From Acetobacter fabarum (GTDB lineage: Bacteria > Pseudomonadota > Alphaproteobacteria > Acetobacterales > Acetobacteraceae): a stretch of DNA of 64,000 nt. The DNA is taken from the NCBI RefSeq assembly GCF_011516925.1, contig NZ_WOTG01000011.1, forward strand, positions 1-64,000. Direction: 5' to 3'. Positions 1-64,000 of the stretch are shown here, in pieces; the first letter of the stretch is position 1; every line of letters begins with the position of its first letter. The translations under genes and the position numbers were made by a program. A model generated the notes under the pieces. The model made no database searches and had not been told where the DNA came from. It saw only the letters and a program-made list of their open reading frames with translations.

Positions 1-304
1 CAATCTGCTCAAAACGCAGACCGGATGCCATCGCAAAAACCGTCAATCAAATCGCCAAAAGCCAGAAATTACCCGCCAAGCACATCAATCAACGGTTCTT
101 CGATCCCTCCACCTGAAAGGCATTGCAGAAGCAGCCTCCGAACAGGCTACGGCTTTGCAGGAAGTCAATAATGCAGTTTCCACCATTGATCAGGGCACTC
201 GCCAGAACGCGGCAATGGTGGAAGAAACCTCAGCAGCAAGCTCCGGCATGGCACAACAGGCCCGCCAGCTTAAAGGATTGCTGAACGAATTTACGCTGGC
301 GTAA
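1..304 (+). pseudogene. C-terminal remnant of a methyl-accepting chemotaxis protein
   Basis: The last ~60 codons read as the end of a chemoreceptor signalling domain (GIAEAASEQATALQEVN, then QNAAMVEETSAASS) and stop at 302-304. Upstream of about base 110 no single frame continues the family. Chemoreceptor-like pieces appear in three frames in turn: QSAQNADRM in frame 1, AIAKTVNQIAKS in frame 3, EITRQAHQST in frame 2. This suggests two small indels and a broken gene. The rest lies left of the window, so sequencing error or a different family architecture cannot be excluded. An intact protein would be a cytoplasmic coiled-coil signalling to CheA/CheW. Confidence 0.6.
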
Positions 305-329
305 TTCGCTCGGCTCTCTGGCTCGCGCC

Positions 330-370
330 AAGGCATCTCATTTACGTAATGAGATGCCTTTTTTATTTTT
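330..370 (+). terminator. Rho-independent terminator
   Basis: A perfect 13-bp stem (AAGGCATCTCATT at 330-342 with its complement at 348-360) and a 5-nt loop are followed by a T-rich tract to 370. It ends the chemoreceptor transcript and abuts the stop codon of the converging barrel gene. Confidence 0.85.
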
Positions 371-1364
371 AGTAAATCATGTTCACCGCAAACTGCGGCG
401 AAACTTTAACACCTGTATTGTGGCCAGCATAATAGATTGCAGAGCCAACAATGACCCCAAAACGAGGGCTCCAGCTATATTCCACAGCAGGCGCGATCTG
501 CCAGTCACCACTGCTGGAGGCAATACGGTCAACATGCTTGCCCGTCGCATTGGTGCCCCATATGCGAGAACCGTTTGCCCAGTCTCGCGCCAGATCCATG
601 GCCAGAACCCACGAATGGTTCAGCCCATATTCCAGAGAAAAGCCAGTCTGCCCACTCATTCCAGGGCGACCACGACCATGGAAGCCGTTGCCAGTGCCAT
701 AACTCGTCACATCTTCCAGATGTGTAGAAGCAAGCGCATGGCGGAACCACCCCCATGTGCGCAAACGCAAGGCATGGCCACCATTTATAACGTAAGTAGA
801 TTGCTCAGTAATGGCCATACGGAACACATAGGCCCCCGTACCACTACTGTCCTGTTTGTGCTGTAGTTTGTTATAATCCCCCGTAGGGAAATACACCCCA
901 GCAAAAAGGTTAAAGGCCGGAATGTATTTTTTAGGATTAGGATCCACAAACCGCCAGACCATATCTACTGGAAAATCGCCGAATTTAGGCCCGGAAGAGT
1001 GACCTTGCCCACGCTCCCAGCCGTAATTAACCACGGTATGTGCCTGAATACTGATATGGTCAGTAATACCGTACTTCCACATGGTGGAGTTGCTAAACGT
1101 CTGTTGCCGTGGATGCTGCGGATGGCTGGTGCCGTCCGACGCAAAGCGGCCAATCGGCTGTGTGTAGCTATAATAGGGTTCAATACCAATAAGACCCGCA
1201 TGCGCTTCTGCCCCGGAAGGGGAGACGAGTGAGCCTGTGTACCACTGCCCATCTGCCGCGCGCGCTGTTCCCATGTAAAAAGTCAGCAGGACCCCGGATG
1301 CAGCAAGCAATTTCTGATAATTTATTGTTGTTCTACCTATCATTTTTATCGTTCTTTGCCGCAC
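369..1364 (-). CDS. Outer-membrane beta-barrel protein, phenol-degradation transporter (SphA/MetA-pathway) type
   Basis: The 331-residue product has an N-terminal signal segment (LLAASGVLLTFYMG) with a likely cleavage near ARA-ADGQW. It continues with alternating aromatic/hydrophobic strands rich in G, W, Y and N and ends in FAVNMIY, an aromatic C-terminus typical of outer-membrane barrels. The pattern resembles the family named after meta-pathway phenol-degradation channels; the substrate cannot be told from sequence. A second Met at residue 8 is an alternative start. It is a single gene facing left, convergent with the chemoreceptor remnant and divergent from aspT. A related barrel lies at 38743-39639. 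Confidence 0.7.
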   Translation of the reverse strand: MRQRTIKMIGRTTINYQKLLAASGVLLTFYMGTARAADGQWYTGSLVSPSGAEAHAGLIGIEPYYSYTQPIGRFASDGTSHPQHPRQQTFSNSTMWKYGITDHISIQAHTVVNYGWERGQGHSSGPKFGDFPVDMVWRFVDPNPKKYIPAFNLFAGVYFPTGDYNKLQHKQDSSGTGAYVFRMAITEQSTYVINGGHALRLRTWGWFRHALASTHLEDVTSYGTGNGFHGRGRPGMSGQTGFSLEYGLNHSWVLAMDLARDWANGSRIWGTNATGKHVDRIASSSGDWQIAPAVEYSWSPRFGVIVGSAIYYAGHNTGVKVSPQFAVNMIY

Positions 1365-1602
1365 TTAATACAGATCATATGGGGGTCGCCCGTATAACAT
1401 CGGCCAACGAAAAAATCCATACAGTATGGAAATAATACCGATTAAAACACGAATATTTACTTTGTAGTCATACCGTAACAATCCGGCATTGAAACTATTG
1501 TTGCCGGTATTATTTGCAATCCCTCAAAGAGTCACTTGACAGCACAGCCTGTCACAACAGAAATGTAGGCTTTGAAAACCAGAGAAGCGAAGTTCCTACT
1601 GC

Positions 1603-3285
1603 ATGGAAATAACGAATTTTGTTAAAACGCTGCTCAATTCATGCCCAGAAATTGCGCTGTTTCTGGCCATTGCAATTGGCTACGCTATAGGAAAAATCCG
1701 CTTTGGTTCCTTCCAGCTTGGTGGGGTAGCTGGATCACTGCTTGCCGCTGTTGCAATCAGTCAAATTGGTATTCACATTGATTCCGGCATTAAGGCCGTG
1801 CTGTTTGCACTCTTTATTTATGCCGTTGGTTTTCAAAGCGGTCCGCAGTTTTTTCGCTCGCTGGGGCGTCAATCCATGCGTGAAGTGCTTATGGCTGTTG
1901 TTCTGGCCGTAAGTGGCCTGCTGACTGTTGTAACCGTTGCCCGTATCTTCCATCTGGACAAAGGGCTGGCTGCTGGCATTGCCGCAGGCGGTCTCACGCA
2001 GTCCGCCATTATTGGAACAGCCAGTTCCGCCTTGGAAAAAATGGGGCTTCCGCTGGCTCAGGTCCAGCAGATGCAGGGGAATGTCGCGGTTGGATACGCG
2101 GTTACCTATATTTTTGGCTCTTTGGGCCCCATTATTCTTTGCGTTAATATTCTGCCTTGGCTCACAAAGCGCGGTATTCGTGAAGACGCCCTGAAGGCCG
2201 AAGCCGCACAGATGGGCGGTGTGCATATTTATGCAGACGGTGAACAATCTGCATTGCCGGAACTGGTCGGGCGTATTTTTACCGTTGCACAAAGCGGACA
2301 AACGGTTAGCCAGATAGAAACACCCGCAGTTACAGTGGAGCAGATACGCCGCAACGGCAGTATCCTCGGTCTTGCGCCAGACACACAGCTTGCCGCAGGG
2401 GATGTTGTCCTGCTCTTTGGGCACCGGGCCGATGTTATTGCTGCCGGGCAGACGCTGGGCAAGGAAATGCGTAATGCAGACGGCATGGATGTCACCATGG
2501 TGCGTCGTGACATTGCCCTGACCAACAAGGCATTTTTTGGCAAGACGATGCCAGAATGTGTGCAGCAACTCGCAGCATCCGCACGGCATGGCGTTTACCT
2601 GATGGGTGTCAGCCGGAACGGAAAGCCCGTTCCCCTGAATGCTGACCTGCGTGCCGTATCGGGCGATATTATCTCGCTCTATGGCACCAGCCAGGATGTA
2701 CAACGCGTTGCAGCCCAGTTGGGGCCAATCCTGACCAGCAGCATAAAAACCGACCTTGTTTTCCATGGCTGCGGCTTGGTTCTGGGCCTGTTGATGGGGC
2801 TGGTGGTTGTGCGTCTGGGTTCTGTTCCCCTGACTTTGGGCAGTGGTGGGGGCGCTTTGCTATCCGGCCTTTTGTTTGGCTGGTACCAAAGCAAACATAG
2901 CACAAAAGGGAATATGCCGGTGGCATCTTCCGCTCTGCTGGTGGACCTTGGCCTTTCCGGCTTTGTTGCGGTCACTGGGTTGCAAACTGGCCAGCAGGCT
3001 GTGGCAACCATTGTCGAGCACGGCGTTACGCTCTTCATGCTCGGGGTTGTTGTAACGCTTGTGCCGCTTGTGCTGACCATGCTGTTCGGCCGTTATGTGC
3101 TGCGTTACGATAATACCGCCATTTTTGCAGGTGCTCTGGCTGGCTCACGCAGTGCCAATCCGGCTTTTGGGGAAGTCCTGAACAAAGCTGGCAATTCTGT
3201 TCCAACAACCCCCTTTGCCATTACTTATGCCGTGGCAAACGTGCTGCTGACCCTGCTCGGGCCTTTGGTTGTTGCTTTTTCCTGA
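1603..3285 (+). CDS. aspT: Aspartate:alanine antiporter AspT
   Basis: The 560-residue inner-membrane protein has two hydrophobic halves, each of about five helices, around a soluble centre (about residues 205-375) with two RCK_C/TrkA-C-like segments (e.g. GDVVLLFG, SGDIISLYG). This is the AAE-transporter layout. AspT exchanges external aspartate for internal alanine. Because decarboxylation of aspartate consumes a proton in the cytoplasm, the cycle builds proton-motive force and raises internal pH. The next gene, 33 bases downstream, encodes that decarboxylase, so the assignment rests on both architecture and operon context. A TTGACA-like element occurs near 1536, but no convincing -10 at standard spacing was seen. 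Confidence 0.9.
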   Translation: MEITNFVKTLLNSCPEIALFLAIAIGYAIGKIRFGSFQLGGVAGSLLAAVAISQIGIHIDSGIKAVLFALFIYAVGFQSGPQFFRSLGRQSMREVLMAVVLAVSGLLTVVTVARIFHLDKGLAAGIAAGGLTQSAIIGTASSALEKMGLPLAQVQQMQGNVAVGYAVTYIFGSLGPIILCVNILPWLTKRGIREDALKAEAAQMGGVHIYADGEQSALPELVGRIFTVAQSGQTVSQIETPAVTVEQIRRNGSILGLAPDTQLAAGDVVLLFGHRADVIAAGQTLGKEMRNADGMDVTMVRRDIALTNKAFFGKTMPECVQQLAASARHGVYLMGVSRNGKPVPLNADLRAVSGDIISLYGTSQDVQRVAAQLGPILTSSIKTDLVFHGCGLVLGLLMGLVVVRLGSVPLTLGSGGGALLSGLLFGWYQSKHSTKGNMPVASSALLVDLGLSGFVAVTGLQTGQQAVATIVEHGVTLFMLGVVVTLVPLVLTMLFGRYVLRYDNTAIFAGALAGSRSANPAFGEVLNKAGNSVPTTPFAITYAVANVLLTLLGPLVVAFS

Positions 3286-4911
<1,626 letters not shown>

Positions 4912-4916
4912 TTCCA

Positions 4917-4952
4917 AATACCTAGAGACGAGATAATTTTTCTCTAGGTATT
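4917..4952 (+). repeat. Inverted repeat after aspD
   Basis: AATACCTAGAG (4917-4927) and its complement (4942-4952) form an 11-bp stem around a 14-nt AT-rich loop directly behind the aspD stop codon. There is no T tract after it. It may protect the mRNA end or act with the stronger terminator just downstream. Confidence 0.55.
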
Positions 4953-4969
4953 GGGAACACGTTTCATAC

Positions 4970-5007
4970 AATAGTGTGGTGCATATTACTGCACCACACT
5001 ATTTTTA
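4970..5007 (+). terminator. Terminator of aspT-aspD
   Basis: A perfect 14-bp stem (4970-4983 with 4990-5003) has a 6-nt loop and is followed by a short T run. It is the likely end of the aspT-aspD transcript. Confidence 0.85.
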
Positions 5008-5370
5008 TATCCGCTATCCATCGCCCGCTCTACCAATGAATAATCTGATGGCTGGCTCCTTCCATCCCCCCACCTCATGAAGAGCAGGGAAGTCGCTTCT
5101 GGGATTGCAGTGCCATTGTGCAGATTAAGTATAATTTAAAAATATCCCGCCATATATCTATATACTTATAAATATAGATAACTGTTGCATTTTGCCCACT
5201 TCGGGGTCGGTTGGCACGTTTCGTGCTTGCAATTGTGCCACACTCCCCGGCATTTATGCATAAAAGCACGAATATCTGGCCGTACAGCACGCCAATGTGA
5301 TCCTGATCAATGCTTTAATTTGCAAAGTATATATACAGGTTCATTATTACTATTTCTTTACAAAACCGGG
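5008..5370 (+). promoter_or_regulatory. Intergenic control region of the formate dehydrogenase operon with FNR-type box
   Basis: No gene is supported here. At 5297-5310 GTGAT-CCTG-ATCAA matches the FNR/CRP-family consensus TTGAT-N4-ATCAA with one mismatch. A TATATA element lies around 5328-5333, so a start near 5341 would put the box close to -40, a normal activator position. This suggests oxygen- or redox-linked control by an FNR-type regulator (inference). The AT-rich stretch 5130-5185 may hold further promoter elements. Confidence 0.55.
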
Positions 5371-8300
5371 ATGGTTCAGATGGCTCTGGGGCGCAGAGAG
5401 TTTTTAAAAAGTGCAGGAACGTGCGTGGGGGGAGCCAGCGCCATTGCCCTTGGTTTCGCCCCACCACAGGCTTTTGCGCAGGAAACGCGGCAGTACAAGC
5501 TGCTACGTGCAAAGGAAACACGGAACAACTGCACATATTGTTCGGTTGGCTGTGGGCTGCTCATGTATTCTCTGGGTGACGGTGCCAAAAACGCCAAGCC
5601 CAGCATCTTCCATATCGAAGGCGACCCAGACCATCCTGTAAGCCGTGGTTCGCTATGCCCCAAAGGGGCTGGGCTCGTGGATTTCATTCACAGCGAAGGC
5701 CGTCTGCATTATCCTTCCTATCGTGCCCCCGGCAGCAAGGAATGGACCCGGATCAGCTGGGAAGAGGCTACGGACCGTATTGCCCGCCTGCTCAAGGATG
5801 ATCGTGACAAGAACTTCATAGCGAAGAACGAAAAAGGCGAAACCGTTAACCGTTGGCTCACAACGGGTATGCTGGCGTCTTCCGCCGCCAGCAACGAAAC
5901 CGGTCTGCTGGATTTCAAATTCGCCCGATCCATGGGTATGCTGGCTCTGGACTGTCAGGCCCGCCTATGCCACGGCCCCACCGTTTCTGCCCTTGGTCCA
6001 ACCCTTGGCCGCGGTGCCATGACCAACAACTGGGTGGATATTAAAAACGCCAACGTTGTGCTGATCATGGGCGGCAACCCGGCCGAAGCGCACCCGGTTG
6101 GCTTTAAATGGGTCATGGAAGCCAAAATCCGCAACGGCGCCAAGGTTATGGTGGTGGACCCCCGGTTCAACCGCAGTGCAGCCGTAGCAGACTTTTATGC
6201 CCCCATCCGCGCAGGTTCGGACGGCGCATTTTTGCTGGGGGTGATCAACTACCTGCTCACCCATGACCAGATCCAGCATGAGTATGTGAAGTCCTACACC
6301 AATGCATCGTTTGTGGTGCGTGAGGACTTCAGCTTCCATGAAGGGCTGTTTAGCGGTTACGACGCTGAAAAGCGGAGCTACGATAAGTCTTCCTGGGCCT
6401 ATGAGCGTGACGCGCAAGGGTATGCCGTTACCGACCCAACGTTGCAGAACCCGCGTTGTGTCATCAACCTGCTACGCGAGCACGCCGCACGCTATACACC
6501 CGATGTGGTAACGCAGATTACCGGCACGCCAGAAAAAGACTTCCTGCATGTCTGCGAAACCCTTGCAGCGACCAGCGCACCGGACCTGACGTCAACCATC
6601 CTGTTCGCACTGGGCTGGACACACCACACCAACGGCACGCAGATCATCCGCACCGCCGCCATGATTCAGCTTCTGCTTGGTAATGTTGGCATGCCCGGTG
6701 GTGGCCTCAATGCCCTGCGCGGACATTCCAACATCCAGGGTTATACCGACCTCGGGCTGCTGTCGCTCCGCCTGCCGGGTTATATGAACCTGCCCAAGGA
6801 CAGCCAGCAGACGCTGGATACCTACCTGCAAGCCGTAACCCCCCATGCGGACGAACCGGGGCAGGTCAATTACTGGCACAATACGCCCAAATTCTTTGTC
6901 AGCCTGATGAAAACCCTGTGGGGTGACCACGCAACGCCCACAAACAACTGGGGTTATGACTGGCTGCCAAAATGGGACCGCAGCTACGATATGCTGGCCT
7001 ATTTTGAAATGATGCATCAGGGCAAGGTTAACGGTTACATTGCGCAGGGCTTTAACCCCCTTGCCGCCATGCCGGATAAAAACCGCATGCGTGATGCGCT
7101 TTCCAAACTCCGGTTCCTGATCACCATGGACCCGCTGGATACGGAAACAGCCAACTTCTGGCAGAATGAAGGCACCTTTAATGATGTGAAGCCTGAGGAC
7201 ATCCAGACGGAAGTCTTCAGGCTGCCTGCATCCTGCTTTGCGGAGGAAAACGGGTCTATCGTCAATTCTGCGCGCTGGTTGCAATGGCACTACGAAGGCG
7301 CCAGACCACCGGGCGATGCGTGGAACGATGGCCGTATTATCGGCACCATTTTTACCAAGCTCCGGGCGCTGTATGCCAAGGAAGGCGGCATAAGCCCCGA
7401 ACCTGTCCTGAATATGCAGTGGAACTATCAGGACCCTGAAGACCCAACGCCTGAAGAAGTCGCCAAGGAAGCCAATGGCTACGCACTGGCCGACATAACG
7501 GACGACAAGGGGCGGGTTGTTGTGCGCAGGGGCGAACTGCTACCTGATTTTTCGGTCATGAAAGATGACGGCACCACAGCCAGCTACTGCTGGATTTTTG
7601 CCGGCTCCTGGACCGAAGCAGGGAACCAGATGGCCCGGCGCGACAATACCGATACAGGTCTGGGCACCACGCCCGGCTGGGCATGGGCATGGCCTGCCAA
7701 CCGCCGTATCCTGTATAACCGCGCTTCGCTTGACGTACAGGGGCGTCCATGGGACCCCAAGCGGCAGATTATTGCCTGGGACGGGCAGCGCTGGGGGGGA
7801 GGCGATGTGCCGGATTACCCCGTCACGTCTCCACCCAATAGCGGTGTTGGGCCGTTTATCATGCACAGTGAAGGCGTTGGCCTCTTGTTTGCCGGTGGTG
7901 ACAAGCTGGTTGATGGGCCATTCCCGGAACATTACGAACCAACCGAAACCCCGGTTCTGTCCTCTGCGCTGGGTAAAACCACGCTTCGCAACCCGGCGGC
8001 ACGCTTTTATGCGGACGAAAAGCCCCGTATGGGTGACCCGGCCCAGTACCCGTATGTGGCCACGACATACTCCATTACGGAGCTGTTCCGGCACTGGACA
8101 AAACACTCCAGACTGAATGCCATCATGCAGCCTGAACAGTTTGTGGAAATTGGAGACAAACTGGCAGGCAAGCTTGGCATTGCGGCGGGCGATATGGTGC
8201 GCGTTTCCTCCCACCGGGGGTATATCGAGGCCAAAGCCGTGGTCACAAAAAGACTCAAGCGCCTGAGTGTTATGGGCAAGGATCTGGATCAGGTCGGTGT

Positions 8301-8433
8301 GCCTTGCCACTGGGGCTTCAAGGGCGCGACCCAAAAGGGGTATCTGGCAAACACGCTTACTCCGGCCATTGGGGATGCCAACTCCCAGACGCCTGAATTT
8401 AAAGCTTTTCTTGTTAATGTTGAGAAAGTCTGA
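5371..8433 (+). CDS. fdnG: Formate dehydrogenase major subunit, respiratory FDH-N/O type (Cys form)
   Basis: This catalytic bis-MGD molybdenum (or tungsten) subunit oxidises formate to CO2. The ATG at 5371 is chosen because a twin-arginine signal (GRREFLKSAG, then a hydrophobic stretch ending AFA-QE) follows directly; the open frame runs further upstream but that part is not protein-like. From this start the product has 1020 residues. C54, C57, C61 and C96 bind a [4Fe-4S] cluster. The active-site segment CQARLCHGPTVSALG has Cys200 where Escherichia coli FdnG has selenocysteine, followed by the conserved His201. The enzyme is probably exported folded by Tat and faces the periplasm with FdnH and FdnI. 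Confidence 0.93.
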   Translation: MVQMALGRREFLKSAGTCVGGASAIALGFAPPQAFAQETRQYKLLRAKETRNNCTYCSVGCGLLMYSLGDGAKNAKPSIFHIEGDPDHPVSRGSLCPKGAGLVDFIHSEGRLHYPSYRAPGSKEWTRISWEEATDRIARLLKDDRDKNFIAKNEKGETVNRWLTTGMLASSAASNETGLLDFKFARSMGMLALDCQARLCHGPTVSALGPTLGRGAMTNNWVDIKNANVVLIMGGNPAEAHPVGFKWVMEAKIRNGAKVMVVDPRFNRSAAVADFYAPIRAGSDGAFLLGVINYLLTHDQIQHEYVKSYTNASFVVREDFSFHEGLFSGYDAEKRSYDKSSWAYERDAQGYAVTDPTLQNPRCVINLLREHAARYTPDVVTQITGTPEKDFLHVCETLAATSAPDLTSTILFALGWTHHTNGTQIIRTAAMIQLLLGNVGMPGGGLNALRGHSNIQGYTDLGLLSLRLPGYMNLPKDSQQTLDTYLQAVTPHADEPGQVNYWHNTPKFFVSLMKTLWGDHATPTNNWGYDWLPKWDRSYDMLAYFEMMHQGKVNGYIAQGFNPLAAMPDKNRMRDALSKLRFLITMDPLDTETANFWQNEGTFNDVKPEDIQTEVFRLPASCFAEENGSIVNSARWLQWHYEGARPPGDAWNDGRIIGTIFTKLRALYAKEGGISPEPVLNMQWNYQDPEDPTPEEVAKEANGYALADITDDKGRVVVRRGELLPDFSVMKDDGTTASYCWIFAGSWTEAGNQMARRDNTDTGLGTTPGWAWAWPANRRILYNRASLDVQGRPWDPKRQIIAWDGQRWGGGDVPDYPVTSPPNSGVGPFIMHSEGVGLLFAGGDKLVDGPFPEHYEPTETPVLSSALGKTTLRNPAARFYADEKPRMGDPAQYPYVATTYSITELFRHWTKHSRLNAIMQPEQFVEIGDKLAGKLGIAAGDMVRVSSHRGYIEAKAVVTKRLKRLSVMGKDLDQVGVPCHWGFKGATQKGYLANTLTPAIGDANSQTPEFKAFLVNVEKV

Positions 8434-8442
8434 GGTGCGCTG

Positions 8443-9378
8443 ATGGGTATGCAGTCACAAGACATTATCCGCCGCTCCGCCACCAACGGACTGACGCCGC
8501 TGCCACAGGCCCGCAGTCATGAACAGGAAGTGGCCAAGCTGATTGACGTCTCCCTTTGCACCGGGTGCAAGGGGTGTCAGGTCGCCTGTTCGGAATGGAA
8601 TGACCTGCGGGACGAGGTCGGGCACAACGTGGGGGTGTACGACAACCCTGCCAACCTGACACCGGAAACTTGGACCGTTATCCGCTTTGATGAACGTGAG
8701 GATGAAGCGGGCAAACTGGAATGGCTGTTACGCAAGGAAGGCTGCATGCACTGCGCCGAGCCGGGCTGCCTGAAGGCATGCCCGAGCCCAGGTGCCATTT
8801 TGCAGTTTGCCAACGGCATTGTGGATTTTCAGTCCGAACAGTGCATTGGCTGCGGTTACTGCGTTGCGGGCTGTCCGTTTGATATTCCCCGCATCAGCAA
8901 AAAAGACAACCGGGCCTACAAGTGCACTCTCTGCGCCGACCGGGTTGCCGTGGGGCAGGAGCCTGCCTGCGTTAAAACCTGCCCGACTGGTGCAATCTCC
9001 TTTGGCTCCAAAGCCGAGATGATCGACCTTGCGGACACTCGGGTGGAAGAACTCAAAGGGCGTGGCCATGAAGGCGCAGGGCTTTACGACCCCGCCGGTG
9101 TGGGGGGCACGCATGTTATGTATGTTCTCACCCATGCGGACCAGCCCAGCCTGTACCACCGCCTGCCAGATGACCCGCATATCAGCCCCGTTGTCCGTGG
9201 CTGGAAAGAGTGGCTTAAACCCGTAGGCGCGCTTGGGTTTATTGCAACTCTGGCCGGGGCTTTTGCCCACTATATGGGCGTTGGTGCCAACACGACTGAC
9301 GAAACACCGCCAGCTGAGCCAGAAAAAGAACTGGAAGATGCAGGGCAGGGCCCGAACGACAACGGGAGGGATGCATAA
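8443..9378 (+). CDS. fdnH: Formate dehydrogenase iron-sulfur subunit
   Basis: The 311-residue electron-transfer subunit has four ferredoxin-type cysteine clusters: [11 protein letters not shown] near residue 34, [13 protein letters not shown] near 102, [11 protein letters not shown] near 132 and CTLCADR...CVKTC around 158. These carry electrons from the molybdenum subunit to the cytochrome b subunit. A single C-terminal membrane anchor ([19 protein letters not shown], about residues 253-271) is followed by an acidic tail. The gene starts 9 bases after fdnG, with GAGGTG ahead of the ATG, and its stop overlaps the fdnI start by one base. Confidence 0.92.
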
Positions 9379-10031
9379 TGGACAACAGCAATCTGGTCTT
9401 ACGTACCAAGCTTATTGACCGCCTGTTCCACTGGAGCATGGTGTCGTGCTTTATGCTGGTCGCTCTTTCAGGGCTGTCCTGGTTCTTCCCGAGCCTGAAC
9501 TGGCTGGGTTATGTGCTTGGCCCGCCACAGCTTGCCCGTGTGCTGCATCCCTTTTTAGGCATTGCCGTTTTTGGGTTGCTTATGTGCATGTTTGTCCGCT
9601 TTGTGCACCACAACCTTTTTGTGCGCACGGACCTGACATGGTTCAAGCATATTGTGGATGTGCTGTTGAACAAGCACGGGCAAAAACTCCAGATCGGCAA
9701 ATACAATGCGGGGCAGAAGATCCTGTTCTGGGGCATTATGTCCTTGATCAGTCTGCTGTTTGTTAGCGGTTTGATGATCTGGCGGGCGTACTTTGCCGCT
9801 CTGTTTCCCATCCCTGTTCTCCGCCTTGCACTTCTGGCGCATTCCGTTGCCGGGCTGGCACTTATCCTGCTGGTTATCGGGCATATTTACATGGGCATCT
9901 GGGTGCGTGGCTCCATTGGCGGCATGATCAGTGGCTATGTCTCACGCGCATGGGCCCGGCAGCATCATGACCGCTGGTATGAAGAAGAAGTCGCGCCGAC
10001 CAAACCCCTGCCATCCAAAAGGCATGGCTGA
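9378..10031 (+). CDS. fdnI: Formate dehydrogenase cytochrome b556 subunit
   Basis: The 217-residue membrane protein has four hydrophobic helices and histidines suited to two b haems (DRLFHWSM near the N-terminus, ARVLHPFLGI, and LALLAHSVAGLALILLVIGHIYMG near the end). It anchors FdnGH and passes electrons to quinone. Its start overlaps the fdnH stop and its stop overlaps the fdhE start (TGATG), so translation of fdnHI-fdhE is probably coupled. Confidence 0.92.
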   Translation: MDNSNLVLRTKLIDRLFHWSMVSCFMLVALSGLSWFFPSLNWLGYVLGPPQLARVLHPFLGIAVFGLLMCMFVRFVHHNLFVRTDLTWFKHIVDVLLNKHGQKLQIGKYNAGQKILFWGIMSLISLLFVSGLMIWRAYFAALFPIPVLRLALLAHSVAGLALILLVIGHIYMGIWVRGSIGGMISGYVSRAWARQHHDRWYEEEVAPTKPLPSKRHG

Positions 10032-10951
10032 TGCTGAGCAGTTCAGATATTGTCGCTCCGGATAAACGCACCCCCGGGGTTGTGGCGATTGATCCAGCCA
10101 TTTACCCCATGCTGGACAAGCTTTATGCCCGCCGTATTGAACGGCTGAAGGCACAGGCTCTTTTGCAGGGCGAGAACGGAGAGTATTTTCGTTTTCTAAC
10201 GCATCTGGTGCAGGCCCAGCAGGATAGTCTTGCGCAAGCACCTCTTGAGCAAGCTGATGTAGAGGCCATTCACAACCTGCTCAAACAGGGCATTTCCGAC
10301 ACAACACAACTCGAACACAGCCTTGGCAACATACAGTGCTGGCAGGCTGCCTACGCAACACTCGCGACACAGCTTGCACCCATGCTTCCGCAAAAAGTGG
10401 CTCAGGCACTTGGCACTCTGTCTGCTGACAAAACGGAGCTTGTCAAAGCCGCCACGCACCTTTTGCAGGCCGATTATGCACAGGTTGATGCCGGTGTTGC
10501 CGTTGTGCTGTGGGCAGCCCTTTCTACCTGCTGGGCGCAGGCTGTCGCGCGCAAGCAAGGGGAGGGCATTACACAACCTCTGGCGCATGCCACACACTGC
10601 CCATGCTGCCATGCCCCACCGGTTGCCAGCCTTGTTATGGGCGGCGCGCGCGAAGGGTTACGCTACCTGCAATGCAGCCTGTGCGAAGTACGCTGGCACC
10701 GGGTCCGAGCTGTTTGTGTAGCCTGTGACGCCAGCGGGCAGATAGATCACTGGATGCTGGATGATGCAAAATCTGCTATCCAGATCGAAACCTGCGGGGA
10801 CTGCAAAAGCTACATTAAAACGCTCCGTCTGGATTATGACCCGGAACAGGAAGCCGTGGCTGATGATCTGGGGAGCCTGCTGCTGGACAGTGCTATGGAA
10901 ACAGAAGGCTTTATGCGTGTAGGTATTAACCCGTTCTCCTTCCCTGCATAA
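10031..10951 (+). CDS. fdhE: Formate dehydrogenase accessory protein FdhE
   Basis: The 306-residue cytoplasmic assembly factor has a largely helical N-terminal half. The C-terminal half is rubredoxin-like with paired cysteines: CPCCHAPP, CSLCEVRW, CVACDASG and CGDC. FdhE binds the Tat-exported catalytic subunit and iron before export. Its presence beside fdnGHI supports assignment to the Tat-exported, membrane-bound class rather than the cytoplasmic NAD-linked one. It overlaps fdnI by one base. Confidence 0.9.
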   Translation: MLSSSDIVAPDKRTPGVVAIDPAIYPMLDKLYARRIERLKAQALLQGENGEYFRFLTHLVQAQQDSLAQAPLEQADVEAIHNLLKQGISDTTQLEHSLGNIQCWQAAYATLATQLAPMLPQKVAQALGTLSADKTELVKAATHLLQADYAQVDAGVAVVLWAALSTCWAQAVARKQGEGITQPLAHATHCPCCHAPPVASLVMGGAREGLRYLQCSLCEVRWHRVRAVCVACDASGQIDHWMLDDAKSAIQIETCGDCKSYIKTLRLDYDPEQEAVADDLGSLLLDSAMETEGFMRVGINPFSFPA

Positions 10952-10970
10952 CAACGTTACGGACTGTCGC

Positions 10971-12233
10971 GTGCACTTACTTCAACCATCGGCTGCTACT
11001 GAACACACACCTGTCCCGGCCATGGTAAGCTACGAGCACGCGCAACGTATTTTATCGGCGCTGGTTACAACGCTGCCCGCCCCGGAAGTTGAATACGTCC
11101 CCATCCATCAGGCCGATGGGCGCGTTCTGGCCACAGCATTACATGCGCTGTCTCCACGCCCAGAAGCCGATATTTCCGCCATGGATGGTTATGCGTTCTG
11201 TTGTGCTGATATTGTGGATACCGGCCAGACGCGCTGCACCATTCCCTTGCGGGATTACGTTGTTGCCGGGGACCAGCCCGCACCCCACAATAAAGGCACT
11301 GCCGCGACCATTCTAACAGGTGCCCGCCTCCCCACAGGGGCAGACTGCATAATCGCGCGTGAACGGGTGGAAGTGCACGACGGTTTGCTGCACCTTGCCC
11401 TGTCCGACATAGCCGTTGGCAAAAACATCCGCCAGGTGGGGGAAGAGTTTGCCGCTGGTTCTACCCTGCTTACCGCTGGCCAGAAGCTTGACTGGCGGCA
11501 TATAGCACTTCTTGTCAGCCAGAATATCAAACAGGTTCCGGTTTACAGGCCTTGTCGGGTGGGTGTTATTGCCAGTGGGGCCGAGTTTGCTCTCTCCGCC
11601 CCGGATAGCCGGGCGGAAATTAATACCCCACTGCTCCATGCAATGCTAACGCGGCAGGGGGCAACTGTAACAAGCCGCATTGTGCGTTCTGACAGCCGTG
11701 AGGACCTGCAAGCGGCCATATCTGAACTGGCAGAACACTCGGATATTCTGGTTACCACCGGGGGTATTTCTGTTGGGCAGACAGATAATGTGCTACCGGT
11801 TATGGAACAGCTTGGCGCAGCCTGCCTGTTCCGGCGTGCCAAAATCCGGCCGGGCAAACCGTTTACTCTTATGCGGCTAGGCCCGGTGCCCGTATTTTGC
11901 CTGCCCGGCAATCCGGGGGCTACGGCTATATGTGCGCAGGTTTTTGTTCTGCCATTCATCCGCTCATGGATGGAGCACAGACCAACCCTCGCACTCTTCC
12001 CAACCATACAGGGAAGAAGCAGTTTTTCTTTTTCTGCTCTGTCAGATGCAACTGGCTTTATGCCGGTTACCTACGCCCAAGTTGGTAAGGAAGGGGTGTT
12101 CTCTCTTGTACCTTCACAAGGTGCATCTGATGTTCTCTGTTTTTCCCGTGCTGATGGGATTCTGCAAGTTTCTCCCGGGCAAGCTATAGAAATTGGAGAT
12201 TGGTGTTCTGCAACGCTGTTTTGCAGTGTATAG
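10971..12233 (+). CDS. moeA: Molybdopterin molybdotransferase MoeA
   Basis: MoeA inserts molybdate into adenylylated molybdopterin. The 420-residue protein shows the family segments DGRVLA, ISAMDGYAF, TGARLPTGADCII and VTTGGISVG (PDNVLPV-like continuation), plus KPGKPF-type RPGKPF and CLPGNPGA. The GTG at 10971 gives the longest form. An ATG at 11022 (MVSYEHAQRIL) matches the usual MoeA N-terminus and is equally likely. It lies 20 bases after fdhE in the same direction. Confidence 0.9.
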   Translation: MHLLQPSAATEHTPVPAMVSYEHAQRILSALVTTLPAPEVEYVPIHQADGRVLATALHALSPRPEADISAMDGYAFCCADIVDTGQTRCTIPLRDYVVAGDQPAPHNKGTAATILTGARLPTGADCIIARERVEVHDGLLHLALSDIAVGKNIRQVGEEFAAGSTLLTAGQKLDWRHIALLVSQNIKQVPVYRPCRVGVIASGAEFALSAPDSRAEINTPLLHAMLTRQGATVTSRIVRSDSREDLQAAISELAEHSDILVTTGGISVGQTDNVLPVMEQLGAACLFRRAKIRPGKPFTLMRLGPVPVFCLPGNPGATAICAQVFVLPFIRSWMEHRPTLALFPTIQGRSSFSFSALSDATGFMPVTYAQVGKEGVFSLVPSQGASDVLCFSRADGILQVSPGQAIEIGDWCSATLFCSV

Positions 12234-12250
12234 AATGTGACTGCATATTT

Positions 12251-12781
12251 TTACGTTATATTCCACAAAAAAGTATTACTCTCAATATAATCAGCAATAG
12301 ATTGTGTATCATCCAAGGGAAGAAAAACCTTTTTTTCTTCTGGGTTTTTCATAGGGATATTATCTGTAGCAATAACCTGAATATGAGGGTTATTTATAAA
12401 TAGCGGCTCTTTCCCGGTTATAGGGCGCCAGACTTCTACACAGGCCGGAACATCGGCATGGAACCCTTCCACCAAAATCAGATCAACTGGCTGCATGGCC
12501 TTGAGCAGGTCATTCAGCTTGGGTGGGGTCGGGCTTTGGTGCTGTAAAAACCAGCGCGCAGGTGTTGCAAGCATAACTTCCGCCGCCCCACTTTGCCTAT
12601 GCTGGAATGTATCTTTTCCCGGTGTATCCATATCCACCCCATGATGGGTATGTTTGATTGTGGAAACACTTAGCCCGCGTTGGCAAAAACAAGAAATAAG
12701 GCGGCTAACAAGGTGCGTTTTACCCGAACCACTCCGCCCGATAATGCCAAAAACCCGTTGTTTGCGGTAAAGGGATGTCAC
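12251..12781 (-). CDS. mobB: Molybdopterin-guanine dinucleotide biosynthesis adapter MobB
   Basis: This 176-residue GTP-binding protein has a Walker A motif GRSGSGKTHLVSRLI near the N-terminus, then STIKHTHHGVDMDTPGKDTFQH and DLILVEGF, all typical of MobB. It assists MobA in attaching GMP to molybdopterin. The start codon is GTG. It is the only gene of the molybdenum set on the minus strand, convergent with moeA and divergent from mobA, which starts 96 bases away. Confidence 0.9.
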   Translation of the reverse strand: MTSLYRKQRVFGIIGRSGSGKTHLVSRLISCFCQRGLSVSTIKHTHHGVDMDTPGKDTFQHRQSGAAEVMLATPARWFLQHQSPTPPKLNDLLKAMQPVDLILVEGFHADVPACVEVWRPITGKEPLFINNPHIQVIATDNIPMKNPEEKKVFLPLDDTQSIADYIESNTFLWNIT

Positions 12782-12877
12782 GAGCAGGCCAGTCCATACT
12801 GTGTTGAAATGAGCCGTTGCTTTTTAAGCGGACACACGCACAATAACCAGCACAAACGGGTAGAGACACAGCTTATT

Positions 12878-13516
12878 ATGCAACATACGTTAAAAATAGC
12901 AGGACTGGTGCTGGCAGGCGGGCAGGGCAGGCGTATGCATTATGCGGACAAGGCTTTTATGGACATAGAGCATAAACCCTGCATCGACTGGGTTATTACC
13001 CGCCTTGAACAGCAATGCAGCGGCATAGCCATAAGTGCCAATGGCAACCCACAAAGGTTTAGCGCCTGGCACTACCCGGTTCTGCCTGACACATATTTTG
13101 ACGTAGGCCCTCTGGCCGGGCTGTTAAGTGGTCTGGAATGGGCTGAATCCGCAGGGTTTGATGCGTTGCTCAGTGTGCCAGTTGATACGCCTTTTATCCC
13201 GCATGATCTGGCTGGCACTCTGCTCCCCGCACCATCTTATGCAGTTTATGCGGAGCAGCGTCATTCTCTGGTCGCATTATGGCCTGTTACCCAAGCCCGT
13301 GCAGTGTTGGCCGCACAATTGGCCAGCGTAACAGAGCAGAACCGAAAACAGACAACACGGGTTTGCACTCTGGCTTATGCCCTGCATGCGCAGGCAATAG
13401 ATTTTTCTCACCTCTATCCGTCAGATCCATTTGTAAACATCAATACCCCCGAAGACCTGCATGAAGTCCGCTCACTAGGGCAGGCCCAGTCCGGGAGTAA
13501 CTGCCGTGGTGCATGA
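12878..13516 (+). CDS. mobA: Molybdenum cofactor guanylyltransferase MobA
   Basis: This 212-residue nucleotidyltransferase uses GTP to form the guanine dinucleotide cofactor needed by FdnG. The start ATG at 12878 directly precedes the signature LVLAGGQGRRM and the catalytic-region lysine in YADKAFMD. PDTYFDVGPLAGLLSGLE and LLSVPVDTPFIP are also characteristic. The frame is open further upstream, but that part overlaps mobB antisense and is not conserved-looking. Its last 11 bases overlap fdhD. Confidence 0.88.
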   Translation: MQHTLKIAGLVLAGGQGRRMHYADKAFMDIEHKPCIDWVITRLEQQCSGIAISANGNPQRFSAWHYPVLPDTYFDVGPLAGLLSGLEWAESAGFDALLSVPVDTPFIPHDLAGTLLPAPSYAVYAEQRHSLVALWPVTQARAVLAAQLASVTEQNRKQTTRVCTLAYALHAQAIDFSHLYPSDPFVNINTPEDLHEVRSLGQAQSGSNCRGA

Positions 13517-14339
13517 GCAAACATCTTTTGCCGTTTCAGAACCCTGCCATGTCAAAAGAATAATCTGGGAAAATGCGCAGGACTGCGCGCCCCAGACCGT
13601 AAATGAGACATTAAATCTGGCAGAAGAAGTGCCACTTTCTCTGGTCTATAACGGTATAGACTATGCCGTTATGATGATAACTCCGCAGAATATTGATGAT
13701 TTTTCTATCGGATTTTCAATAACGGAAGGTCTTGTTAAAAACGTTTCCGAAATCAGGCATATCGCCATATCTTCTATACCCGGTGGGTTAAAGGTGGATA
13801 TGCGCATAAGTGCTGATGCGCTCCGCACGGTTCTGGCGCGCAGCAGGCGGCCGATTGCAGGGCGCACTGGCTGTGGCATCTGTGGGTCTGACATGAGCAG
13901 CATTGCCGCCCGCGACCAGAACACAGTTGAGGCTTATACACCGGACCTGTCTGCCATACGCCACGCATTACGGCACCTGCGGGACCACCAGACACTCAAT
14001 GCTGGTATAGGCATGCTCCATGCAGCTGCCTGGTGTGCCCCTGATGGGTCCATTACAGCAATCCGGGAAGATGTGGGGCGGCACAATGCGCTCGACAAGC
14101 TTATCGGCCATGGCCTTAAAAACACTCCGGGTTTTACAAACGGGTTTTGTCTGCTCACCAGCCGCTGTTCTTACGAAATGGCCAGCAAAGCCATAGCCGC
14201 AGGCATGCGCGCCCTTGTCTCGCTTTCCGCCCCCACAGCCATGGCGCTCAGAACAGCACAGCAGGCCGGGCTTACGCTTATCTCTCCCGCCAAGCCAGAC
14301 AACATGTGCCTTCTCCCCCCATCACCGGAAGGAATCTGA
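13506..14339 (+). CDS. fdhD: Formate dehydrogenase sulfurtransferase FdhD
   Basis: FdhD moves sulfur from a cysteine desulfurase to the molybdenum centre of formate dehydrogenase. The 277-residue protein carries the two-cysteine signature GRTGCGICGSD with the flexible loop cysteines, REDVGRHNALDKLIG and LLTSRCSYEMASKA, all FdhD hallmarks. The start is GTG, at 13506 or the adjacent 13509, overlapping mobA. With fdhE, moeA, mobA and mobB it completes a local maturation set for the fdnGHI enzyme. Confidence 0.92.
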   Translation: MVHEQTSFAVSEPCHVKRIIWENAQDCAPQTVNETLNLAEEVPLSLVYNGIDYAVMMITPQNIDDFSIGFSITEGLVKNVSEIRHIAISSIPGGLKVDMRISADALRTVLARSRRPIAGRTGCGICGSDMSSIAARDQNTVEAYTPDLSAIRHALRHLRDHQTLNAGIGMLHAAAWCAPDGSITAIREDVGRHNALDKLIGHGLKNTPGFTNGFCLLTSRCSYEMASKAIAAGMRALVSLSAPTAMALRTAQQAGLTLISPAKPDNMCLLPPSPEGI

Positions 14340-14364
14340 TACAGCCCCCACAATCGCTACTTTT

Positions 14365-15516
14365 TTAGGGGGCAGTAATGGGGATTCTGGCAACCAGAAA
14401 AGGCGGTTTGCGCATGTCCTGCCCGTTATGCAAACGGGGCAGGCGGCTCCATTGACCCAAAACCACGTAAACGGCCTGATGATCTGCAAAAATGCCATCG
14501 GGCCAGACAAACCGTGGGTCCGAGGCCAGCAGTTCAAATGTGCCATCCGGGTTGCGACGGAACACGGCATCATGGTCGGCTGCTGTGGTGTAAATCCGGT
14601 TCCATGGGTCGGTTGCCAACCCATCCGCCGCACCTTTTTCCCCTTCATCTACAACCAGAGCCGCTAACTGAGAGGAAGTGAGGGAGAAATCAGCCAGTTT
14701 TGCCGTCGGCAGGCTATATAACCGTCGGCTGGCCAAAGGCGCATAATAAACACGCTCAGCCCCGGCAGACAGGGTAATGCCATCCGCCCCACCCGCGGGA
14801 AAAGTCGGATGTGCCGGGTCATAATGCAGCACGCGCCCGTCCAGCACAGTCTGGTACCCCGGATCAGGCAGAACAGAGACCGTATTTTCCAGCACGCGGC
14901 GCTGCCTACCTGTGGCAAGGTCCAGCACCACCAGAGCCGGGTGCCCGTCAAACGAACTATCCGTAATGTATGCAGTGCTTTTTGCACCGTGTGTCAGGTC
15001 TATACGCAGGTCGTTCATATGGCTTTGGGGCAGCAATGCAGTTGTCAGGGGCACATTGGCAATAATCTGCCCTGTTATGGGGTTGATCCCAACCACTTTG
15101 GCGCCCCCTGCTGGAATGGGCTGCCCTTTAATTTTGCCGTCATCAATAACCCACAGGTTTCCCTTGGTGTCTGTTGTCATTCCATGGGGCGAAATCAGCC
15201 GTGCCTGTGGTGCCCCGCTTGATGCAGCGGAAAACGTGGCTGTGGGAAAAGGAACCAGACGCCCATCTTTCCATTCTGCCAGCACCGGGCCTGTATGGTC
15301 ACCATCATGCTTGGGAAAGGTCAAAAACAAGCGTCCATTCACTACAGCAATGCCAGAAGGGTCTGGCGTGGGTATGCTGGCAATAATCTGGACCTGCCCG
15401 TTACGGCCAAAAGCAGGGTCATTGTTATCTGTTATGGTCTGCGCCTGCATGGGCGTGGGGAACAACTGGCCTGCCCATAAACCGGCAGCCAGCAAAAAAG
15501 GTCCCACTCTGTTCAT
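14365..15516 (-). CDS. Secreted bacterial royal-jelly/yellow-type (gluconolactonase-like) protein
   Basis: The 383-residue protein has a signal peptide (GPFLLAAGLWAGQL..., cleavage near MQA-QT). The body reads as a six-bladed propeller of the major royal jelly/yellow family: PSGIAVVNGRLFLTFP, ISPHGMTTDTKGNLWVIDDG, HMNDLRID, GADGITLSAGAERVYYAPL and WPDGIFADHQAVYVVLGQWSRLPRLHNG. In bacteria such proteins are periplasmic and sometimes annotated as gluconolactonases; the reaction is not proven by sequence. AGGA precedes the ATG. It is monocistronic or the last gene of a leftward cluster that starts at 18146. Confidence 0.75.
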   Translation of the reverse strand: MNRVGPFLLAAGLWAGQLFPTPMQAQTITDNNDPAFGRNGQVQIIASIPTPDPSGIAVVNGRLFLTFPKHDGDHTGPVLAEWKDGRLVPFPTATFSAASSGAPQARLISPHGMTTDTKGNLWVIDDGKIKGQPIPAGGAKVVGINPITGQIIANVPLTTALLPQSHMNDLRIDLTHGAKSTAYITDSSFDGHPALVVLDLATGRQRRVLENTVSVLPDPGYQTVLDGRVLHYDPAHPTFPAGGADGITLSAGAERVYYAPLASRRLYSLPTAKLADFSLTSSQLAALVVDEGEKGAADGLATDPWNRIYTTAADHDAVFRRNPDGTFELLASDPRFVWPDGIFADHQAVYVVLGQWSRLPRLHNGQDMRKPPFLVARIPITAP

Positions 15517-15583
15517 TCCTGCATCCCCCGCTCTGTGTGCCTAACCTACCCGTTTCCTGGCGTAATTTGGTATCCGACGGTCC

Positions 15584-16942
15584 TTACCGGAGTGTGAGCG
15601 GTATGGGGCCGGCTACGGCAGAGCCATTTTCCCACGTTTCCACCACACGGTCGGTATCAGAAATTACATTGGCGGGATTGCCTGCCACAACCAGCAGATC
15701 AGCCCTTTTACCTGCTGCAATAACGCCTCGGTCATGCAGGTCGAGTAATGCTGCGGCTGCCTCCGTTGCAATATGCAACGCCTGCAGGGGAGGCAGACCG
15801 GCTTGCACCATCAGAGCCAGTTCCCGATGCTCCGCAACCCCGGCAACCCGCAGGGGTGTTGCTCCACTATCCGTGCCAAAGCCAATTTTAACGCCTGCGG
15901 CCCACAATATTTTCAGGTTCTGCAGGTTGGTTGCAAGGGAGTGACGGGCAAAATCGGCTTTGCTGCTTGTTCTGTTTTCCTGCTGCCAGACGGGATTATT
16001 GATCTGCTGCTGCAAGGGGGCAGACAGGCCAGCCTCAACAAATGGGGTTTTCACCCACGCAGGCTGGTCAGCCCATGCTGTTGTGGCTTCATCCAGCTCC
16101 AGTGTGGGAATGTACCAAATCCCCCGTTCCTTGAGCATGGCCACAAAAGATGGGGGTACAAACCTGTCACGCACACCATGGGCCAGAATATCAACTCCGG
16201 CTGTTACCACATGCTCCGCATCGTCCAGGTCATGAATATGGGCAGCCACGCGCAGGTGTTTTTGGTGCGCTTCATCCACAACGGCCTTGATAATGGCCGG
16301 GTCCATTTTAACGGGAAGAGAGTGGTCAAAATCGTCCACCCATATTTTAATCAGGTCTGTGCCTTCGGCTGCCATGGTATCCACCGCCTGCCGGGCCTCT
16401 GCCTCCGTGCGAGGCCTGAAGAGCTGATCCGGAGCAACATGAACCGGCGGGGCCCCCTTAGGCACACCAATCCCCTGATCAACCCCAAACAGGTCTGCCG
16501 GTAGTAGCCCCATATGGGCATCCTTGCGCATAGGGTCAAACACGCGCGGAACATTATTCCCCAGCGCGGTAACGGTAGTCACCCCATAACGCCGGTACTG
16601 CGCCAGTTCAGCTGTAATGGTATCTGCCGTATAAAACTGCGGCCCTGTCTGCACCCCCTGCAACTGACCGATATGGCTGTGATCGGAAATTAGACCGGGC
16701 AAGACACTCATGCCCGAACGATCCAGAACACGGGTATTTGGAGGAAGAGGTATATCCCGACCGGCTGCAACAATTGCGCCGTCCTGCATGAGAACAGTTC
16801 CATTCTCAACCGGGGGAGCACCTGTGCCTTCTATAATCCGGATATGGGTCAGCGCCACAGGCGCAGTCTGGGCATGACCTGCTACGGGCAAGCCAAGAAG
16901 AAGGGCGGCGACTATAACGCGGGGTTTCATACGCATATCCAT
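15584..16942 (-). CDS. Exported metal-dependent amidohydrolase
   Basis: The 452-residue protein of the imidazolonepropionase-like amidohydrolase group has a signal peptide (MKPRVIVAALLLGLPVAGHA-QT). Metal-site segments are LISDHSHIG (variant of the HxH motif), RVAAHIHDLDDAEHVV, DILAHGVRD and GFGTDSGATPL. The start at 16942 (MDMRMKPR) sits 10 bases after the upstream MFS gene and has the signal peptide right behind it; a longer frame would run into that gene. The substrate is unknown, perhaps a dipeptide or cyclic amide. The MFS neighbour may export or import a related compound (inference). Confidence 0.8.
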   Translation of the reverse strand: MDMRMKPRVIVAALLLGLPVAGHAQTAPVALTHIRIIEGTGAPPVENGTVLMQDGAIVAAGRDIPLPPNTRVLDRSGMSVLPGLISDHSHIGQLQGVQTGPQFYTADTITAELAQYRRYGVTTVTALGNNVPRVFDPMRKDAHMGLLPADLFGVDQGIGVPKGAPPVHVAPDQLFRPRTEAEARQAVDTMAAEGTDLIKIWVDDFDHSLPVKMDPAIIKAVVDEAHQKHLRVAAHIHDLDDAEHVVTAGVDILAHGVRDRFVPPSFVAMLKERGIWYIPTLELDEATTAWADQPAWVKTPFVEAGLSAPLQQQINNPVWQQENRTSSKADFARHSLATNLQNLKILWAAGVKIGFGTDSGATPLRVAGVAEHRELALMVQAGLPPLQALHIATEAAAALLDLHDRGVIAAGKRADLLVVAGNPANVISDTDRVVETWENGSAVAGPIPLTLR

Positions 16943-16952
16943 CCTGTTGTTT

Positions 16953-18146
16953 CTAGTCCGCCGCCACTGCGGCGCGCTCATGCCAGGCCAGACGGGCAGA
17001 CAACAGAAGCCCACCAAGCCCCGCCATGCTCCCGACCATAAAAATGGCACCGTCTCCCGCCCATTCAGCCAGCAGGCCGGTCAGGGGGCCGGTAGCCCCA
17101 TAGGCAAGGTCCTGAAAAGCTGCAAAGCCACCCATGGCTGTTCCCCGCATTTGCGGAGATACCCGCCGGACAACTTCCACCCCCATGGAGGGGAAAATCA
17201 TGGAACAGCCACAACCAGTTAAAAAGGCTCCAGCCAGCGCAACGCTTGGGCCGGAGGCCTGCCACAGTAGAATCTGCCCACCAGTTTCCACCACCATGGA
17301 CACAAAAGCGACACGTGCTCCCCCAAGCCTATCTGGCAGATGGCTGCACAGAACCCGGACCAGCACAAAAGCTACACCAAAAAAGGTAAGCCCCAGAGCA
17401 GCATGGGGCCAATGCCTGTGCAGGAACATAAGCGGCATAAAGGCACCTATGGCCGCAAACCCAATTCCTTGAAAAAAGACCACCAGACCAAGGTCGGAAA
17501 TCTTGTTGATAATCCGGCCAATTGGTTGCCGCTCTCCCCCATGGGGAGGTACAGCCACAACGGGTGCAGCCATGGCAAACCCAAGCAGTGGCGTAACCAT
17601 GCAGGCAAGGGCAACCAGTGCGTAGCCTCCCTGATCGTACAGGGCCAACCCTACTGGGCTACCAGCCGCCAGAGAGCCATACATCCCCATTCCCACAATG
17701 GACAGCACCCGCCCCGAGCGCTGATGCCCCATCAGCCCAATCCCCCATGCCAGCAGGCCAACAACAGTCAGGCTTTCCCCCAGCCCCAGCATCAACCTTG
17801 CCAGCATAAGCATGCCAAAAGCGGCCCACGGCGCTGGCAGCCAGGAAACCATAAGGGCCAGAGCACCACTTACGGCATAAAACGCCAGACCAAACAGCAT
17901 GCAGCGCTTGCCGCCTTTATGGTCAGCAAACCGGCCGGCAAAACCACGGGTCAGAATGGTGGAGACAAACGCTACACCAACCGCCAGCCCAGCAAGGGCA
18001 TTGCCCATATGCAGCGATGTTGCCACATAAACCGAGGTTGTGGGCATAGACATGGCAACAGCCAGATAAGACAGAAAAAGCGCAACCGCGAGCCACACCA
18101 GCAAACGCGGTGCCTTGTCCTGTTCTGCTGTGGGAGCGCTGGGCAT
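16953..18146 (-). CDS. Major facilitator superfamily transporter, YhhS/YfcJ type
   Basis: The ~397-residue inner-membrane protein has 12 predicted helices. The loop after helix 2 reads GFAGRFADHKGGKR, the MFS A-motif, and ARLMLGLGESLTVVGLLAWGIGLMGHQRSGRVLSI resembles the YhhS/YfcJ group of exporters. The start at 18146 (MPSAPTAEQDK) is preferred; an upstream in-frame start at 18188 would add 14 polar residues. It probably forms a leftward operon with the amidohydrolase 10 bases downstream. Specificity is unknown. Confidence 0.8.
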   Translation of the reverse strand: MPSAPTAEQDKAPRLLVWLAVALFLSYLAVAMSMPTTSVYVATSLHMGNALAGLAVGVAFVSTILTRGFAGRFADHKGGKRCMLFGLAFYAVSGALALMVSWLPAPWAAFGMLMLARLMLGLGESLTVVGLLAWGIGLMGHQRSGRVLSIVGMGMYGSLAAGSPVGLALYDQGGYALVALACMVTPLLGFAMAAPVVAVPPHGGERQPIGRIINKISDLGLVVFFQGIGFAAIGAFMPLMFLHRHWPHAALGLTFFGVAFVLVRVLCSHLPDRLGGARVAFVSMVVETGGQILLWQASGPSVALAGAFLTGCGCSMIFPSMGVEVVRRVSPQMRGTAMGGFAAFQDLAYGATGPLTGLLAEWAGDGAIFMVGSMAGLGGLLLSARLAWHERAAVAAD

Positions 18147-18205
18147 TAAGGTTCCAGCTCCTTCGCCATACTGGCCGTGCCTGTGCACGGCCTTTAACCT
18201 TGTTC

Positions 18206-18240
18206 AGGTCTTGGCCAAGTCAGGCTTTTTGCCAAGACCT
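18206..18240 (-). repeat. Hairpin between CPA2 antiporter and MFS genes
   Basis: AGGTCTTGGC (18206-18215) and its complement (18231-18240) give a 10-bp stem with a 15-nt loop between two leftward genes. No T tract follows on the minus strand, so it is more likely an mRNA-stabilising or processing structure than a terminator. Confidence 0.4.
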
Positions 18241-18283
18241 GTCTGCATGACAATGCTGTGAGGGGCGCTGTAGGCCCCGCCTG

Positions 18284-19501
18284 TCACGCAGCTCCGGATT
18301 TGCGAGGAGCAAACAGCCTGAATAATGGACCCGTGAGTGTGGTGGAAATAACGGCCAGAACCATAAGGGATGCAAACCCGAAGTCCGATAGCATACCCTG
18401 ACCATGTAAAATGGTTGCGGCCACAATTTCCATCAGCCCCTTGCACTGGAGCAAGGCACCAACGCCCAGCGCCTGCCTTGGTTTAAGGCCGGCCGCGGGT
18501 GGGTAAATATAAACGGCTGCAATTTTGGTCACCATGGAAATAACAACCAGCGACAGGGATGCCACAACAGAGGGCCATGTTAAGGCATCCCCGTTAATAT
18601 GCAGCCCGCTATGGCCAAAAAACATCGGGGCGAACCAGATCAGGGCAAACGTTCCCACAGCTTCCACCGGCAGGCGGCGCACCCAGCTCGGTGGCATGAT
18701 CGCACCGGCAAAATAGGCACCGATCAATTCATGCAGGCCAAGCTGCATGCTCGCCCAGGACCCAGCCGCCAGATAAACCGGCACGGCAAGCCAGATAACC
18801 ACCAATGGCGGATGACGGAAATGGTGAGAAGCCCAGTACCCCCCGGCAGCCAGCCCCACTAGCAAAAGAACAGCCAGCGCTTCCAGCCCTGTCCAGCCGT
18901 GCAGGGCGGCAGAACCACGGGCGGCAAACTGCAGGGCCGCCAGCCCGATCCACAATGCTGCGTCATCCACAACGGCCAGCTTGAGCGCTAACTGCCCCAA
19001 AGGTTTTTGGGCGGTATCAAGCTCCCGCACAACACCGATCAGAACCGGCAGGGCGCTCACTGCAATGCACAGGCCAATAGATGCCGCCGCTACCCAAGGT
19101 GTTGCGTCTGGTGCCTGCCAGCCATGAAGATGCAGAAAAACCGTGTAAGCCAGAAACGTACCAACACAAAAGGGAATACCCAGTGCTACGGCAGCCCCAC
19201 CAAACAGCCGACCAATTGTAGGCTGCGCAAAGTCCTGCCCTGAAGGTTCCCCACCGGGATGCTGCCACATTTCCAGCCCGGCGGTAAAAGCCAGCACCAG
19301 CACGGCAACCCAGCCAATTGTGTTCCCGTAAACGGAGGGAATACCCATTTGCTGCACGGGCACATGCCATACGGCAAGGGCAATACCCACAAGAATGGGC
19401 AACACGGCTATTGGCAGCGCTTTTTGCATGAGCCGCCACAGAGCCCAAGGGAAAAACACAAAGATTGCGGCGTCGGTCAAAAGCGCTGTCAAATTTGCCA
19501 T
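18284..19501 (-). CDS. Cation/proton antiporter, CPA2 (Na+/H+ exchanger) family
   Basis: The 405-residue membrane protein has about 11-12 hydrophobic helices and no C-terminal RCK domain. VVDDAALWIGLAALQ holds the paired acidic residues (DD) expected in the ion-binding helix of electrogenic antiporters of this superfamily, and GAYFAGAIMP and ALGVGALLQCKGLMEIV fit the later core helices. The likely role is proton/sodium or potassium exchange in pH homeostasis. The start ATG is at 19501. Confidence 0.78.
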   Translation of the reverse strand: MANLTALLTDAAIFVFFPWALWRLMQKALPIAVLPILVGIALAVWHVPVQQMGIPSVYGNTIGWVAVLVLAFTAGLEMWQHPGGEPSGQDFAQPTIGRLFGGAAVALGIPFCVGTFLAYTVFLHLHGWQAPDATPWVAAASIGLCIAVSALPVLIGVVRELDTAQKPLGQLALKLAVVDDAALWIGLAALQFAARGSAALHGWTGLEALAVLLLVGLAAGGYWASHHFRHPPLVVIWLAVPVYLAAGSWASMQLGLHELIGAYFAGAIMPPSWVRRLPVEAVGTFALIWFAPMFFGHSGLHINGDALTWPSVVASLSLVVISMVTKIAAVYIYPPAAGLKPRQALGVGALLQCKGLMEIVAATILHGQGMLSDFGFASLMVLAVISTTLTGPLFRLFAPRKSGAA

Positions 19502-19625
19502 ATTGCATCCTTTTTTGTTGAATTTTGTCCCTTGTAACGGATTACCCGCACGATATGCAAGTTTTGCATGCCTAGGTGCTTTTTATTCATAGCACTCATG
19601 GCTTTGGCTGCACATATTCATCAAA

Positions 19626-19693
19626 CATAAGATGTATTTTGTTGACACCTTATGTAATCAGCCTTACTAAAGGTATCTGTATTTTACATCTTT
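19626..19693 (+). promoter_or_regulatory. hmp promoter with dyad and NsrR-like half-sites
   Basis: TTGACA (19642-19647), a 17-bp spacer and TACTAA (19665-19670) form a good sigma-70-type promoter. The -35 is embedded in the dyad CATAAG-N17-CTTATG (19626-19654). AAGATGTA (19629-19636) and its inverted copy (19686-19693) resemble NsrR half-sites (AAGATGYATTT). Nitric-oxide-responsive repression would fit flavohaemoglobin, but no regulator gene lies nearby. Confidence 0.55.
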
Positions 19694-19696
19694 TGG

Positions 19697-20920
19697 ATGC
19701 GTCCCATGAGCACAATGCTTGATGACAAAACCCGGTCAATTGTTTCCGCCTGCGTTCCCGCCCTTGAAGCCCATGGGTTGGATATAACGCACGAAATGTA
19801 CCGGAGGCTTTTGGCTAATCCGGAAATTCGTGATTTATTCAACATGTCACACCAAAAGGATGGGGAGCAGCCCAAGGCCCTTGCCCTTGCCGTGCTGGCA
19901 TATGCCCGCAATATCAATAATCTGGGCGCGCTTGGCGCCATGGTTGAACGTATTGCCGAAAAACACGTTGGCCTCAACATTCTGCCAGAGCACTACCCCT
20001 TTGTAGGGGAAGCCCTGCTGGGTGCCATTGCCCACGTACTGGGCGATGCCGCAACGCCGGAAATTATGGATGCATGGGGCAAGGCATACTGGTTTCTGGC
20101 GGATGTTCTGATCGGCCGGGAAAAGCAGATCTATCAGGAACACGCAGACACTCCCGGAGGCTGGACCGGATGGCGCAGCTTTACGGTGCGCAAAATTGTG
20201 GTGGAAAGCAGCACAATCCGCTCGTTTGAACTCGTACCAAGCGACAATAAGCCCGTTATGCAGCACAAACCCGGCCAGTATCTGAGCTTCAAGCTTGATA
20301 TTCCCGGCCATGGGTCCCAGCGCCGCAACTACAGCATTTCATCCGCCCCGGCATCCGACCATTATCGCCTGAGCATCCGCAAGGCCGATGGTGGCGTGGT
20401 TTCCTCCTGGTTCCATGACACAGTCAGGGAAGGGGACGAATTGCAGGTTTCTGCCCCTGCGGGTGATTTTGTTTTCACATCTGAGCCAAACACAAAGAAC
20501 GTGCTCATCAGCGCGGGCGTTGGGTTGACACCCTTTATTTCCGCTTTAGGCGCAGTTGAAAAACTTCCCCACGGTCCGATTCACTTTGTGCATGGTGCGC
20601 ATGCCCCCGACACGCAGGCTTTTGCCCCCTATGTGCAAAAACTGGTGGCTGAAGGTGTTATCAAGGCCGATATTTTTTACAGTGCAGGCGCACCGGCAGA
20701 AACATCTCCACTGCCCGGGCTTGCTTTGCACTCTGGCCGGGTAACAGCCGAATGGCTGGCGACGCAGGTTCAGCCAGACGCGCATTACTGGGTCTGCGGG
20801 CCTGAGCAGTTCATGCTGGATACTATTCTGGCGCTTAAAGCGCAGGGCGTTGCCCCGGCACAGATTCATTACGAGTTCTTTGGTTCTGCATCGGATGCGC
20901 AGTTGCTCGCCGCAGCCTAA
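19697..20920 (+). CDS. hmp: Flavohaemoglobin nitric oxide dioxygenase
   Basis: The 407-residue protein oxidises NO with O2 and NAD(P)H to nitrate. The N-terminal globin domain (1-~140) holds the proximal haem histidine in EKHVGLNILPEHYPFVGE. The FAD domain carries RRNYSISSAP and the NAD domain GVGLTPFISALG and YWVCGPEQFM. The length is normal for Hmp. Starts at 19697, 19706 and 19715 are all possible (MRPMSTMLDD). It is a single gene with its own promoter. Confidence 0.95.
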   Translation: MRPMSTMLDDKTRSIVSACVPALEAHGLDITHEMYRRLLANPEIRDLFNMSHQKDGEQPKALALAVLAYARNINNLGALGAMVERIAEKHVGLNILPEHYPFVGEALLGAIAHVLGDAATPEIMDAWGKAYWFLADVLIGREKQIYQEHADTPGGWTGWRSFTVRKIVVESSTIRSFELVPSDNKPVMQHKPGQYLSFKLDIPGHGSQRRNYSISSAPASDHYRLSIRKADGGVVSSWFHDTVREGDELQVSAPAGDFVFTSEPNTKNVLISAGVGLTPFISALGAVEKLPHGPIHFVHGAHAPDTQAFAPYVQKLVAEGVIKADIFYSAGAPAETSPLPGLALHSGRVTAEWLATQVQPDAHYWVCGPEQFMLDTILALKAQGVAPAQIHYEFFGSASDAQLLAAA

Positions 20921-20958
20921 AGCGGGTTGCACGCAATACACGTTGCTGAAATGTTTAT

Positions 20959-21000
20959 AACAGGGCTGCCCACACATTTGTTTATGTGGGCAGCCCTGTT
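20959..21000 (+). repeat. Long inverted repeat behind hmp
   Basis: A perfect 16-bp stem (20959-20974 with 20985-21000) encloses a 10-nt loop, 38 bases after the hmp stop. No T tract follows, so it is a terminator-like or mRNA-protecting element. The rest of the gap to 21286 holds no convincing gene; it contains an AT-rich stretch (21115-21150). Confidence 0.5.
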
Positions 21001-21286
21001 GCCTTGTGGGCCTGCCTTACCTGCACGGTAAAATATCCGTGCTTTGCCGCCATCAGGGACACAACAATGTGCGGCGGCAACAACCATGAAAAACTTTCAG
21101 CACGGCCCCGCGTTGAATTATAAATAAAAATAATAAATAGGATAATCATTACCTTTACGCCCGGTATCAATACGCTATTTGCCACATAGCTAAAAAGTAA
21201 TTAGATAGCGTTTATCGCTCTGTTTCATATGGGCGAAGGTCAAAACCAAGTGCCTGAACCAAATACATCCTGCAAGGATATGAAAC

Positions 21287-21520
21287 ATGAGCAAGAGCAC
21301 AAAAGAATTTATTTTGTGGTTTTCAGCATTTCTGATTGTTGGTGGGATCATGTGGGGCGGGTCTAAGGTCCTGCATAATTACCGCCAGCAACAGTGGGAC
21401 CAGTTTGTTCTGGAACACCATTGCGTCATTACCGGCACGCAGCCGTCCACTGGATTTTTTACATCTGACCAAACCATTTATCAGTGTGACAACACCGGCA
21501 TTTATTACCGCAGTAAATAG
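21287..21520 (+). CDS. Small membrane-anchored protein of unknown function
   Basis: The 77-residue product has one N-terminal transmembrane helix (FILWFSAFLIVGGIMWGG) and a short exported or cytoplasmic tail with two cysteines (HHCVITGT and YQCDNTG) that could form a disulfide. AAGGA precedes the ATG at good spacing. No family was recognised. It stands alone between hmp and a convergent LysR gene. Confidence 0.6.
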   Translation: MSKSTKEFILWFSAFLIVGGIMWGGSKVLHNYRQQQWDQFVLEHHCVITGTQPSTGFFTSDQTIYQCDNTGIYYRSK

Positions 21521-21529
21521 TTCAGCCCC

Positions 21530-22459
21530 TCACGGGTTCTGGGCCAGAAAGGTGGAAGTCGCCATGTGCCGTTGCTGGCGACATTCCTCTGCCATAAAGT
21601 CAAGCAAGGCCCGCACTGCTGGCATAACGCCTTTGCGTGATGGAATAACCGCATGCACAAGGCCTGCACGGGGTGTCCACTGCGGCAGAGCCTGCATAAG
21701 CCGTCCGGCCTGAACATCCTTCCACACCATAATCGTTGGAAGCTGCACAATACCAACGCCTGCCAGCGCGGCCTCCCGCAGCACGGCCAGATCATCCGTT
21801 ACCAGCCGTGGTGTATGAAAAACCGTGGCAGACTGCCCCTGCTCATTTTCCAAACTCCAGCAGTGTTCTGCGGGGTTGGTATGAAAGTCCATGCTGGGGA
21901 AAGCAGCCAGATCGGCAGGAGTTGCCAACTGTGCCGCCAGTATGTCAGGCGCACCAACCAGACACTGCGTACTGGTATCCAAGACCCGCATGACAAGATC
22001 GGATGGAGCAATGGGGGGAAACCGCACCCGCACCGCAAGGTCATACCCCTCCTGCAGAACATCAACCCGCCGGTTTGTGCTCTCCAGTTGCAACGTAACG
22101 GAGGGATAACGCACCAGAAACCGGGATAAAATAGCCCCGAACTGAAAATTGAGTAATGCCACAGGGCAACTCATACGTATTAAGCCGCATGGCTCTGCTT
22201 GCAACTGTGCAATGGACTGCTCCGCCAGTTCCGCTTCAGCCAGCATGGCTTTGCAGTGCTCGTAAAACCGCAGCCCTGTTTGAGTGAGGGAAAAATGACG
22301 GGAAGAGCGTTGCAGCAGTCTGGTGTTCAAAAACGTTTCCAGCACAGCAATCCGGCGGCTTAACAGCGATTTTTGCACACCAATTGCTCGGGCGGCAGAT
22401 GAGAAGCCCCTATAGTCTACAACCTGAACAAAATAATAATAGTCGTTGAGGTCTCGCAT
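21530..22459 (-). CDS. LysR-family transcriptional regulator
   Basis: The ~309-residue product has the N-terminal winged helix-turn-helix DLNDYYYFVQVVDYRGFSSAARAIGVQKSLLSRRIAVLE and a LysR effector domain (GLIRMSCPVALLNFQFGAILSRFLVRYPSVTLQLE). The start at 22459 is chosen for the AGGA five bases upstream and the usual N-terminus; two further in-frame starts lie up to 22480. It is divergent from the pirin gene, which with the FMN reductase is the likely target (inference). Confidence 0.88.
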   Translation of the reverse strand: MRDLNDYYYFVQVVDYRGFSSAARAIGVQKSLLSRRIAVLETFLNTRLLQRSSRHFSLTQTGLRFYEHCKAMLAEAELAEQSIAQLQAEPCGLIRMSCPVALLNFQFGAILSRFLVRYPSVTLQLESTNRRVDVLQEGYDLAVRVRFPPIAPSDLVMRVLDTSTQCLVGAPDILAAQLATPADLAAFPSMDFHTNPAEHCWSLENEQGQSATVFHTPRLVTDDLAVLREAALAGVGIVQLPTIMVWKDVQAGRLMQALPQWTPRAGLVHAVIPSRKGVMPAVRALLDFMAEECRQQRHMATSTFLAQNP

Positions 22460-22583
22460 CGTCCTGCTCATGCAACGCAATGTTTCATTTGCAACTCTTT
22501 ATAGAACATTACACGACTTCTATGTTGAAGATAAGCAACAAGGGGCGGGAATTGCTGCCTGTTCCAACATCAGGAGGAAAACC

Positions 22584-23453
22584 ATGCACAAAAAAGTTCT
22601 GGGGCGTTACGGCAACGACCGCGGGCATTGGGTGGGAAATGGTTTTCCCGTCCGTTCCCTTTTTTCCTACTCCACTCTGGGTCAGCATCTTAGCCCGTTC
22701 CTGCTGCTTGATTATGCTGGTCCGCACCAGTTCCAGCCAACAGAAGAGCGCCGCGGGGTAGGGGAACACCCGCATCGGGGGTTTGAGACCGTCACAATTG
22801 TTTATGATGGAGAAGTCGAACACCGGGATTCCTCAGGTGGAGGCGGCACCATCGGCCCCGGCGATGTACAATGGATGACCGCAGGTAGTGGTATTGTGCA
22901 TCAGGAATTTCATTCCCCTGTCTATGCTGCCACCGGAGGTGCGTTCAGGATGGTCCAGCTCTGGGTTAACCTTCCGGCAAAGGACAAACAGGCTCCCCCT
23001 GCGTACCAGACGCTACTGGCCAAGGATATTCCCACAGTGGAGTTGCCTGATGGCGCTGGGTCCCTGCGCGTTATTGCGGGCGAATATGGGCACACTCAGG
23101 GGCCAGCCCGGGTGTTTTCCCCGCTGAATGTATGGGACGTGCAACTCGCACAGGGGGCATCGGTCACCCTGTCTCTGCCAGAAGGGCATAACGCGGCCGT
23201 TGTCTCTCTTGAAGGGCAGCTCAGTATTAATGACGCACAGGAACTTGGCAGTACGCAACTCGTTCTATTGGAACACAAAGGGACAGAGGTGAGCATTCAT
23301 GCGCATGTGCAAAGCAGCCTGCTGGTGCTGACCGGAGCCCCCCTTAACGAACCCATTGAAGGGTATGGTCCTTTTGTCATGAATACCCGTGCAGAAATCC
23401 GGCAGGCTATTGAAGACTTCAACAATGGCCGTTTTGGCGGAATCCCCAGTTAG
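22584..23453 (+). CDS. Pirin family protein
   Basis: This 289-residue bicupin has the N-terminal metal-site motif HPHRGFETVTIVYDGEVEHRDS and MTAGSGIVHQEFHS, which supply the His/His/His/Glu ligands of pirins (quercetinase-like iron proteins). AGGAGG stands 7 bases before the ATG at 22584, which decides the start. It is divergent from a LysR gene and followed by an NADPH-dependent FMN reductase, a pairing often seen in redox or quinone stress. Confidence 0.88.
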   Translation: MHKKVLGRYGNDRGHWVGNGFPVRSLFSYSTLGQHLSPFLLLDYAGPHQFQPTEERRGVGEHPHRGFETVTIVYDGEVEHRDSSGGGGTIGPGDVQWMTAGSGIVHQEFHSPVYAATGGAFRMVQLWVNLPAKDKQAPPAYQTLLAKDIPTVELPDGAGSLRVIAGEYGHTQGPARVFSPLNVWDVQLAQGASVTLSLPEGHNAAVVSLEGQLSINDAQELGSTQLVLLEHKGTEVSIHAHVQSSLLVLTGAPLNEPIEGYGPFVMNTRAEIRQAIEDFNNGRFGGIPS

Positions 23454-23510
23454 GCGGCCTTAACTCTTGGCCAAAAACACTCCGTTGCTTTGCAAAAAAG
23501 GACAAATCGC

Positions 23511-24080
23511 ATGACCCCTTCTGCAAACCTGCATTTTGTAACGCTTCTGGGGAGCCTACGCAGTGCTTCCCTTAACGCGGCCATTGCCCGTAGCCTGCCC
23601 CAACTTGCCCCAGAAGGGGTATCTATTTCCGCACTGGGTAGCATTGCCGATTTTCCCCATTACAGTCAGGACGTGCAGGAGAAGGGTTTCCCTCCTGCGG
23701 TGCTGAACATGGCGGAGCAGATTCAGGCTGCAGATGGCGTCATTATTGTGACACCTGAGTATAATTACTCCATACCCGGTGTGCTCAAAAACGCCATAGA
23801 CTGGCTCTCACGCATAACGCCCCAGCCTTTTGCCAAAAAACCCGTTGCCATTCAAACCGCATCACCCGGGCAGATTGGGGGCGCACGGGCGCAGTATCAT
23901 TTACGCCAGAGCCTTGTTTTTCTGGATGCTTTTGTTCTGAACAAACCTGAAGCCATGATCGGGCTTGCCACAAGCAAAATTGACCCACAAACACTGGCCC
24001 TGACAGATGAACCCACCCGTGAGTTCCTGACACGGCAGATTAGCGCACTGGCGGATCTGGCCCGAACACTACAGCGGTAG
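23511..24080 (+). CDS. NADPH-dependent FMN (quinone) reductase
   Basis: The 189-residue flavodoxin-like protein has the FMN phosphate loop LLGSLRSASLNAAIAR and the signature PEYNYSIPGVLKNAIDWLSR followed by KPVAIQTASPGQIGG (the ChrR/YieF group). It reduces quinones, dyes or metals with NAD(P)H. The start at 23511 has AAGGA upstream. It lies 57 bases after pirin and probably shares its transcript. Confidence 0.88.
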   Translation: MTPSANLHFVTLLGSLRSASLNAAIARSLPQLAPEGVSISALGSIADFPHYSQDVQEKGFPPAVLNMAEQIQAADGVIIVTPEYNYSIPGVLKNAIDWLSRITPQPFAKKPVAIQTASPGQIGGARAQYHLRQSLVFLDAFVLNKPEAMIGLATSKIDPQTLALTDEPTREFLTRQISALADLARTLQR

Positions 24081-24295
24081 TTTTTTATATGGCGGTCGAG
24101 CCAAACATACCCCTCACACGCTTGAGGGTGAGAGTAATTCGCATTACAAGGCGGTGCATTCGGATCTGTTCCAGATAAGGAAAGCCCGCCACCCATGCCT
24201 GTCGCGCCTTTAATGCCACCTCGCTCACGCAGAGCGCGCTTTATGGTGCCCTCACACGCAACGTGGAACAGGGCAGGGGGGCAGGCAGGCATTTT

Positions 24296-24568
24296 ATGGG
24301 CAAGCGTGTGAAAAACTCCCACGCTTATGCCTACCGCATTACGGCTGCGCTGCTGGTCTGGCTTGCTCTGGTGCTGTGGGGGTCTGCCCTTGTGGCCTTG
24401 TCCCCAGCAATATCTCAAGCCACCATTCCGGGGTATCGTGTTCTGGCCAGCGCGCTAGCGCCTTTTGGCATGGTATGGGCATTTTGGGTCCAAAGCCCCC
24501 TTTATGCTCTGTGTGGAAGTGCCGGGCTTGCAGCCTGTGGCGGGCTTTTTCTGGTGCTGCACGCATGA
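24296..24568 (+). CDS. Small membrane protein, DUF3649-like (iron-uptake operon)
   Basis: The 90-residue product has three hydrophobic segments. The pattern (AYRITAALLVWLALV ... PFGMVWAFWVQSP) resembles the small DUF3649-type proteins that precede PepSY iron reductases. Its stop overlaps the next start (ATGA). The 215-base gap upstream has no gene; around 24120-24150 GAGAGTAATTCGCATTAC weakly resembles a Fur site, which would fit iron control. Confidence 0.55.
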   Translation: MGKRVKNSHAYAYRITAALLVWLALVLWGSALVALSPAISQATIPGYRVLASALAPFGMVWAFWVQSPLYALCGSAGLAACGGLFLVLHA

Positions 24569-26010
24569 CCCCCGCACGCCGCTCCCGCTTGGCATGGCTG
24601 CACCGCTGGGCTGGGCTTGTAAGTGGGTGGGCAGCCTTTGCTATTTTCCTGACAGGCACGCTCGCACTATTTGACACCGAATTAACGCGCTGGATGCAGC
24701 CAGAAACCGCGATTATTCCCGACAAAACCTCGCCCACTCCCACCGCCATAGAGCATGCGCAGCAAATCCTGCGCGATGATGAGCGTGCAGGCGCGCCGCC
24801 TTCCTTTTTACTGTTACCAGATGCGCGTGACCCCACCTTACGCGTCCTGCATTATGATGGTCATAGTTTTGTTGGACCGGTTCTGGCCCCGCACACAGGC
24901 CAGCCAATTCCTGTTCGGCAGACAGAAGGGGGGAATTTTTTCTTTAACTTCCACTATACGCTGCACCTGCCAAACCCGTGGGGTGAGCGGTTGGTTGCAA
25001 TGATCGCCTTTGCGTTTGCTGCCTTGGTGCTTTCTGGTGTTCTGCTGCATCTTAAACGCCTTGTGCCAGATTATTTTACGCTCCGGCTCAAAGCTGCCCT
25101 GCCACGCAGCCTGCTGGACCTGCATGTTCTTACAGGGAGTGCCATGCTCCCTTTCCATATCATGATCACATGGTCCGGCCTGATCTTAACAGCGGAAAAC
25201 GCACTACCCGTCCTACAACTTGAGCAAGAAGCACCGACACAAGCTGAAGCTCCCCCGCAAAGTCCCACGCATTGGGCACCGCGGGCCTCTCTGGCGGTCA
25301 TGCTCCAGCAGGCACAGGCCCATTTGGGTTCGATGCCGTCTTATGTGTTGTTTGATGATGGCAAAACCATTTTCTCCGCCATTCAGCACGACAGCCTGAA
25401 TGCAAATGATCTGTCTGCCGAGTTCGATAGCCAAACGGGAGAGTTCCTGAGCCAAAGCAAAGAGCCATCACCTATCGAAAATGCGTTTTATACCCTGAAC
25501 GGCCTGCACCTTGCCCGCAGTATGGGACTACTGTTGCGTTGGCTCTGGTTTGCCGGCGGTCTGGCATCCAGCATTATGGTGGCCAGTGGCCTTGTCTATT
25601 ATACAGCAAGGCAGAAAAAACAGACCACACATGCCTTTGGTCTGGCAAAGCGTTTGAACATTGCACTGCTCGGAGGGCTTATTACCGCCTGCCTGAGCTT
25701 TTTTGTGCTGAACAGGCTCATCCCCGTCCAGTGGCAGGCTCGTGCCGCGCTGGAAGTGGCTGGCTTTTTTGGCGTATGGGCGAGTTGCCTTCTGCTGGTT
25801 ATGCTCATACCCATTAGCAAAAGCGCGCGCATAATCGCCTGGGCAACCGGTTTGATAGCTCTTGCGCTCCCGGTCATTGATGGTTTGAGCATGCCTTTAC
25901 AGGCGTGGGGGTCCATGCTGCATCTGACCGTTAACGGCACGTTCCTGTTAACGGGGCTAAGTGCCATGGGGAGTTTACGCTTTCTGCCCGTCTGGCGCAG
26001 CCATGACTGA
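24565..26010 (+). CDS. PepSY-associated transmembrane protein (siderophore-iron reductase type)
   Basis: The 481-residue inner-membrane protein starts with RRSRLAWLHRWAGLVSGWAAFAIFLTGTLALFDTEL, the typical first helix of PepSY_TM proteins. Further helices carry histidines (LLDLHVLTGSAMLPFHIMITWSGLI), probably haem ligands as in the FpvG/PiuB group that reduces ferric siderophores in the periplasm. The ATG at 24565 overlaps the upstream stop and is followed at once by the family N-terminus. The last 8 bases overlap the next gene. Confidence 0.8.
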   Translation: MTPARRSRLAWLHRWAGLVSGWAAFAIFLTGTLALFDTELTRWMQPETAIIPDKTSPTPTAIEHAQQILRDDERAGAPPSFLLLPDARDPTLRVLHYDGHSFVGPVLAPHTGQPIPVRQTEGGNFFFNFHYTLHLPNPWGERLVAMIAFAFAALVLSGVLLHLKRLVPDYFTLRLKAALPRSLLDLHVLTGSAMLPFHIMITWSGLILTAENALPVLQLEQEAPTQAEAPPQSPTHWAPRASLAVMLQQAQAHLGSMPSYVLFDDGKTIFSAIQHDSLNANDLSAEFDSQTGEFLSQSKEPSPIENAFYTLNGLHLARSMGLLLRWLWFAGGLASSIMVASGLVYYTARQKKQTTHAFGLAKRLNIALLGGLITACLSFFVLNRLIPVQWQARAALEVAGFFGVWASCLLLVMLIPISKSARIIAWATGLIALALPVIDGLSMPLQAWGSMLHLTVNGTFLLTGLSAMGSLRFLPVWRSHD

Positions 26011-26290
26011 AACAGTTTTGGGCCTGACCGAGAGCATAATTATTGCCGCCTGTATGCTCTGGGCCTGTAGCCTTGCTTTTGTGCGGAACAGGCTGGGATT
26101 TACCCGCAGCCTTCTACCCAAAAACCAGAGTGTTGCGTTACGTCTGTTTGCTCTGATCACATTCGGTTGTGCAATCAAAGTCAGTTTGGCGGCCCCAGCG
26201 GTTCCTGCGCTGGCAGTCTGTATTATGCTGCTCTCCGTAAACAGCGTCATCTTTGCAGTTATTTTCTGCTTTCTTGAAAAAAAACGATAA
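26003..26290 (+). CDS. Small membrane protein, DUF3325-like
   Basis: The 95-residue product has three hydrophobic helices and a basic tail (FCFLEKKR). Position and hydropathy match the DUF3325 proteins that follow PepSY reductases in iron-uptake operons. The start overlaps the PepSY gene by 8 bases. The family call rests on context as much as on sequence. Confidence 0.5.
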   Translation: MTETVLGLTESIIIAACMLWACSLAFVRNRLGFTRSLLPKNQSVALRLFALITFGCAIKVSLAAPAVPALAVCIMLLSVNSVIFAVIFCFLEKKR

Positions 26291-26380
26291 CTGCAAACCG
26301 CTAAAACCAACATGCAGGGGCGCTCCCCATACGGTGGCCATGCGGCACAACACAAAGCCATAGCCAAGCACGCGGCAGGA

Positions 26381-26400
26381 TACTATACTCCCCTATAGTA
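26381..26400. promoter_or_regulatory. FrmR operator
   Basis: TACTATA-CTCCCC-TATAGTA is a perfect dyad with a C/G-rich centre 18 bases before frmR. It has the TACT-(C/G)n-AGTA layout bound by the RcnR/CsoR family, so FrmR should bind it and repress frmRA until formaldehyde appears. Confidence 0.8.
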
Positions 26401-26418
26401 AAAGGACGAACATGCAGA

Positions 26419-26694
26419 ATGCCCCATACACCAGAAGATAAGAAAAAAGCGCTTACCCGCCTGCGGCGGATCCGTGGGCAGTGCGACGCGCTGGAACGGG
26501 CCTTGGAGGCTGGGTCGGACTGTGCTCCCGTGCTTCAGCAACTTGCGGCAATACGCGGCGCGGTTAACGGCCTCATGTCCGAAGTCATGGGGATGTATGT
26601 GCATGAGGAGTTTGGTTCTGGCCAAGACCTTAATGCGGAAAAAAAGAAAAGCATCGACACCATTCTGTCCCTCGTACGCACCTATCTGAAATAA
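26419..26694 (+). CDS. frmR: Formaldehyde-responsive repressor FrmR
   Basis: This 91-residue all-helical DUF156/CsoR-family protein keeps Pro2 and Cys35 (MPHTPEDKKK...GSDC), the two residues cross-linked by formaldehyde in the Escherichia coli homologue. RLRRIRGQCDALERALE and IRGAVNGLMSEVMG are typical. The ATG at 26419 is the one that exposes Pro2. It is followed 15 bases later by frmA; its operator is at 26381-26400. Confidence 0.9.
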   Translation: MPHTPEDKKKALTRLRRIRGQCDALERALEAGSDCAPVLQQLAAIRGAVNGLMSEVMGMYVHEEFGSGQDLNAEKKKSIDTILSLVRTYLK

Positions 26695-27819
<1,125 letters not shown>

Positions 27820-27834
27820 GTTTATCGCGTCCCT

Positions 27835-27872
27835 GTTTCTCCCTTTATTTCTTACGAAACTGAGGGAGAAAC
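27835..27872. terminator. Hairpin between converging frmA and PepSY genes
   Basis: A 10-bp perfect stem (GTTTCTCCCT at 27835-27844 with 27863-27872) has an 18-nt loop. It lies in the 63-base gap between converging genes and may act in both directions, although T tracts are poor. Confidence 0.4.
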
Positions 27873-27882
27873 ATCATACTGG

Positions 27883-29457
27883 TCAGGCAGACAGCCTGCA
27901 CGTGGACCGCTTGACCGAGCGCAGCAAAAAGCAGCCCAGCACCAGCGCCACCATGCCAACCCCAAGAGAGGGTAAAATTGCTCGTCCCTCGACCATGGCA
28001 ATAAGCACGGCCGGGACAATGGCAATGTTGGCACACCCCGCCACACAGAACAGTAATGGATCACGCTGGTTTTCACGCAGGAGAAAAGCCAGGCTCATAC
28101 ATAACAAAAACACCGTATAATATACGAGCGATGCCTGAGCATAAGTGCCCCCCAAGGGCCAGAATGGTGCGCATAGAAGTAAAATGGCAATGCCTGTTAT
28201 GCACCCCGTAATACATCCGGTTGTCAGGCAGGAAAGCAGCCATGTGGCACGTGTTTGCGGGTTGCCGGCCTGCTGTTCGCGTTTTTGCCGCGCAATAATC
28301 CACAACCGGCAGCCAGTATAAAACAAAAAGGCCCCCCCCAGCCCAAGGCAATAGTAACCCCAGCGCACGGGAAGGCCGCCATAACTCCCAAAATGCAGGG
28401 CGACAAACGCGGTCAGTGCCGCAAATCCGGCAGACTGATGGCCCGGCAGATAATCTGCCGATAGAACCTTGCCACTGGCCGGGTCCACTACAGCAAAACC
28501 ATTCGAGGCTCCACGTGTGGGGTAACGCTCATCATGCCCTGTGATTCTGAGCGTTGTTCGGCTTTTTCCTCTGTTTGACTGCGTTGTATACTCCAGCGTA
28601 TCGGCAACAAATCCGGGGGCCTGCTTCTGTAATTCTACCAGAATGGCTTGTGGTGGCATCTGGCCTTCAAAGCTTACGGTACGGGTTCCGTTGCCTTTGC
28701 TTCTATCCCCAGCGTGACCATGCTGTTGCGCAGGACCATGTGCCACCGGCTGCCCCTGCTGGAACAGTTTGCCTTGCAGGGCGAAAATAGGCTCGTGAAA
28801 CGCAAAGACAACGGCTGTTGCCGCAATAATAAAATGAAAGGGCAGTGAAAAGACCCCAACAAGATTGTGCAGGTCCAGCCAGACCTTGCGCGTTGCACTG
28901 CCGAACCTGAGGGCAAACAGCATTTTTTTGAGTGCTGGCAAAAATGCGATCACGCCGGACACCAGTGCCAGAAAATAGCCTACAGCCACACCCCCCATCG
29001 TGTAACGCGCTGCCGTATGCGGCAAAGGCAGACCGATCTGTTCATGCAACTGGTCAATAAAAAAAGGGATTTCTGATGGACGGCTGACAAGCGTGTGCAA
29101 CTCCCCGTCAGGCGAGAGCGCGGCAAGCACATAATCCTGCGGACCGTGGCCCCTATGCGTTGGATCCTGTGGCCACATAAGACGGGCAGGGCGTGCGTTA
29201 TCCGGATTAACAACTACTGTATAATGGCTGCTTGCATCCGGGTATTCGGCAAAGGCTTTTTGCAAAAGCTGGGGCGTATCCGCCAGTTCCACTGGTTGGG
29301 GCAGAGAGGGAGCGGGCGTAAGCCAGACCTGTAAGGGCTGTTCAAACATGCTTATGGAGCCCGCATAAAACGCCACAAACAGGAACAGACTACAAAGAAT
29401 ACCGACCCAGCTATGAACCTCCCGGTAAACCTGCACAATATCGGGGCGGATTTTCAT
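27883..29457 (-). CDS. PepSY-associated transmembrane protein, second copy
   Basis: The 524-residue membrane protein begins RPDIVQVYREVHSWVGILCSLFLFVAFYAGSISMFEQPL, the PepSY_TM first helix, and has the DLHNLVGVFSLPFHFIIAATAVVFAFHEP segment with candidate haem histidines. Four extra hydrophobic helices follow residue ~370, making it larger than the copy at 24565. The start overlaps the upstream small gene by ATGA. The likely role is periplasmic ferric-siderophore reduction, as for FpvG-type proteins. Confidence 0.8.
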   Translation of the reverse strand: MKIRPDIVQVYREVHSWVGILCSLFLFVAFYAGSISMFEQPLQVWLTPAPSLPQPVELADTPQLLQKAFAEYPDASSHYTVVVNPDNARPARLMWPQDPTHRGHGPQDYVLAALSPDGELHTLVSRPSEIPFFIDQLHEQIGLPLPHTAARYTMGGVAVGYFLALVSGVIAFLPALKKMLFALRFGSATRKVWLDLHNLVGVFSLPFHFIIAATAVVFAFHEPIFALQGKLFQQGQPVAHGPAQQHGHAGDRSKGNGTRTVSFEGQMPPQAILVELQKQAPGFVADTLEYTTQSNRGKSRTTLRITGHDERYPTRGASNGFAVVDPASGKVLSADYLPGHQSAGFAALTAFVALHFGSYGGLPVRWGYYCLGLGGAFLFYTGCRLWIIARQKREQQAGNPQTRATWLLSCLTTGCITGCITGIAILLLCAPFWPLGGTYAQASLVYYTVFLLCMSLAFLLRENQRDPLLFCVAGCANIAIVPAVLIAMVEGRAILPSLGVGMVALVLGCFLLRSVKRSTCRLSA

Positions 29458-29753
29458 GCCGTCGTAACTTTCGCCAGTATTTCAAACAGACCCCAGACAA
29501 GCATGGCCGCTCCGCCCAGTACGACCCATGCGCGCAGGCCAGAACGAAACAGGAAACAACTCCCCATAACGCCAAGCCACACCAGAACGGCCAGCCACAT
29601 TAAAAACTGGGCTGAAGCCGTCCGCGGCTCCCCCGCGGTGCCGCACAGCAACCCCACTATCGCCATGCAGCCAAAGGAGAACATTATTCCCGGCACAATG
29701 CCTGCCACCAGCTTGGCAAGCCACTGCTTGTTAGTGAGCGGCAAGTCAGTCAT
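29454..29753 (-). CDS. Small membrane protein of iron-reductase operon
   Basis: The 99-residue product has three hydrophobic helices. WLAKLVAGIVPGIMFSFG and MWLAVLVWLGVMGSCFLFRSGLRAWVVLGG resemble the ~100-residue proteins often labelled iron transporter beside PepSY reductases. The start at 29753 is chosen because it overlaps the preceding gene by 8 bases and begins a normal N-terminus. It overlaps the PepSY gene by 4 bases. Confidence 0.6.
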   Translation of the reverse strand: MTDLPLTNKQWLAKLVAGIVPGIMFSFGCMAIVGLLCGTAGEPRTASAQFLMWLAVLVWLGVMGSCFLFRSGLRAWVVLGGAAMLVWGLFEILAKVTTA

Positions 29754-30027
29754 GACCGTTTTTTCCAGACTGGAGCATGGCCATAACCAGCGGGAAAAAG
29801 CTGCAAACCACCATGAGAAGGAGCACGACCATAAAACAGGCACTCATCGTGCTTTCCACACCTCCAAGCATGCACACCGCCAGCACACCCAACCCCATGG
29901 CGGCAGACTGGCAAAACCGTGCATGAGGTCTACGCGTGAAAATACGCTGGTTTTTGGATGAAAGGTAAAACAGCACTCCACACAGCAGAGTGCAGCCTCC
30001 GGCGCCAAGCAGAAGCAGGGCAGACAT
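29746..30027 (-). CDS. Small membrane protein of iron-reductase operon
   Basis: The 93-residue product has three hydrophobic segments (ALLLLGAGGCTLLCGVLFYL; AAMGLGVLAVCMLGG; FMVVLLLMVVCSFFPLVMA), a DUF3325-like arrangement with a SSKNQRIF link after helix 1. GGAGG lies 6-7 bases before the ATG at 30027, and that ATG overlaps the upstream stop (TGATG). The exact function is unknown; context indicates iron acquisition. Confidence 0.6.
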   Translation of the reverse strand: MSALLLLGAGGCTLLCGVLFYLSSKNQRIFTRRPHARFCQSAAMGLGVLAVCMLGGVESTMSACFMVVLLLMVVCSFFPLVMAMLQSGKNGHD

Positions 30028-30260
30028 CACTTTCCTCCATCCGCCAGTTTCAGCGGCAAACCGGCATACAACTGGTAATCGCCCACGGTTTTCACCCAGC
30101 TATGCAGCGGAGCATACCTGCTGGCCAGACCAGCCACCTGCGCACAAAACAACAGAACCCCGGCAAAGCAGGAGAGCGGGTGCTGACATAGCAGTATGTC
30201 CGGCCTAACAAAACGGGCCAGCAAGGTCATGTGGCTCATAGGTCTATTCCACCACATCAT
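30027..30260 (-). CDS. Small protein heading the second PepSY operon, unknown
   Basis: The reading frame of up to 77 residues has one hydrophobic stretch (LSCFAGVLLFCAQVAGLASRY). Its stop is coupled to the next start, which argues that it is translated. Starts at 30260, 30239 or 30230 are possible; none has a clear ribosome binding site. No family was recognised. Confidence 0.4.
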   Translation of the reverse strand: MMWWNRPMSHMTLLARFVRPDILLCQHPLSCFAGVLLFCAQVAGLASRYAPLHSWVKTVGDYQLYAGLPLKLADGGK

Positions 30261-30335
30261 GTGAATAGCGGAGGTATATGCAATTAATAATTACTGTCAA
30301 TAACATCCATACCGGATAACCTGTGGTTAAATCAT

Positions 30336-30470
30336 CCTGTTGTGTTTAGGTCACAATCCGGTGCAAGTTCTATTCAACCTGCCCCAACCTGAGTTTGCTG
30401 AGGGAAGGGGATGCCTTCGTTCACGGCCGGATCAGCCACCGGGGTGTCCAGGCCAGCTCCGCCTACAACC
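30336..30470 (+). other. Possible degenerate cobalamin-riboswitch-like element
   Basis: The gap 30261-30656 has no convincing gene. Within it the order of short blocks recalls the B12 riboswitch core: CCGGTGCAA (30358-30366), CTGCCCC (30379-30385), GGGAAGG (30412-30418) and GCCGGATCAGCCACCGG (30425-30441). The stem next to the TGCAA block does not pair well, and the downstream gene is an L,D-transpeptidase, an unusual target. It may be a decayed or variant aptamer. Confidence 0.3.
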
Positions 30471-30656
30471 CGTGGCAAACTGCCAGTTCTCCCGCTTGTA
30501 TATACTCAGTTGGCCTTGTTTTTAATGCCAAGGCTCAACTCAAGCGCAGCCCTTGCATGCAGCATAGTGGTAATAAACCCATCATCTTGGATATTCCGCT
30601 TGCCAGCAAGAAGTGCCATAGTTACCAGCACTTAAAAAACAGGAGAACAGAACCCG

Positions 30657-31802
30657 GTGTACGCGGCGAGACATTTAATCTTTCCGATTATGTTTGGCTG
30701 CCTATTTGCCGCTCAAACTCTTCAGGCAGCACCGTATTCTGCCAGTGCGGATTTTGCAGAAGAACTCTCCAAGGCTGTAGGGGAGTCCTCGCCTCATGTT
30801 TTTTTCCCCAATGGGGACATAGCGGCACCCCTGCATACTCCGCCTGCCAAAAAAGCTCCTGCTGCGGCTCCGCAGGCCAAAGCTACACTGGCAAACCCTG
30901 TTAAGACTGCGTCTGTTGCCCCTCTGGCCAAGCCGCCTGTGCCTGATAACGCAGCACCAGCACCAGCACCAGCACCAGCACCAGCACCAGCACCAGCACC
31001 AGCAGTCGTAGAGTTGGATGAGAAGCAGGTACAAGCGGAAATAGACCGGCTCCGGATTCTTTTCCAAAAAGACGTACCCGCTGCATTTACCCCAACCATT
31101 ACCCAGAAAGACACATGGCTAGCCCTGGCACGCCAGCAGATCAGCCAATCCGGCTATGTTGTTCAAACACCCCAGGCAGTGGTGGTTGCAGACCGCAACC
31201 CCTCCGTGCAACGTGCCTGCGTTATTGTGGCCCGCCCCGATACGCCAGAGTGGACCATTATTGGCTGCACACGCATATCCACCGGCACAATCGGTCGTAA
31301 GCACCACTATATTACGCCCGTTGGTATTTTTACCAATACGGCAGAAAGGCTAGGCTACCGGGCACAGGGCACCAAAAACGAAAACGGGATCATGGGGAAT
31401 GGCACCAAAGGCATGCGTGTCTGGGATTTTGGCTGGCAGGTTGCTGAAAAAGGGTGGCTCTCCAGCCGCGAACAAGGCCCCATACGGCTGGAAATGCACG
31501 CAACCGACCCTGTTTTTCTGGAACGCCAGCTAGGCCATATGGCTTCGGCCGGGTGTATTCGTATCCCGGCGGCACTGAATATCTATATCGACAAAAACGG
31601 CCTGCTGGACGTGGAATACGAGCGCAAGGCCGCAACCGACAAGCGTTTTCGTGCTCTTCTACGCACAGACAGAACACCATCCTCCCTTGCCGGAATGGCC
31701 GTTATTGTGGTGGACAGCGCCCCACCGCCCAGCACGGCACCAGCCCGCACGCCATCACCCAATCTTGTATCTGCCAGAATACCCAATTCGCCTATTCATT
31801 AG
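30657..31802 (+). CDS. L,D-transpeptidase (YkuD) family protein
   Basis: This exported protein of up to 381 residues has an N-terminal signal segment (PIMFGCLFAAQTLQA-AP), then a low-complexity Ala/Pro linker with eight Ala-Pro repeats (about residues 100-116). The C-terminal YkuD domain carries H281 (EMHATDP), H294 and C300 in LGHMASAGCIRIP, the catalytic cysteine motif. Such enzymes make 3-3 cross-links in peptidoglycan or attach proteins to it. The start is taken as the GTG at 30657 with AGGAG upstream; the ATG at 30690 would shorten the signal peptide. Confidence 0.82.
   Translation: MYAARHLIFPIMFGCLFAAQTLQAAPYSASADFAEELSKAVGESSPHVFFPNGDIAAPLHTPPAKKAPAAAPQAKATLANPVKTASVAPLAKPPVPDNAAPAPAPAPAPAPAPAPAVVELDEKQVQAEIDRLRILFQKDVPAAFTPTITQKDTWLALARQQISQSGYVVQTPQAVVVADRNPSVQRACVIVARPDTPEWTIIGCTRISTGTIGRKHHYITPVGIFTNTAERLGYRAQGTKNENGIMGNGTKGMRVWDFGWQVAEKGWLSSREQGPIRLEMHATDPVFLERQLGHMASAGCIRIPAALNIYIDKNGLLDVEYERKAATDKRFRALLRTDRTPSSLAGMAVIVVDSAPPPSTAPARTPSPNLVSARIPNSPIH
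30954..31001 (+). repeat. Hexanucleotide tandem repeat (GCACCA)8
   Basis: Eight exact copies of GCACCA encode the Ala-Pro linker of the L,D-transpeptidase. Changes in copy number stay in frame, so the linker length could vary between strains. Confidence 0.9.
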
Positions 31803-31879
31803 GATGAACGTAGCCGAATGGCGCGTTTTTCAGCCATGTTGCAAAACCGGTGGAACATACGGAGCGGGCCATACCTGAT

Positions 31880-32863
31880 ATGAGACACACTTCCCCCCTT
31901 TTTGCAGGGGCCATGCCTCCACCACGCCAGCCAACATCCCACCAGCTTTTTGCAGATCTGATAAACCGCGCCCTGGCACATGAACCGGTGCCTTACGGGC
32001 TTGTCTGGCCATGCGAGGACCACGCTCTGGCAGGGCCACTGGATGCCGCACAAAAAGGGATTATCCTGCCTGTTCTGATCGGGGATATGCCACGTATTCA
32101 GGCCATAGCGTGCAAAAATCAGATAGACCTAAGCCCCTACCAGATCATACCTGCACCAACACCAGAAGCCGCCGCCCAAAAAGCTGTGGAGCTGGCCCGG
32201 ACAGGTCATGTGCAGGGGTTGATAAAAGGCAGCCTGCACACCGATACACTCATGCATGCCGTGGTTTCTCCCACCAATGGTTTGTGCACTAGCCGCCGGA
32301 TCAGCCATGTTTTTCTGCTTGCTGTGCCAGGCTATGAAAAACTGCTTTTTGTGACCGATGCCGCCATTAACATCTTCCCCGATCTTTCAACCAAGCGCGA
32401 TATTGTCCAGAACGCCATAGACCTGCATACGGGGCTTGGGCTGGGAGTGCCCAAAGTGGCCATTCTCTCCGCTGTGGAAGTGATCAACCCAAAAATCCCT
32501 AGCACAGTGGATGCTGCAAGCCTGTGCAAAATGGCCGAACGCGGACAGATAACAGGGGGAATACTCGATGGCCCTCTGGGTATGGACAATGCCATAGACC
32601 CAGAAGCGGCCAGAATAAAAAACCTGTCATCCCCCGTAGCCGGGCAGGCGCAAATTCTGGTCACGCCGGACTTGGAGGCAGGCAATATGCTGGCCAAAAA
32701 CCTGATCTTTATGGCTCAGGCGGACTCTGCGGGCATAGCACTTGGTGCCAAGGTTCCCATTGTGCTGACAAGCCGGGCAGACAGCGTGCAGGCCCGTCTG
32801 GCATCCGCCGCGATAGGCGCATTGTATGCCAGACATCTGGCACAACAGAATACCGCGTTTTAA
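31880..32863 (+). CDS. pta: Phosphate acetyltransferase / phosphate butyryltransferase family
   Basis: The ~327-residue PTA_PTB-domain protein interconverts acetyl-CoA and acetyl phosphate. Typical segments are GLIKGSLHTDTLMHAV, RISHVFLLAVPGYEKLLFVTDAAINIFPDL, GPLGMDNAIDPEAA and LVTPDLEAGNMLAKNL. It is the short form without the N-terminal regulatory domains of long Pta. The start is uncertain: ATG at 31880 or GTG at 31850. It lies 28 bases ahead of ackA, which confirms the pathway. Confidence 0.88.
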   Translation: MRHTSPLFAGAMPPPRQPTSHQLFADLINRALAHEPVPYGLVWPCEDHALAGPLDAAQKGIILPVLIGDMPRIQAIACKNQIDLSPYQIIPAPTPEAAAQKAVELARTGHVQGLIKGSLHTDTLMHAVVSPTNGLCTSRRISHVFLLAVPGYEKLLFVTDAAINIFPDLSTKRDIVQNAIDLHTGLGLGVPKVAILSAVEVINPKIPSTVDAASLCKMAERGQITGGILDGPLGMDNAIDPEAARIKNLSSPVAGQAQILVTPDLEAGNMLAKNLIFMAQADSAGIALGAKVPIVLTSRADSVQARLASAAIGALYARHLAQQNTAF

Positions 32864-32890
32864 GTCGCCCAGCTTTGCGGAAAACCACCC

Positions 32891-34096
32891 ATGTCAGACG
32901 TTGTTCTTGTTTTTAATGCCGGGTCATCCAGTCTCAAGTTCACGGTTTTTCAGGTCGGCCAGAACCCGGCCATACAAAAACTGATCAAAGGACGGCTTGA
33001 GTATGATGTGGACACATTCCATTTTTTCGCATCCGACCAGAACGACCAGCGTCTTGACCGCGCAACCTACCCACTCAGCCAGAAAAAACCACTCGAGTAC
33101 CTTCTGGACTGGCTGGCCGACCATGAGCAGGGCCAGCACAACATTGTAGGGGTTGGCCACAGGATTGTGCATGGAGGGCCAGATTTTCTAGCTCCCGTAC
33201 AGGTTACGCCAGAAATCCTGCGCCAACTGGAAGCCCTGACACCTTTTGCGCCACTCCACCAGCCGCAAACCCTTGCCCCGGTCCATGCCATCATGGCTTA
33301 CCGGCCAAACCTGCTCCAGATTGCCTGTTTTGATACGGCTTTCCACCGCACCATGCCAGAAATCGCCCGGCTTTTACCGCTTCCTCGCCGGTATGGAGGA
33401 AAAGGTATCTGCCGGTATGGCTTCCATGGTCTTTCCTACGATTTTCTAACCCAACGTCTGCACCAGATAGACCCCACATTGGCAAAGGGCCGCACTATTC
33501 TGGCGCATTTGGGCAGTGGTGCCAGCCTGTGTGCATTAAAGGAAGGCAAAAGTATTGAAACCACAATGGGCTTTTCCGCCCTGGATGGATTAATGATGGG
33601 CAGCCGCTGCGGAATGATAGACCCCGGCGTACTGCTCTACATGCTGCGGGAAGAAAAAGCGGACTGGAACACTATGGTCAACACCCTGTACCACCAGTCC
33701 GGGCTACTTGGGGTTTCTGGCGTATCGTCTGACATGCGCGTTCTGCGTGAGCATATGGGCACGGAGCAGGACCCCACATTGCAAGAACATATTCAGCAGG
33801 CTCTTGCCTTGTCCGCCTACCGGATTGTGGAAGAAGTTGGCGCTCTTGCTGCTATTATGGGCGGACTGGATGGTCTGGTCTTTACCGCAGGCATAGGCGA
33901 ACACGATGCCCTTTTACGTCAGGATGTCTGCCTGGCTCTTGGCTGGCTGGGTCTCAAGCTGGACCATAAGGCCAATGAGAACCATGCGAGCATCATCAGC
34001 AGCCCCGATAGTGCAATCCGCGTGCGTGTAGAACCAACCCATGAGGAACTGGTCATCTGCCAGAACGTCCTGCCCTTTGTGCAGGGCACCCCATAA
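32891..34096 (+). CDS. ackA: Acetate kinase
   Basis: The 401-residue ASKHA-fold enzyme makes ATP and acetate from acetyl phosphate. VLVFNAGSSSLKFTVF (nucleotide/phosphate 1), GVGHRIVHGGP, AHLGSGASLCAL, TMGFSALDGLMMGSRCG and VFTAGIGEHD are all present, and the length is normal. It forms an operon with pta. Its stop codon directly abuts the stop of the converging AcoR-like gene, with no intergenic base. Confidence 0.95.
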   Translation: MSDVVLVFNAGSSSLKFTVFQVGQNPAIQKLIKGRLEYDVDTFHFFASDQNDQRLDRATYPLSQKKPLEYLLDWLADHEQGQHNIVGVGHRIVHGGPDFLAPVQVTPEILRQLEALTPFAPLHQPQTLAPVHAIMAYRPNLLQIACFDTAFHRTMPEIARLLPLPRRYGGKGICRYGFHGLSYDFLTQRLHQIDPTLAKGRTILAHLGSGASLCALKEGKSIETTMGFSALDGLMMGSRCGMIDPGVLLYMLREEKADWNTMVNTLYHQSGLLGVSGVSSDMRVLREHMGTEQDPTLQEHIQQALALSAYRIVEEVGALAAIMGGLDGLVFTAGIGEHDALLRQDVCLALGWLGLKLDHKANENHASIISSPDSAIRVRVEPTHEELVICQNVLPFVQGTP

Positions 34097-35038
34097 CTAC
34101 CCGGTTATGGGGGCCGGGGCAGGGGGCAGGTTCTTCAGTTTTCGGTAAAGGGTGGAGCGGCTTACACCCAGCAGGCGGGCGGCGGGGGCGATTTTGCCCT
34201 GCACCATAGCCAGAGCACCTTCTATGACCGTTCTTTCCGCCTCCTGAAAATCCGGCACACCGGCAGCTCTGGCCCCCAGATCAAAACAGACACTTGCCAC
34301 CTCCGGGCTGGCTATTCCAAGCATGGAGCGGGCAGCGTAGGTCGCCCCTACCACAATGCGTTTGTCATCCAGAGCGATCATGGGCAGGGATATGCCGTTC
34401 CCTTCACCCAGCAGCAAGACTGTCCTGTTCCGGAAGGCTTCCAGAAAACTCCGTCGCTCCAGCCTACGTGCGGCATCAACCAGCACGGCTTCCATCATCA
34501 GTGCCACACGGCCAGAAGGGTCCGAACGGATGGAACTGGCATCCAGCGCCCCGGCAACACAGCCATCAGGCCCATAAAACGGTACGGCAGAGCAGGTAAG
34601 GTATCGTAGTTTTGTGCACCAGTGCTGGTCCCGGTGGACGGTCACCGGTTGCCCCTCTACCAGACAGGTGCCTATTCCGTTGGTGCCGGCTACGGCTTCT
34701 GCCCAGTTGGCGCCGGGCCACAGATGCCAACGGCGACACCCTTTTTCAAACGGTGGCGCACCACGGCGGGCGACGACAATCCCCGCCGGGTCAGCCAGCA
34801 GCACGTTATAATCCAGCGTAGAAACAATACCATGCAGCCGATCCAGTTCCGGGTCGGCTATTTTCATGGTCACGCCCATGCGCTCGCGTGCCTGCCGCAG
34901 TTCGGCCGAGCACAGAATATCCGTATCCAGCGTTGTATCCGTGGGGATGGCATATTGCTCGGCGCAACGACGCCACGAGTTGCGGAGCAGGGGGGATAAT
35001 CCGGACCACACGCCGGGGGACAAAATGAGTGAGTTCAT
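34097..35038 (-). CDS. AcoR-like regulator without AAA+ domain (GAF + Fis-type HTH)
   Basis: The ~313-residue protein resembles the acetoin activator AcoR at both ends. Residues ~10-180 form a GAF-type sensor (LLRNSWRRCAEQYAIP...GIVSTLDYNVLLADPAGIVVARRG...GTNGIGTCLVEGQPVTVHRDQHW). The last 45 residues are a Fis-type helix-turn-helix (GKIAPAARLLGVSRSTLYRKLKNL). The sigma-54-contacting AAA+ domain (GAFTGA, Walker motifs) found in AcoR is absent, so it should act on sigma-70 promoters or as a repressor. The start at 35038 has AGG upstream; 35056 is an alternative. It is divergent from acoABC. Confidence 0.8.
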   Translation of the reverse strand: MNSLILSPGVWSGLSPLLRNSWRRCAEQYAIPTDTTLDTDILCSAELRQARERMGVTMKIADPELDRLHGIVSTLDYNVLLADPAGIVVARRGAPPFEKGCRRWHLWPGANWAEAVAGTNGIGTCLVEGQPVTVHRDQHWCTKLRYLTCSAVPFYGPDGCVAGALDASSIRSDPSGRVALMMEAVLVDAARRLERRSFLEAFRNRTVLLLGEGNGISLPMIALDDKRIVVGATYAARSMLGIASPEVASVCFDLGARAAGVPDFQEAERTVIEGALAMVQGKIAPAARLLGVSRSTLYRKLKNLPPAPAPITG

Positions 35039-35090
35039 GTGCGCCTGTCCATCCACAAAAAATGTCTCTGGCGTGTATTACGTTTCGGAT

Positions 35091-35106
35091 ATGCGACACT
35101 TCGCAT
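35091..35106. promoter_or_regulatory. Palindrome between regulator and aco operon
   Basis: ATGCGA-CACT-TCGCAT is a 16-base inverted repeat in the 237-base divergent region, 53 bases from the regulator start and 170 from acoA. It is the most obvious operator candidate for the AcoR-like protein. No -24/-12 sigma-54 promoter was found. Confidence 0.5.
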
Positions 35107-35275
35107 TCTGCCTTCTCAAATACACGTGAGCCGAATTATCCGTTGGGTTCACCCTTTGGCATATCTCCCCATAACTGAGCGCATACCCGCTTCGCTCTGT
35201 TTTTTCGTGCGGAATGGGACGGAATAATTCCGTTATTTCTTCCAACCCACACGGCAGTATTGCCCGGGGGCAGAC

Positions 35276-36241
35276 ATGCAGATTGCACACGATATTCTTC
35301 TGCGTTCCTACCGTTCCATGCGGACCATCCGCGATTTTGAGGAACGCCTTCATGTAGAGTTCGCAACCGGAGAAATTCCGGGATTTGTTCACCTGTATTG
35401 TGGTGAAGAGGCATCCGCCGTGGGTGTCTGCGCTCATCTGAGCGATACGGATACAATTGCCAGCACGCACCGCGGTCATGGCCACTGTATTGCCAAAGGT
35501 GTTGGCGTAGAGGGCATGATGGCCGAAATTTATGGGCGCAAAACCGGGGTATGCCACGGCAAAGGCGGGTCCATGCATATTGCGGACCTGTCTCTGGGCA
35601 TGCTCGGTGCAAACGGCATCGTTGGGGGAGGGCCACCGCTGATCTGCGGTGCTGCCCTTTCGCACAAAGTGCTCAAGGATGGTGGCGTTGCCGTCGCGTT
35701 TTACGGTGATGGTGCTTCCAACGAGGGCACAACGCTGGAAAGCCTGAATCTGGCCATGGTCTGGCAGCTACCCGCCGTTTTTGTCTGCGAAGATAACGGC
35801 TATGGCGAGGCAACGGGAGCATCCTACGCCTGCGCAGGCACACAAAAAGCGCGCGCCGCAGGCTTTGGCATGCCTTATTTTGACTGCGATGGCACGGATT
35901 TTTTTGCCGTGCATGAAGCCGCCGGGCAGGCCATAGCCCATGCGCGCGCAGGCCACGGCCCGGTGATGCTGCATGTTCATTTGGCCCGCTGGTACGGCCA
36001 TTTTGAAGGCGATGCCATGACCTACCGCGCTAATGGCGAAGTAGCCCGAGAAAGGGCCGAGCGTGACTGCCTGCAGAAGTTCCGCACGCATGTCACAGAG
36101 ACCAGCCTGCTCGACCTGTCCGCACTGGATGACATTGATACCAGCGTGAAGGACGAAATCGAGGCCGCCGTAAAAGCCGCCAAAAACGCCCCATTGCCTG
36201 AACCTGCCGACCTGCAGGCAGACGTTTACGTTTCTTACTGA
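35276..36241 (+). CDS. acoA: Acetoin dehydrogenase E1 alpha subunit
   Basis: This 321-residue thiamine-diphosphate enzyme subunit cleaves acetoin to acetaldehyde and a hydroxyethyl group passed to lipoamide. The TPP/Mg motif is GDGASNEGTTLESLNLAMVWQLPAVFVCEDNGYG. GKGGSMHIADLSLGMLGANGIVGGG is typical of the pyruvate/acetoin dehydrogenase alpha family. It is the first gene of acoABC; acoB starts 25 bases later. Confidence 0.9.
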   Translation: MQIAHDILLRSYRSMRTIRDFEERLHVEFATGEIPGFVHLYCGEEASAVGVCAHLSDTDTIASTHRGHGHCIAKGVGVEGMMAEIYGRKTGVCHGKGGSMHIADLSLGMLGANGIVGGGPPLICGAALSHKVLKDGGVAVAFYGDGASNEGTTLESLNLAMVWQLPAVFVCEDNGYGEATGASYACAGTQKARAAGFGMPYFDCDGTDFFAVHEAAGQAIAHARAGHGPVMLHVHLARWYGHFEGDAMTYRANGEVARERAERDCLQKFRTHVTETSLLDLSALDDIDTSVKDEIEAAVKAAKNAPLPEPADLQADVYVSY

Positions 36242-36266
36242 GCCACGCGCAATACGGAGTATTCTC

Positions 36267-37298
36267 ATGTCCAAAAAAAGCTTCCGTCAGGCCATTAATG
36301 AAGCCTTGCGTCAGGAAATGCAGCGTGACCCACGCGTTATTCTCATGGGGGAAGATATTGCTGGCGGGCAGGGTGGTTCTGCTGGCGTGGTAGACGCATG
36401 GGGCGGCGTACTGGGGGTTACCAAAGGGCTTTATACCGAATTTGGTGCCGAACGGGTGTTTGATACCCCCATTTCCGAGGCATCCTATATCGGGGCAGCC
36501 GTTGGGGCGGCCGCAACCGGCCTGCGCCCGGTGGCTGAACTGATGTTTGTGGACTTTGTAGGCTGCTGCCTCGACCAGATCATGAATCAGGCCGCCAAGT
36601 TCCGCTACATGTTTGGTGGTAAGGCCCGCACACCACTGGTTATCCGGGCCATGTATGGCGCGGGCTTTAATGCGGCTGCACAGCACAGTCAGGCGCTTTA
36701 CCCGCTTTTCACCCATATTCCGGGACTTAAGGTTGTTGTTCCCTCATCCCCTTACGAAGCAAAAGGGCTGCTGATCGAGGCAATAAGGGACGATGACCCC
36801 GTTATCTTCCTTGAAAACAAGGTCATGTATGATGATGAAGAGGAAGTGCCCGATGAGCCTTATTCCATCCCGTTCGGGGAAGCCAACCTGACGCGGGAAG
36901 GCGATGATGTAACCATTGTTGCCTTTGGCCGTATGGTCAATTTTGCCAACGAAGCCGCCGACAGGCTGGAAAAAGACGGCATAAGCTGCACGGTTATAGA
37001 CCCCCGCACCACATCCCCGCTGGATAGCGCCACCATACTGGAATGTGTGGAAGATACGGGGCGGCTGGTCATTGTCGATGAATCAAGCCCGCGTTGCAAC
37101 ATGGCAACCGATGTGGCCGCACTGGTAGCGGAACAGGCGTTTGACGCGCTCAAAGCCCCCATACGCCAGGTTGTGCCCCCGCACACGCCAGTCCCCTTCG
37201 CAACCGTGCTGGAAAAACTCTACCTCCCCGATGCTGCCCGCATTGAATCGGCGGTTCGCTCCGTCATGGCCTATAAAAAAGCAAAGCAGGATGCCTGA
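36267..37298 (+). CDS. acoB: Acetoin dehydrogenase E1 beta subunit
   Basis: The 343-residue transketolase-like beta subunit forms a heterotetramer with AcoA. RVILMGEDIAGGQGGSAGVVDAWGGVLGVTKGLYTEFGAERVFDTPISEASYIG-type segments and VPSSPYEAKGLLIEAIRDDDPVIFLENK match E1 beta proteins; LGVTKGL...ISE supplies cofactor contacts. The GGAG of ACGGAGTATTCTC precedes the ATG. It is followed three bases after its stop by acoC. Confidence 0.9.
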   Translation: MSKKSFRQAINEALRQEMQRDPRVILMGEDIAGGQGGSAGVVDAWGGVLGVTKGLYTEFGAERVFDTPISEASYIGAAVGAAATGLRPVAELMFVDFVGCCLDQIMNQAAKFRYMFGGKARTPLVIRAMYGAGFNAAAQHSQALYPLFTHIPGLKVVVPSSPYEAKGLLIEAIRDDDPVIFLENKVMYDDEEEVPDEPYSIPFGEANLTREGDDVTIVAFGRMVNFANEAADRLEKDGISCTVIDPRTTSPLDSATILECVEDTGRLVIVDESSPRCNMATDVAALVAEQAFDALKAPIRQVVPPHTPVPFATVLEKLYLPDAARIESAVRSVMAYKKAKQDA

Positions 37299-37301
37299 GC
37301 A

Positions 37302-38423
37302 ATGACAGACCTTATCACCCCAATCACAATGCCCAAGTTTGGTCTGGCCATGACCGAGGGAAAAATTACAAGCTGGAACATTCCCTCCGGCGCGCAGGTA
37401 GAAGCCGGGCAGGAAATTGCAGACATAGAAACCACCAAAATCACCAATGGTTACGAAAGCCCGGCCTCTGGCACGCTGCGCCGCCAGATTGCAACGGAGG
37501 GAGAAACCCTGCCCGTAGGCGCTCTTTTGGGTGTTCTGGCCGAACCTGCCGTGAGCGATGCGGATATTGATGCATTCATTGCCAAGTTTCAGGCTGATTT
37601 TTCATCCGACAGTGCTGCCGACACGCAGGCTGATCACGCAGAACCCATTATGGTCAGCGTTGGGGATCTGACACTCCGTGTGCAGGAAGCCGGGCAGGGC
37701 GATGCTACGCCTGTCCTGTTCATCCACGGTTTTGGTGGGGACCTGGGCAACTGGATGCTCAACCAGAATGCTCTTTCCACCGACCGGCGTACCGTTTCTT
37801 TTGACCTCCCCGGCCACGGAGGGTCATCCAAAAATGTGGGAGATGGAACTCCCGCAGGCTTTGCGGCAACAACTGCGGCTTTGCTGGATAAGCTGGAAAT
37901 AACGAGCGTTCATGTTGTTGGTCACTCACTCGGAGGGGCTATTGCACTGGAGCTTGCCAAAACCTGCCCGCAAAAAGTGGCGTCCCTTTCCCTCATTGCT
38001 CCTGCGGGCTTGGGGCAGGGTATTAATATGGATTTTATTGACGGGTTTATCTCCGCAGATCGTCGCAAAACCCTTGAGCTTGTCCTGAATTATCTGGTGC
38101 ATGACAAAACCCTGATTTCTCGCAAGATGGTTGAAGACATTATTCGCTTCAAACGTCTGGATGGAGCGCTTCAGGGCTTGCAGACAATTGCCAAAGCCTG
38201 CTTCCCCAATGGCAGGCAGGCGGAGGACCTTAGGCCCGTTCTGACCAGTTTTGCTGGGCCAGCCCAGATCATCTGGGGGGAGGCGGACGAGATTATCTCA
38301 CCCAATGATGCCAGAAACCTGCCGGATACCATACCCGTAACCCTGCTCCCCCAGACCGGTCATATGCCACAACTGGAAAAAGCAGCGGACGTAAATGCAG
38401 CACTCATAAAGCTAGCAAAATAA
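37302..38423 (+). CDS. acoC: Acetoin dehydrogenase E2, lipoyl domain plus alpha/beta-hydrolase domain
   Basis: The 373-residue protein has a lipoyl domain (1-~80; lipoylated K46 in DIETTKITNG) followed by an alpha/beta-hydrolase fold (~115-373; VLFIHGFGGDLGNW, S209 in VVGHSLGGA, QIIWGEADEIISP and a late TGHMPQLEK histidine). This fusion is the known AcoC architecture and differs from classical E2 acyltransferases. It transfers acetyl groups to CoA. No E3 gene (lipoamide dehydrogenase) follows, so a shared E3 is presumably used. Confidence 0.88.
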   Translation: MTDLITPITMPKFGLAMTEGKITSWNIPSGAQVEAGQEIADIETTKITNGYESPASGTLRRQIATEGETLPVGALLGVLAEPAVSDADIDAFIAKFQADFSSDSAADTQADHAEPIMVSVGDLTLRVQEAGQGDATPVLFIHGFGGDLGNWMLNQNALSTDRRTVSFDLPGHGGSSKNVGDGTPAGFAATTAALLDKLEITSVHVVGHSLGGAIALELAKTCPQKVASLSLIAPAGLGQGINMDFIDGFISADRRKTLELVLNYLVHDKTLISRKMVEDIIRFKRLDGALQGLQTIAKACFPNGRQAEDLRPVLTSFAGPAQIIWGEADEIISPNDARNLPDTIPVTLLPQTGHMPQLEKAADVNAALIKLAK

Positions 38424-38438
38424 GTCACAGCGTCTTTC

Positions 38439-38471
38439 CCCTTGCAGCTCCATTTTGCTGCAAGGGATTTT
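38439..38471 (+). terminator. Terminator of acoABC
   Basis: A perfect 10-bp stem (CCCTTGCAGC at 38439-38448 with 38457-38466) and an 8-nt loop are followed by ATTTT, 15 bases after acoC. The remaining gap to 38742 shows no gene. Confidence 0.7.
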
Positions 38472-38742
38472 GGCCAGCCTTTTAAAACCCTGCCTTAGCT
38501 TGTCTCTTACAACACGTGCTCTGAGCATTCTGTTCCGGGAATGAGACAGTTTTTATAGCTTGAGGACACAGCCACGTGAACTCATGCGTTTTTCAACTAT
38601 ATTATATCTGCTTATTTTATATATCTCTTTCAAAAGCCCAACCCCATGCAGCGTAACGGTTGGCGATCAGGACTGATTATTCAATAACCCCAACACGCTG
38701 CGCCTGTTTTTACAACGGCAGCCTCCTTGATGGAGATCCCTC

Positions 38743-39639
38743 ATGCTGTTTGGCAAAAAGCCGAAACGGCTCCTGCTGACCTTAAGTCTGTGTGGCGCCA
38801 GCATGCCTTTATTAACACCCGGACTCGCCTATGCGGCGGATATTACTCTGGGGATCATTGGCCCGCATGAATATGACCTGCCTGTGGACTACAAGCCATT
38901 TAACGTATTGGTCCAGTATGGGAATGGAAATGCGTCGGGCAACACCTATAACAGCACCGGCCAGCGCGTACCGGCCCATGGAGGAAGCCACACATGGTCC
39001 GGGCTTACCAAATACGTGCATTTTCGCACATTTGATGCGCTCCCGCATATTGGCTTTGCTTTTGAGGTCATCCAATCTGAAAACTATACTCTGGCTGGCG
39101 GCACAAATTACGGTGGGCTAGGGGGGACCATTGTGGGGCCTGCTGCGTGGTTTAAACCCAATACACACAGCACTCTTGGTTTTCAGACATTCCTGCAAAC
39201 ACCTTCTGGTACGCGGGATACTTTGGCCACGGGGTACTGGGCCAATATATCGAGCATTATTTTTGATTATGAATGGAAGCATTTTAGCTTTGATGGCGAT
39301 GTAGGCACTGTTGTTGGTTCAACAAAACATAAAACCGGTCAACATAGCTATTCGCCCGGCGTCGTTTTTTACAGCAATTTACGCTTTAGCTGGAAAGCAA
39401 CAAAACTGATCGAGCCATACTTTGCCTTTGACTGGCAGAATGTTGGCGGAACTTATGACCAGAGCATTCATTCAGACCTGAGCAACTCCAACAGCCGGGA
39501 AATAGCCCCCGGGCTGGGCGTTATGTTCAATATCAGCCGGACAATCAGTTTTACCGCGCGTTACGCACATTCCATAGAAGGCCGCAACACGCCGGAAACA
39601 AACGCTTACTACGTAAAATTCCTCTACCTGTGGCCATAG
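38743..39639 (+). CDS. Outer-membrane beta-barrel transporter, phenol-degradation (SphA) type
   Basis: The 298-residue exported protein has a signal peptide (LLLTLSLCGASMPLLTPGLAYA-AD) and then aromatic-rich amphipathic strands ending FLYLWP. FNVLVQYGNGNASG, YWANISSIIFDYEW and PYFAFDWQNVGG are typical of the barrel family grouped with meta-pathway channels. It stands alone behind the aco operon and could admit a carbon source, but its substrate is unknown. It is similar in type to the gene at 369-1364. Confidence 0.7.
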   Translation: MLFGKKPKRLLLTLSLCGASMPLLTPGLAYAADITLGIIGPHEYDLPVDYKPFNVLVQYGNGNASGNTYNSTGQRVPAHGGSHTWSGLTKYVHFRTFDALPHIGFAFEVIQSENYTLAGGTNYGGLGGTIVGPAAWFKPNTHSTLGFQTFLQTPSGTRDTLATGYWANISSIIFDYEWKHFSFDGDVGTVVGSTKHKTGQHSYSPGVVFYSNLRFSWKATKLIEPYFAFDWQNVGGTYDQSIHSDLSNSNSREIAPGLGVMFNISRTISFTARYAHSIEGRNTPETNAYYVKFLYLWP

Positions 39640-39669
39640 TACAGAATACCAGCAGACTTGTTCCGGACA

Positions 39670-41013
39670 TTACAGGGCGAGTGTGTCGTAAAGTAGTTTA
39701 AAGTTCAGGATAAGAATAACCCCGGCGACAAACCAGGAAAGAACCGCAAAGGGGCGGGAAATGGCAAAAGAGCCCATCATTTTGCGGTCTGAAACAAACA
39801 GAACCAGAGGAATGACCGCAAAGGGCAATTGCATGGACAGCACAACCTGACTGGCCATGAGCAACTGACCAACACTTGCGTTACCATACAACACAATGCA
39901 GACCATGACCGGAACAATTGCCAGCCCACGGGTTAAAAGCCGCCGCGCCCAGTGTGGCAGTCTGAGATGCAAAAACCCTTCCATCACAATCTGCCCGGCC
40001 AGCGTTCCCGTAATGGTCGAATTTGTGCCCGCAGCCAGCAGAGCCAGCGCAAACAGGGTAGAAGCAACCCCCAGCCCCAGAAGAGGGGAGAGCAGGTGGT
40101 AGGCATCCTGTATTTCCGCCACATCCTGATGCCCTGTTGTATGGAAGGCTGCGGCAGCAACAATCAGAATGGCGGCGTTAATAAACAGGGCCAGCATAAG
40201 CGCGATTGAACTATCCCATGTGGCCCAGCGTATGGCGTCCTTACGGCCCCGCTCCGTCCGCTCATAGGCACGGCTTTGTACTATGGAGGAATGCAGGTAC
40301 AGGTTATGGGGCATAACGGTCGCCCCTATAATGCCAATGGCAATATAGAGCATTTCGCTATTCGTCAGGATTGAAAGCGAAGGCTTCATACCTGCCAGCA
40401 CAGCCGCCAATGGAGGGGCCGCAGCTATAAGCTGCACGGCAAAACACAGGGCGATAATGCTTAAAAGCCCAATGATGAATGCCTCCAGATACCGAAACCC
40501 ACGGTTCATGAGAAACAGCACCAGCAAGGCATCAAGGCTGGAAATTAACGCACCGCCAAGCAGGGGAATATGGAAGAGCAGCTGCAATGCAACCGCGGTG
40601 CCGATAACCTCCGCCAGATCACACGCAATAATAGCCAGCTCGCAGGCAACCCAAAGCAACGCATTAAGCGCAGGATGAAAACGCTGCCGGCAAGCCTGAG
40701 CAAGATCCAGCCCTGTTGCAATACCCAGACGGGCAGAAAGAGCCTGCAATAAAATAGCCATGAAATTGGATAACAGGATAACAGACAGCAATACGTAGCC
40801 GAACCGCGCCCCCCCTTGCAGGTCCGTTGCCCAGTTGCCGGGGTCCATATACCCGACGGACACCATATACCCCGGCCCCACGTAGCTTAAAAAGCGCCGC
40901 ATCCAATGGGTATCATCCCTCGGCACGCGGATACTGGCGAAGGCCTCCGGCAAGGAATGCCGGCTATCGGCATGATCGGGATGAAAGACAGGTGGCTGCA
41001 TTATTTCTGGCAC
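39670..41013 (-). CDS. mntH: Nramp-type Mn2+/Fe2+ proton symporter MntH
   Basis: The ~447-residue inner-membrane protein has 11 helices. The metal-binding helix 1 motif is [18 protein letters not shown] and the helix 6 motif [18 protein letters not shown], both diagnostic of Nramp metal importers. An N-terminal 40-residue soluble extension ([11 protein letters not shown]...) precedes helix 1. The start is GTG at 41013, or the ATG four codons in (41001). No clear manganese- or iron-responsive operator was recognised upstream. Confidence 0.93.
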
Positions 41014-41280
41014 TCAGGCAATCCAGCTTGTGTGGCATAGGCGACGCCCTGCCCAGAGGCACAAGACCAGATTTCGGGAATAAGTACTTTATTGGTCCTC
41101 ATTCCAGGACTGTGGCAACAGATCTGCCATTGGGCAAGCCCCCAACGCGTTCTTGAACACAACGGTTCACCTGTAAAATCCAGCCGGGCTGTGCTCCCAA
41201 GGTTTATGCTGTGTATACTAACGCGCTACAGGTCACGCCCGACCGCAAGCGAACTGCTTTATTCTGTCAGAAGATACGCC

Positions 41281-41778
41281 ATGACCGTACAGCCTGTTGT
41301 CCTTTTCCCCGATCAGCGTTTGCGTGAGGTTGCCGTGCCAGTCACCGCGTTTGACAGCACATTGCGCCCCCTTGCAACGGACCTGCTGGACACACTCCGC
41401 GCTGTTCAGGGGCTAGGCATAACCGGCCCACATATTGGCGTTGGCCAGCGCGTGGTTGTTCTTGATCTGCCAGATTGCGATGAACCGGAAACCTACATTA
41501 ATCCAGAAATTATCTGGCTGTCCGAAGATACCGTCATGAATGAAGAGGGCAGCATTTCCATGCCAGGCATATCCGCCACAGTTATGCGCCCCGCAAAGCT
41601 GAAGGTCCGGTATGCAGACCTGAATGGCCATATGCAGGAGAGGGAGGCAGATGGCCTTCGTAGTGTCTGCTTACAGCACGAGATTGACCAACTGGATGGC
41701 GTGTTCTGGCTGCAAAAGCTCTCCAGCCTCCGGCGTAACCGCCTTATGGCACGGTACAGAAAACTCCAGCAGCCATGA
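41281..41778 (+). CDS. Peptide-deformylase-like protein with degenerate active site
   Basis: The 165-residue product aligns by eye to peptide deformylase over its whole length, but all three signature motifs are altered. Motif I GLAAPQ reads G46-ITGPH51. Motif II EGCLS reads EEGSISMPG, with Ser91 in place of the metal-ligand Cys. Motif III HExxH reads H133-EIDQ137, with the second metal His replaced by Gln. Two of three metal ligands are gone, so ordinary deformylase activity is unlikely. The start ATG at 41281 follows the usual N-terminus. It is the last host gene before the prophage. Confidence 0.85.
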   Translation: MTVQPVVLFPDQRLREVAVPVTAFDSTLRPLATDLLDTLRAVQGLGITGPHIGVGQRVVVLDLPDCDEPETYINPEIIWLSEDTVMNEEGSISMPGISATVMRPAKLKVRYADLNGHMQEREADGLRSVCLQHEIDQLDGVFWLQKLSSLRRNRLMARYRKLQQP

Positions 41779-42046
41779 GCCGGATAGCAAGGAGCAACTA
41801 GCCAGCCACACCCGAGTACACATCTGCACCAAGATATTAGCCAGTGCTGATATGCCCTTTGACGCAACGACTTGCGCTGGAAACATACACTTAACATTTT
41901 GAGGGGGAGTGGAGGTCCGGGCGTCTGTCGATCATATTATTTAGCGCAATGTTTAATAAGGGTAAAAATTTATGATTTGCAGATTATACCCCCAAAAATA
42001 CCCCCATATTTTTTTGGTGCCGGGGGTATTGGGGGGGGGTGTTTAT
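41779..42046. other. Left boundary zone of the prophage
   Basis: This non-coding stretch lies between the deformylase-like gene and the first phage gene. It holds ATTTTGAGGGGG (41896-41907) and several GGGGGTAT/ATACCCCC motifs (41988-42035), of the kind often seen beside phage attachment regions. No integrase and no tRNA are visible. The exact att core cannot be set without the right junction, which lies outside the window. Confidence 0.35.
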
Positions 42047-42286
42047 TCATCGAATCGCTGAGGTTAATGAAGCTGTAGCCTGGGGCATCTCAAGACTTGA
42101 TATCCAGCTTTTTACATCCTGCTCCCTCCAACGAACGCAATTTTCGCTGAACTTTACCGGTCTGGGGAAATTGCCACTATCCATCCGTCTGTAGAGGGTA
42201 CGAGTCGTAACCTTTAGGCACTTTGCGACCTCCTTAGCGGTAAGAAATTGTTCCAATGGCTCGGCCTGAGAGAGTTGTGAGCTCAT
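42047..42286 (-). CDS. AlpA-like excisionase / DNA-binding protein
   Basis: The 79-residue winged-helix protein contains EQFLTAKEVAKCLKVTTRTLYRRMDSGNFPRPVKFSENCVRWREQDVKSWI, the AlpA/MerR-like motif of prophage excisionases and regulators. It is the leftmost phage gene; its first bases overlap the upstream XRE gene (ATGA). An integrase, its usual neighbour, is missing here. Confidence 0.85.
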   Translation of the reverse strand: MSSQLSQAEPLEQFLTAKEVAKCLKVTTRTLYRRMDSGNFPRPVKFSENCVRWREQDVKSWISSLEMPQATASLTSAIR

Positions 42287-42576
42287 GCGTCTGAACTTTC
42301 AAAAAACCATGTGACTGGCACGGCCAGCGTTTCTGCCAGCACAGGCACCAGTGCGGCTTTGATTGCGTTGCGGCCCAGCTCGTATTTTTGAACCTGCTGG
42401 TAAGAGCAGCCCACGGCCTCGGCCACGCGGTCCATGCTCATGCTGAGTTGGGTGCGGCGGTGGCGGATGCGTTTACCCAAAGCCTTATCCCACCTGATGC
42501 GCTGTGGCTCCTGCCGGGGGATGACTACTTGCTTGGTGCCAAGCAGCTCCTCCAGGTCAATCTGGTTGGCGGTCAT
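42283..42576 (-). CDS. XRE-family helix-turn-helix regulator
   Basis: The 97-residue product has the HTH GKRIRHRRTQLSMSMDRVAEAVGCSYQQVQKYELGRNAIKAALVPVLAETLAVPVTWFF. It probably controls the leftward early operon or the excision genes. It overlaps the genes on both sides by 1-4 bases, so the leftward set 43389-42047 behaves as one operon. Confidence 0.85.
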   Translation of the reverse strand: MTANQIDLEELLGTKQVVIPRQEPQRIRWDKALGKRIRHRRTQLSMSMDRVAEAVGCSYQQVQKYELGRNAIKAALVPVLAETLAVPVTWFFESSDA

Positions 42577-42809
42577 TATGCGGCCCTCATTTCACCAAGA
42601 ATGAACTGGCGGATCCGCGCGGCTGTCGTGCGGTGCGCAGTGTGGGCGTGGTGGAGGCGGGTTGTGGCCTCGGCTTCCTCCGCCTGCATGGCTGCGGCCA
42701 TGTGCTTGATGTGTTGCAGCATGGCGCTGGCAACGTGGTCGCTGGGGGCGTGGGTGTGGACCAACTGCTCCAGCTTGGCCCGGTGGGTGTTAAAGTACTG
42801 GCTGTTCAT
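42576..42809 (-). CDS. Small phage protein, unknown
   Basis: The 77-residue, helix-rich product (MNSQYFNTHRAKLEQLVHTHAPSD..., ATTRLHHAHTAHRTTAARIRQFILGE) has many histidines. The start at 42809 overlaps the upstream stop by ATGA, which fixes it against a longer frame. No family was recognised. Confidence 0.6.
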   Translation of the reverse strand: MNSQYFNTHRAKLEQLVHTHAPSDHVASAMLQHIKHMAAAMQAEEAEATTRLHHAHTAHRTTAARIRQFILGEMRAA

Positions 42810-43063
42810 CGCAGGTTCTCTTGCAGAAGGTCTATGCGGCGGACGTATTCGTGCGCTTCGTTCCGGGTATGATTGGCCAGGCGCTGCCATGTGCCTGCGC
42901 CATCGGGGTTGTTGCTGGCCTCGCAGGCCTCCCGCCACCGCTCCTGCTCATCCGCACGGATGAACAGGGTATCGGCCATGGCCTGAAACAGGCCGATCTT
43001 GCGTTGGGTCGCGGCTTTGCGCTGGCGCGTGGCCACAAGCTGCGCGCTTAAAGGGCAGGTCAT
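42806..43063 (-). CDS. Small phage protein, unknown
   Basis: The 85-residue charged helical product (ATRQRKAATQRKIGLFQAMADTLFIRADEQERWREACEAS... NEAHEYVRRIDLLQENLR) is probably a coiled coil. Both ends overlap neighbouring genes by four bases. No family was recognised. Confidence 0.6.
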   Translation of the reverse strand: MTCPLSAQLVATRQRKAATQRKIGLFQAMADTLFIRADEQERWREACEASNNPDGAGTWQRLANHTRNEAHEYVRRIDLLQENLR

Positions 43064-43389
43064 GCTGCCTCCTGATTATGCTGCTGGAAGCGCAGGCGGA
43101 TGGTCGGCGGGAAGTAGCCGGTGCCTACGCTCAGGTTTTTGCGAAGTAGGGAGAGGTCGGACAGAACCTGCTCAATATTGGCGCGCTCCATGGCGTCCAG
43201 ATTGAGCGGACGAGCGCGCAGATGGCACTCCCGCAGCAGGGTTCCCGTTACGTCGAAGATGCGCTTGCGGACCGCCCGGTCCTGCCCGTCGCGTGAGTGT
43301 TCGGCTACACGGATGCAGATACGCCTTATGCGCTCGTTGTCCTCATAGGACACGCACAGGGTCTGTGCTGGGTCTGCCGGTTTCGGCAT
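43060..43389 (-). CDS. Phage protein, first gene of leftward operon
   Basis: The 109-residue product (MPKPADPAQTLCVSYEDNERIRRICIRVAEHSRDGQDRAVRKRIFDVTG...) has a basic, helical character and might bind nucleic acid; no family was recognised. Two repressor-type operators lie at 43425-43473 just upstream, so this operon is probably silenced in the lysogen. Confidence 0.6.
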   Translation of the reverse strand: MPKPADPAQTLCVSYEDNERIRRICIRVAEHSRDGQDRAVRKRIFDVTGTLLRECHLRARPLNLDAMERANIEQVLSDLSLLRKNLSVGTGYFPPTIRLRFQQHNQEAA

Positions 43390-43424
43390 GGGGTTTCTCC
43401 ATCACGGGTTGTGATGGAGGGTTA

Positions 43425-43473
43425 TTCGCACTATGCGAAATATTCTGTCAAATAATTTTTCGCGCTATGCGAA
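43425..43473. promoter_or_regulatory. Leftward operators (two copies)
   Basis: TTCGCACTATGCGAA (43425-43439) and TTCGCGCTATGCGAA (43459-43473) are near-perfect 15-bp palindromes, 34 bases apart centre to centre. They sit between the repressor gene and the first gene of the leftward operon, like OL sites. Confidence 0.8.
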
Positions 43474-43478
43474 AAAAA

Positions 43479-43814
43479 TTAAGCTTCCGGTTTTTTAGAA
43501 ACAATAGCTTTCCCCAGCTCTAGCCAAGCTTTGGCATGTTCTGGGGACATATCTTCGATTAAATTGCTGGCTTCTTTCATGGCTTCAAATTTTGGGCCAC
43601 CAGGAGGTGCGAATAAGAGAGCGGCAGGGTCCACGCCGTAGGCATCAGCCAATTTTTTAAGATCGTCTAAATCCACCTTACGGCCACCCGTCTCCCAGCC
43701 CGAAATGGTATTGGGCTTTGATCCGATCATGTTCGCAGTTTGTTCTAGTGTCAACCCGCGATGCTTACGCCATGCGCGAAGATGAATATGCAAGGTGAAT
43801 TGAGTGCCAGCCAT
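43479..43814 (-). CDS. CI-like phage repressor (XRE HTH)
   Basis: The ~111-residue product has the HTH RAWRKHRGLTLEQTANMIGSKPNTISGWETGGRKVDLDDLKKLADAYGVDPAALLF and a short C-terminal part (KAWLELGKAIVSKKPEA) without the LexA/S24 peptidase domain, so it would not be inactivated by RecA-type autocleavage. The start at 43814 is preferred; 43832 and 43856 are in frame but overlap the operator. It is divergent from the Cro-like gene and flanked by four matching palindromes. Confidence 0.82.
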   Translation of the reverse strand: MAGTQFTLHIHLRAWRKHRGLTLEQTANMIGSKPNTISGWETGGRKVDLDDLKKLADAYGVDPAALLFAPPGGPKFEAMKEASNLIEDMSPEHAKAWLELGKAIVSKKPEA

Positions 43815-43823
43815 GGTTCTATT

Positions 43824-43897
43824 TTCGCGCATTGCGCACAACTTAATCAGACCCATTTTGCGAAATTACGCTTGATTAAATTTTCGCACAGTGCGAA
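43824..43897. promoter_or_regulatory. Switch region between CI-like and Cro-like genes (two operators)
   Basis: TTCGCGCATTGCGCA (43824-43838) and TTCGCACAGTGCGAA (43883-43897, extending to a 19-bp perfect palindrome at 43881-43899) match the two leftward operators. An extra half-site TTGCGAA lies near 43858. This is the immunity region where repressor and Cro would compete. Confidence 0.82.
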
Positions 43898-43907
43898 AAA
43901 ATCCGAC

Positions 43908-44123
43908 ATGGATATACGAGCGTATCTCAAGGGCGAAAAAATTACCCTTTCTTCCATGGCGAAGGAATTGGGATGCTCCGTCACGACCTTGCACGGATAC
44001 GCAAGTGGTCGGCGCAGTGTCCCTCTTCGCATTGTCCTGAAGGTTGAAGAGTTGTCAGGCGGGCAGGTTAAACCTGCCGACTGGCTGTTTGAGGCTGGGA
44101 ATAACAATGGAGTGGCAGCATGA
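43908..44123 (+). CDS. Cro-like HTH protein
   Basis: The 71-residue product (RAYLKGEKITLSSMAKELGCSVTTLHGYASGRRSVPLRIVLKVEELSGGQVKPADWLFE) has the YdaS/Cro-type helix-turn-helix. The start at 43908 lies directly behind the last operator. It faces right toward the early genes. A longer in-frame extension upstream would run through the operators and is rejected. Confidence 0.82.
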   Translation: MDIRAYLKGEKITLSSMAKELGCSVTTLHGYASGRRSVPLRIVLKVEELSGGQVKPADWLFEAGNNNGVAA

Positions 44124-44203
44124 TGGTCTCTCATGTGGCCAATCATGCTGCTGGTGGTTCTGTATGTCAGCCGAACCCGGTTCGGCTGTATGGTTTGGCT
44201 GTA

Positions 44204-44701
44204 TCAACTCTTTCCGGGGTGATCCCACAACAGCGCCCCAATGTTGCTGATCACCTCTCCGGTATCGGCGTTGTAAGCGCCTTCGATCCGGTCGTAACGG
44301 AAAAGACGGGGAGCTTTGCGCATCTCGCAATATGCATGGATGTATTTGATCTGGACCATGCCGTTAGGGTCAGTTGTGTATTCAAGCAGATCGGGCCGAA
44401 TGGTTCGCTCCGTTTCGTCCAAACTACCATCCATGTAGCGGATAATAACTCGGATGCCCTCGACTGTTCGGCGGGAGAGTCCTTCCGGCGCTCGGTCGGT
44501 CGGGACCTTTATGGCTTTGGTTGTTTTGCTGCGCGCCTGAGGAGCCACTTTGTTGAGGGCATTACCAATGGCCCCCAGCACGCCAAGAGCAAGCACACCC
44601 CAAACGGCAATGTTAAAGCGGGCATGGTCCGATACGCCCAGATAGCCTGTGCCGTAGTAGATCAGGCCTATAATGGCGATAACGCCAATCAGAAATTGCA
44701 T
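44204..44701 (-). CDS. Membrane protein with WYL-like C-terminal domain
   Basis: The 165-residue product has two N-terminal hydrophobic helices (FLIGVIAIIGLIYYGTGYLG; FNIAVWGVLALGVLGAIG). Its soluble part ends VQIKYIHAYCEMRKAPRLFRYDRIEGAYNADTGEVI, which resembles the WYL-domain core (AYC...R..RTFRLDRI). WYL domains sense ligands in bacterial immunity regulators and elsewhere; a membrane-anchored form in a phage is unusual. It lies opposite to its neighbours, 80 bases from the Cro-like stop. Confidence 0.6.
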   Translation of the reverse strand: MQFLIGVIAIIGLIYYGTGYLGVSDHARFNIAVWGVLALGVLGAIGNALNKVAPQARSKTTKAIKVPTDRAPEGLSRRTVEGIRVIIRYMDGSLDETERTIRPDLLEYTTDPNGMVQIKYIHAYCEMRKAPRLFRYDRIEGAYNADTGEVISNIGALLWDHPGKS

Positions 44702-44749
44702 TCAAGAGTTCTCACGGTGGTTCGGTCTAGCAACCTCATCGTGAGGCGT

Positions 44750-44779
44750 ACGGGCCGGTGTGGCAATACACCGGCCCGT
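44750..44779 (+). repeat. Perfect hairpin before the rightward early gene
   Basis: ACGGGCCGGTGT (44750-44761) and its complement (44768-44779) form a 12-bp GC-rich stem with a 6-nt loop, 26 bases upstream of the next start and without a T tract. It could be an attenuator, an anti-termination site or a replication signal. Confidence 0.5.
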
Positions 44780-44805
44780 GTTGCGCCTATGCAGGGAGTG
44801 GCGGC

Positions 44806-45387
44806 ATGAAGCCGGGAGATAAAGGCTCTTTTGAAGATCGTGCTGAAGCCGTTTCTCTGGCGATTAAACTGTACCAGAAGGTCGGTGCCCCACCAGGGCA
44901 GTTACTCGTTACTGCTGAGGCAATCCGCCAATATATTGCAGGGGAAATTGTTGTCCCTTTGACATCAGATGATGGGGAAGAGCTATTTCCCATCAACCGC
45001 AGTAGTCGCCAATTTGATAACGCTAAGGATGTAGTCTCTGTCTGCGACAGGCCTGTCTGCAAGCCTTCCTCTGCCGTGATGGAAAATGCCGTCGGTGAAT
45101 TTGTCTTCGCTTCGGGCAATACTGGTAGCAATCTGCCAGATCAGGGCCTCACGGGTAGTGGGGATATCGTTAGCCATAGGAATTCATCCTCGGTTGTTGG
45201 TTTGGACGACTCAACCATGGATGAGGCTGGTGGCAGTGGCAATGCTGCCACCAGCAGAGTTGAAGTGCTGCAGGGCCAATGTGGCCCTATAGGTTTTGAT
45301 GCCAGAGAAGCATCCCTATTGGCGCAGCACCTAGCCGCTGTTGAGCAGTTTGGCTGTTCTGACGAAAAGCAGGGAGAAAAGGCATGA
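44806..45387 (+). CDS. Phage early protein, unknown
   Basis: The 193-residue product (MKPGDKGSFEDRAEAVSLAIKLYQKVGAPPGQLLVTAEAIRQYIAGE...) begins like a real protein, with AGGGAG before the ATG, and its stop overlaps the next start (ATGA). The second half is poorer in composition and lies opposite a 64-residue reading frame with its own ribosome binding site. No family was recognised. Confidence 0.55.
   Translation: MKPGDKGSFEDRAEAVSLAIKLYQKVGAPPGQLLVTAEAIRQYIAGEIVVPLTSDDGEELFPINRSSRQFDNAKDVVSVCDRPVCKPSSAVMENAVGEFVFASGNTGSNLPDQGLTGSGDIVSHRNSSSVVGLDDSTMDEAGGSGNAATSRVEVLQGQCGPIGFDAREASLLAQHLAAVEQFGCSDEKQGEKA
44983..45177 (-). CDS. Possible antisense small phage protein
   Basis: The 64-residue frame (MANDIPTTREALIWQIATSIARSEDKFTDGIFHHGRGRLADRPVADRDYILSVIKLATT in parts) has protein-like composition and GAGGA nine bases before the ATG. 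It lies entirely inside the gene on the other strand, so at most one of the two may be expressed at a time, or one is spurious. Confidence 0.4.
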   Translation of the reverse strand: MANDIPTTREALIWQIATSIARSEDKFTDGIFHHGRGRLADRPVADRDYILSVIKLATTAVDGK

Positions 45388-45875
45388 AACAGCCATTTTC
45401 CGCTGCGTGTGTTCCTGCCATCAAAACTGCCACCAAGCAGGCTATTGCCCATGTGGGCGGCATCGATGCCGCTGCCTGTATTGGCAGGGTAGGGCGCACG
45501 CAGTTTTCCGATTACTCCAATCGCGCGCGGGATGCAGTTATTCCGCTGGATGTGGCGCTGGATCTGGACCACTGCGCGGAACACCCGTTTTTGTTGCATG
45601 CCATGGCGCAGGCGTTGGGTTATGCGGCCATTCCGTTGCATGTCGGCCCAGGTGATTTTGGGCAGGACATGAGCGAATACGCCATTGCCTCGGGAGACAT
45701 CATGGCCACGGCCATGCGCATTCTGGAAGATGGCGTTGTGGACCGGCAGGAGGCGCAGGAAATCGCCCCCAAAATGATGCATGCCAAGCAGCTGCTGGAC
45801 CGCGCTCTGGCCTTTGTTCACAAGGTACAGGAGCAAAGCCGCCCTATCGTTGTTGCCGGTAAGGAGGCTGGATGA
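45384..45875 (+). CDS. CII-like phage regulatory protein
   Basis: The 163-residue product (AIKTATKQAIAHVGGIDAAACIGRVGRTQFSDYSNRARDAVIPLDVALDLDHCAEHPFLLHAMAQALGY...) matches the layout of phage CII-like regulators: an HTH with a bottle-neck SDYSN segment, followed by helices. It would activate early or lysogeny promoters. It is coupled to both neighbours by ATGA overlaps. Confidence 0.65.
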   Translation: MKQPFSAACVPAIKTATKQAIAHVGGIDAAACIGRVGRTQFSDYSNRARDAVIPLDVALDLDHCAEHPFLLHAMAQALGYAAIPLHVGPGDFGQDMSEYAIASGDIMATAMRILEDGVVDRQEAQEIAPKMMHAKQLLDRALAFVHKVQEQSRPIVVAGKEAG

Positions 45876-47050
45876 TGCGGCCTGTTCTTGCTGAGTTTGA
45901 CCCCTCAACCGTAACCCCGTTCAAAATGCTGCGCTCCATGCCCGCAGATCTACGCGGGGTTGTGACCAACCTGCATGATGCGCTGAAGGAACTGCGCTCA
46001 ACCGTGTTCCGCGCTGGCCAACTAGTGCTTGCAGACGGGCAGGTGGCAACACAGGCATGGCTGGAAGGCGATGTGCTGGCCCGTACGCTGCCCAGCATCC
46101 TCCAGTCCGGCTTTATGGCGCGGGATGATGAGGGTGCGCTGTTCAGCCCCCACCTCTATGCTAGGCTGCTCCGCAAGGAAGAGCGCGAGGCCCGCAAGGT
46201 ACTGGCCGATGCACAGTGGGAGCAGTGGCAGGAAAGCGGGGATTTGCCGGAAGGCATGAGCCGCAAAGTGGTGACCGCCCGCCAGAATGGTGGGGCAGGT
46301 GGCCGCCCGCGCAAAGGCGAGAGTGCTGAGCAGGCCCGGGCCCGCCGTGCGCGGGAAATGGAACAGCAACAGGCCCAGCGGCATATGCCTTTGGTGGCTA
46401 CTGTTGCGGGTGGAAAACCTGCTGCTGAAAACCCAAACAAAAAACCGAATGGGTTTTCGGTTATGGAAAATTCGGTTTCTCCGGTTTCCATAGATCTAGA
46501 ATTAGAGAGAGATACATATATTTCTTCTGGTTCTATTTCTGGCGAAACCGAAAAACCCAAAACCGAACTGGACGATGCTTCGGTGCGCCGGGTTGCTGCC
46601 CGCATGGTCTCGGTTTCGGGCATGAGCGACCAGGTATCCTTTGCAATCTCGTTTGCCCGCCGCTGGATGGGCTTGGGGGCAACGGAAGAAACCATAATCT
46701 CCGCCATTCAGAAGCATCAGGCCACCATACGCAACAATGGCGAGGAACCGCGCCGCCTGAAGGTGTTTGAGGATGAAGTGCTGCGCGGCATTGAAGCGCA
46801 GCAGGTTATGGAGGCCATGCCCTCGGCCCCGCCAGAAAACGCCCACAAAACCGAGGATATGCGCCAGCTTGAGGACGCATGGGGCCGGGCCACGCAGGTC
46901 TGGAAAAAAGCCTTTGCCGACTGCCGGGACTATGGCGCGGTTACCCGCCAGTGGCCCGATCTGGCGCAAGAGCATGGCTTGCCAGACGTGCCGTATGACC
47001 GGGCAGCCTATCAGCAGTTTTTCAGCGGCACAGAGGCGGTGGCGGCATGA
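45872..47050 (+). CDS. Phage protein, probably replication-associated
   Basis: The 392-residue product has a helical N-terminal half (LRGVVTNLHDALKELRSTVFRAGQLVLADGQ..., LYARLLRKEEREARKVLADAQWEQWQESGDLP), the basic motif GGRPRKGESAEQARARRAREME around residues 145-168, a low-complexity middle and a C-terminal helical part (VSFAISFARRWMGLGATEETIISAI). Position after CII suggests a replication initiator, but no helicase or primase motif is visible. The GGRPRK motif recurs in the antirepressor at 48411-49100. Confidence 0.55.
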   Translation: MMRPVLAEFDPSTVTPFKMLRSMPADLRGVVTNLHDALKELRSTVFRAGQLVLADGQVATQAWLEGDVLARTLPSILQSGFMARDDEGALFSPHLYARLLRKEEREARKVLADAQWEQWQESGDLPEGMSRKVVTARQNGGAGGRPRKGESAEQARARRAREMEQQQAQRHMPLVATVAGGKPAAENPNKKPNGFSVMENSVSPVSIDLELERDTYISSGSISGETEKPKTELDDASVRRVAARMVSVSGMSDQVSFAISFARRWMGLGATEETIISAIQKHQATIRNNGEEPRRLKVFEDEVLRGIEAQQVMEAMPSAPPENAHKTEDMRQLEDAWGRATQVWKKAFADCRDYGAVTRQWPDLAQEHGLPDVPYDRAAYQQFFSGTEAVAA

Positions 47051-47080
47051 GCCTGCGAAACACTCCTGCGAAACCTGAGG

Positions 47081-47317
47081 TTGCGGGCTGAAGGCAAGTC
47101 CAACCCGATAACAGCATTTGAGGAATTGCGGGCGACACTTGCCCAGGAACAAAAACGGCGGGCAGAGGCGGAATTGGAAGCCTGCACCCTGCGCCGCCGT
47201 TTGTATGCGTATGAGAAACCCCGTGACGCTCAAGGAAGGTACACCAAACCACACGGGGCAGCAACGTGCACAAAACAGTCAACGCCACACCGGAACGCCT
47301 TGCCAAAGGTGACGTAA
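47081..47317 (+). CDS. Possible small phage protein (TTG start)
   Basis: The 78-residue frame (NPITAFEELRATLAQEQKRRAEAELEACTLRRRLYAYEKPRDAQGRYTK) looks like a short coiled coil. Its start is TTG at 47081. A 14-codon frame (ATG at 47047) overlaps the previous stop and could be its original N-terminus separated by a frameshift. It overlaps the next gene by 52 bases. Confidence 0.4.
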   Translation: MRAEGKSNPITAFEELRATLAQEQKRRAEAELEACTLRRRLYAYEKPRDAQGRYTKPHGAATCTKQSTPHRNALPKVT

Positions 47318-47754
47318 CCGAAGTTTACGTTCAGGAACACCAGAGCCTGCCGCCCGAAAAGCGCCTGCGGTCATCCGGGGCGCTGTATGCCTTGCGCCGT
47401 GCTGGCACCATTACCGATGCCCACGTAGCCGCCGCCGAACACTGGGCGCGGGATTATGAGACAGGTGTGCTTGGCGCCAGAGACCCGGAGGCTGGCCGCA
47501 AAGGCGGCGTGCCCGACCCCCACACCATAATGCTATCCCGCGCAGCCGCCGTAACCCGGTGCGAGTATGTGCGCAAAGCACTGGGGCAGGTGGGCGAGAC
47601 CTTCCTGCGCCAGATGATGGTGGATGGGATGAGTGTTCAGGCTATTGCTGGAGCCAAAGGCACCCACAAACTCAGGGTGTCGGGGGCGATTGATCTGTTG
47701 CTGGAGCAGTTGGTTGAGGCTTATCAGGTGATGCCGGGAAAATGGTGGAAATAG
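47266..47754 (+). CDS. Phage protein, possible late-gene regulator
   Basis: The 162-residue product (GTG start) has ALYALRRAGTITDAHVAAAEHWARDYETGVLG and a C-terminal HTH-like stretch (LRQMMVDGMSVQAIAGAKGTHKLRVSGAIDLLLEQLVEAY). The arrangement resembles the DUF6456-type proteins of alphaproteobacterial phages, in the place of a Q-type antiterminator. Its 3' end overlaps the convergent membrane gene by 83 bases. Confidence 0.5.
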   Translation: MHKTVNATPERLAKGDVTEVYVQEHQSLPPEKRLRSSGALYALRRAGTITDAHVAAAEHWARDYETGVLGARDPEAGRKGGVPDPHTIMLSRAAAVTRCEYVRKALGQVGETFLRQMMVDGMSVQAIAGAKGTHKLRVSGAIDLLLEQLVEAYQVMPGKWWK

Positions 47755-48328
47755 GAGGGTATGATTTTCTTTTTAGAATATCAGGAAGAAATATTTTCAA
47801 AATATGTTTTATTTTACGTAATTCCTCATTTATTTCTTCAACTTTTTCATCATAAATCGCTACCTTTTTTGCTGAGTATAATTCAAAATCTAAATTTTCA
47901 TCTCTAAAATCAGCAAGTTTTGATAGTAAATATGATGTTTTTCTAAATATATGATGAAGGTTATTGCTGAAAAAAATATGATAATATGTACTATAAACTA
48001 AGAAATCCTGAGATCCACTTTTAATATCTTGTTTTGTCAAAGCAGGCGTTAAAAGTATGGTGAAAAACTTATCATAAGCAAGTACAACGTTGTATATTTT
48101 ATCAAAGGCATCAATTTCGAGTTTATCTTCTGCTATTTTTTTCTGCTGTGTCGCAATTTCGCGAGCTCTGTTGGCTAATAAACACGTCATCCCAATGCCT
48201 ACAACAGACACTAAAGCCGTTAAAACTGGCAAGTACGGTGCGATCTGTTCCCACGCTGTCTGACCTTGCTTGAGTATAATGGTGCCCGTTAGTGGATTGT
48301 CTGAAGGGCCAGAAATCACCCAGTACAT
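47672..48328 (-). CDS. AT-rich membrane protein, phage cargo gene
   Basis: The 218-residue product starts MYWVISGPSD and has one hydrophobic helix (YLPVLTALVSVVGIGMTCLLA), then a long charged helical domain (EIATQQKKIAEDKLEIDAFDKIYNVVLAYDKFFTILL... VEEINEELRKIKHILKIF). GGGAGA precedes the ATG at 48328. The codon use is strikingly AT-rich next to its GC-rich neighbours. The Pro-rich last ~30 residues are read from the antisense of the adjacent gene, so the original 3' end may be lost. It could be a superinfection-exclusion or abortive-infection factor (inference). Confidence 0.6.
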   Translation of the reverse strand: MYWVISGPSDNPLTGTIILKQGQTAWEQIAPYLPVLTALVSVVGIGMTCLLANRAREIATQQKKIAEDKLEIDAFDKIYNVVLAYDKFFTILLTPALTKQDIKSGSQDFLVYSTYYHIFFSNNLHHIFRKTSYLLSKLADFRDENLDFELYSAKKVAIYDEKVEEINEELRKIKHILKIFLPDILKRKSYPPISTIFPASPDKPQPTAPATDQSPPTP

Positions 48329-48394
48329 AATTAATTCTCCCAATATTCAGAATTTCAATGTCATTAATCAAAAAGCTCAATGATTTACTAATGC

Positions 48395-48422
48395 CAAAAA
48401 AGAAGGGGGCCTAAGCCCCCTT
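48395..48422 (-). terminator. Terminator of the leftward antirepressor operon
   Basis: On the minus strand an 8-bp stem (48415-48422 with 48403-48410) with a TTAG loop runs into a T run (48395-48400). It overlaps the last codons of the BRO-N gene. Confidence 0.8.
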
Positions 48423-49100
48423 GTGTGTTGCGTATGTGACCACGACCGCGCTGGAGCCGTCTGGTGCTGGTGTGATCTCCTTATCCACCATATGGAAGCG
48501 GCGTAATCGGGCCTGTTCGGGTGTTTCGTCCTTTCGGGGGCGGCCGCCTAGTGCGCCGTTGTGGCGGTTGGTTATGGCCTTGGTGGATGGAGCGGGCAGT
48601 AGGTGGGGCGGCAAGTCCAGCGCTGCCTCCATAAGCATACGGATGGCGGGTTTGCGCGGCATGGGGCAGGGTAGGGCGCACGTTCCCCATTCCTGCCGGG
48701 CTGCGGCCTCGCCCACTGCATCCCACAGGCACAGAATGCGGGCAAAGCGGTTGAACCACTCTGTTTTATCCGTGGGCATAGTGTAGCTGCCCGTCTTGCG
48801 GATGCTCAGCAGCACTTCGCCCGTTACCCATTTGCGGAACCGCTTAGCTTCGGGCTTGCGACTGGTGAAAATGAGGTTGTAAAGGCCGCTTTCGTTGATG
48901 ATGTTCATCTCTTGGGGGCCACCTAGGGTCGGAATAGTAGTCCGCCCCTTTTCATCGTCATCCAAGCGTTCGAGAGTCTTGTGAGGAGAACCTAAGTCTA
49001 GCACATCGCACACATCAGCCAGCACAAACCACGGTTGAGTGTCTTGTGTGATTACTCGCACCGCATGGTCTTCAAAGCTAAAAGGAATGATGTTGCTCAT
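48411..49100 (-). CDS. BRO-N family phage antirepressor
   Basis: The 229-residue product has an N-terminal BRO-N/Prophage antirepressor domain: FEDHAVRVITQDTQPWFVLADVCDVLDLGSPHKTLERLDDDEKG ... MNIINESGLYNLIFTSRKPEAKRFRKWVTGEVLLSIRKTGSY. The C-terminal half carries GGRPRKDETPEQARLRR, shared with the protein at 45872-47050. It would antagonise the CI-like repressor on induction. It starts by ATGA overlap with the gene at 49097. Confidence 0.85.
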   Translation of the reverse strand: MSNIIPFSFEDHAVRVITQDTQPWFVLADVCDVLDLGSPHKTLERLDDDEKGRTTIPTLGGPQEMNIINESGLYNLIFTSRKPEAKRFRKWVTGEVLLSIRKTGSYTMPTDKTEWFNRFARILCLWDAVGEAAARQEWGTCALPCPMPRKPAIRMLMEAALDLPPHLLPAPSTKAITNRHNGALGGRPRKDETPEQARLRRFHMVDKEITPAPDGSSAVVVTYATHKGA

Positions 49101-49537
49101 GCTGCGGCCTCCCGCGTGAGGTCTGTCAGTAACGAGACTTCCAGCCAGGTCATGCTGTCTCCCAGTTCCTCCTCACCCGGCGCAATCTGGTCACGCAGCA
49201 TGGTCAGTGCGGCAATGGCTTTGGCCTGCTGACCGGCATGTGTTGTGGCGGGCAGGGCTGCCATGGCGGCAACAAGCTCATCCTGTTCAACAACGAGCGC
49301 ATTGAGTTTATCTTCGTGCAACCGTTCTTCCGGCGTTCCGAAAATATGATTTTTTGCCACACAATGTGCGTCTATGCGCCTGCGGCAGTCCTGAAACTGG
49401 TTAAACGCGGCCAGCAAAGCAGCATCGGCATGTAGGTATGCTTCTGCATGAGCAGTTGCTGCCAGAAATGGCACAGCCATGATTCCAGCGAGCAACGAGC
49501 GGCGGTGTGTGGTAGATAAGGCATCAGCCATAGGCAT
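49097..49537 (-). CDS. Exported phage protein, unknown
   Basis: The 146-residue product begins with a Tat-like or Sec signal (THRRSLLAGIMAVPFLAATAHA-EA) followed by a helical domain (ALLAAFNQFQDCRRRIDAHCVAKNHIFGTPEERLHEDKLNALVVEQDELVAAMAALP...). Similar small exported proteins occur in Acetobacteraceae prophages, but the function is unknown. It overlaps the BRO-N gene by four bases and reads in the same direction. Confidence 0.6.
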   Translation of the reverse strand: MPMADALSTTHRRSLLAGIMAVPFLAATAHAEAYLHADAALLAAFNQFQDCRRRIDAHCVAKNHIFGTPEERLHEDKLNALVVEQDELVAAMAALPATTHAGQQAKAIAALTMLRDQIAPGEEELGDSMTWLEVSLLTDLTREAAA

Positions 49538-49584
49538 GGGGTTCTGTCCCTTGCTTCTCGGCTTTTTGGCGCTATAAAATCATT

Positions 49585-49776
49585 ATGTCAATAGATAGCG
49601 CTATAAAACCAAAAAAGGGACGTCCAAAGGTTGATTCTGAAGCGGTTAATGTCCGTTTCGAACGTGCTGTTTTGGATGAGGTGGACGCATGGATAGCCGC
49701 AAATGGCCCTCCATATGTGACGCGCCCGGAAGCTATACGGCGGTTGGTTCAGTTGGGATTGAGTAAGGAGGAATAA
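49585..49776 (+). CDS. Ribbon-helix-helix (CopG/Arc-type) protein
   Basis: The 63-residue product (KKGRPKVDSEAVNVRFERAVLDEVDAWIAANGPPYVTRPEAIRRLVQLGLSKEE) shows the strand NVRFERAVLDEVDAW and two helices of the RHH fold. It probably binds as a dimer to an operator. It is divergent from the exported-protein gene and lies just ahead of the Panacea cassette. Confidence 0.8.
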   Translation: MSIDSAIKPKKGRPKVDSEAVNVRFERAVLDEVDAWIAANGPPYVTRPEAIRRLVQLGLSKEE

Positions 49777-49853
49777 CCCTCTGGCGTTGCCTACATTCCC
49801 TATTTTTATCCCTTTTCCCCCTAGCAATTTTGGGCTCACAGTATAAACCACCG

Positions 49854-49911
49854 CCGTAGGTTCCTACGGAACTTATCGCGGTAGCCAGTGCGTGATTTCT
49901 CACGGTGAGAA
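49854..49911. promoter_or_regulatory. Two palindromes in front of the Panacea cassette
   Basis: CCGTAGG-TT-CCTACGG (49854-49869) and TTCTCAC-G-GTGAGAA (49897-49911) are perfect palindromes 51-108 bases before the cassette's first start. A toxin-antitoxin-style autoregulatory operator is a natural reading. The 11-mer TTCTCACGGTG recurs at 44709-44719 beside the WYL-like gene start. Confidence 0.6.
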
Positions 49912-49961
49912 CTCACGGGGTTCCGTGCGTTCCAAGCAACAGGAAAGGGAGGAATTGCTTT

Positions 49962-50525
49962 ATGACCAATGCGCCATATGATCCTCGCGCTGTTGCAAAC
50001 TGCATACTGGACGTTGCACGGACGATGATGGTTAACCAAGATACCATTACGCCACTTGCACTTCAGAAACTCTTATATTTCGTTCATGCACATTATCTTG
50101 CCGCAACAGGTAATCCGGCTGTTAAAGGTGCTTTTGAAGCTTGGCCTTATGGTCCAGTTCACCCGACAGTATATAAATCTTTTAATGAGTTTGGGAAAAA
50201 TCCGATCACTAGGCGGGCTAAGGCTAAAAACCTGCTGACAGGAGAAGAACGCGACCTCAATCCGCCAGAAGATTGGCAGCTTAATCGTGCAATAATGTGG
50301 GTATTGGTATCATTTGGCCACCTCCCGGCTGGTCGATTGGTAGATCTGTCCCATGTTCATAATGGCCCATGGCATTATGTGTCTGAACAAGTCAGGAAGG
50401 GCGAAGTTGTCACTCGCCAAATACCAGATAAGGTGACTCTTGAACGTGGACGTCGTATGTTCTTGGTTAGTACTAACCAAGTAAGCGATTCTACATATGG
50501 CGAAGAAGTCCCTCCCCAGCACTGA
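49962..50525 (+). CDS. Panacea-domain (SocA/DUF4065) protein, putative antitoxin
   Basis: The 187-residue product has a Panacea domain: VANCILDVARTMMVNQDTITPLALQKLLYFVHAHYLAATGNPAVKGAFEAWPYGPVHPTVYKSF, then the second helical half to PDKVTLERG. This domain is the broadly reused antitoxin module of PanAT pairs and includes the SocA adaptor. GGGAGG stands 9-10 bases before the ATG at 49962, which decides the start. Its last 29 bases overlap the next gene in another frame, as in coupled antitoxin-toxin pairs. Confidence 0.82.
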   Translation: MTNAPYDPRAVANCILDVARTMMVNQDTITPLALQKLLYFVHAHYLAATGNPAVKGAFEAWPYGPVHPTVYKSFNEFGKNPITRRAKAKNLLTGEERDLNPPEDWQLNRAIMWVLVSFGHLPAGRLVDLSHVHNGPWHYVSEQVRKGEVVTRQIPDKVTLERGRRMFLVSTNQVSDSTYGEEVPPQH

Positions 50526-51240
50526 ATTTGCTAGATTTGCAGCCCTACCTAGGGGAGAAATTAGGGATCGTGCCATAAAAATATTTGTTAGGAGTCAAGC
50601 GTCTTGGTCGTATGAGCCCACGCGCTCATATCTCCCAGAAATTTTACGCGATCAGGCATGTTTTAATTTACCAATAGCAGATGCCCCTTGGGATGTTGTT
50701 CAGGCAAATATCCTTTCTAAATGCAGTAAAATTGCAATTCAAAGAGAACAAAATTGTTTAAAAGCAAAAGCACTATTTGATTTTTGGCGGCATGAAGGTT
50801 GGACTTCAATACGAAATACAGATTTACCACCCGGTATGATAAACCCGTCTCATGGGTATACGCGGTTTTGGGATGATCGTCTTTGTGTAATTAGTGAAAC
50901 GGAACTGTTCGTTCCTTTCATTGATTTTCGTAGTTCAAATACGGGCCTAAATGCAGATGCGCGCGAAGTCGTTTTTAGTGTTCAAGATTGGCTTATTCGC
51001 CAATCGTTACCTGAACTAGAAGACGTAATTCTTTCTGTAATTCGCTTTGAAGGTACAAAAGAAACTGGTTTTACAGTAACTCCGTATTTTCATGCAGGTG
51101 CTGTACGTTGGTCGCCAGATGAACTATCAGAAATGATGATTGAAGTTTATGCCGATTGGGTGCGCGTCGCTACTGAGCATGAACAAACAAATCGACGAAC
51201 CGGCACCAACGATGGTCGGAACTTTGAATTAGATTTATAA
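50497..51240 (+). CDS. Unknown protein paired with Panacea, candidate toxin
   Basis: No family was recognised in this 247-residue soluble product. It begins with a basic stretch (KKSLPSTEFARFAALPRGEIRDRAIKIFVRSQ). Its centre is aromatic-rich (ALFDFWRHEGWTSIRNTD), and the C-terminal part has alternating strands (LCVISETELFVPFIDFRSSN; DVILSVIRFEGTKETGFTVTPYF) and a closing helix (PDELSEMMIEVYADWVRVATEHE). It has no signal peptide or membrane segment. The AT-rich codon use matches the next gene. Overlap with the Panacea gene makes it the first candidate for the partner toxin (inference). Confidence 0.65.
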   Translation: MAKKSLPSTEFARFAALPRGEIRDRAIKIFVRSQASWSYEPTRSYLPEILRDQACFNLPIADAPWDVVQANILSKCSKIAIQREQNCLKAKALFDFWRHEGWTSIRNTDLPPGMINPSHGYTRFWDDRLCVISETELFVPFIDFRSSNTGLNADAREVVFSVQDWLIRQSLPELEDVILSVIRFEGTKETGFTVTPYFHAGAVRWSPDELSEMMIEVYADWVRVATEHEQTNRRTGTNDGRNFELDL

Positions 51241-51256
51241 TAATTGGATTATATAA

Positions 51257-51955
51257 ATGAGTGGAAAAAAAGAAAAGAAAGTATGTTTTGTCATCGGTCC
51301 AATTGGTGCCGCTGAGTCAAAGACGCGCGTTAATGCTGATTTTCTTTTAGATGGCATTATCAAGGAGGTTCTTGAAAAAGAGCCATTCAATTATATTGTA
51401 AAAAGAGCAGACAAAGATGTTAGTCCCGGCTCTATTAACACTTCCGTCATTAATGATATTATTCATGCCGATCTTGCTATTGCTGATTTGTCTGAACGTA
51501 ATCCAAATGCATTTTACGAGTTAGGTATTCGTCATGCCTTCCATAAGCCAGTTATACATATGATTCGTGAAGGCGAGGTGTTACCTTTCGATAACTTAGA
51601 TCAAAGGTGTATATATTTCAGTACAGAATCTTGGGACGGAATTTTAAGAGCTCGTGAAAAACTTCATGAAGTTTTTCAATATGTGGTCTCAGAAAATTAT
51701 AAAATATCTAGTCCAGTTACTATTGCTAATGCCGTTCAGAAAATGTCTGAACAGGGAGATGAAACTGGCGTTTTGATTTCGTCTTTATCGGAAAGAATGC
51801 AGAATATAGAGAAGAATATTAACAAATATGGAAATATTTCTGCGCCTATTGATGATAATAGAAAAACTCAAAAGACAGAAAGTTTTGTGAGATTTAAACC
51901 TGTCTTTGACCAAAAGCTGGGATTTATTGGACATAAGAAATTTCACGAAAATTAA
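51257..51955 (+). CDS. Nucleoside-deoxyribosyltransferase / TIR-like nucleotide-binding protein
   Basis: The 232-residue product has the N-terminal loop KVCFVIGPIGAAES (residues 9-22) and the core IIHADLAIADLSERNPNAFYELGIRHAFHKPVIHMIREG (~69-106). This is the signature of the NDT/TIR-like fold that cleaves or senses nucleotides or NAD; E88 in FYELG is the likely catalytic acid. The last ~70 residues are a helical extension (SLSERMQNIEKNINKYG). The protein starts 16 bases after the unknown gene, and a terminator follows it. Related proteins occur in anti-phage systems; activity here is untested. Confidence 0.7.
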   Translation: MSGKKEKKVCFVIGPIGAAESKTRVNADFLLDGIIKEVLEKEPFNYIVKRADKDVSPGSINTSVINDIIHADLAIADLSERNPNAFYELGIRHAFHKPVIHMIREGEVLPFDNLDQRCIYFSTESWDGILRAREKLHEVFQYVVSENYKISSPVTIANAVQKMSEQGDETGVLISSLSERMQNIEKNINKYGNISAPIDDNRKTQKTESFVRFKPVFDQKLGFIGHKKFHEN

Positions 51956-51999
51956 TTTGACACTTACCCCAAATTAAATCTATACTCTCATAATCTTCG

Positions 52000-52033
52000 A
52001 AGCCGTGTGTCCATTAGGGTCCACGGCTTTTTT
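52000..52033 (+). terminator. Terminator closing the Panacea cassette
   Basis: AAGCCGTG (52000-52007) pairs with 52022-52029 and is followed by a T run to 52033. It separates the cargo cassette from the recombinase region. Confidence 0.8.
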
Positions 52034-52060
52034 ATTTCCTAAACAAAAAATGGCGGTTGC

Positions 52061-52468
52061 ATGGGTAAAGGGCAGAGTTTCTGCCGTGGCCAGATTGCAC
52101 TGCATGGGAAAAAGCCTGTTCTAATACTGGCGCTGGATGGTGCGGTTTGCCTAGTGGCAAAGCTATACCTCCCACGCACAGCCCGGCATCGCTCCGATAT
52201 TGATCGGAGCGAGACGCCCCTTCTTTTACGCAACACAATTGTGCGCGCGGGGGATTTGCTCCGCTGCCGTGTTACGGATCTGCGGCCTATGGCTGACGGG
52301 TTGCTTTGCGTTGGGGAAGACATTTTGCAGCGTGTGGAACGTGCCGCACGGCGTGAGATGGAATGCCAGGCCAGTGAACAGCTCCCCGCAGGTGTGGTTC
52401 GGTCCACTTGGCGCGCTCCCCGATGGGGGAGTTGTGGTCGGAAAATCGGCGGTGTTCCGTCCGAATAA
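52061..52468 (+). CDS. Phage protein, unknown
   Basis: The 135-residue frame (GQIALHGKKPVLILALDGAVCLVAKLYLPRTARHRSDIDRSETPLLLRNTIVRAGDLLRCRVTDLRPM...) has protein-like composition in its first 110 residues. The ribosome binding site is weak, and an open frame exists on the other strand, so the call is tentative. No family was recognised. Confidence 0.4.
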   Translation: MGKGQSFCRGQIALHGKKPVLILALDGAVCLVAKLYLPRTARHRSDIDRSETPLLLRNTIVRAGDLLRCRVTDLRPMADGLLCVGEDILQRVERAARREMECQASEQLPAGVVRSTWRAPRWGSCGRKIGGVPSE

Positions 52469-52478
52469 TCCGCAATGA

Positions 52479-52586
52479 TAACCCGGAGTTATCTTGCACC
52501 CGCTAGTGCGGCACCTGCAAGATAACCCGCAGATACCCCCATAAACCCGCAAGATAAGTGCAGTTATCACGCGGATTTTGAGGGGG
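52479..52586. repeat. Inverted-repeat array upstream of the recombinase
   Basis: GTTATCTTGCA (52488-52498) is repeated in inverse at 52516-52526 around CCGC-TAGT-GCGG. GATAACCCGGAGTTATC lies just left (52477-52493), and further AAGATAA, AGTTATC and ATACCCCC motifs extend to 52586. The layout of paired arms around a small centre resembles tyrosine-recombinase binding sites. Confidence 0.6.
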
Positions 52587-52616
52587 CGAAATAGACCACT
52601 AATGTAGGAAAATCAT

Positions 52617-53492
52617 ATGGTTAGCGGAGATCGTGCAAGATCGCCCGCGCCGGGGGCTGCAAAAGCGGCCTCAGTTTCTGCTGATAATCTCGTGCTGAGA
52701 ACGTGGCTTCACAACCGTGGGGAGAACACCCGGCGGGCTTATGAGCGTGATGCCCGCGAGCTGCTGGCGCATGCGGGTAAGCCACTGGCTGAGATTGTTC
52801 TGGCGGACCTGCAAGCATGGTACGACAGCATGGGCGATGCGTCCGATGCCACACGGCGGCGCAAGTTGTCCGCTGCAAAATCCCTGCTGGCTTACGCGGC
52901 GGGGACGGGCGTTCTCACGCACAATGCCGGGGCAGCGTTCCGGCTGGAGCGCGGGCGCGACACGTTGAATGAGCGCATTCTCACACGCGAGCAGGTTCTG
53001 GCCATGATCGAGGCCGAGATGGAACCGCGCAAGCGGGCGCTGCTGGATGTGCTCTATCGGATGGGGCTCCGTATCTCAGAGGCCTGCGCGCTACGGTGGC
53101 GGGATGTTACGCGCCGCCAGCAGGGTGGCGTGGCCTCTGTGTTCGGCAAGGGCAACAAGACGCGGGCCGTTCAGGTCCCTGCAAAGCTTTACAAGCAGCT
53201 CGTGGCGCTGCGGGTTGATAGCGGGCCGGATGCGCCCGTTGTCCCCGGCCACGATGGCCGCCCGCTTTCGCATGATGCGGCCCACCGCATCGTCAAGCGG
53301 GCGGCGCGGCGTGCCGGATTATCTGGGGCTGTTTCGGCTCACTGGCTCCGGCACGCCCATGCATCGCACGCGCTCGATAACAATGCCCCGGTGCATGTGG
53401 TGCAGGCCACGCTGGGGCACGCATCGCTCGCCACGACGACACGATACAGCCACGTCCGAGAAGGGGATGGCTCCGCAAACTATTTGGATTGA
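52617..53492 (+). CDS. Tyrosine recombinase, XerC/XerD type
   Basis: The 291-residue product has a SAM-like N-terminal core-binding domain (LRTWLHNRGENTRRAYERDARELLAHAG...) and a catalytic domain with R152 (RMGLRISEA), K178, H242 and R245 (HWLRHAHAS), H268 (LGHAS) and nucleophile Y277 (TRYSHV). All active-site residues are present. It sits between the early region and the head module, not at the prophage end, and is preceded by an inverted-repeat array. It may be the phage integrase in an unusual place or a resolvase of phage genomes. Confidence 0.85.
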   Translation: MVSGDRARSPAPGAAKAASVSADNLVLRTWLHNRGENTRRAYERDARELLAHAGKPLAEIVLADLQAWYDSMGDASDATRRRKLSAAKSLLAYAAGTGVLTHNAGAAFRLERGRDTLNERILTREQVLAMIEAEMEPRKRALLDVLYRMGLRISEACALRWRDVTRRQQGGVASVFGKGNKTRAVQVPAKLYKQLVALRVDSGPDAPVVPGHDGRPLSHDAAHRIVKRAARRAGLSGAVSAHWLRHAHASHALDNNAPVHVVQATLGHASLATTTRYSHVREGDGSANYLD

Positions 53493-53497
53493 TCACC

Positions 53498-54121
53498 ATG
53501 ACGACTGCTTCCGATACCGTGCCCGAAGGCTACATGAAGGACACCAAGGGGCGACTGGTGCCGCTTGAGGCCGTCAAACCCGAACACCTTCTGGAAGATG
53601 AGCTTGTGCGCCGCCTGCATGAAGCGGCCGCGCAGCTTGCGGAGCAGCTTGCCGCCTTCAAGCGCGCCGGGTTTGCTGATGTAGCTGCCCTGCAATCCCT
53701 CCTGCATGAAAAGTATGGGGTCAGCATGGGCGGCCAGAAGGGCAACATCACGCTCAGCACCTATGACGGCCGTTTGCGTGTGACTGTTGCCATGGGCGAG
53801 AGCATTACGTTCGGCCCGGAAATCCACGTCGCCAAGACACTGCTGGATCAGCTCTTTGAACGCTGGACTGAGGGGGCAAATGCCAGTCTCCGGGTCGTCG
53901 TCATGGATGCGTTTGACGTGGGCAAGGAAGGGAAGATGCAGACCAGTAAAATCCTTGGTCTGCGCAGGCTTGATGTGCCGGATCCTGAGTGGAAGGAGGC
54001 CATGGAAGCGATTGCCAATAGTATCCGCTCCGACTGCACCAAGTCCTACCTCAGGTTGCATACGCGGGAAACGCCGGATCAGGCGTGGAACATGGTGCCG
54101 CTGGATCTGGCCAAGGCATGA
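53498..54121 (+). CDS. DUF3164-like phage protein
   Basis: The 207-residue product (GYMKDTKGRLVPLEAVKPEHLLEDELVRRLHEAAAQLAEQLAAFKRAGFADVAALQSLL... NITLSTYDGRLRVTVAMGESITFGPEIHVAKTLLDQLFERW) matches the DUF3164 family common in Mu-like and other phages. Function is unknown. The ATG at 53498 is preferred to an overlapping TTG at 53489. The next gene starts by ATGA overlap. Confidence 0.75.
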   Translation: MTTASDTVPEGYMKDTKGRLVPLEAVKPEHLLEDELVRRLHEAAAQLAEQLAAFKRAGFADVAALQSLLHEKYGVSMGGQKGNITLSTYDGRLRVTVAMGESITFGPEIHVAKTLLDQLFERWTEGANASLRVVVMDAFDVGKEGKMQTSKILGLRRLDVPDPEWKEAMEAIANSIRSDCTKSYLRLHTRETPDQAWNMVPLDLAKA

Positions 54122-54282
54122 GGCGCTGGCTCACGGACCTGCTTTCAGGCCGGCGGGACAACTTCAGGCTTAGGCGAGAACTGGGGCGCAAAGAGAGGCT
54201 TCTGCGAGACTGTCACGTGGAAATTCGTCGTTTGCATGAACTGATGATCAAGGCCGGTCGGTCTGTTGAGAGGAAGAAATGA
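54118..54282 (+). CDS. Small basic phage protein
   Basis: The 54-residue, Arg-rich helical product (RRWLTDLLSGRRDNFRLRRELGRKERLLRD) is probably a short coiled coil. Both ends overlap neighbouring genes by ATGA, which supports translation. No family was recognised. Confidence 0.55.
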   Translation: MRRWLTDLLSGRRDNFRLRRELGRKERLLRDCHVEIRRLHELMIKAGRSVERKK

Positions 54283-54491
54283 AGCAGCAAGGCAACAGTC
54301 ATTCCAACAGACGCCCGAAGCGCAATCGCCCGTTTCATGGAAGCAAGCAGACGTCAGACCACTCGGTATGGCTACGGGCCGCCCAGCACTATGCCTACAT
54401 GGCCCAAAGCGACCGGCGTCCTGGTATCCGTGTATGGGCTGCAGACCGGGCTGATGAGTGTATAGAGCGGGCGAACAGGGCCTGTGGCTGA
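54279..54491 (+). CDS. Small phage protein, unknown
   Basis: The 70-residue basic product (KQQGNSHSNRRPKRNRPFHGSKQTSDHSVWLRAAQHYAYMAQSDRRPG...) overlaps its neighbours at both ends. A disordered, basic N-terminal half is followed by a short helical part (RADECIERANRACG). No family was recognised. Confidence 0.5.
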   Translation: MKQQGNSHSNRRPKRNRPFHGSKQTSDHSVWLRAAQHYAYMAQSDRRPGIRVWAADRADECIERANRACG

Positions 54492-55152
54492 CTTTCGTAT
54501 CAAGGTCGATGTGAAGGCTGCTCAGAAGCAGCTTTCAGACATGGCCAAACAGATCCCATTTACTGCCTCTGTTGCGTTGAATGACCTGGCCTTGCAGGTC
54601 ATGCGCAAAGAGAACTCGGCCATGTCTGATATCTTCAAGGACCCGAGGCCTTTCACCCAGCGTGCCACACAGGTTGAGAAGAAGGCGAGTAAGTCAGATC
54701 TGACTGCGGTGGTTTCAATCAGGCCTGCACAGGATAAATACCTGTCTCCATATGAAACGGGTGGTGACCATTGGGTCGGTGCGAAAGGTGGGGACGGGGA
54801 TCTGCTCGTGCCTGTTGATGGCAAGACCGATGCCTATGGTCAGATACCAAGAGGGCTGATCAAGCGTCTGGTAGCGCGGCCTGATGTTTTTGTTGGGACT
54901 GTGCGTGGTATTCGCGGGATATGGCAGCGTCCGCCAACAGGTAATCAGCGTAGTGGCCAGCGCGGTACCAAAGGAAAGCTTGGGACTGTTGGTGGAAAAA
55001 GGACGGGGCTGAAGCTGCTCTATGTGTTCAAGTCCAACAGACCAGTCAGAAAGCGATTGGGCTTTGATCAGGTCGCACTCGAGTTGGTGCGGGAGCAGGG
55101 GACCAAGGCACTTGAGGCTGCCGTGGAAAAGGCGATCCGCTCGGCGCGGTGA
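54484..55152 (+). CDS. Minor tail protein Z-like (tail completion)
   Basis: The 222-residue product (GTG start) reads FRIKVDVKAAQKQLSDMAKQIPFTASVALNDLALQVMRKE at the N-terminus, like lambda gpZ-type proteins, and is basic in the middle and C-terminal parts. Proteins of this group connect the tail tube to the head. In lambda the Z gene lies after the capsid genes; here it stands before the terminase. The call is by general resemblance. Confidence 0.55.
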   Translation: MADFRIKVDVKAAQKQLSDMAKQIPFTASVALNDLALQVMRKENSAMSDIFKDPRPFTQRATQVEKKASKSDLTAVVSIRPAQDKYLSPYETGGDHWVGAKGGDGDLLVPVDGKTDAYGQIPRGLIKRLVARPDVFVGTVRGIRGIWQRPPTGNQRSGQRGTKGKLGTVGGKRTGLKLLYVFKSNRPVRKRLGFDQVALELVREQGTKALEAAVEKAIRSAR

Positions 55153-55303
55153 CCGGCACGTTGGCCCCTCCCACCACAGGGGGTCCCCCCCCCCTTCTTG
55201 GGTCCCTCCTGGGGGGTGCCCCGATCACGGGTATTGCGCGAGCTCGTTTGATCCCTAGCTAACAATTTTTTTTCGGGTTGCAGTTGCAGGTGGCAGTTTA
55301 GGC
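55153..55303. other. Gap before terminase, possible cos region
   Basis: There is no gene here. A run of 11 or so C (about 55184-55195), a G6 run (55211-55216) and nearby repeats of GGGTCCC/GGGTCCCTCC lie directly upstream of the small terminase gene, where lambda-like phages carry cos. A cleavage site cannot be read from sequence alone. Confidence 0.3.
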
Positions 55304-55876
55304 ATGAGTGCTGACACAATTAGCCAGAGTGAGGCGGCAAGGCGCGCGGGTGTAAGCCGGTCGGCAATTCAAAAACATCTTGCATCTGGAAGAATTATTT
55401 CAGAAGGCAACCGCGTAAATCTTGCCTCTTTTAATGAATGGCTCGATCTTAAAAAGGAGACACACTCAGGGGTGCAACCACCCCTGCCACCTGAGGTGCA
55501 ACCCCCGCCAGAGGTTGCACCTCAGGTGGTCAGTCTGGATCGTTCCAGTTCACCTGACCTTGAGCCACCGGCAGGCAGCCTGTTGGACATGAAATCAGCA
55601 TTGCTGCTTGAGCAGAATGCAAAGGCACGCATCAAGCAGTTGGATTTTGATGAGCGCTCCGGATCTGTGGTTGAAATTGCCGTTGTTACGGCCAGAGTGG
55701 GCAAGGAATACGCTGCTGTGCGGCGCAAACTTCTGGCGTTGCCAGCAGAGCATGCCCCTTCAGTCCACAGATGTAAAACAGTTGCAGACGTGCAGGAGAG
55801 GTTAAGGGTTCTCATCACACGAGCCCTGGAAGAACTGACCGCAGATGGAGGCTCTACGATACCCACAGGGGTATAA
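55304..55876 (+). CDS. Terminase small subunit (gpNu1-like)
   Basis: The 190-residue product has an N-terminal winged HTH (SQSEAARRAGVSRSAIQKHLASGRIISEGNRVNLASFNEWLDLKKE), a Pro-rich linker (about 60-100) and a helical C-terminal part that would bind the large subunit. This is the Nu1 layout: it recognises phage DNA for packaging. It overlaps the large-subunit gene by 32 bases. Confidence 0.8.
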   Translation: MSADTISQSEAARRAGVSRSAIQKHLASGRIISEGNRVNLASFNEWLDLKKETHSGVQPPLPPEVQPPPEVAPQVVSLDRSSSPDLEPPAGSLLDMKSALLLEQNAKARIKQLDFDERSGSVVEIAVVTARVGKEYAAVRRKLLALPAEHAPSVHRCKTVADVQERLRVLITRALEELTADGGSTIPTGV

Positions 55877-57857
55877 GAATTTTGTCGCTGCTCTGGTGGC
55901 GCAACGGCAGGCCAACCTTAAGCCCCCGCCCAAACTCTCCCTGAGCGAATGGGCCGCTGAATATGCTGTCCTTTCAGCAGAGACCAGTGCGCAAACAGGT
56001 AAGTTTGAAGCCTTCGCGTATCAGGTTGGCATCATGGATGCCTTCACAGATCCCACTGTGGAGAAGATCTCGGTCATGAAGTCAGCCCGCGTGGGCTACA
56101 CCAAGATACTTGACCACGCCATTGGCTACTATCTGCATCAGGACCCATCACCCATTTTGATGGTGCAGCCGCGTGAGAGCGATGCGGAGAGTTACAGCAA
56201 GTCCGAAATTGCGCCCATGTTGCGTGATACTCCCGAGCTTGCGGCACTAACAGGAGACCCAAAGGCCAAGAGCAGCGAAAATACACTGCTAAAAAAGACC
56301 CTTCTCAATGGGTCCTCCCTTACCCTCGTGGGAGCAAACAGCCCGGGCGGTTTTCGTCGTATCACCGTGCGTATCGTGCTGTTTGACGAGGTAGATGGTT
56401 ACCCAGTGGGTGGCGCTGGTTCAGAGGGCGATCAGATCGCCCTTGGGTCCAAACGAGCAGAGACCTACTGGAACCGGCTGATAGCCTTGGGGTCCACTCC
56501 TACTGTTGCTGGCATAAGCCGTATTGAGCGCTCGTTTGATCAAGGCGATGGCCGCTACTATCACGTGCCATGCCCGCATTGTCATGAGTTCCAGGCACTG
56601 GAATGGGGCGGTCCAGACACACCTTATGGCATAAAATGGGATCAGGACGCGGATGGCCATCACCTGCCAGAGACTGCCCATTATGTGTGCAAGCACTGCG
56701 GCTGCGTCATTGATGAAGCTGAAAAGGCAGACATGGTTGCCCATGGGAAATGGGTGGCCTCACGTCCGTTCAAAGGCCACGCCTCGTTCCATATCTGGGC
56801 AGGGTATTCTCTGTTTCCGAATGCTGCGTGGTCAAAATTGGTGGCCGAATGGCTGGAGGTTAAAGACAAACCACTAGAGCGCCAAACTTTCATCAATACA
56901 GCACTTGGTCTGCCATATGAGGACAGGGGCGACGGCGCACTGAATGAAATTGCTCTCGTTGCCAGAGTAGAGACTTGGCCGGGTGAAGTTCCTGATGGTG
57001 TGGTACTGATCACCGTTGGTGGGGACGTGCAAGATGACCGTGTTGAGCTGGAGTTTGTAGGTTGGGGCCGAAACGAAGAGCGGTGGTCTATCGCCCATAT
57101 CGTTATTGAGGGTGATCCTGATGGGCCTGAGCTATGGAACAGGGTTGATGAAGCGTTAAAGCGGCACTGGTTCAGGGCTGATGGCAGGCCTTTCTCCGTC
57201 ATGGCAGCATGCATAGATTCCGGCGGGCACCATACCCAGAAGGTCTATGAGTTCTGTCGTGCGCGTCTCGGGCGAAAAATATGGGCCGTCAAAGGGGAGT
57301 CCGCACGCGGTGGTGCACGCTCCCCCGTATGGCCGACCAAGCGCCCCACATCGCGCAGCAAGGCCAGCTTTCGGCCCATCATCATAGGCGTCAATGCGGC
57401 CAAGGATGTCATCCGGAGCCGCCTGCACCTTGCTTTGCCTGAACCGGGGCAACCGGCACCCGGTTACATGCATTTTCCCGCAGACCGGGACATTAACTAC
57501 TTCGCCCAGCTGCTGGCCGAACGATCAGTCAGAAAGCACAAAAACGGCCAGATATACCGTGTGTGGGAGCAAATTCCCGGCCGCGCCAACGAAGCCCTTG
57601 ACCTTGCCGTGTACAGCTACGCAGCCCTGTGTGGTCTGATTTATCGAGGTTTCTCTTTGAACAAACGTGCAGACCTCATGGAGCAGGAACGGGCCAGCGG
57701 GCACGTACCTTTTGAGACCAGAGAAAACCCACCCGAAGAGGCCCGGAAATCTGCACCATCACAGCGAACTCAGGCAAGACCGGGCCAGAGAAAAACTGAT
57801 GCGGCGCCTGCAAAGCCCATAACCACAGGTCCCCGTCGATCACGCTGGAATTACTAA
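55845..57857 (+). CDS. Terminase large subunit (GpA family)
   Basis: The 670-residue packaging motor and nuclease has a Walker A-like SARVGYTK (80-87) and Walker B RIVLFDEVDGY (about 176-186) in the ATPase domain. A zinc-like CPHCHEF...CKHCGC is inserted around 248-290. The RNase H-like nuclease starts with VLITVGGDVQDDR (D394) and continues with CIDSGGHHTQKVYEF. The length and order match lambda gpA. It is coupled to the next gene by a one-base overlap. Confidence 0.92.
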   Translation: MEALRYPQGYKNFVAALVAQRQANLKPPPKLSLSEWAAEYAVLSAETSAQTGKFEAFAYQVGIMDAFTDPTVEKISVMKSARVGYTKILDHAIGYYLHQDPSPILMVQPRESDAESYSKSEIAPMLRDTPELAALTGDPKAKSSENTLLKKTLLNGSSLTLVGANSPGGFRRITVRIVLFDEVDGYPVGGAGSEGDQIALGSKRAETYWNRLIALGSTPTVAGISRIERSFDQGDGRYYHVPCPHCHEFQALEWGGPDTPYGIKWDQDADGHHLPETAHYVCKHCGCVIDEAEKADMVAHGKWVASRPFKGHASFHIWAGYSLFPNAAWSKLVAEWLEVKDKPLERQTFINTALGLPYEDRGDGALNEIALVARVETWPGEVPDGVVLITVGGDVQDDRVELEFVGWGRNEERWSIAHIVIEGDPDGPELWNRVDEALKRHWFRADGRPFSVMAACIDSGGHHTQKVYEFCRARLGRKIWAVKGESARGGARSPVWPTKRPTSRSKASFRPIIIGVNAAKDVIRSRLHLALPEPGQPAPGYMHFPADRDINYFAQLLAERSVRKHKNGQIYRVWEQIPGRANEALDLAVYSYAALCGLIYRGFSLNKRADLMEQERASGHVPFETRENPPEEARKSAPSQRTQARPGQRKTDAAPAKPITTGPRRSRWNY

Positions 57858-58129
57858 TGGCAAAATCTGTCTTTCCTGTGCCCCGGGGCACCTATGCAGG
57901 CATGACGGAGGCACAGGTTACCCAAGCCCGCAATGCGGCGCAGCAGGCCCTTTTGTCTCTGCTCAATGGAACACGGCCCATGTCAGCTGGCTACAATCAG
58001 GGTGATGGTGGCCGGAACGTATCATTTGCTGGCGCTTCTGAAGCTCAACTCCGTAACAACCTGCGTGAACTGAACACCCTCTTGGGGGTAAGCACCTCAC
58101 GGCGGGCGATGAGGATACGCTACCGTTGA
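57857..58129 (+). CDS. Head-tail joining protein (gpW-like)
   Basis: The 90-residue helical product (TEAQVTQARNAAQQALLSLLNGTRP... EAQLRNNLRELNTLLG) lies between terminase and portal, where lambda has W. gpW-type proteins plug the portal ring. Its stop overlaps the portal start. Confidence 0.8.
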   Translation: MAKSVFPVPRGTYAGMTEAQVTQARNAAQQALLSLLNGTRPMSAGYNQGDGGRNVSFAGASEAQLRNNLRELNTLLGVSTSRRAMRIRYR

Positions 58130-59781
58130 AAAAACCCGGACTGTTACGCCGCGCCTGGAACAGCCTGAGCGGTTCAGGTGCAGGTCAGGGTGCAAAGGCT
58201 TCATTTCCCATGACGTTGCCCGGCAACTGGATGGGGGGCATGGGCGGTATGTTCGCCTATGACGGCGCGGACATGATGGGCAATGAAAGCTCAGAATGGA
58301 ACCCATGGCTGCGCTCTCCTGATGCGGAGATCAATCTCGACCGTGACCGCATGGTTGCTCGTGCGCGGGACCTGTTCCGTAATGACGGGTGGGCACGTGG
58401 AAGCATCAACCGCATTACCGACAATGTGGTAGGCGCCCAGTTCCGCTTGGTTGCCAAGCCTGACTATCGTGCTTTGAAAGGGCGATATGGCAAAGCATTT
58501 GATGCCGTGTGGTTTCGTGAGTTCAGGCAGGCTGCGGAAGCTGAATGGCGCATGTGGTCAGAAAACCCTCTGCTTTTTTGTGATGCGGCCCAAAAGCTGA
58601 CAATTACCCAGCTCTTTCGTCTGGCCTTCATGCATCAGATGAAAGACGGAGAAGCTCTGGGCGTCATGCGCTGGCTACCGGAGCGGATAGAGCAGGGGGC
58701 CGATTACGCGACTGCCCTTCAGCTCATTCACCCGGACCGGCTCTCCAACCCGTACCAGCAGATGGATACGCATACGATGCGTGGCGGGGTGGAAATAGAC
58801 GATAATGGGGCGCACATCGCCTATCATATCCGCCAGGCCCACCAATTCGATTATTTCGATGCGGTGGAAAGCATGATCTGGGACCGCATACCCCGCTTTA
58901 CTCCGTGGGGGCGTTCCATTGTCGTACATTCCTATGACTTTGATGATGCAGGCCAGCATCGCGGGCTGAGTGTGTTTATTCCTATTCTGAACCGCTTTCG
59001 CATGCTTGGACGGTACGATCAGGCCGAACTCCAGCAAGCCCTTGTCCAGACCATTTTCGCCACGTTTGTGCAAAGCCCGTACGATCCCGAAGATGTGCGG
59101 TCCGGCATGGAAGATGGCGAACTGACCGAATACCAGAACCTGCGGGAAGGCTGGCATAAGGATAACCCCCTGACTATTGGCGGTGTCCGGGTGCCGGTCA
59201 TGCCGCCAGGCGAAGAGGTAAAAACTGTTGCGTCCACAAGACCAAACAGCGGTTTTGATGCCTTTCAGAGTGCCTTTCTTCGTAATTTTGCAGCCGCTAT
59301 TGGCACTTCTGCCGAACAGTTGAGCATGGATTATTCCAAGACGAACTACAGTTCCTCTCGCTCATCTATGCTGGAAATGTGGAAGACTATGAACCGCCGG
59401 CGGGGCGACTTTGCTGTCAGTTTTGCCAACCCGGTTTACTGCTCGGTTCTGGAAGAGATGTTCGACCAGAAGCGCCTGCCACTCCCCAATAATGCACCGG
59501 ATTTTCTTGAAGCCCGGACAGCTTACTCCCGGTGCCACTGGATTGGCCCAGGTCGTGGGTGGGTTGACCCGGTGTCCGAACGGCAAGGTGCCGTGCTGGG
59601 GCTGGATGCAGGTTTTGGCACGCTTGAACGCGAATGCGCCGAGCAGGGTCTTGATTATGAAGAGGTGCTCGATCAGCGTACCGCTGAACGGCAGATGATG
59701 AAAGAGCGCGGGCTTCCATTCCCACAGTGGGCCGTGGGGGCGCCTGTGAACCAGACAACACAAACACCGGATCCACAATGA
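58126..59781 (+). CDS. Portal protein (lambda gpB family)
   Basis: The 551-residue product starts with TTG at 58126, overlapping the gpW-like stop. DRDRMVARARDLFRNDGWARGSINRITDNVVGAQFRLVAKPDY is the conserved N-terminal region of lambda-type portals, with VHSYDFDDAGQHRGLSVFIPILNRFRMLGRYDQAEL in the middle. It forms the dodecameric DNA channel of the capsid. The length is close to gpB. Confidence 0.92.
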   Translation: MKKPGLLRRAWNSLSGSGAGQGAKASFPMTLPGNWMGGMGGMFAYDGADMMGNESSEWNPWLRSPDAEINLDRDRMVARARDLFRNDGWARGSINRITDNVVGAQFRLVAKPDYRALKGRYGKAFDAVWFREFRQAAEAEWRMWSENPLLFCDAAQKLTITQLFRLAFMHQMKDGEALGVMRWLPERIEQGADYATALQLIHPDRLSNPYQQMDTHTMRGGVEIDDNGAHIAYHIRQAHQFDYFDAVESMIWDRIPRFTPWGRSIVVHSYDFDDAGQHRGLSVFIPILNRFRMLGRYDQAELQQALVQTIFATFVQSPYDPEDVRSGMEDGELTEYQNLREGWHKDNPLTIGGVRVPVMPPGEEVKTVASTRPNSGFDAFQSAFLRNFAAAIGTSAEQLSMDYSKTNYSSSRSSMLEMWKTMNRRRGDFAVSFANPVYCSVLEEMFDQKRLPLPNNAPDFLEARTAYSRCHWIGPGRGWVDPVSERQGAVLGLDAGFGTLERECAEQGLDYEEVLDQRTAERQMMKERGLPFPQWAVGAPVNQTTQTPDPQ

Positions 59782-60641
59782 GCCGCCTTCCACACCTTGC
59801 ACAGCGGATGTTCAATACACCCATTGCCATCCATCCGCAGAAAGCCGAGATCGTTGTAGCGGCCTTGGCGGACCGTCTGGGCATTGCACATATGTTCCAT
59901 GATGGCCGGTCCATTGCCATGGGGCCGGGCATGATTGCTCTGGACGAAACAGACCGCGCCGCCGAAAAAGCCTATGACGTAGTGGCTGGTGTTGCGGTTA
60001 TCCCCATTCAGGGCACGCTGGTGCAAAAACTGAATAGCCTTCGCCCTTTTTCAGGCATGACTGGCTATGATGGCATCCGCCTCAACTTTCTTGACGCCCT
60101 GAATGACAAGTCAGTCAAAGCCATTGTGCTCGATATTGACAGTCCAGGTGGGGAAGTGGCCGGCTGCTTTGATCTGGTGGATCTCATCTTTCAGGCTCGT
60201 GGGCAAAAGCCCATTCATGCCATTCTGGATGAGAATGCCTTCAGCGCTGCCTATGCGCTGGCCTCGGCGGCAGACCGTATCACTGTGCCGCGCACGGGTG
60301 GTACCGGCTCCATAGGCGTCATTCTTATGCATGTTGACCTCTCACAATCGCTTTCCAAGGCGGGGGTGGTGGTCACAATGGTGCGGTATGGCGCTTACAA
60401 AGCGGAAGGCTCCGAATATGAGAGCCTGTCTGAAGGCGCACTGGCCCGTATCCAAGCCGATATTGACCAGATGGGCACACTGTTCTGCGAAACGGTTGCC
60501 CGCAACCGGGGGTTGAAAACCTCGGTCGTAAAAGGGTTTGAGGCACGCACATTCATGGGGGCTTCCGGGGTTTCCACCGGACTAGCCGACCAAGTGTGCG
60601 CACCCGACGCAGCTTTTGCAAACCTCATCCGCTCTCTCTGA
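59778..60641 (+). CDS. Prohead protease, S49/ClpP-like (gpC family)
   Basis: The 287-residue serine protease has VKAIVLDIDSPGGEVAGCFDL, the catalytic Ser in DENAFSAAYALASAAD and the catalytic Lys in VRYGAYKAEGSEYE. It processes the portal or scaffold during capsid maturation. The start at 59778 overlaps the portal stop (ATGA). Unlike lambda gpC, the scaffold part is not fused; it lies in the next gene. Confidence 0.9.
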   Translation: MSRLPHLAQRMFNTPIAIHPQKAEIVVAALADRLGIAHMFHDGRSIAMGPGMIALDETDRAAEKAYDVVAGVAVIPIQGTLVQKLNSLRPFSGMTGYDGIRLNFLDALNDKSVKAIVLDIDSPGGEVAGCFDLVDLIFQARGQKPIHAILDENAFSAAYALASAADRITVPRTGGTGSIGVILMHVDLSQSLSKAGVVVTMVRYGAYKAEGSEYESLSEGALARIQADIDQMGTLFCETVARNRGLKTSVVKGFEARTFMGASGVSTGLADQVCAPDAAFANLIRSL

Positions 60642-60677
60642 CCTGCGCATGTGCAGTCTGTTCAAGGATATACCCGA

Positions 60678-61358
60678 ATGGCGAAATCACGCCTGAAGAG
60701 TGCTCTCTCGTTCTCTCACCTGATTGGTGGCGCATCAGCAGGCCGCAGTGCTCGCCGCGCTGAGGATGATGATCAGGAAAATAACGCCCCTCCCGGTGCC
60801 GATGATGGTGATCCGGAAGATGATGGCAACGCCACACCGTCTGGTCGCCGCCGTGCCCGTGGTGATGATGACGACACCAACCCCGGTGACGACAATCAGG
60901 ACAATGACCCCTCTGGCCGCCGTGCGCGTGGGGATGACGGCAATGATGATGACGACAACGCCACGCCATCTGGCCGCAGCCGTGCCCGTGGGGACGATGA
61001 TGGAGATCCGGAAGATGATGAAGACGACGAAGAAGATAATGACGACCCCAAAGCCCGGGCAGCCCGTGCGCGGGAGCGTGCCCGCTGTGCCGCCATCTTT
61101 GCAACCAAGGCTGCAGCGGATCGGCCAGACCTTGCCGCTCACCTTGCCTTCAACACGTCACTTCCTCGGTCTGAGGCCAAAGTCCTTTTAAAAGCAGCGG
61201 CAAAAGGGACATCTCGCCGCGGGGGCGCGCTGGCTGATGCCATGGCCCAGTTTGGCCAGCAGCGTGTGAGCGCCAGCGCTCCCGGCATGTCGCGCCAGGC
61301 CAGCATTGATGCCGGTTGGGATGCCGCAGCGAAGCGCGCAGGCGTTACCCGCAAGTAA
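60678..61358 (+). CDS. Scaffold-like protein with acidic D/R repeats
   Basis: The 226-residue product has a short basic N-terminus. It then carries about 100 residues of repeated acidic blocks separated by SGRRARGDD-type units, and a C-terminal helical domain (RPDLAAHLAFNTSLPRSEAKVLLKAAAKG) like the tail of many phage S49 proteases. AAGGA lies 9 bases before the ATG at 60678. The position (after C, before D) and the charge pattern suggest a scaffolding protein equivalent to lambda Nu3. Confidence 0.7.
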   Translation: MAKSRLKSALSFSHLIGGASAGRSARRAEDDDQENNAPPGADDGDPEDDGNATPSGRRRARGDDDDTNPGDDNQDNDPSGRRARGDDGNDDDDNATPSGRSRARGDDDGDPEDDEDDEEDNDDPKARAARARERARCAAIFATKAAADRPDLAAHLAFNTSLPRSEAKVLLKAAAKGTSRRGGALADAMAQFGQQRVSASAPGMSRQASIDAGWDAAAKRAGVTRK

Positions 61359-61394
61359 TTCTTCCACCACTTTGGAAAAGCAAAGGCGGCCCAC

Positions 61395-62051
61395 ATGGTC
61401 AGTCCTGTTCTGAACGAACATTTTTACACTGGTGCCTTCCTTGTCCGTGAAGCCAATGGCTATCTCTCACGCGACAAAGGGGAGCTGGTAAACGAAACCT
61501 CGGCCGATATTTCATTTGAGGCCGGGCTTGTCCTCAGTGATGTCTCGACAGTCATTGCCGACTTTGTGGTGGGTGGCAGCAATACTGGCAATGGGACCAT
61601 CGGATCGATTACCGTTGCAGCAGGCACAAAGCCCTCCAATTACGAAATCGCGTTTACGGATGCGACAAACTACACCGTTTCCGGGCCGGATGGCTCACAG
61701 ATTGGGGTAGGGGTAGCAGGCACTGCGCTCGATGTAGGGGGGCTGTCCTTCACTGTATCCGCAGGAACCACGGCCTTTGTTGCCGGGGACACGTTCACCA
61801 TTGTTGTCGTACCCGGTGGCCCCAAGCAGTACGTACCTTATACGGGGGCGGCAGCAGCTGCCGCTGTGCTGTTTGATCGTGTGTATGTCGAGGCCGAAAC
61901 GGCCCGGCACGTAGCCGTTGTCTCACGTCTGGCAGAAGTTAACGAACAGGAGCTCTGCTGGGATCCTGCCGTTACGAGTGCAGCCAATGTTGCAACGCTA
62001 CAGTCCGAAGCGCTGAACCAGCTGGCCGTCGCAGGTATTGTTGCGCGCTAA
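61395..62051 (+). CDS. Head decoration protein (gpD-like)
   Basis: The 218-residue product opens with NEHFYTGAFLVREANGYLSRDKGEL, typical of gpD-type stabilisers, and ends FDRVYVEAETARHVAVVSRLAEVNEQELCWD. Between them lies an inserted beta-rich domain (~55-130; GTIGSITVAAGTKPSNYEIAF...), making it longer than lambda gpD (110 residues). It trims the capsid surface after expansion. Confidence 0.8.
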   Translation: MVSPVLNEHFYTGAFLVREANGYLSRDKGELVNETSADISFEAGLVLSDVSTVIADFVVGGSNTGNGTIGSITVAAGTKPSNYEIAFTDATNYTVSGPDGSQIGVGVAGTALDVGGLSFTVSAGTTAFVAGDTFTIVVVPGGPKQYVPYTGAAAAAAVLFDRVYVEAETARHVAVVSRLAEVNEQELCWDPAVTSAANVATLQSEALNQLAVAGIVAR

Positions 62052-62100
62052 GGCGCGCTTTACCTCGTTTCTTTTTCACCTGAAGCAATAGCTCTGCATC

Positions 62101-62132
62101 AAACCGACAGCATGAAGGCTGTCGGTTTTTTT
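62101..62132 (+). terminator. Terminator between decoration and capsid genes
   Basis: An 11-bp perfect stem (62101-62111 with 62118-62128) and a 6-nt loop are followed by T7. It may lower readthrough or set the ratio of capsid to upstream products. Confidence 0.85.
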
Positions 62133-62151
62133 GTGAGCTCAGGATTGGCAT

Positions 62152-63186
62152 ATGAGTATTCTTGACGTCTTCCGGCAGGATCCGTTTACCTCCATTTCTC
62201 TCACAAGTTATGTGGACCGGGTCCCCTTCCTGCCGACTGGCATTGGTGATCTTGGTCTTTTTGAAGATCTGCCTATTCGGACCACGGCACTCGCGGTCGA
62301 ACACCGCGATCAGCAGCTGATCGTTATTCCGACCAGTGACCGTGGTGCCCCCCTTACCGAACGCCGTACGGAAAAGCGCAAGATGCGCTATTTTGAGGCG
62401 CCACGTCTGGCCCATGGCGATACTGTTTACGCCACGGAATTGCAGAACGTGCGTGAATTCGGGACGGAATCCGTGCTGATGCAGGTCCAGACCGAAGTGG
62501 CGCGCCGTCTGTCCGGCCCAACCGGTCTTACGGCCAACATGGAATACACTTGGGAGTTGCACCGGCTTGCAGCAGTTCAGGGGCTTCTGCTGGACGCGGA
62601 CGGCACACTGCTCTTTGACTGGGCAAAAGAGTTTGGCATCACACGCCCGAAGGAAATTGGCTTCAACCTTGATGCGGCTGATCCTGTGCTGGGTAGCCTG
62701 CGCCAGCAGTGTAACAAAATCGTGCGGTATATGGCACGTCAGGCGCAGGGGGCATGGCTTCCCTCCACCCGTGTCATGGCCATGTGCGGCGATGACTTCT
62801 GGGATTATCTGATTGCCCATAAAGACGTTCTGACCACCTACTTCAACTGGGAAGCCGCGCGTGAACTGCGCAAGGGTACCGCGTTTGAAGCCATGGATTT
62901 TGGCGGGATCAGCTGGTTCAACTATCGTGGCTCGAACGACAACTCCACCATTGCGGTACCCACTGACAAGGTGAAGTTCTTCCCTCAAGGAGCTCCCGGC
63001 GTGTTCCAGCGCGCACTGGCTCCGGGGGAGGCAGTGGAATGGGTCAATACCCTCGGCCGTCCCATTTACATCATTCCTATTTTTGACCGTGACCGTAATT
63101 TCTGGTGGCGTATGGAGGCCTATTCCTACCCGCTGCATATTTGCACACGTCCAGAAATCCTGATGTCTGGCCGTCTCGGCGGCTGA
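62152..63186 (+). CDS. Major capsid protein (lambda gpE family)
   Basis: The 344-residue product has VFRQDPFTSISLTSYVDRVPFLPTGIGDLGLFEDLPIRT at the N-terminus and GVFQRALAPGEAVEWVNTLGRPIYI near the C-terminus, the pattern of gpE-type HK97-fold capsid proteins. The length matches gpE (341). It follows the terminator, so it may have its own promoter; none was clearly seen in the 20 bases between. Confidence 0.92.
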   Translation: MSILDVFRQDPFTSISLTSYVDRVPFLPTGIGDLGLFEDLPIRTTALAVEHRDQQLIVIPTSDRGAPLTERRTEKRKMRYFEAPRLAHGDTVYATELQNVREFGTESVLMQVQTEVARRLSGPTGLTANMEYTWELHRLAAVQGLLLDADGTLLFDWAKEFGITRPKEIGFNLDAADPVLGSLRQQCNKIVRYMARQAQGAWLPSTRVMAMCGDDFWDYLIAHKDVLTTYFNWEAARELRKGTAFEAMDFGGISWFNYRGSNDNSTIAVPTDKVKFFPQGAPGVFQRALAPGEAVEWVNTLGRPIYIIPIFDRDRNFWWRMEAYSYPLHICTRPEILMSGRLGG

Positions 63187-63192
63187 GTAGCC

Positions 63193-63555
63193 ATGGCGTT
63201 AGATTGGGCAAGTCTGGTTCTTGCCCCCAATCTCCGTATCTTTGGCGAGGATCCAGAGAGGGAGGGTCCTGTCATCTGGACGGCTGCGTCCAGTGGCATT
63301 TCACAGCAGGTTCCAGCCATATTTGATGAGGGCTACAGACCGCTCGCTGTCATTGACGATGCCGACGGTCTTATGCCGACAAACCTGACTACAGGCGTGC
63401 CACATCTTGGCGTTTCCCTTTCTGACTTCCCGACTGAGCCATTGCAGGGCGACATAATGGTGGTCCGGGGCAAGACATACACGATCAGGGAAGTCCAGAA
63501 AGATAGCCATGGTGGGGCAGATATTTTCCTTAATGTTGCGAGTGCCAGCTCATGA
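63193..63555 (+). CDS. Head-tail connector (gpFII-like)
   Basis: The 120-residue product (ALDWASLVLAPNLRIFGEDPE... HLGVSLSDFPTEPLQGDIMVVRGKTYTIREVQKDSHGGADIFLNV) matches FII in length (117) and position. The motif GDIMVVRGKTYTIREV is typical of this adaptor. Its stop overlaps the next start (ATGA). Confidence 0.8.
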   Translation: MALDWASLVLAPNLRIFGEDPEREGPVIWTAASSGISQQVPAIFDEGYRPLAVIDDADGLMPTNLTTGVPHLGVSLSDFPTEPLQGDIMVVRGKTYTIREVQKDSHGGADIFLNVASASS

Positions 63556-64000
63556 CTCTCTATCGTGTGTTGCTCAAGGATGCGGCGGCCAAGGCACTCG
63601 TTGCCGGTAAAACTCTTGCCGGTGAGAACATCATGGTCGATCGTAGTTTGCCAGCAACGCCTGATAAGCTGCCCGCCATACTTTTAACGGCTCCACGGGA
63701 CAGGGCGACCAGTACAGGCCGCAATGGGCCAGGCTTTACCCGTGTTAGCACGCTGGCCATCCGCGCCTTGCTATGTAGCAAAACGCCAACAGAGGTTTCT
63801 GCCAATCTGGATATATTCGCTGAGCAAATTGAGCTTGCCCTTGTGTTTGACCCGACTTTGCAAGGCATGATTACCCAGATCACGGACATTGAAACCGAAT
63901 TGATGATCAACAGCCAGACAGCCGAGCATACTGGCGAAGTGCGTATGCTGCTGGGGCTGGAATACATCGAATACTATCCCCAAGAGGGCATGCCCGCCAC
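63552..64000 (+). CDS. Tail terminator-like (gpU-type) protein, cut by window edge
   Basis: The first 149 residues are visible with no stop before 64000. The start ATG overlaps the FII stop. VSTLAIRALLCSKTPTEVSANLDIFAEQIELALVFDPTL... EVRMLLGLEYIEYY has the pattern of small tail-terminator or minor tail proteins (U-like). Assignment rests on position as much as on sequence. Confidence 0.6.
   Translation, partial: MTLYRVLLKDAAAKALVAGKTLAGENIMVDRSLPATPDKLPAILLTAPRDRATSTGRNGPGFTRVSTLAIRALLCSKTPTEVSANLDIFAEQIELALVFDPTLQGMITQITDIETELMINSQTAEHTGEVRMLLGLEYIEYYPQEGMPA

What the first reader, a model, noticed from the sequence alone, without database searches (positions are those of the whole stretch)
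41281..41778. Peptide-deformylase-like protein lacking two of three metal ligands
All three deformylase motifs are changed: GPH for APQ, EGSIS for EGCLS and HEIDQ for HExxH. The Cys and one His metal ligands are gone while the rest of the sequence stays intact without stops. That suggests selection for a non-catalytic role or a new chemistry, for example ribosome or N-terminus binding.
Basis: partly seen in the sequence, partly recalled or inferred. Interest (0 to 1): 0.55.

Follow-up and report, generated by a model that had tools for sequence, protein, structure and literature searches.

The report
Deformylase paralogue with rebuilt active site
An acetic acid bacterium carries, beside two normal copies, a third relative of the essential enzyme that trims new proteins; its metal-binding site was swapped for a different set of residues that its relatives share, so it probably does a different, still unknown job.

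Summary
The ORF at 41281-41778 is a full-length peptide deformylase (PDF) fold. It has His for the motif I Gln, Ser for the metal-binding Cys and Gln for the second metal-binding His, and keeps the first His and the catalytic Glu. Neither refuting condition is met. The genome has two other PDFs with normal motifs, one directly before fmt. All 133 variant loci collected (124 distinct sequences; 52 loci found without using these motifs) share the same H/S/H/E/Q plus Phe-Trp, and no intermediates turned up. They form one clade on the side of the fmt-adjacent Def, are under purifying selection like normal PDFs, and were found only in the window's class, Alphaproteobacteria (0 of 149 genomes sampled from other classes of the phylum). 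Nine further positions differ consistently, six of them in or next to the motifs. The AlphaFold model (pLDDT 96) matches E. coli PDF along the chain. So this is an old, neofunctionalised paralogue, not a decaying gene. NCBIfam NF009484 groups it but names it 'peptide deformylase'; I found no paper describing it. I favour rebuilt chemistry, with His51 replacing the lost His as ligand or base, over a pure binding role, but sequence alone cannot decide this.

The parts
41281..41778 (+). PDF-like paralogue gene, 165 aa plus stop
   Evidence: NF009484 236.4 bits; PF01327 138.8 bits
41410..41436 (+). Motif I, G-L-G-I-T-G-P-H-I (own canonical copy: G-I-G-L-A-A-P-Q-V); His51 at 41431-41433
   Evidence: His in 133 of 133 variant rows, Gln in 65 of 65 canonical rows
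41545..41559 (+). Motif II, E-G-S-I-S (canonical E-G-C-L-S); Ser91 at 41551-41553
   Evidence: Ser in 133 of 133, always an AGY codon (AGC 119, AGT 14)
41677..41691 (+). Motif III, H-E-I-D-Q (canonical HExxH); His133 and Glu134 kept, Gln137 at 41689-41691
   Evidence: H-E and Q in 133 of 133
41704..41709 (+). Phe142-Trp143, variant-specific pair (canonical Leu or Met, then Phe or Tyr)
   Evidence: FW in 133 of 133
41725..41769 (+). Basic C-terminal helix, residues 149-163, in the place of the ribosome-binding helix of E. coli PDF
   Evidence: Helix in the AlphaFold model; mean net charge of the last 24 alignment columns +7.2 (variants) and +5.4 (canonical)

Best explanation
An old paralogue of alphaproteobacterial Def that has been neofunctionalised. 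Shown: it keeps the PDF fold, the first metal-site His and the catalytic Glu; it has lost the Cys ligand, the second His ligand and the oxyanion Gln, and has invariant His51, Ser91, Gln137, Phe142 and Trp143 instead; in the genomes checked it accompanies, and does not replace, normal PDFs. Inferred: it is not a normal N-formylmethionine deformylase. In canonical PDF, Gln50 points at the metal-bound water (recalled geometry; a passage of PMC13131673 says this Gln hydrogen-bonds the substrate's formyl carbonyl oxygen), so the concerted Gln to His and His to Gln exchange would move one imidazole to the other side of the same pocket. The most likely mechanism is a rebuilt centre of His51 and His133 with Gln137 and/or Ser91, with Glu134 kept as acid/base. 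It would bind a different metal (or a metal held more weakly), or none, and act on an amide or formyl substrate other than bulk nascent fMet-proteins. Fold and residue conservation are shown; metal binding, chemistry and substrate are inference.
For: Same seven residues in 133 of 133 variant loci, no intermediates among 198 in-frame PDF rows. His133 and Glu134, the residues a pure binding scaffold could lose, are never lost. Single clade, support 99/100. Nine further positions differ consistently (24, 35, 47, 48, 72, 92, 94, 145, 146). Purifying selection as in canonical PDFs: median dN/dS 0.172 (597 variant pairs at 80-97% identity) against 0.186 (17 canonical pairs). High-confidence full PDF fold, TM 0.92-0.94 to E. 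coli, P. aeruginosa and B. multivorans PDFs, best Z 26.7. A normal PDF is present besides in the window genome and in 22 of 22 others checked.
Against: No metal, activity or structure data. In Salmonella Cys90 is reported as required for activity and C90S fails to rescue (PMC7683392, passages seen), so Ser91 alone predicts loss of the normal reaction. Invariant polar residues also fit a tight ligand-binding pseudoenzyme. The gene is dispensable to lineages: 16 of 49 genomes of the genus lack it at E 1e-60, and one plasmid copy is broken. No neighbour names a substrate.
Confidence: 0.45

Rival explanations
1. Pseudo-deformylase: no catalysis. It still docks near the ribosome exit through its basic C-terminal helix and binds N-formylated or free N-termini (or PDF inhibitors), tuning access of the active PDF; the altered pocket is a binding site.
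For: Loss of two ligands and the oxyanion Gln; Cys90 is required for activity in Salmonella PDF (PMC7683392, passages); fold and basic C-terminal helix kept; accessory PDFs with altered motifs in S. aureus and S. pneumoniae are called inactive (PMC12690207, passages).
Against: The catalytic Glu134 and His133 are invariant, and a new His is invariant too, which a binder would not obviously need. Ribosome binding was not tested.
Confidence: 0.36
2. Metal-free Ser-His hydrolase: Ser91 and His133 sit where two metal ligands sat, so they can pair as nucleophile and base with Glu134 or His51 assisting; the metalloenzyme has become a serine-type enzyme.
For: Ser91, His133, Glu134 and His51 all invariant; Ser91 never Thr, Ala or Cys and always coded AGY.
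Against: No such PDF is known to me; no coordinates were measured; no activity data.
Confidence: 0.1
3. An ordinary deformylase whose motif changes are tolerated.
For: Motif rules are not absolute: 7.1% of reference genomes lack any PDF with the exact updated motifs (PMC12690207, section 6 read); NCBIfam names it peptide deformylase.
Against: Three changes at ligand and oxyanion positions; a normal PDF was present besides in all 23 genomes checked.
Confidence: 0.07
4. Recent decay of a redundant def copy.
For: It is accessory, 16 of 49 genomes of the genus gave no match at E 1e-60, and a plasmid copy in Mesorhizobium huakuii is frame-shifted.
Against: Same residues in 133 of 133 loci from many genera, median dN/dS 0.17, no internal stop in the variant matches listed.
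Confidence: 0.02

Closest known systems
Canonical bacterial peptide deformylase (Def, EC 3.5.1.88; E. coli PDF 1xen, P. aeruginosa 1n5n, B. multivorans 5j46)
   Same: Whole fold (TM 0.92-0.94, 36-37% identity), first His and Glu of HExxH, motif II frame EGxxS, C-terminal helix
   Different: Gln to His, Cys to Ser, second His to Gln, Leu-Phe to Phe-Trp, and nine further positions that differ consistently from the canonical rows compared
Type 3 PDFs (S. aureus, S. pneumoniae, trypanosome, archaeal)
   Same: Accessory or divergent PDFs with substitutions in the conserved motifs, reported weak or inactive (PMC12690207, PMC5591237, passages seen)
   Different: Type 3 is a loose, diverse set; the passages I saw do not describe this conserved H/S/HE/Q/FW set. 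No type 3 sequence was put in my tree, so kinship is untested
NCBIfam NF009484 (PRK12846.1-5, 'peptide deformylase' equivalog)
   Same: The window protein scores 236 against a cut-off of 190; 52 of 56 fetched over-cut-off matches are this variant
   Different: The model's name asserts the normal function, and its cut-off also admits 4 canonical QCHEH proteins (L165-L168, 191.1-197.5 bits)
Third tandem PDF of four same-class genomes (G320, G451, G548, G746; order not named by any search)
   Same: Another PDF with the Cys changed to Ser, beside canonical PDFs
   Different: Different substitutions: E(A/G)SPNL and HQIDH (catalytic Glu to Gln; both His and motif I Gln kept); apparently an independent change, not put in the tree

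Membership tests
Peptide deformylase, catalytic (EC 3.5.1.88) | PDF fold | tested here: met
   PF01327 138.8 bits; model pLDDT 96; TM 0.92-0.94 to solved PDFs
Peptide deformylase, catalytic (EC 3.5.1.88) | Motif I ending in Gln | tested here: not met
   His51; 133 of 133 variant rows
Peptide deformylase, catalytic (EC 3.5.1.88) | Motif II Cys metal ligand (EGCxS) | tested here: not met
   Ser91; 133 of 133
Peptide deformylase, catalytic (EC 3.5.1.88) | HExxH with both His ligands | tested here: not met
   HEIDQ; second His is Gln137 in 133 of 133
Peptide deformylase, catalytic (EC 3.5.1.88) | Catalytic Glu of motif III | tested here: met
   Glu134 in 133 of 133
Peptide deformylase, catalytic (EC 3.5.1.88) | Deformylase activity and metal content | not testable with these tools
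   Needs purified protein
Peptide deformylase, catalytic (EC 3.5.1.88) | C-terminal helix that binds the ribosome | tested here: inconclusive
   Basic helix present; binding not testable
Type 3 PDF | Substitutions in the conserved motifs | tested here: met
   All three motifs altered; canonical PDFs present besides
Type 3 PDF | Clusters with type 3 PDFs in a tree | not tested
   No type 3 reference sequence was included; within my set it lies with alphaproteobacterial Def
NCBIfam NF009484 | Score over the curated cut-off (190 bits) | tested here: met
   236.4 bits

The most novel reading that the evidence does not exclude
An essential metalloenzyme fold has been rewired into a different enzyme by a concerted swap of active-site residues: the His/Gln exchange (Gln50 to His, His136 to Gln) plus Cys90 to Ser either moves the metal site within the same pocket or replaces it by a metal-free Ser-His-Glu hydrolase, and this form has been kept beside normal deformylase across Alphaproteobacteria for a distinct formyl- or N-terminal substrate.
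Probability: 0.4. Interest if true: 0.75.

Novelty: new variant of a known kind. Interest (0 to 1): 0.52.

Why it matters
PDF is a textbook essential enzyme and antibiotic target, and databases call this protein a deformylase because of its fold. A conserved form in Acetobacter, Bradyrhizobium, Sinorhizobium, Mesorhizobium, Xanthobacter and relatives with a different active-site set means that counts of accessory PDFs may mix at least two functions, and it may show how a metal site can be moved or dropped within one fold. It also makes the question 'what else handles formylated N-termini?' testable in laboratory organisms such as S. meliloti.

Tried and rejected
Decay was rejected by conservation and dN/dS. 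A shared operon was sought in 80 named loci with home-made gene calls and Pfam on 20 upstream neighbours from 20 loci (18 of 20 had a hit): LysE, RecJ, RlmN, an FAD protein, solute-binding proteins, MFS, TldD, amidase, MarR-GNAT and others; I saw no family that recurs as immediate neighbour across genera in that set, apart from solute-binding proteins of two different families. Within 5 kb, some protein clusters do recur across genera, e.g. cluster 4 in 16 of 80 loci (the members I read are LysR-type regulators) and cluster 8 in 12 of 80; I did not count these as linkage because LysR is a very large family and their place relative to the gene varies. The gene calls were noisy (some antisense ORFs). 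NF006670 and NF011189 were tried as possible sister families in 142 and 96 same-class genomes with no match at the limits set and no control ringing: uninformative. Phages: 60 records match at E 1e-10; only one was read (L202) and it is canonical. Plasmids: 726 records match at E 1e-20, mostly Klebsiella and Escherichia; of four plasmid-collection hits opened, three carry the variant (S. meliloti L199, whose 3.7 Mb record is labelled pSymB; Mesorhizobium L200; a broken copy in L203) and one is canonical (L201). Ten paper searches listed no paper that describes this variant; the library is open-access PMC only. The solved-structure search listed 60 of 80 sequences, named deformylase apart from 3uwa and 5mtc; I read two alignments, both canonical; the best score, 175 bits, lies in the range of canonical proteins with the same profile, but the motifs of the other chains were not checked. 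A promoter/terminator scan gave 1 promoter-like site (0.9 expected) and 3 terminator-like sites (0.9 expected), none of which I could tie to the gene.

Limits of the counts: one search searched with the variant's own motifs and kept the best 80 of 578, so those 80 loci are biased towards the motif; the 52 variant loci are not. Lists were cut, and only the best matches became loci; two over-cut-off matches were not fetched (G140 contig 10, G555). The 133 loci may hold a gene twice under a named and an unnamed record; 124 aligned sequences are distinct. In one search, 165 of 188 distinct rows were kept: in L103-L142 I dropped the numbers that are not multiples of four, apart from six; rows under 140 residues were dropped too. 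The bootstrap had not settled and the root is at the midpoint. In one search the 11 QCHEHLY rows and one fragment row were left out, which makes Phe at position 143 look fixed in canonical rows; with them it is 54 Phe and 11 Tyr. Its counts of conserved columns included gap columns; one search gives 33 (variants) and 28-30 (canonical) without them. The fragment row (L139) is an out-of-frame hit; the intact copy of L139 is among the 133. One search pairs share sequences and are not independent.

Full report
What is there. The window is contig 11 of a 3.08 Mb assembly. Its nearest kin in the named collection are Acetobacter: the closest match, 90% identical over residues 1-165, is from A. lovaniensis. 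The ORF at 41281-41778 (+) encodes 165 aa and matches PF01327 (138.8 bits) and NCBIfam NF009484 (236.4 bits, cut-off 190). The first His and the Glu of HExxH are intact.

Other deformylases in the genome. Two more PF01327 proteins are found. One lies directly before fmt (TIGR00460, 267.5 bits, cut-off 201.5; Formyl_trans_N) and has GLAAPQ, EGCLS and HELDH; the other has GLAAPQ, EGCLS and HEMDH. In 22 other variant-bearing genomes, chosen by me and searched with PF01327, at least one further PDF per genome was fetched (L169-L190 hold one each), and these 22 all read Q-C-H-E-H. In the genomes checked the variant is therefore accessory.

Relatives. NF009484 was searched in 299 genomes of the family (20 genomes over the cut-off), 289 of the class (12) and 398 of the phylum (25; the three samples share genomes). 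Of 56 distinct over-cut-off matches fetched, 52 carry H-S-H-E-Q-F-W and 4 (L165-L168, 191.1-197.5 bits) are canonical. Adding 80 named loci (which used the variant's motifs as bait) gives 133 variant loci, counting the window gene twice (L003, L017), with 124 distinct aligned sequences; all are identical at the seven positions. The 65 canonical rows are all Q-C-H-E-H. No mixed state was seen among the 198 in-frame rows. Named carriers include Acetobacter, Gluconacetobacter, Novacetimonas, Nguyenibacter, Acidomonas, Ancylobacter, Bradyrhizobium, Xanthobacter, Mesorhizobium, Aminobacter, Brucella/Ochrobactrum, Pseudochrobactrum, Labrys and Elstera, and Sinorhizobium meliloti.

Distribution. With a profile of 18 variants, 200 genomes of the phylum gave a clear gap: 11 genomes score 218-269 bits, and the next matches are 196 bits or less. 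All 11 belong to the window's class (11 of 51 in-class genomes, counted from the table), and none to the 149 genomes of other classes. Within the window's genus 33 of 49 genomes have it and 16 do not at E 1e-60. It is also on a plasmid of Mesorhizobium sp. AR07, and a plasmid of M. huakuii holds a broken copy. So, as far as sampled, it is class-restricted, patchy and to some degree mobile.

Phylogeny and selection. A tree of 165 rows puts all 101 variants on one side of one branch, support 99/100. They lie in the large group (100/100) that holds the genome's fmt-adjacent Def (L001), with two canonical rows (L045, L047) as nearest neighbours (92/82); the second canonical type of the genome (L002-like, 10 rows) is on the far side. 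The bootstrap had not settled and the root is drawn at the midpoint, so the exact sister group is uncertain. Median dN/dS is 0.172 in 597 variant pairs and 0.186 in 17 canonical pairs at 80-97% identity; the window against its nearest relative gives 0.288. Both forms are under purifying selection.

Concerted change. Comparison of 133 variant with 54 canonical rows (with 65 rows) shows, besides Gln51His, Cys91Ser, His137Gln and Phe142-Trp143, consistent differences at residues 24, 35, 47, 48, 72, 92, 94, 145 and 146 (window numbering). Examples: Ala48 in 65 of 65 canonical rows, Thr in 130 of 133 variants; residue 94 Met in 131 of 133 variants and 1 of 65 canonical rows; Asp145 in 56 of 65 canonical rows, Gln in 96 of 133 variants. 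Six of the nine lie in or next to the three motifs. Residue columns over 95% conserved number 33 in variants and 28-30 in canonical rows, so the variant is no less constrained, though it is also the less diverse set (mean identity 62% against 56%).

Structure. AlphaFold2 with 51 sequences gives mean pLDDT 96.0 and pTM 0.91. Foldseek finds solved PDFs over the full length (TM 0.92-0.94 for 5j46, 1xen and 1n5n) and VIA-align gives a best Z of 26.7. The basic C-terminal helix is kept, with mean net charge +7.2 against +5.4 in canonical rows.

How it probably works. Cys90 is reported as metal-binding and required for activity in Salmonella PDF, and C90S fails to rescue growth under zinc stress (PMC7683392, passages seen); the motif I Gln is said to stabilise the formyl carbonyl (PMC13131673, passage seen). 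Losing both and one His should abolish the standard reaction. But the pocket is not simply emptied: the general base Glu and the first His never vary, and one imidazole is gained exactly where the Gln was. I therefore put rebuilt chemistry (relocated metal site, about 0.45; metal-free Ser-His, about 0.1) ahead of a purely binding pseudo-deformylase (about 0.36). Every step after the residue pattern is inference.

Neighbourhood. In the window the gene is divergent from mntH (NF001923, 632 bits), an arrangement shared by the relatives L063, L064, L065, L067 and L076 (home-made gene calls); in S. meliloti it is divergent from mgtE. Elsewhere the immediate neighbours differ. I do not read a metal link into two cases.

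Known or new. Papers on PDFs describe motif-substituted 'type 3' PDFs as weak or inactive (PMC12690207: abstract, section 6 and passages; PMC5591237: passages). The first of these reports that 80% of PDFs keep the updated motifs, so variants like this one should be in its remainder, but the passages I saw do not describe this set, and no word beginning with 'rhizob' or 'acetobacter' occurs in its main text (this would miss names such as Bradyrhizobium). None of the ten paper searches listed a description of it; the library is incomplete. NCBIfam groups it under a name that asserts normal function. I file it as a new variant of a known kind.

Noticed in passing
L209, L210, L207, L208 and overlapping loci L213-L216, L219-L222: Four same-class genomes have three PDF genes in tandem; the third copy has Cys to Ser and catalytic Glu to Gln (E(A/G)SPNL, HQIDH). 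This is a second, apparently independent degenerate PDF.
   Followed up: partly
window 41079-41156: An intergenic block between mntH (-) and the PDF-like gene (+) is strongly conserved in five Acetobacter loci; no Rfam match up to E 1, weak consensus structure. Perhaps a control element of mntH.
   Followed up: partly
NCBIfam NF009484: The curated cut-off of 190 bits admits four canonical PDFs (L165-L168, 191.1-197.5 bits) together with the variants, so the name is applied to two different active sites.
   Followed up: yes
L203 2501-2982: A Mesorhizobium huakuii plasmid carries a broken (frame-shifted) copy of the variant gene.
   Followed up: partly
window 42047-42576 (-): An AlpA/HTH_17 protein and an HTH_3 regulator begin just downstream of the gene, with further small ORFs behind them: perhaps the edge of a mobile element; no tRNA in 38000-64000.
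   Followed up: no
His51 codon, variant loci: His51 is CAT in 122 of 133 rows although CAC is commoner at His133 (88 CAC, 45 CAT). Unexplained; partly shared ancestry.
   Followed up: no
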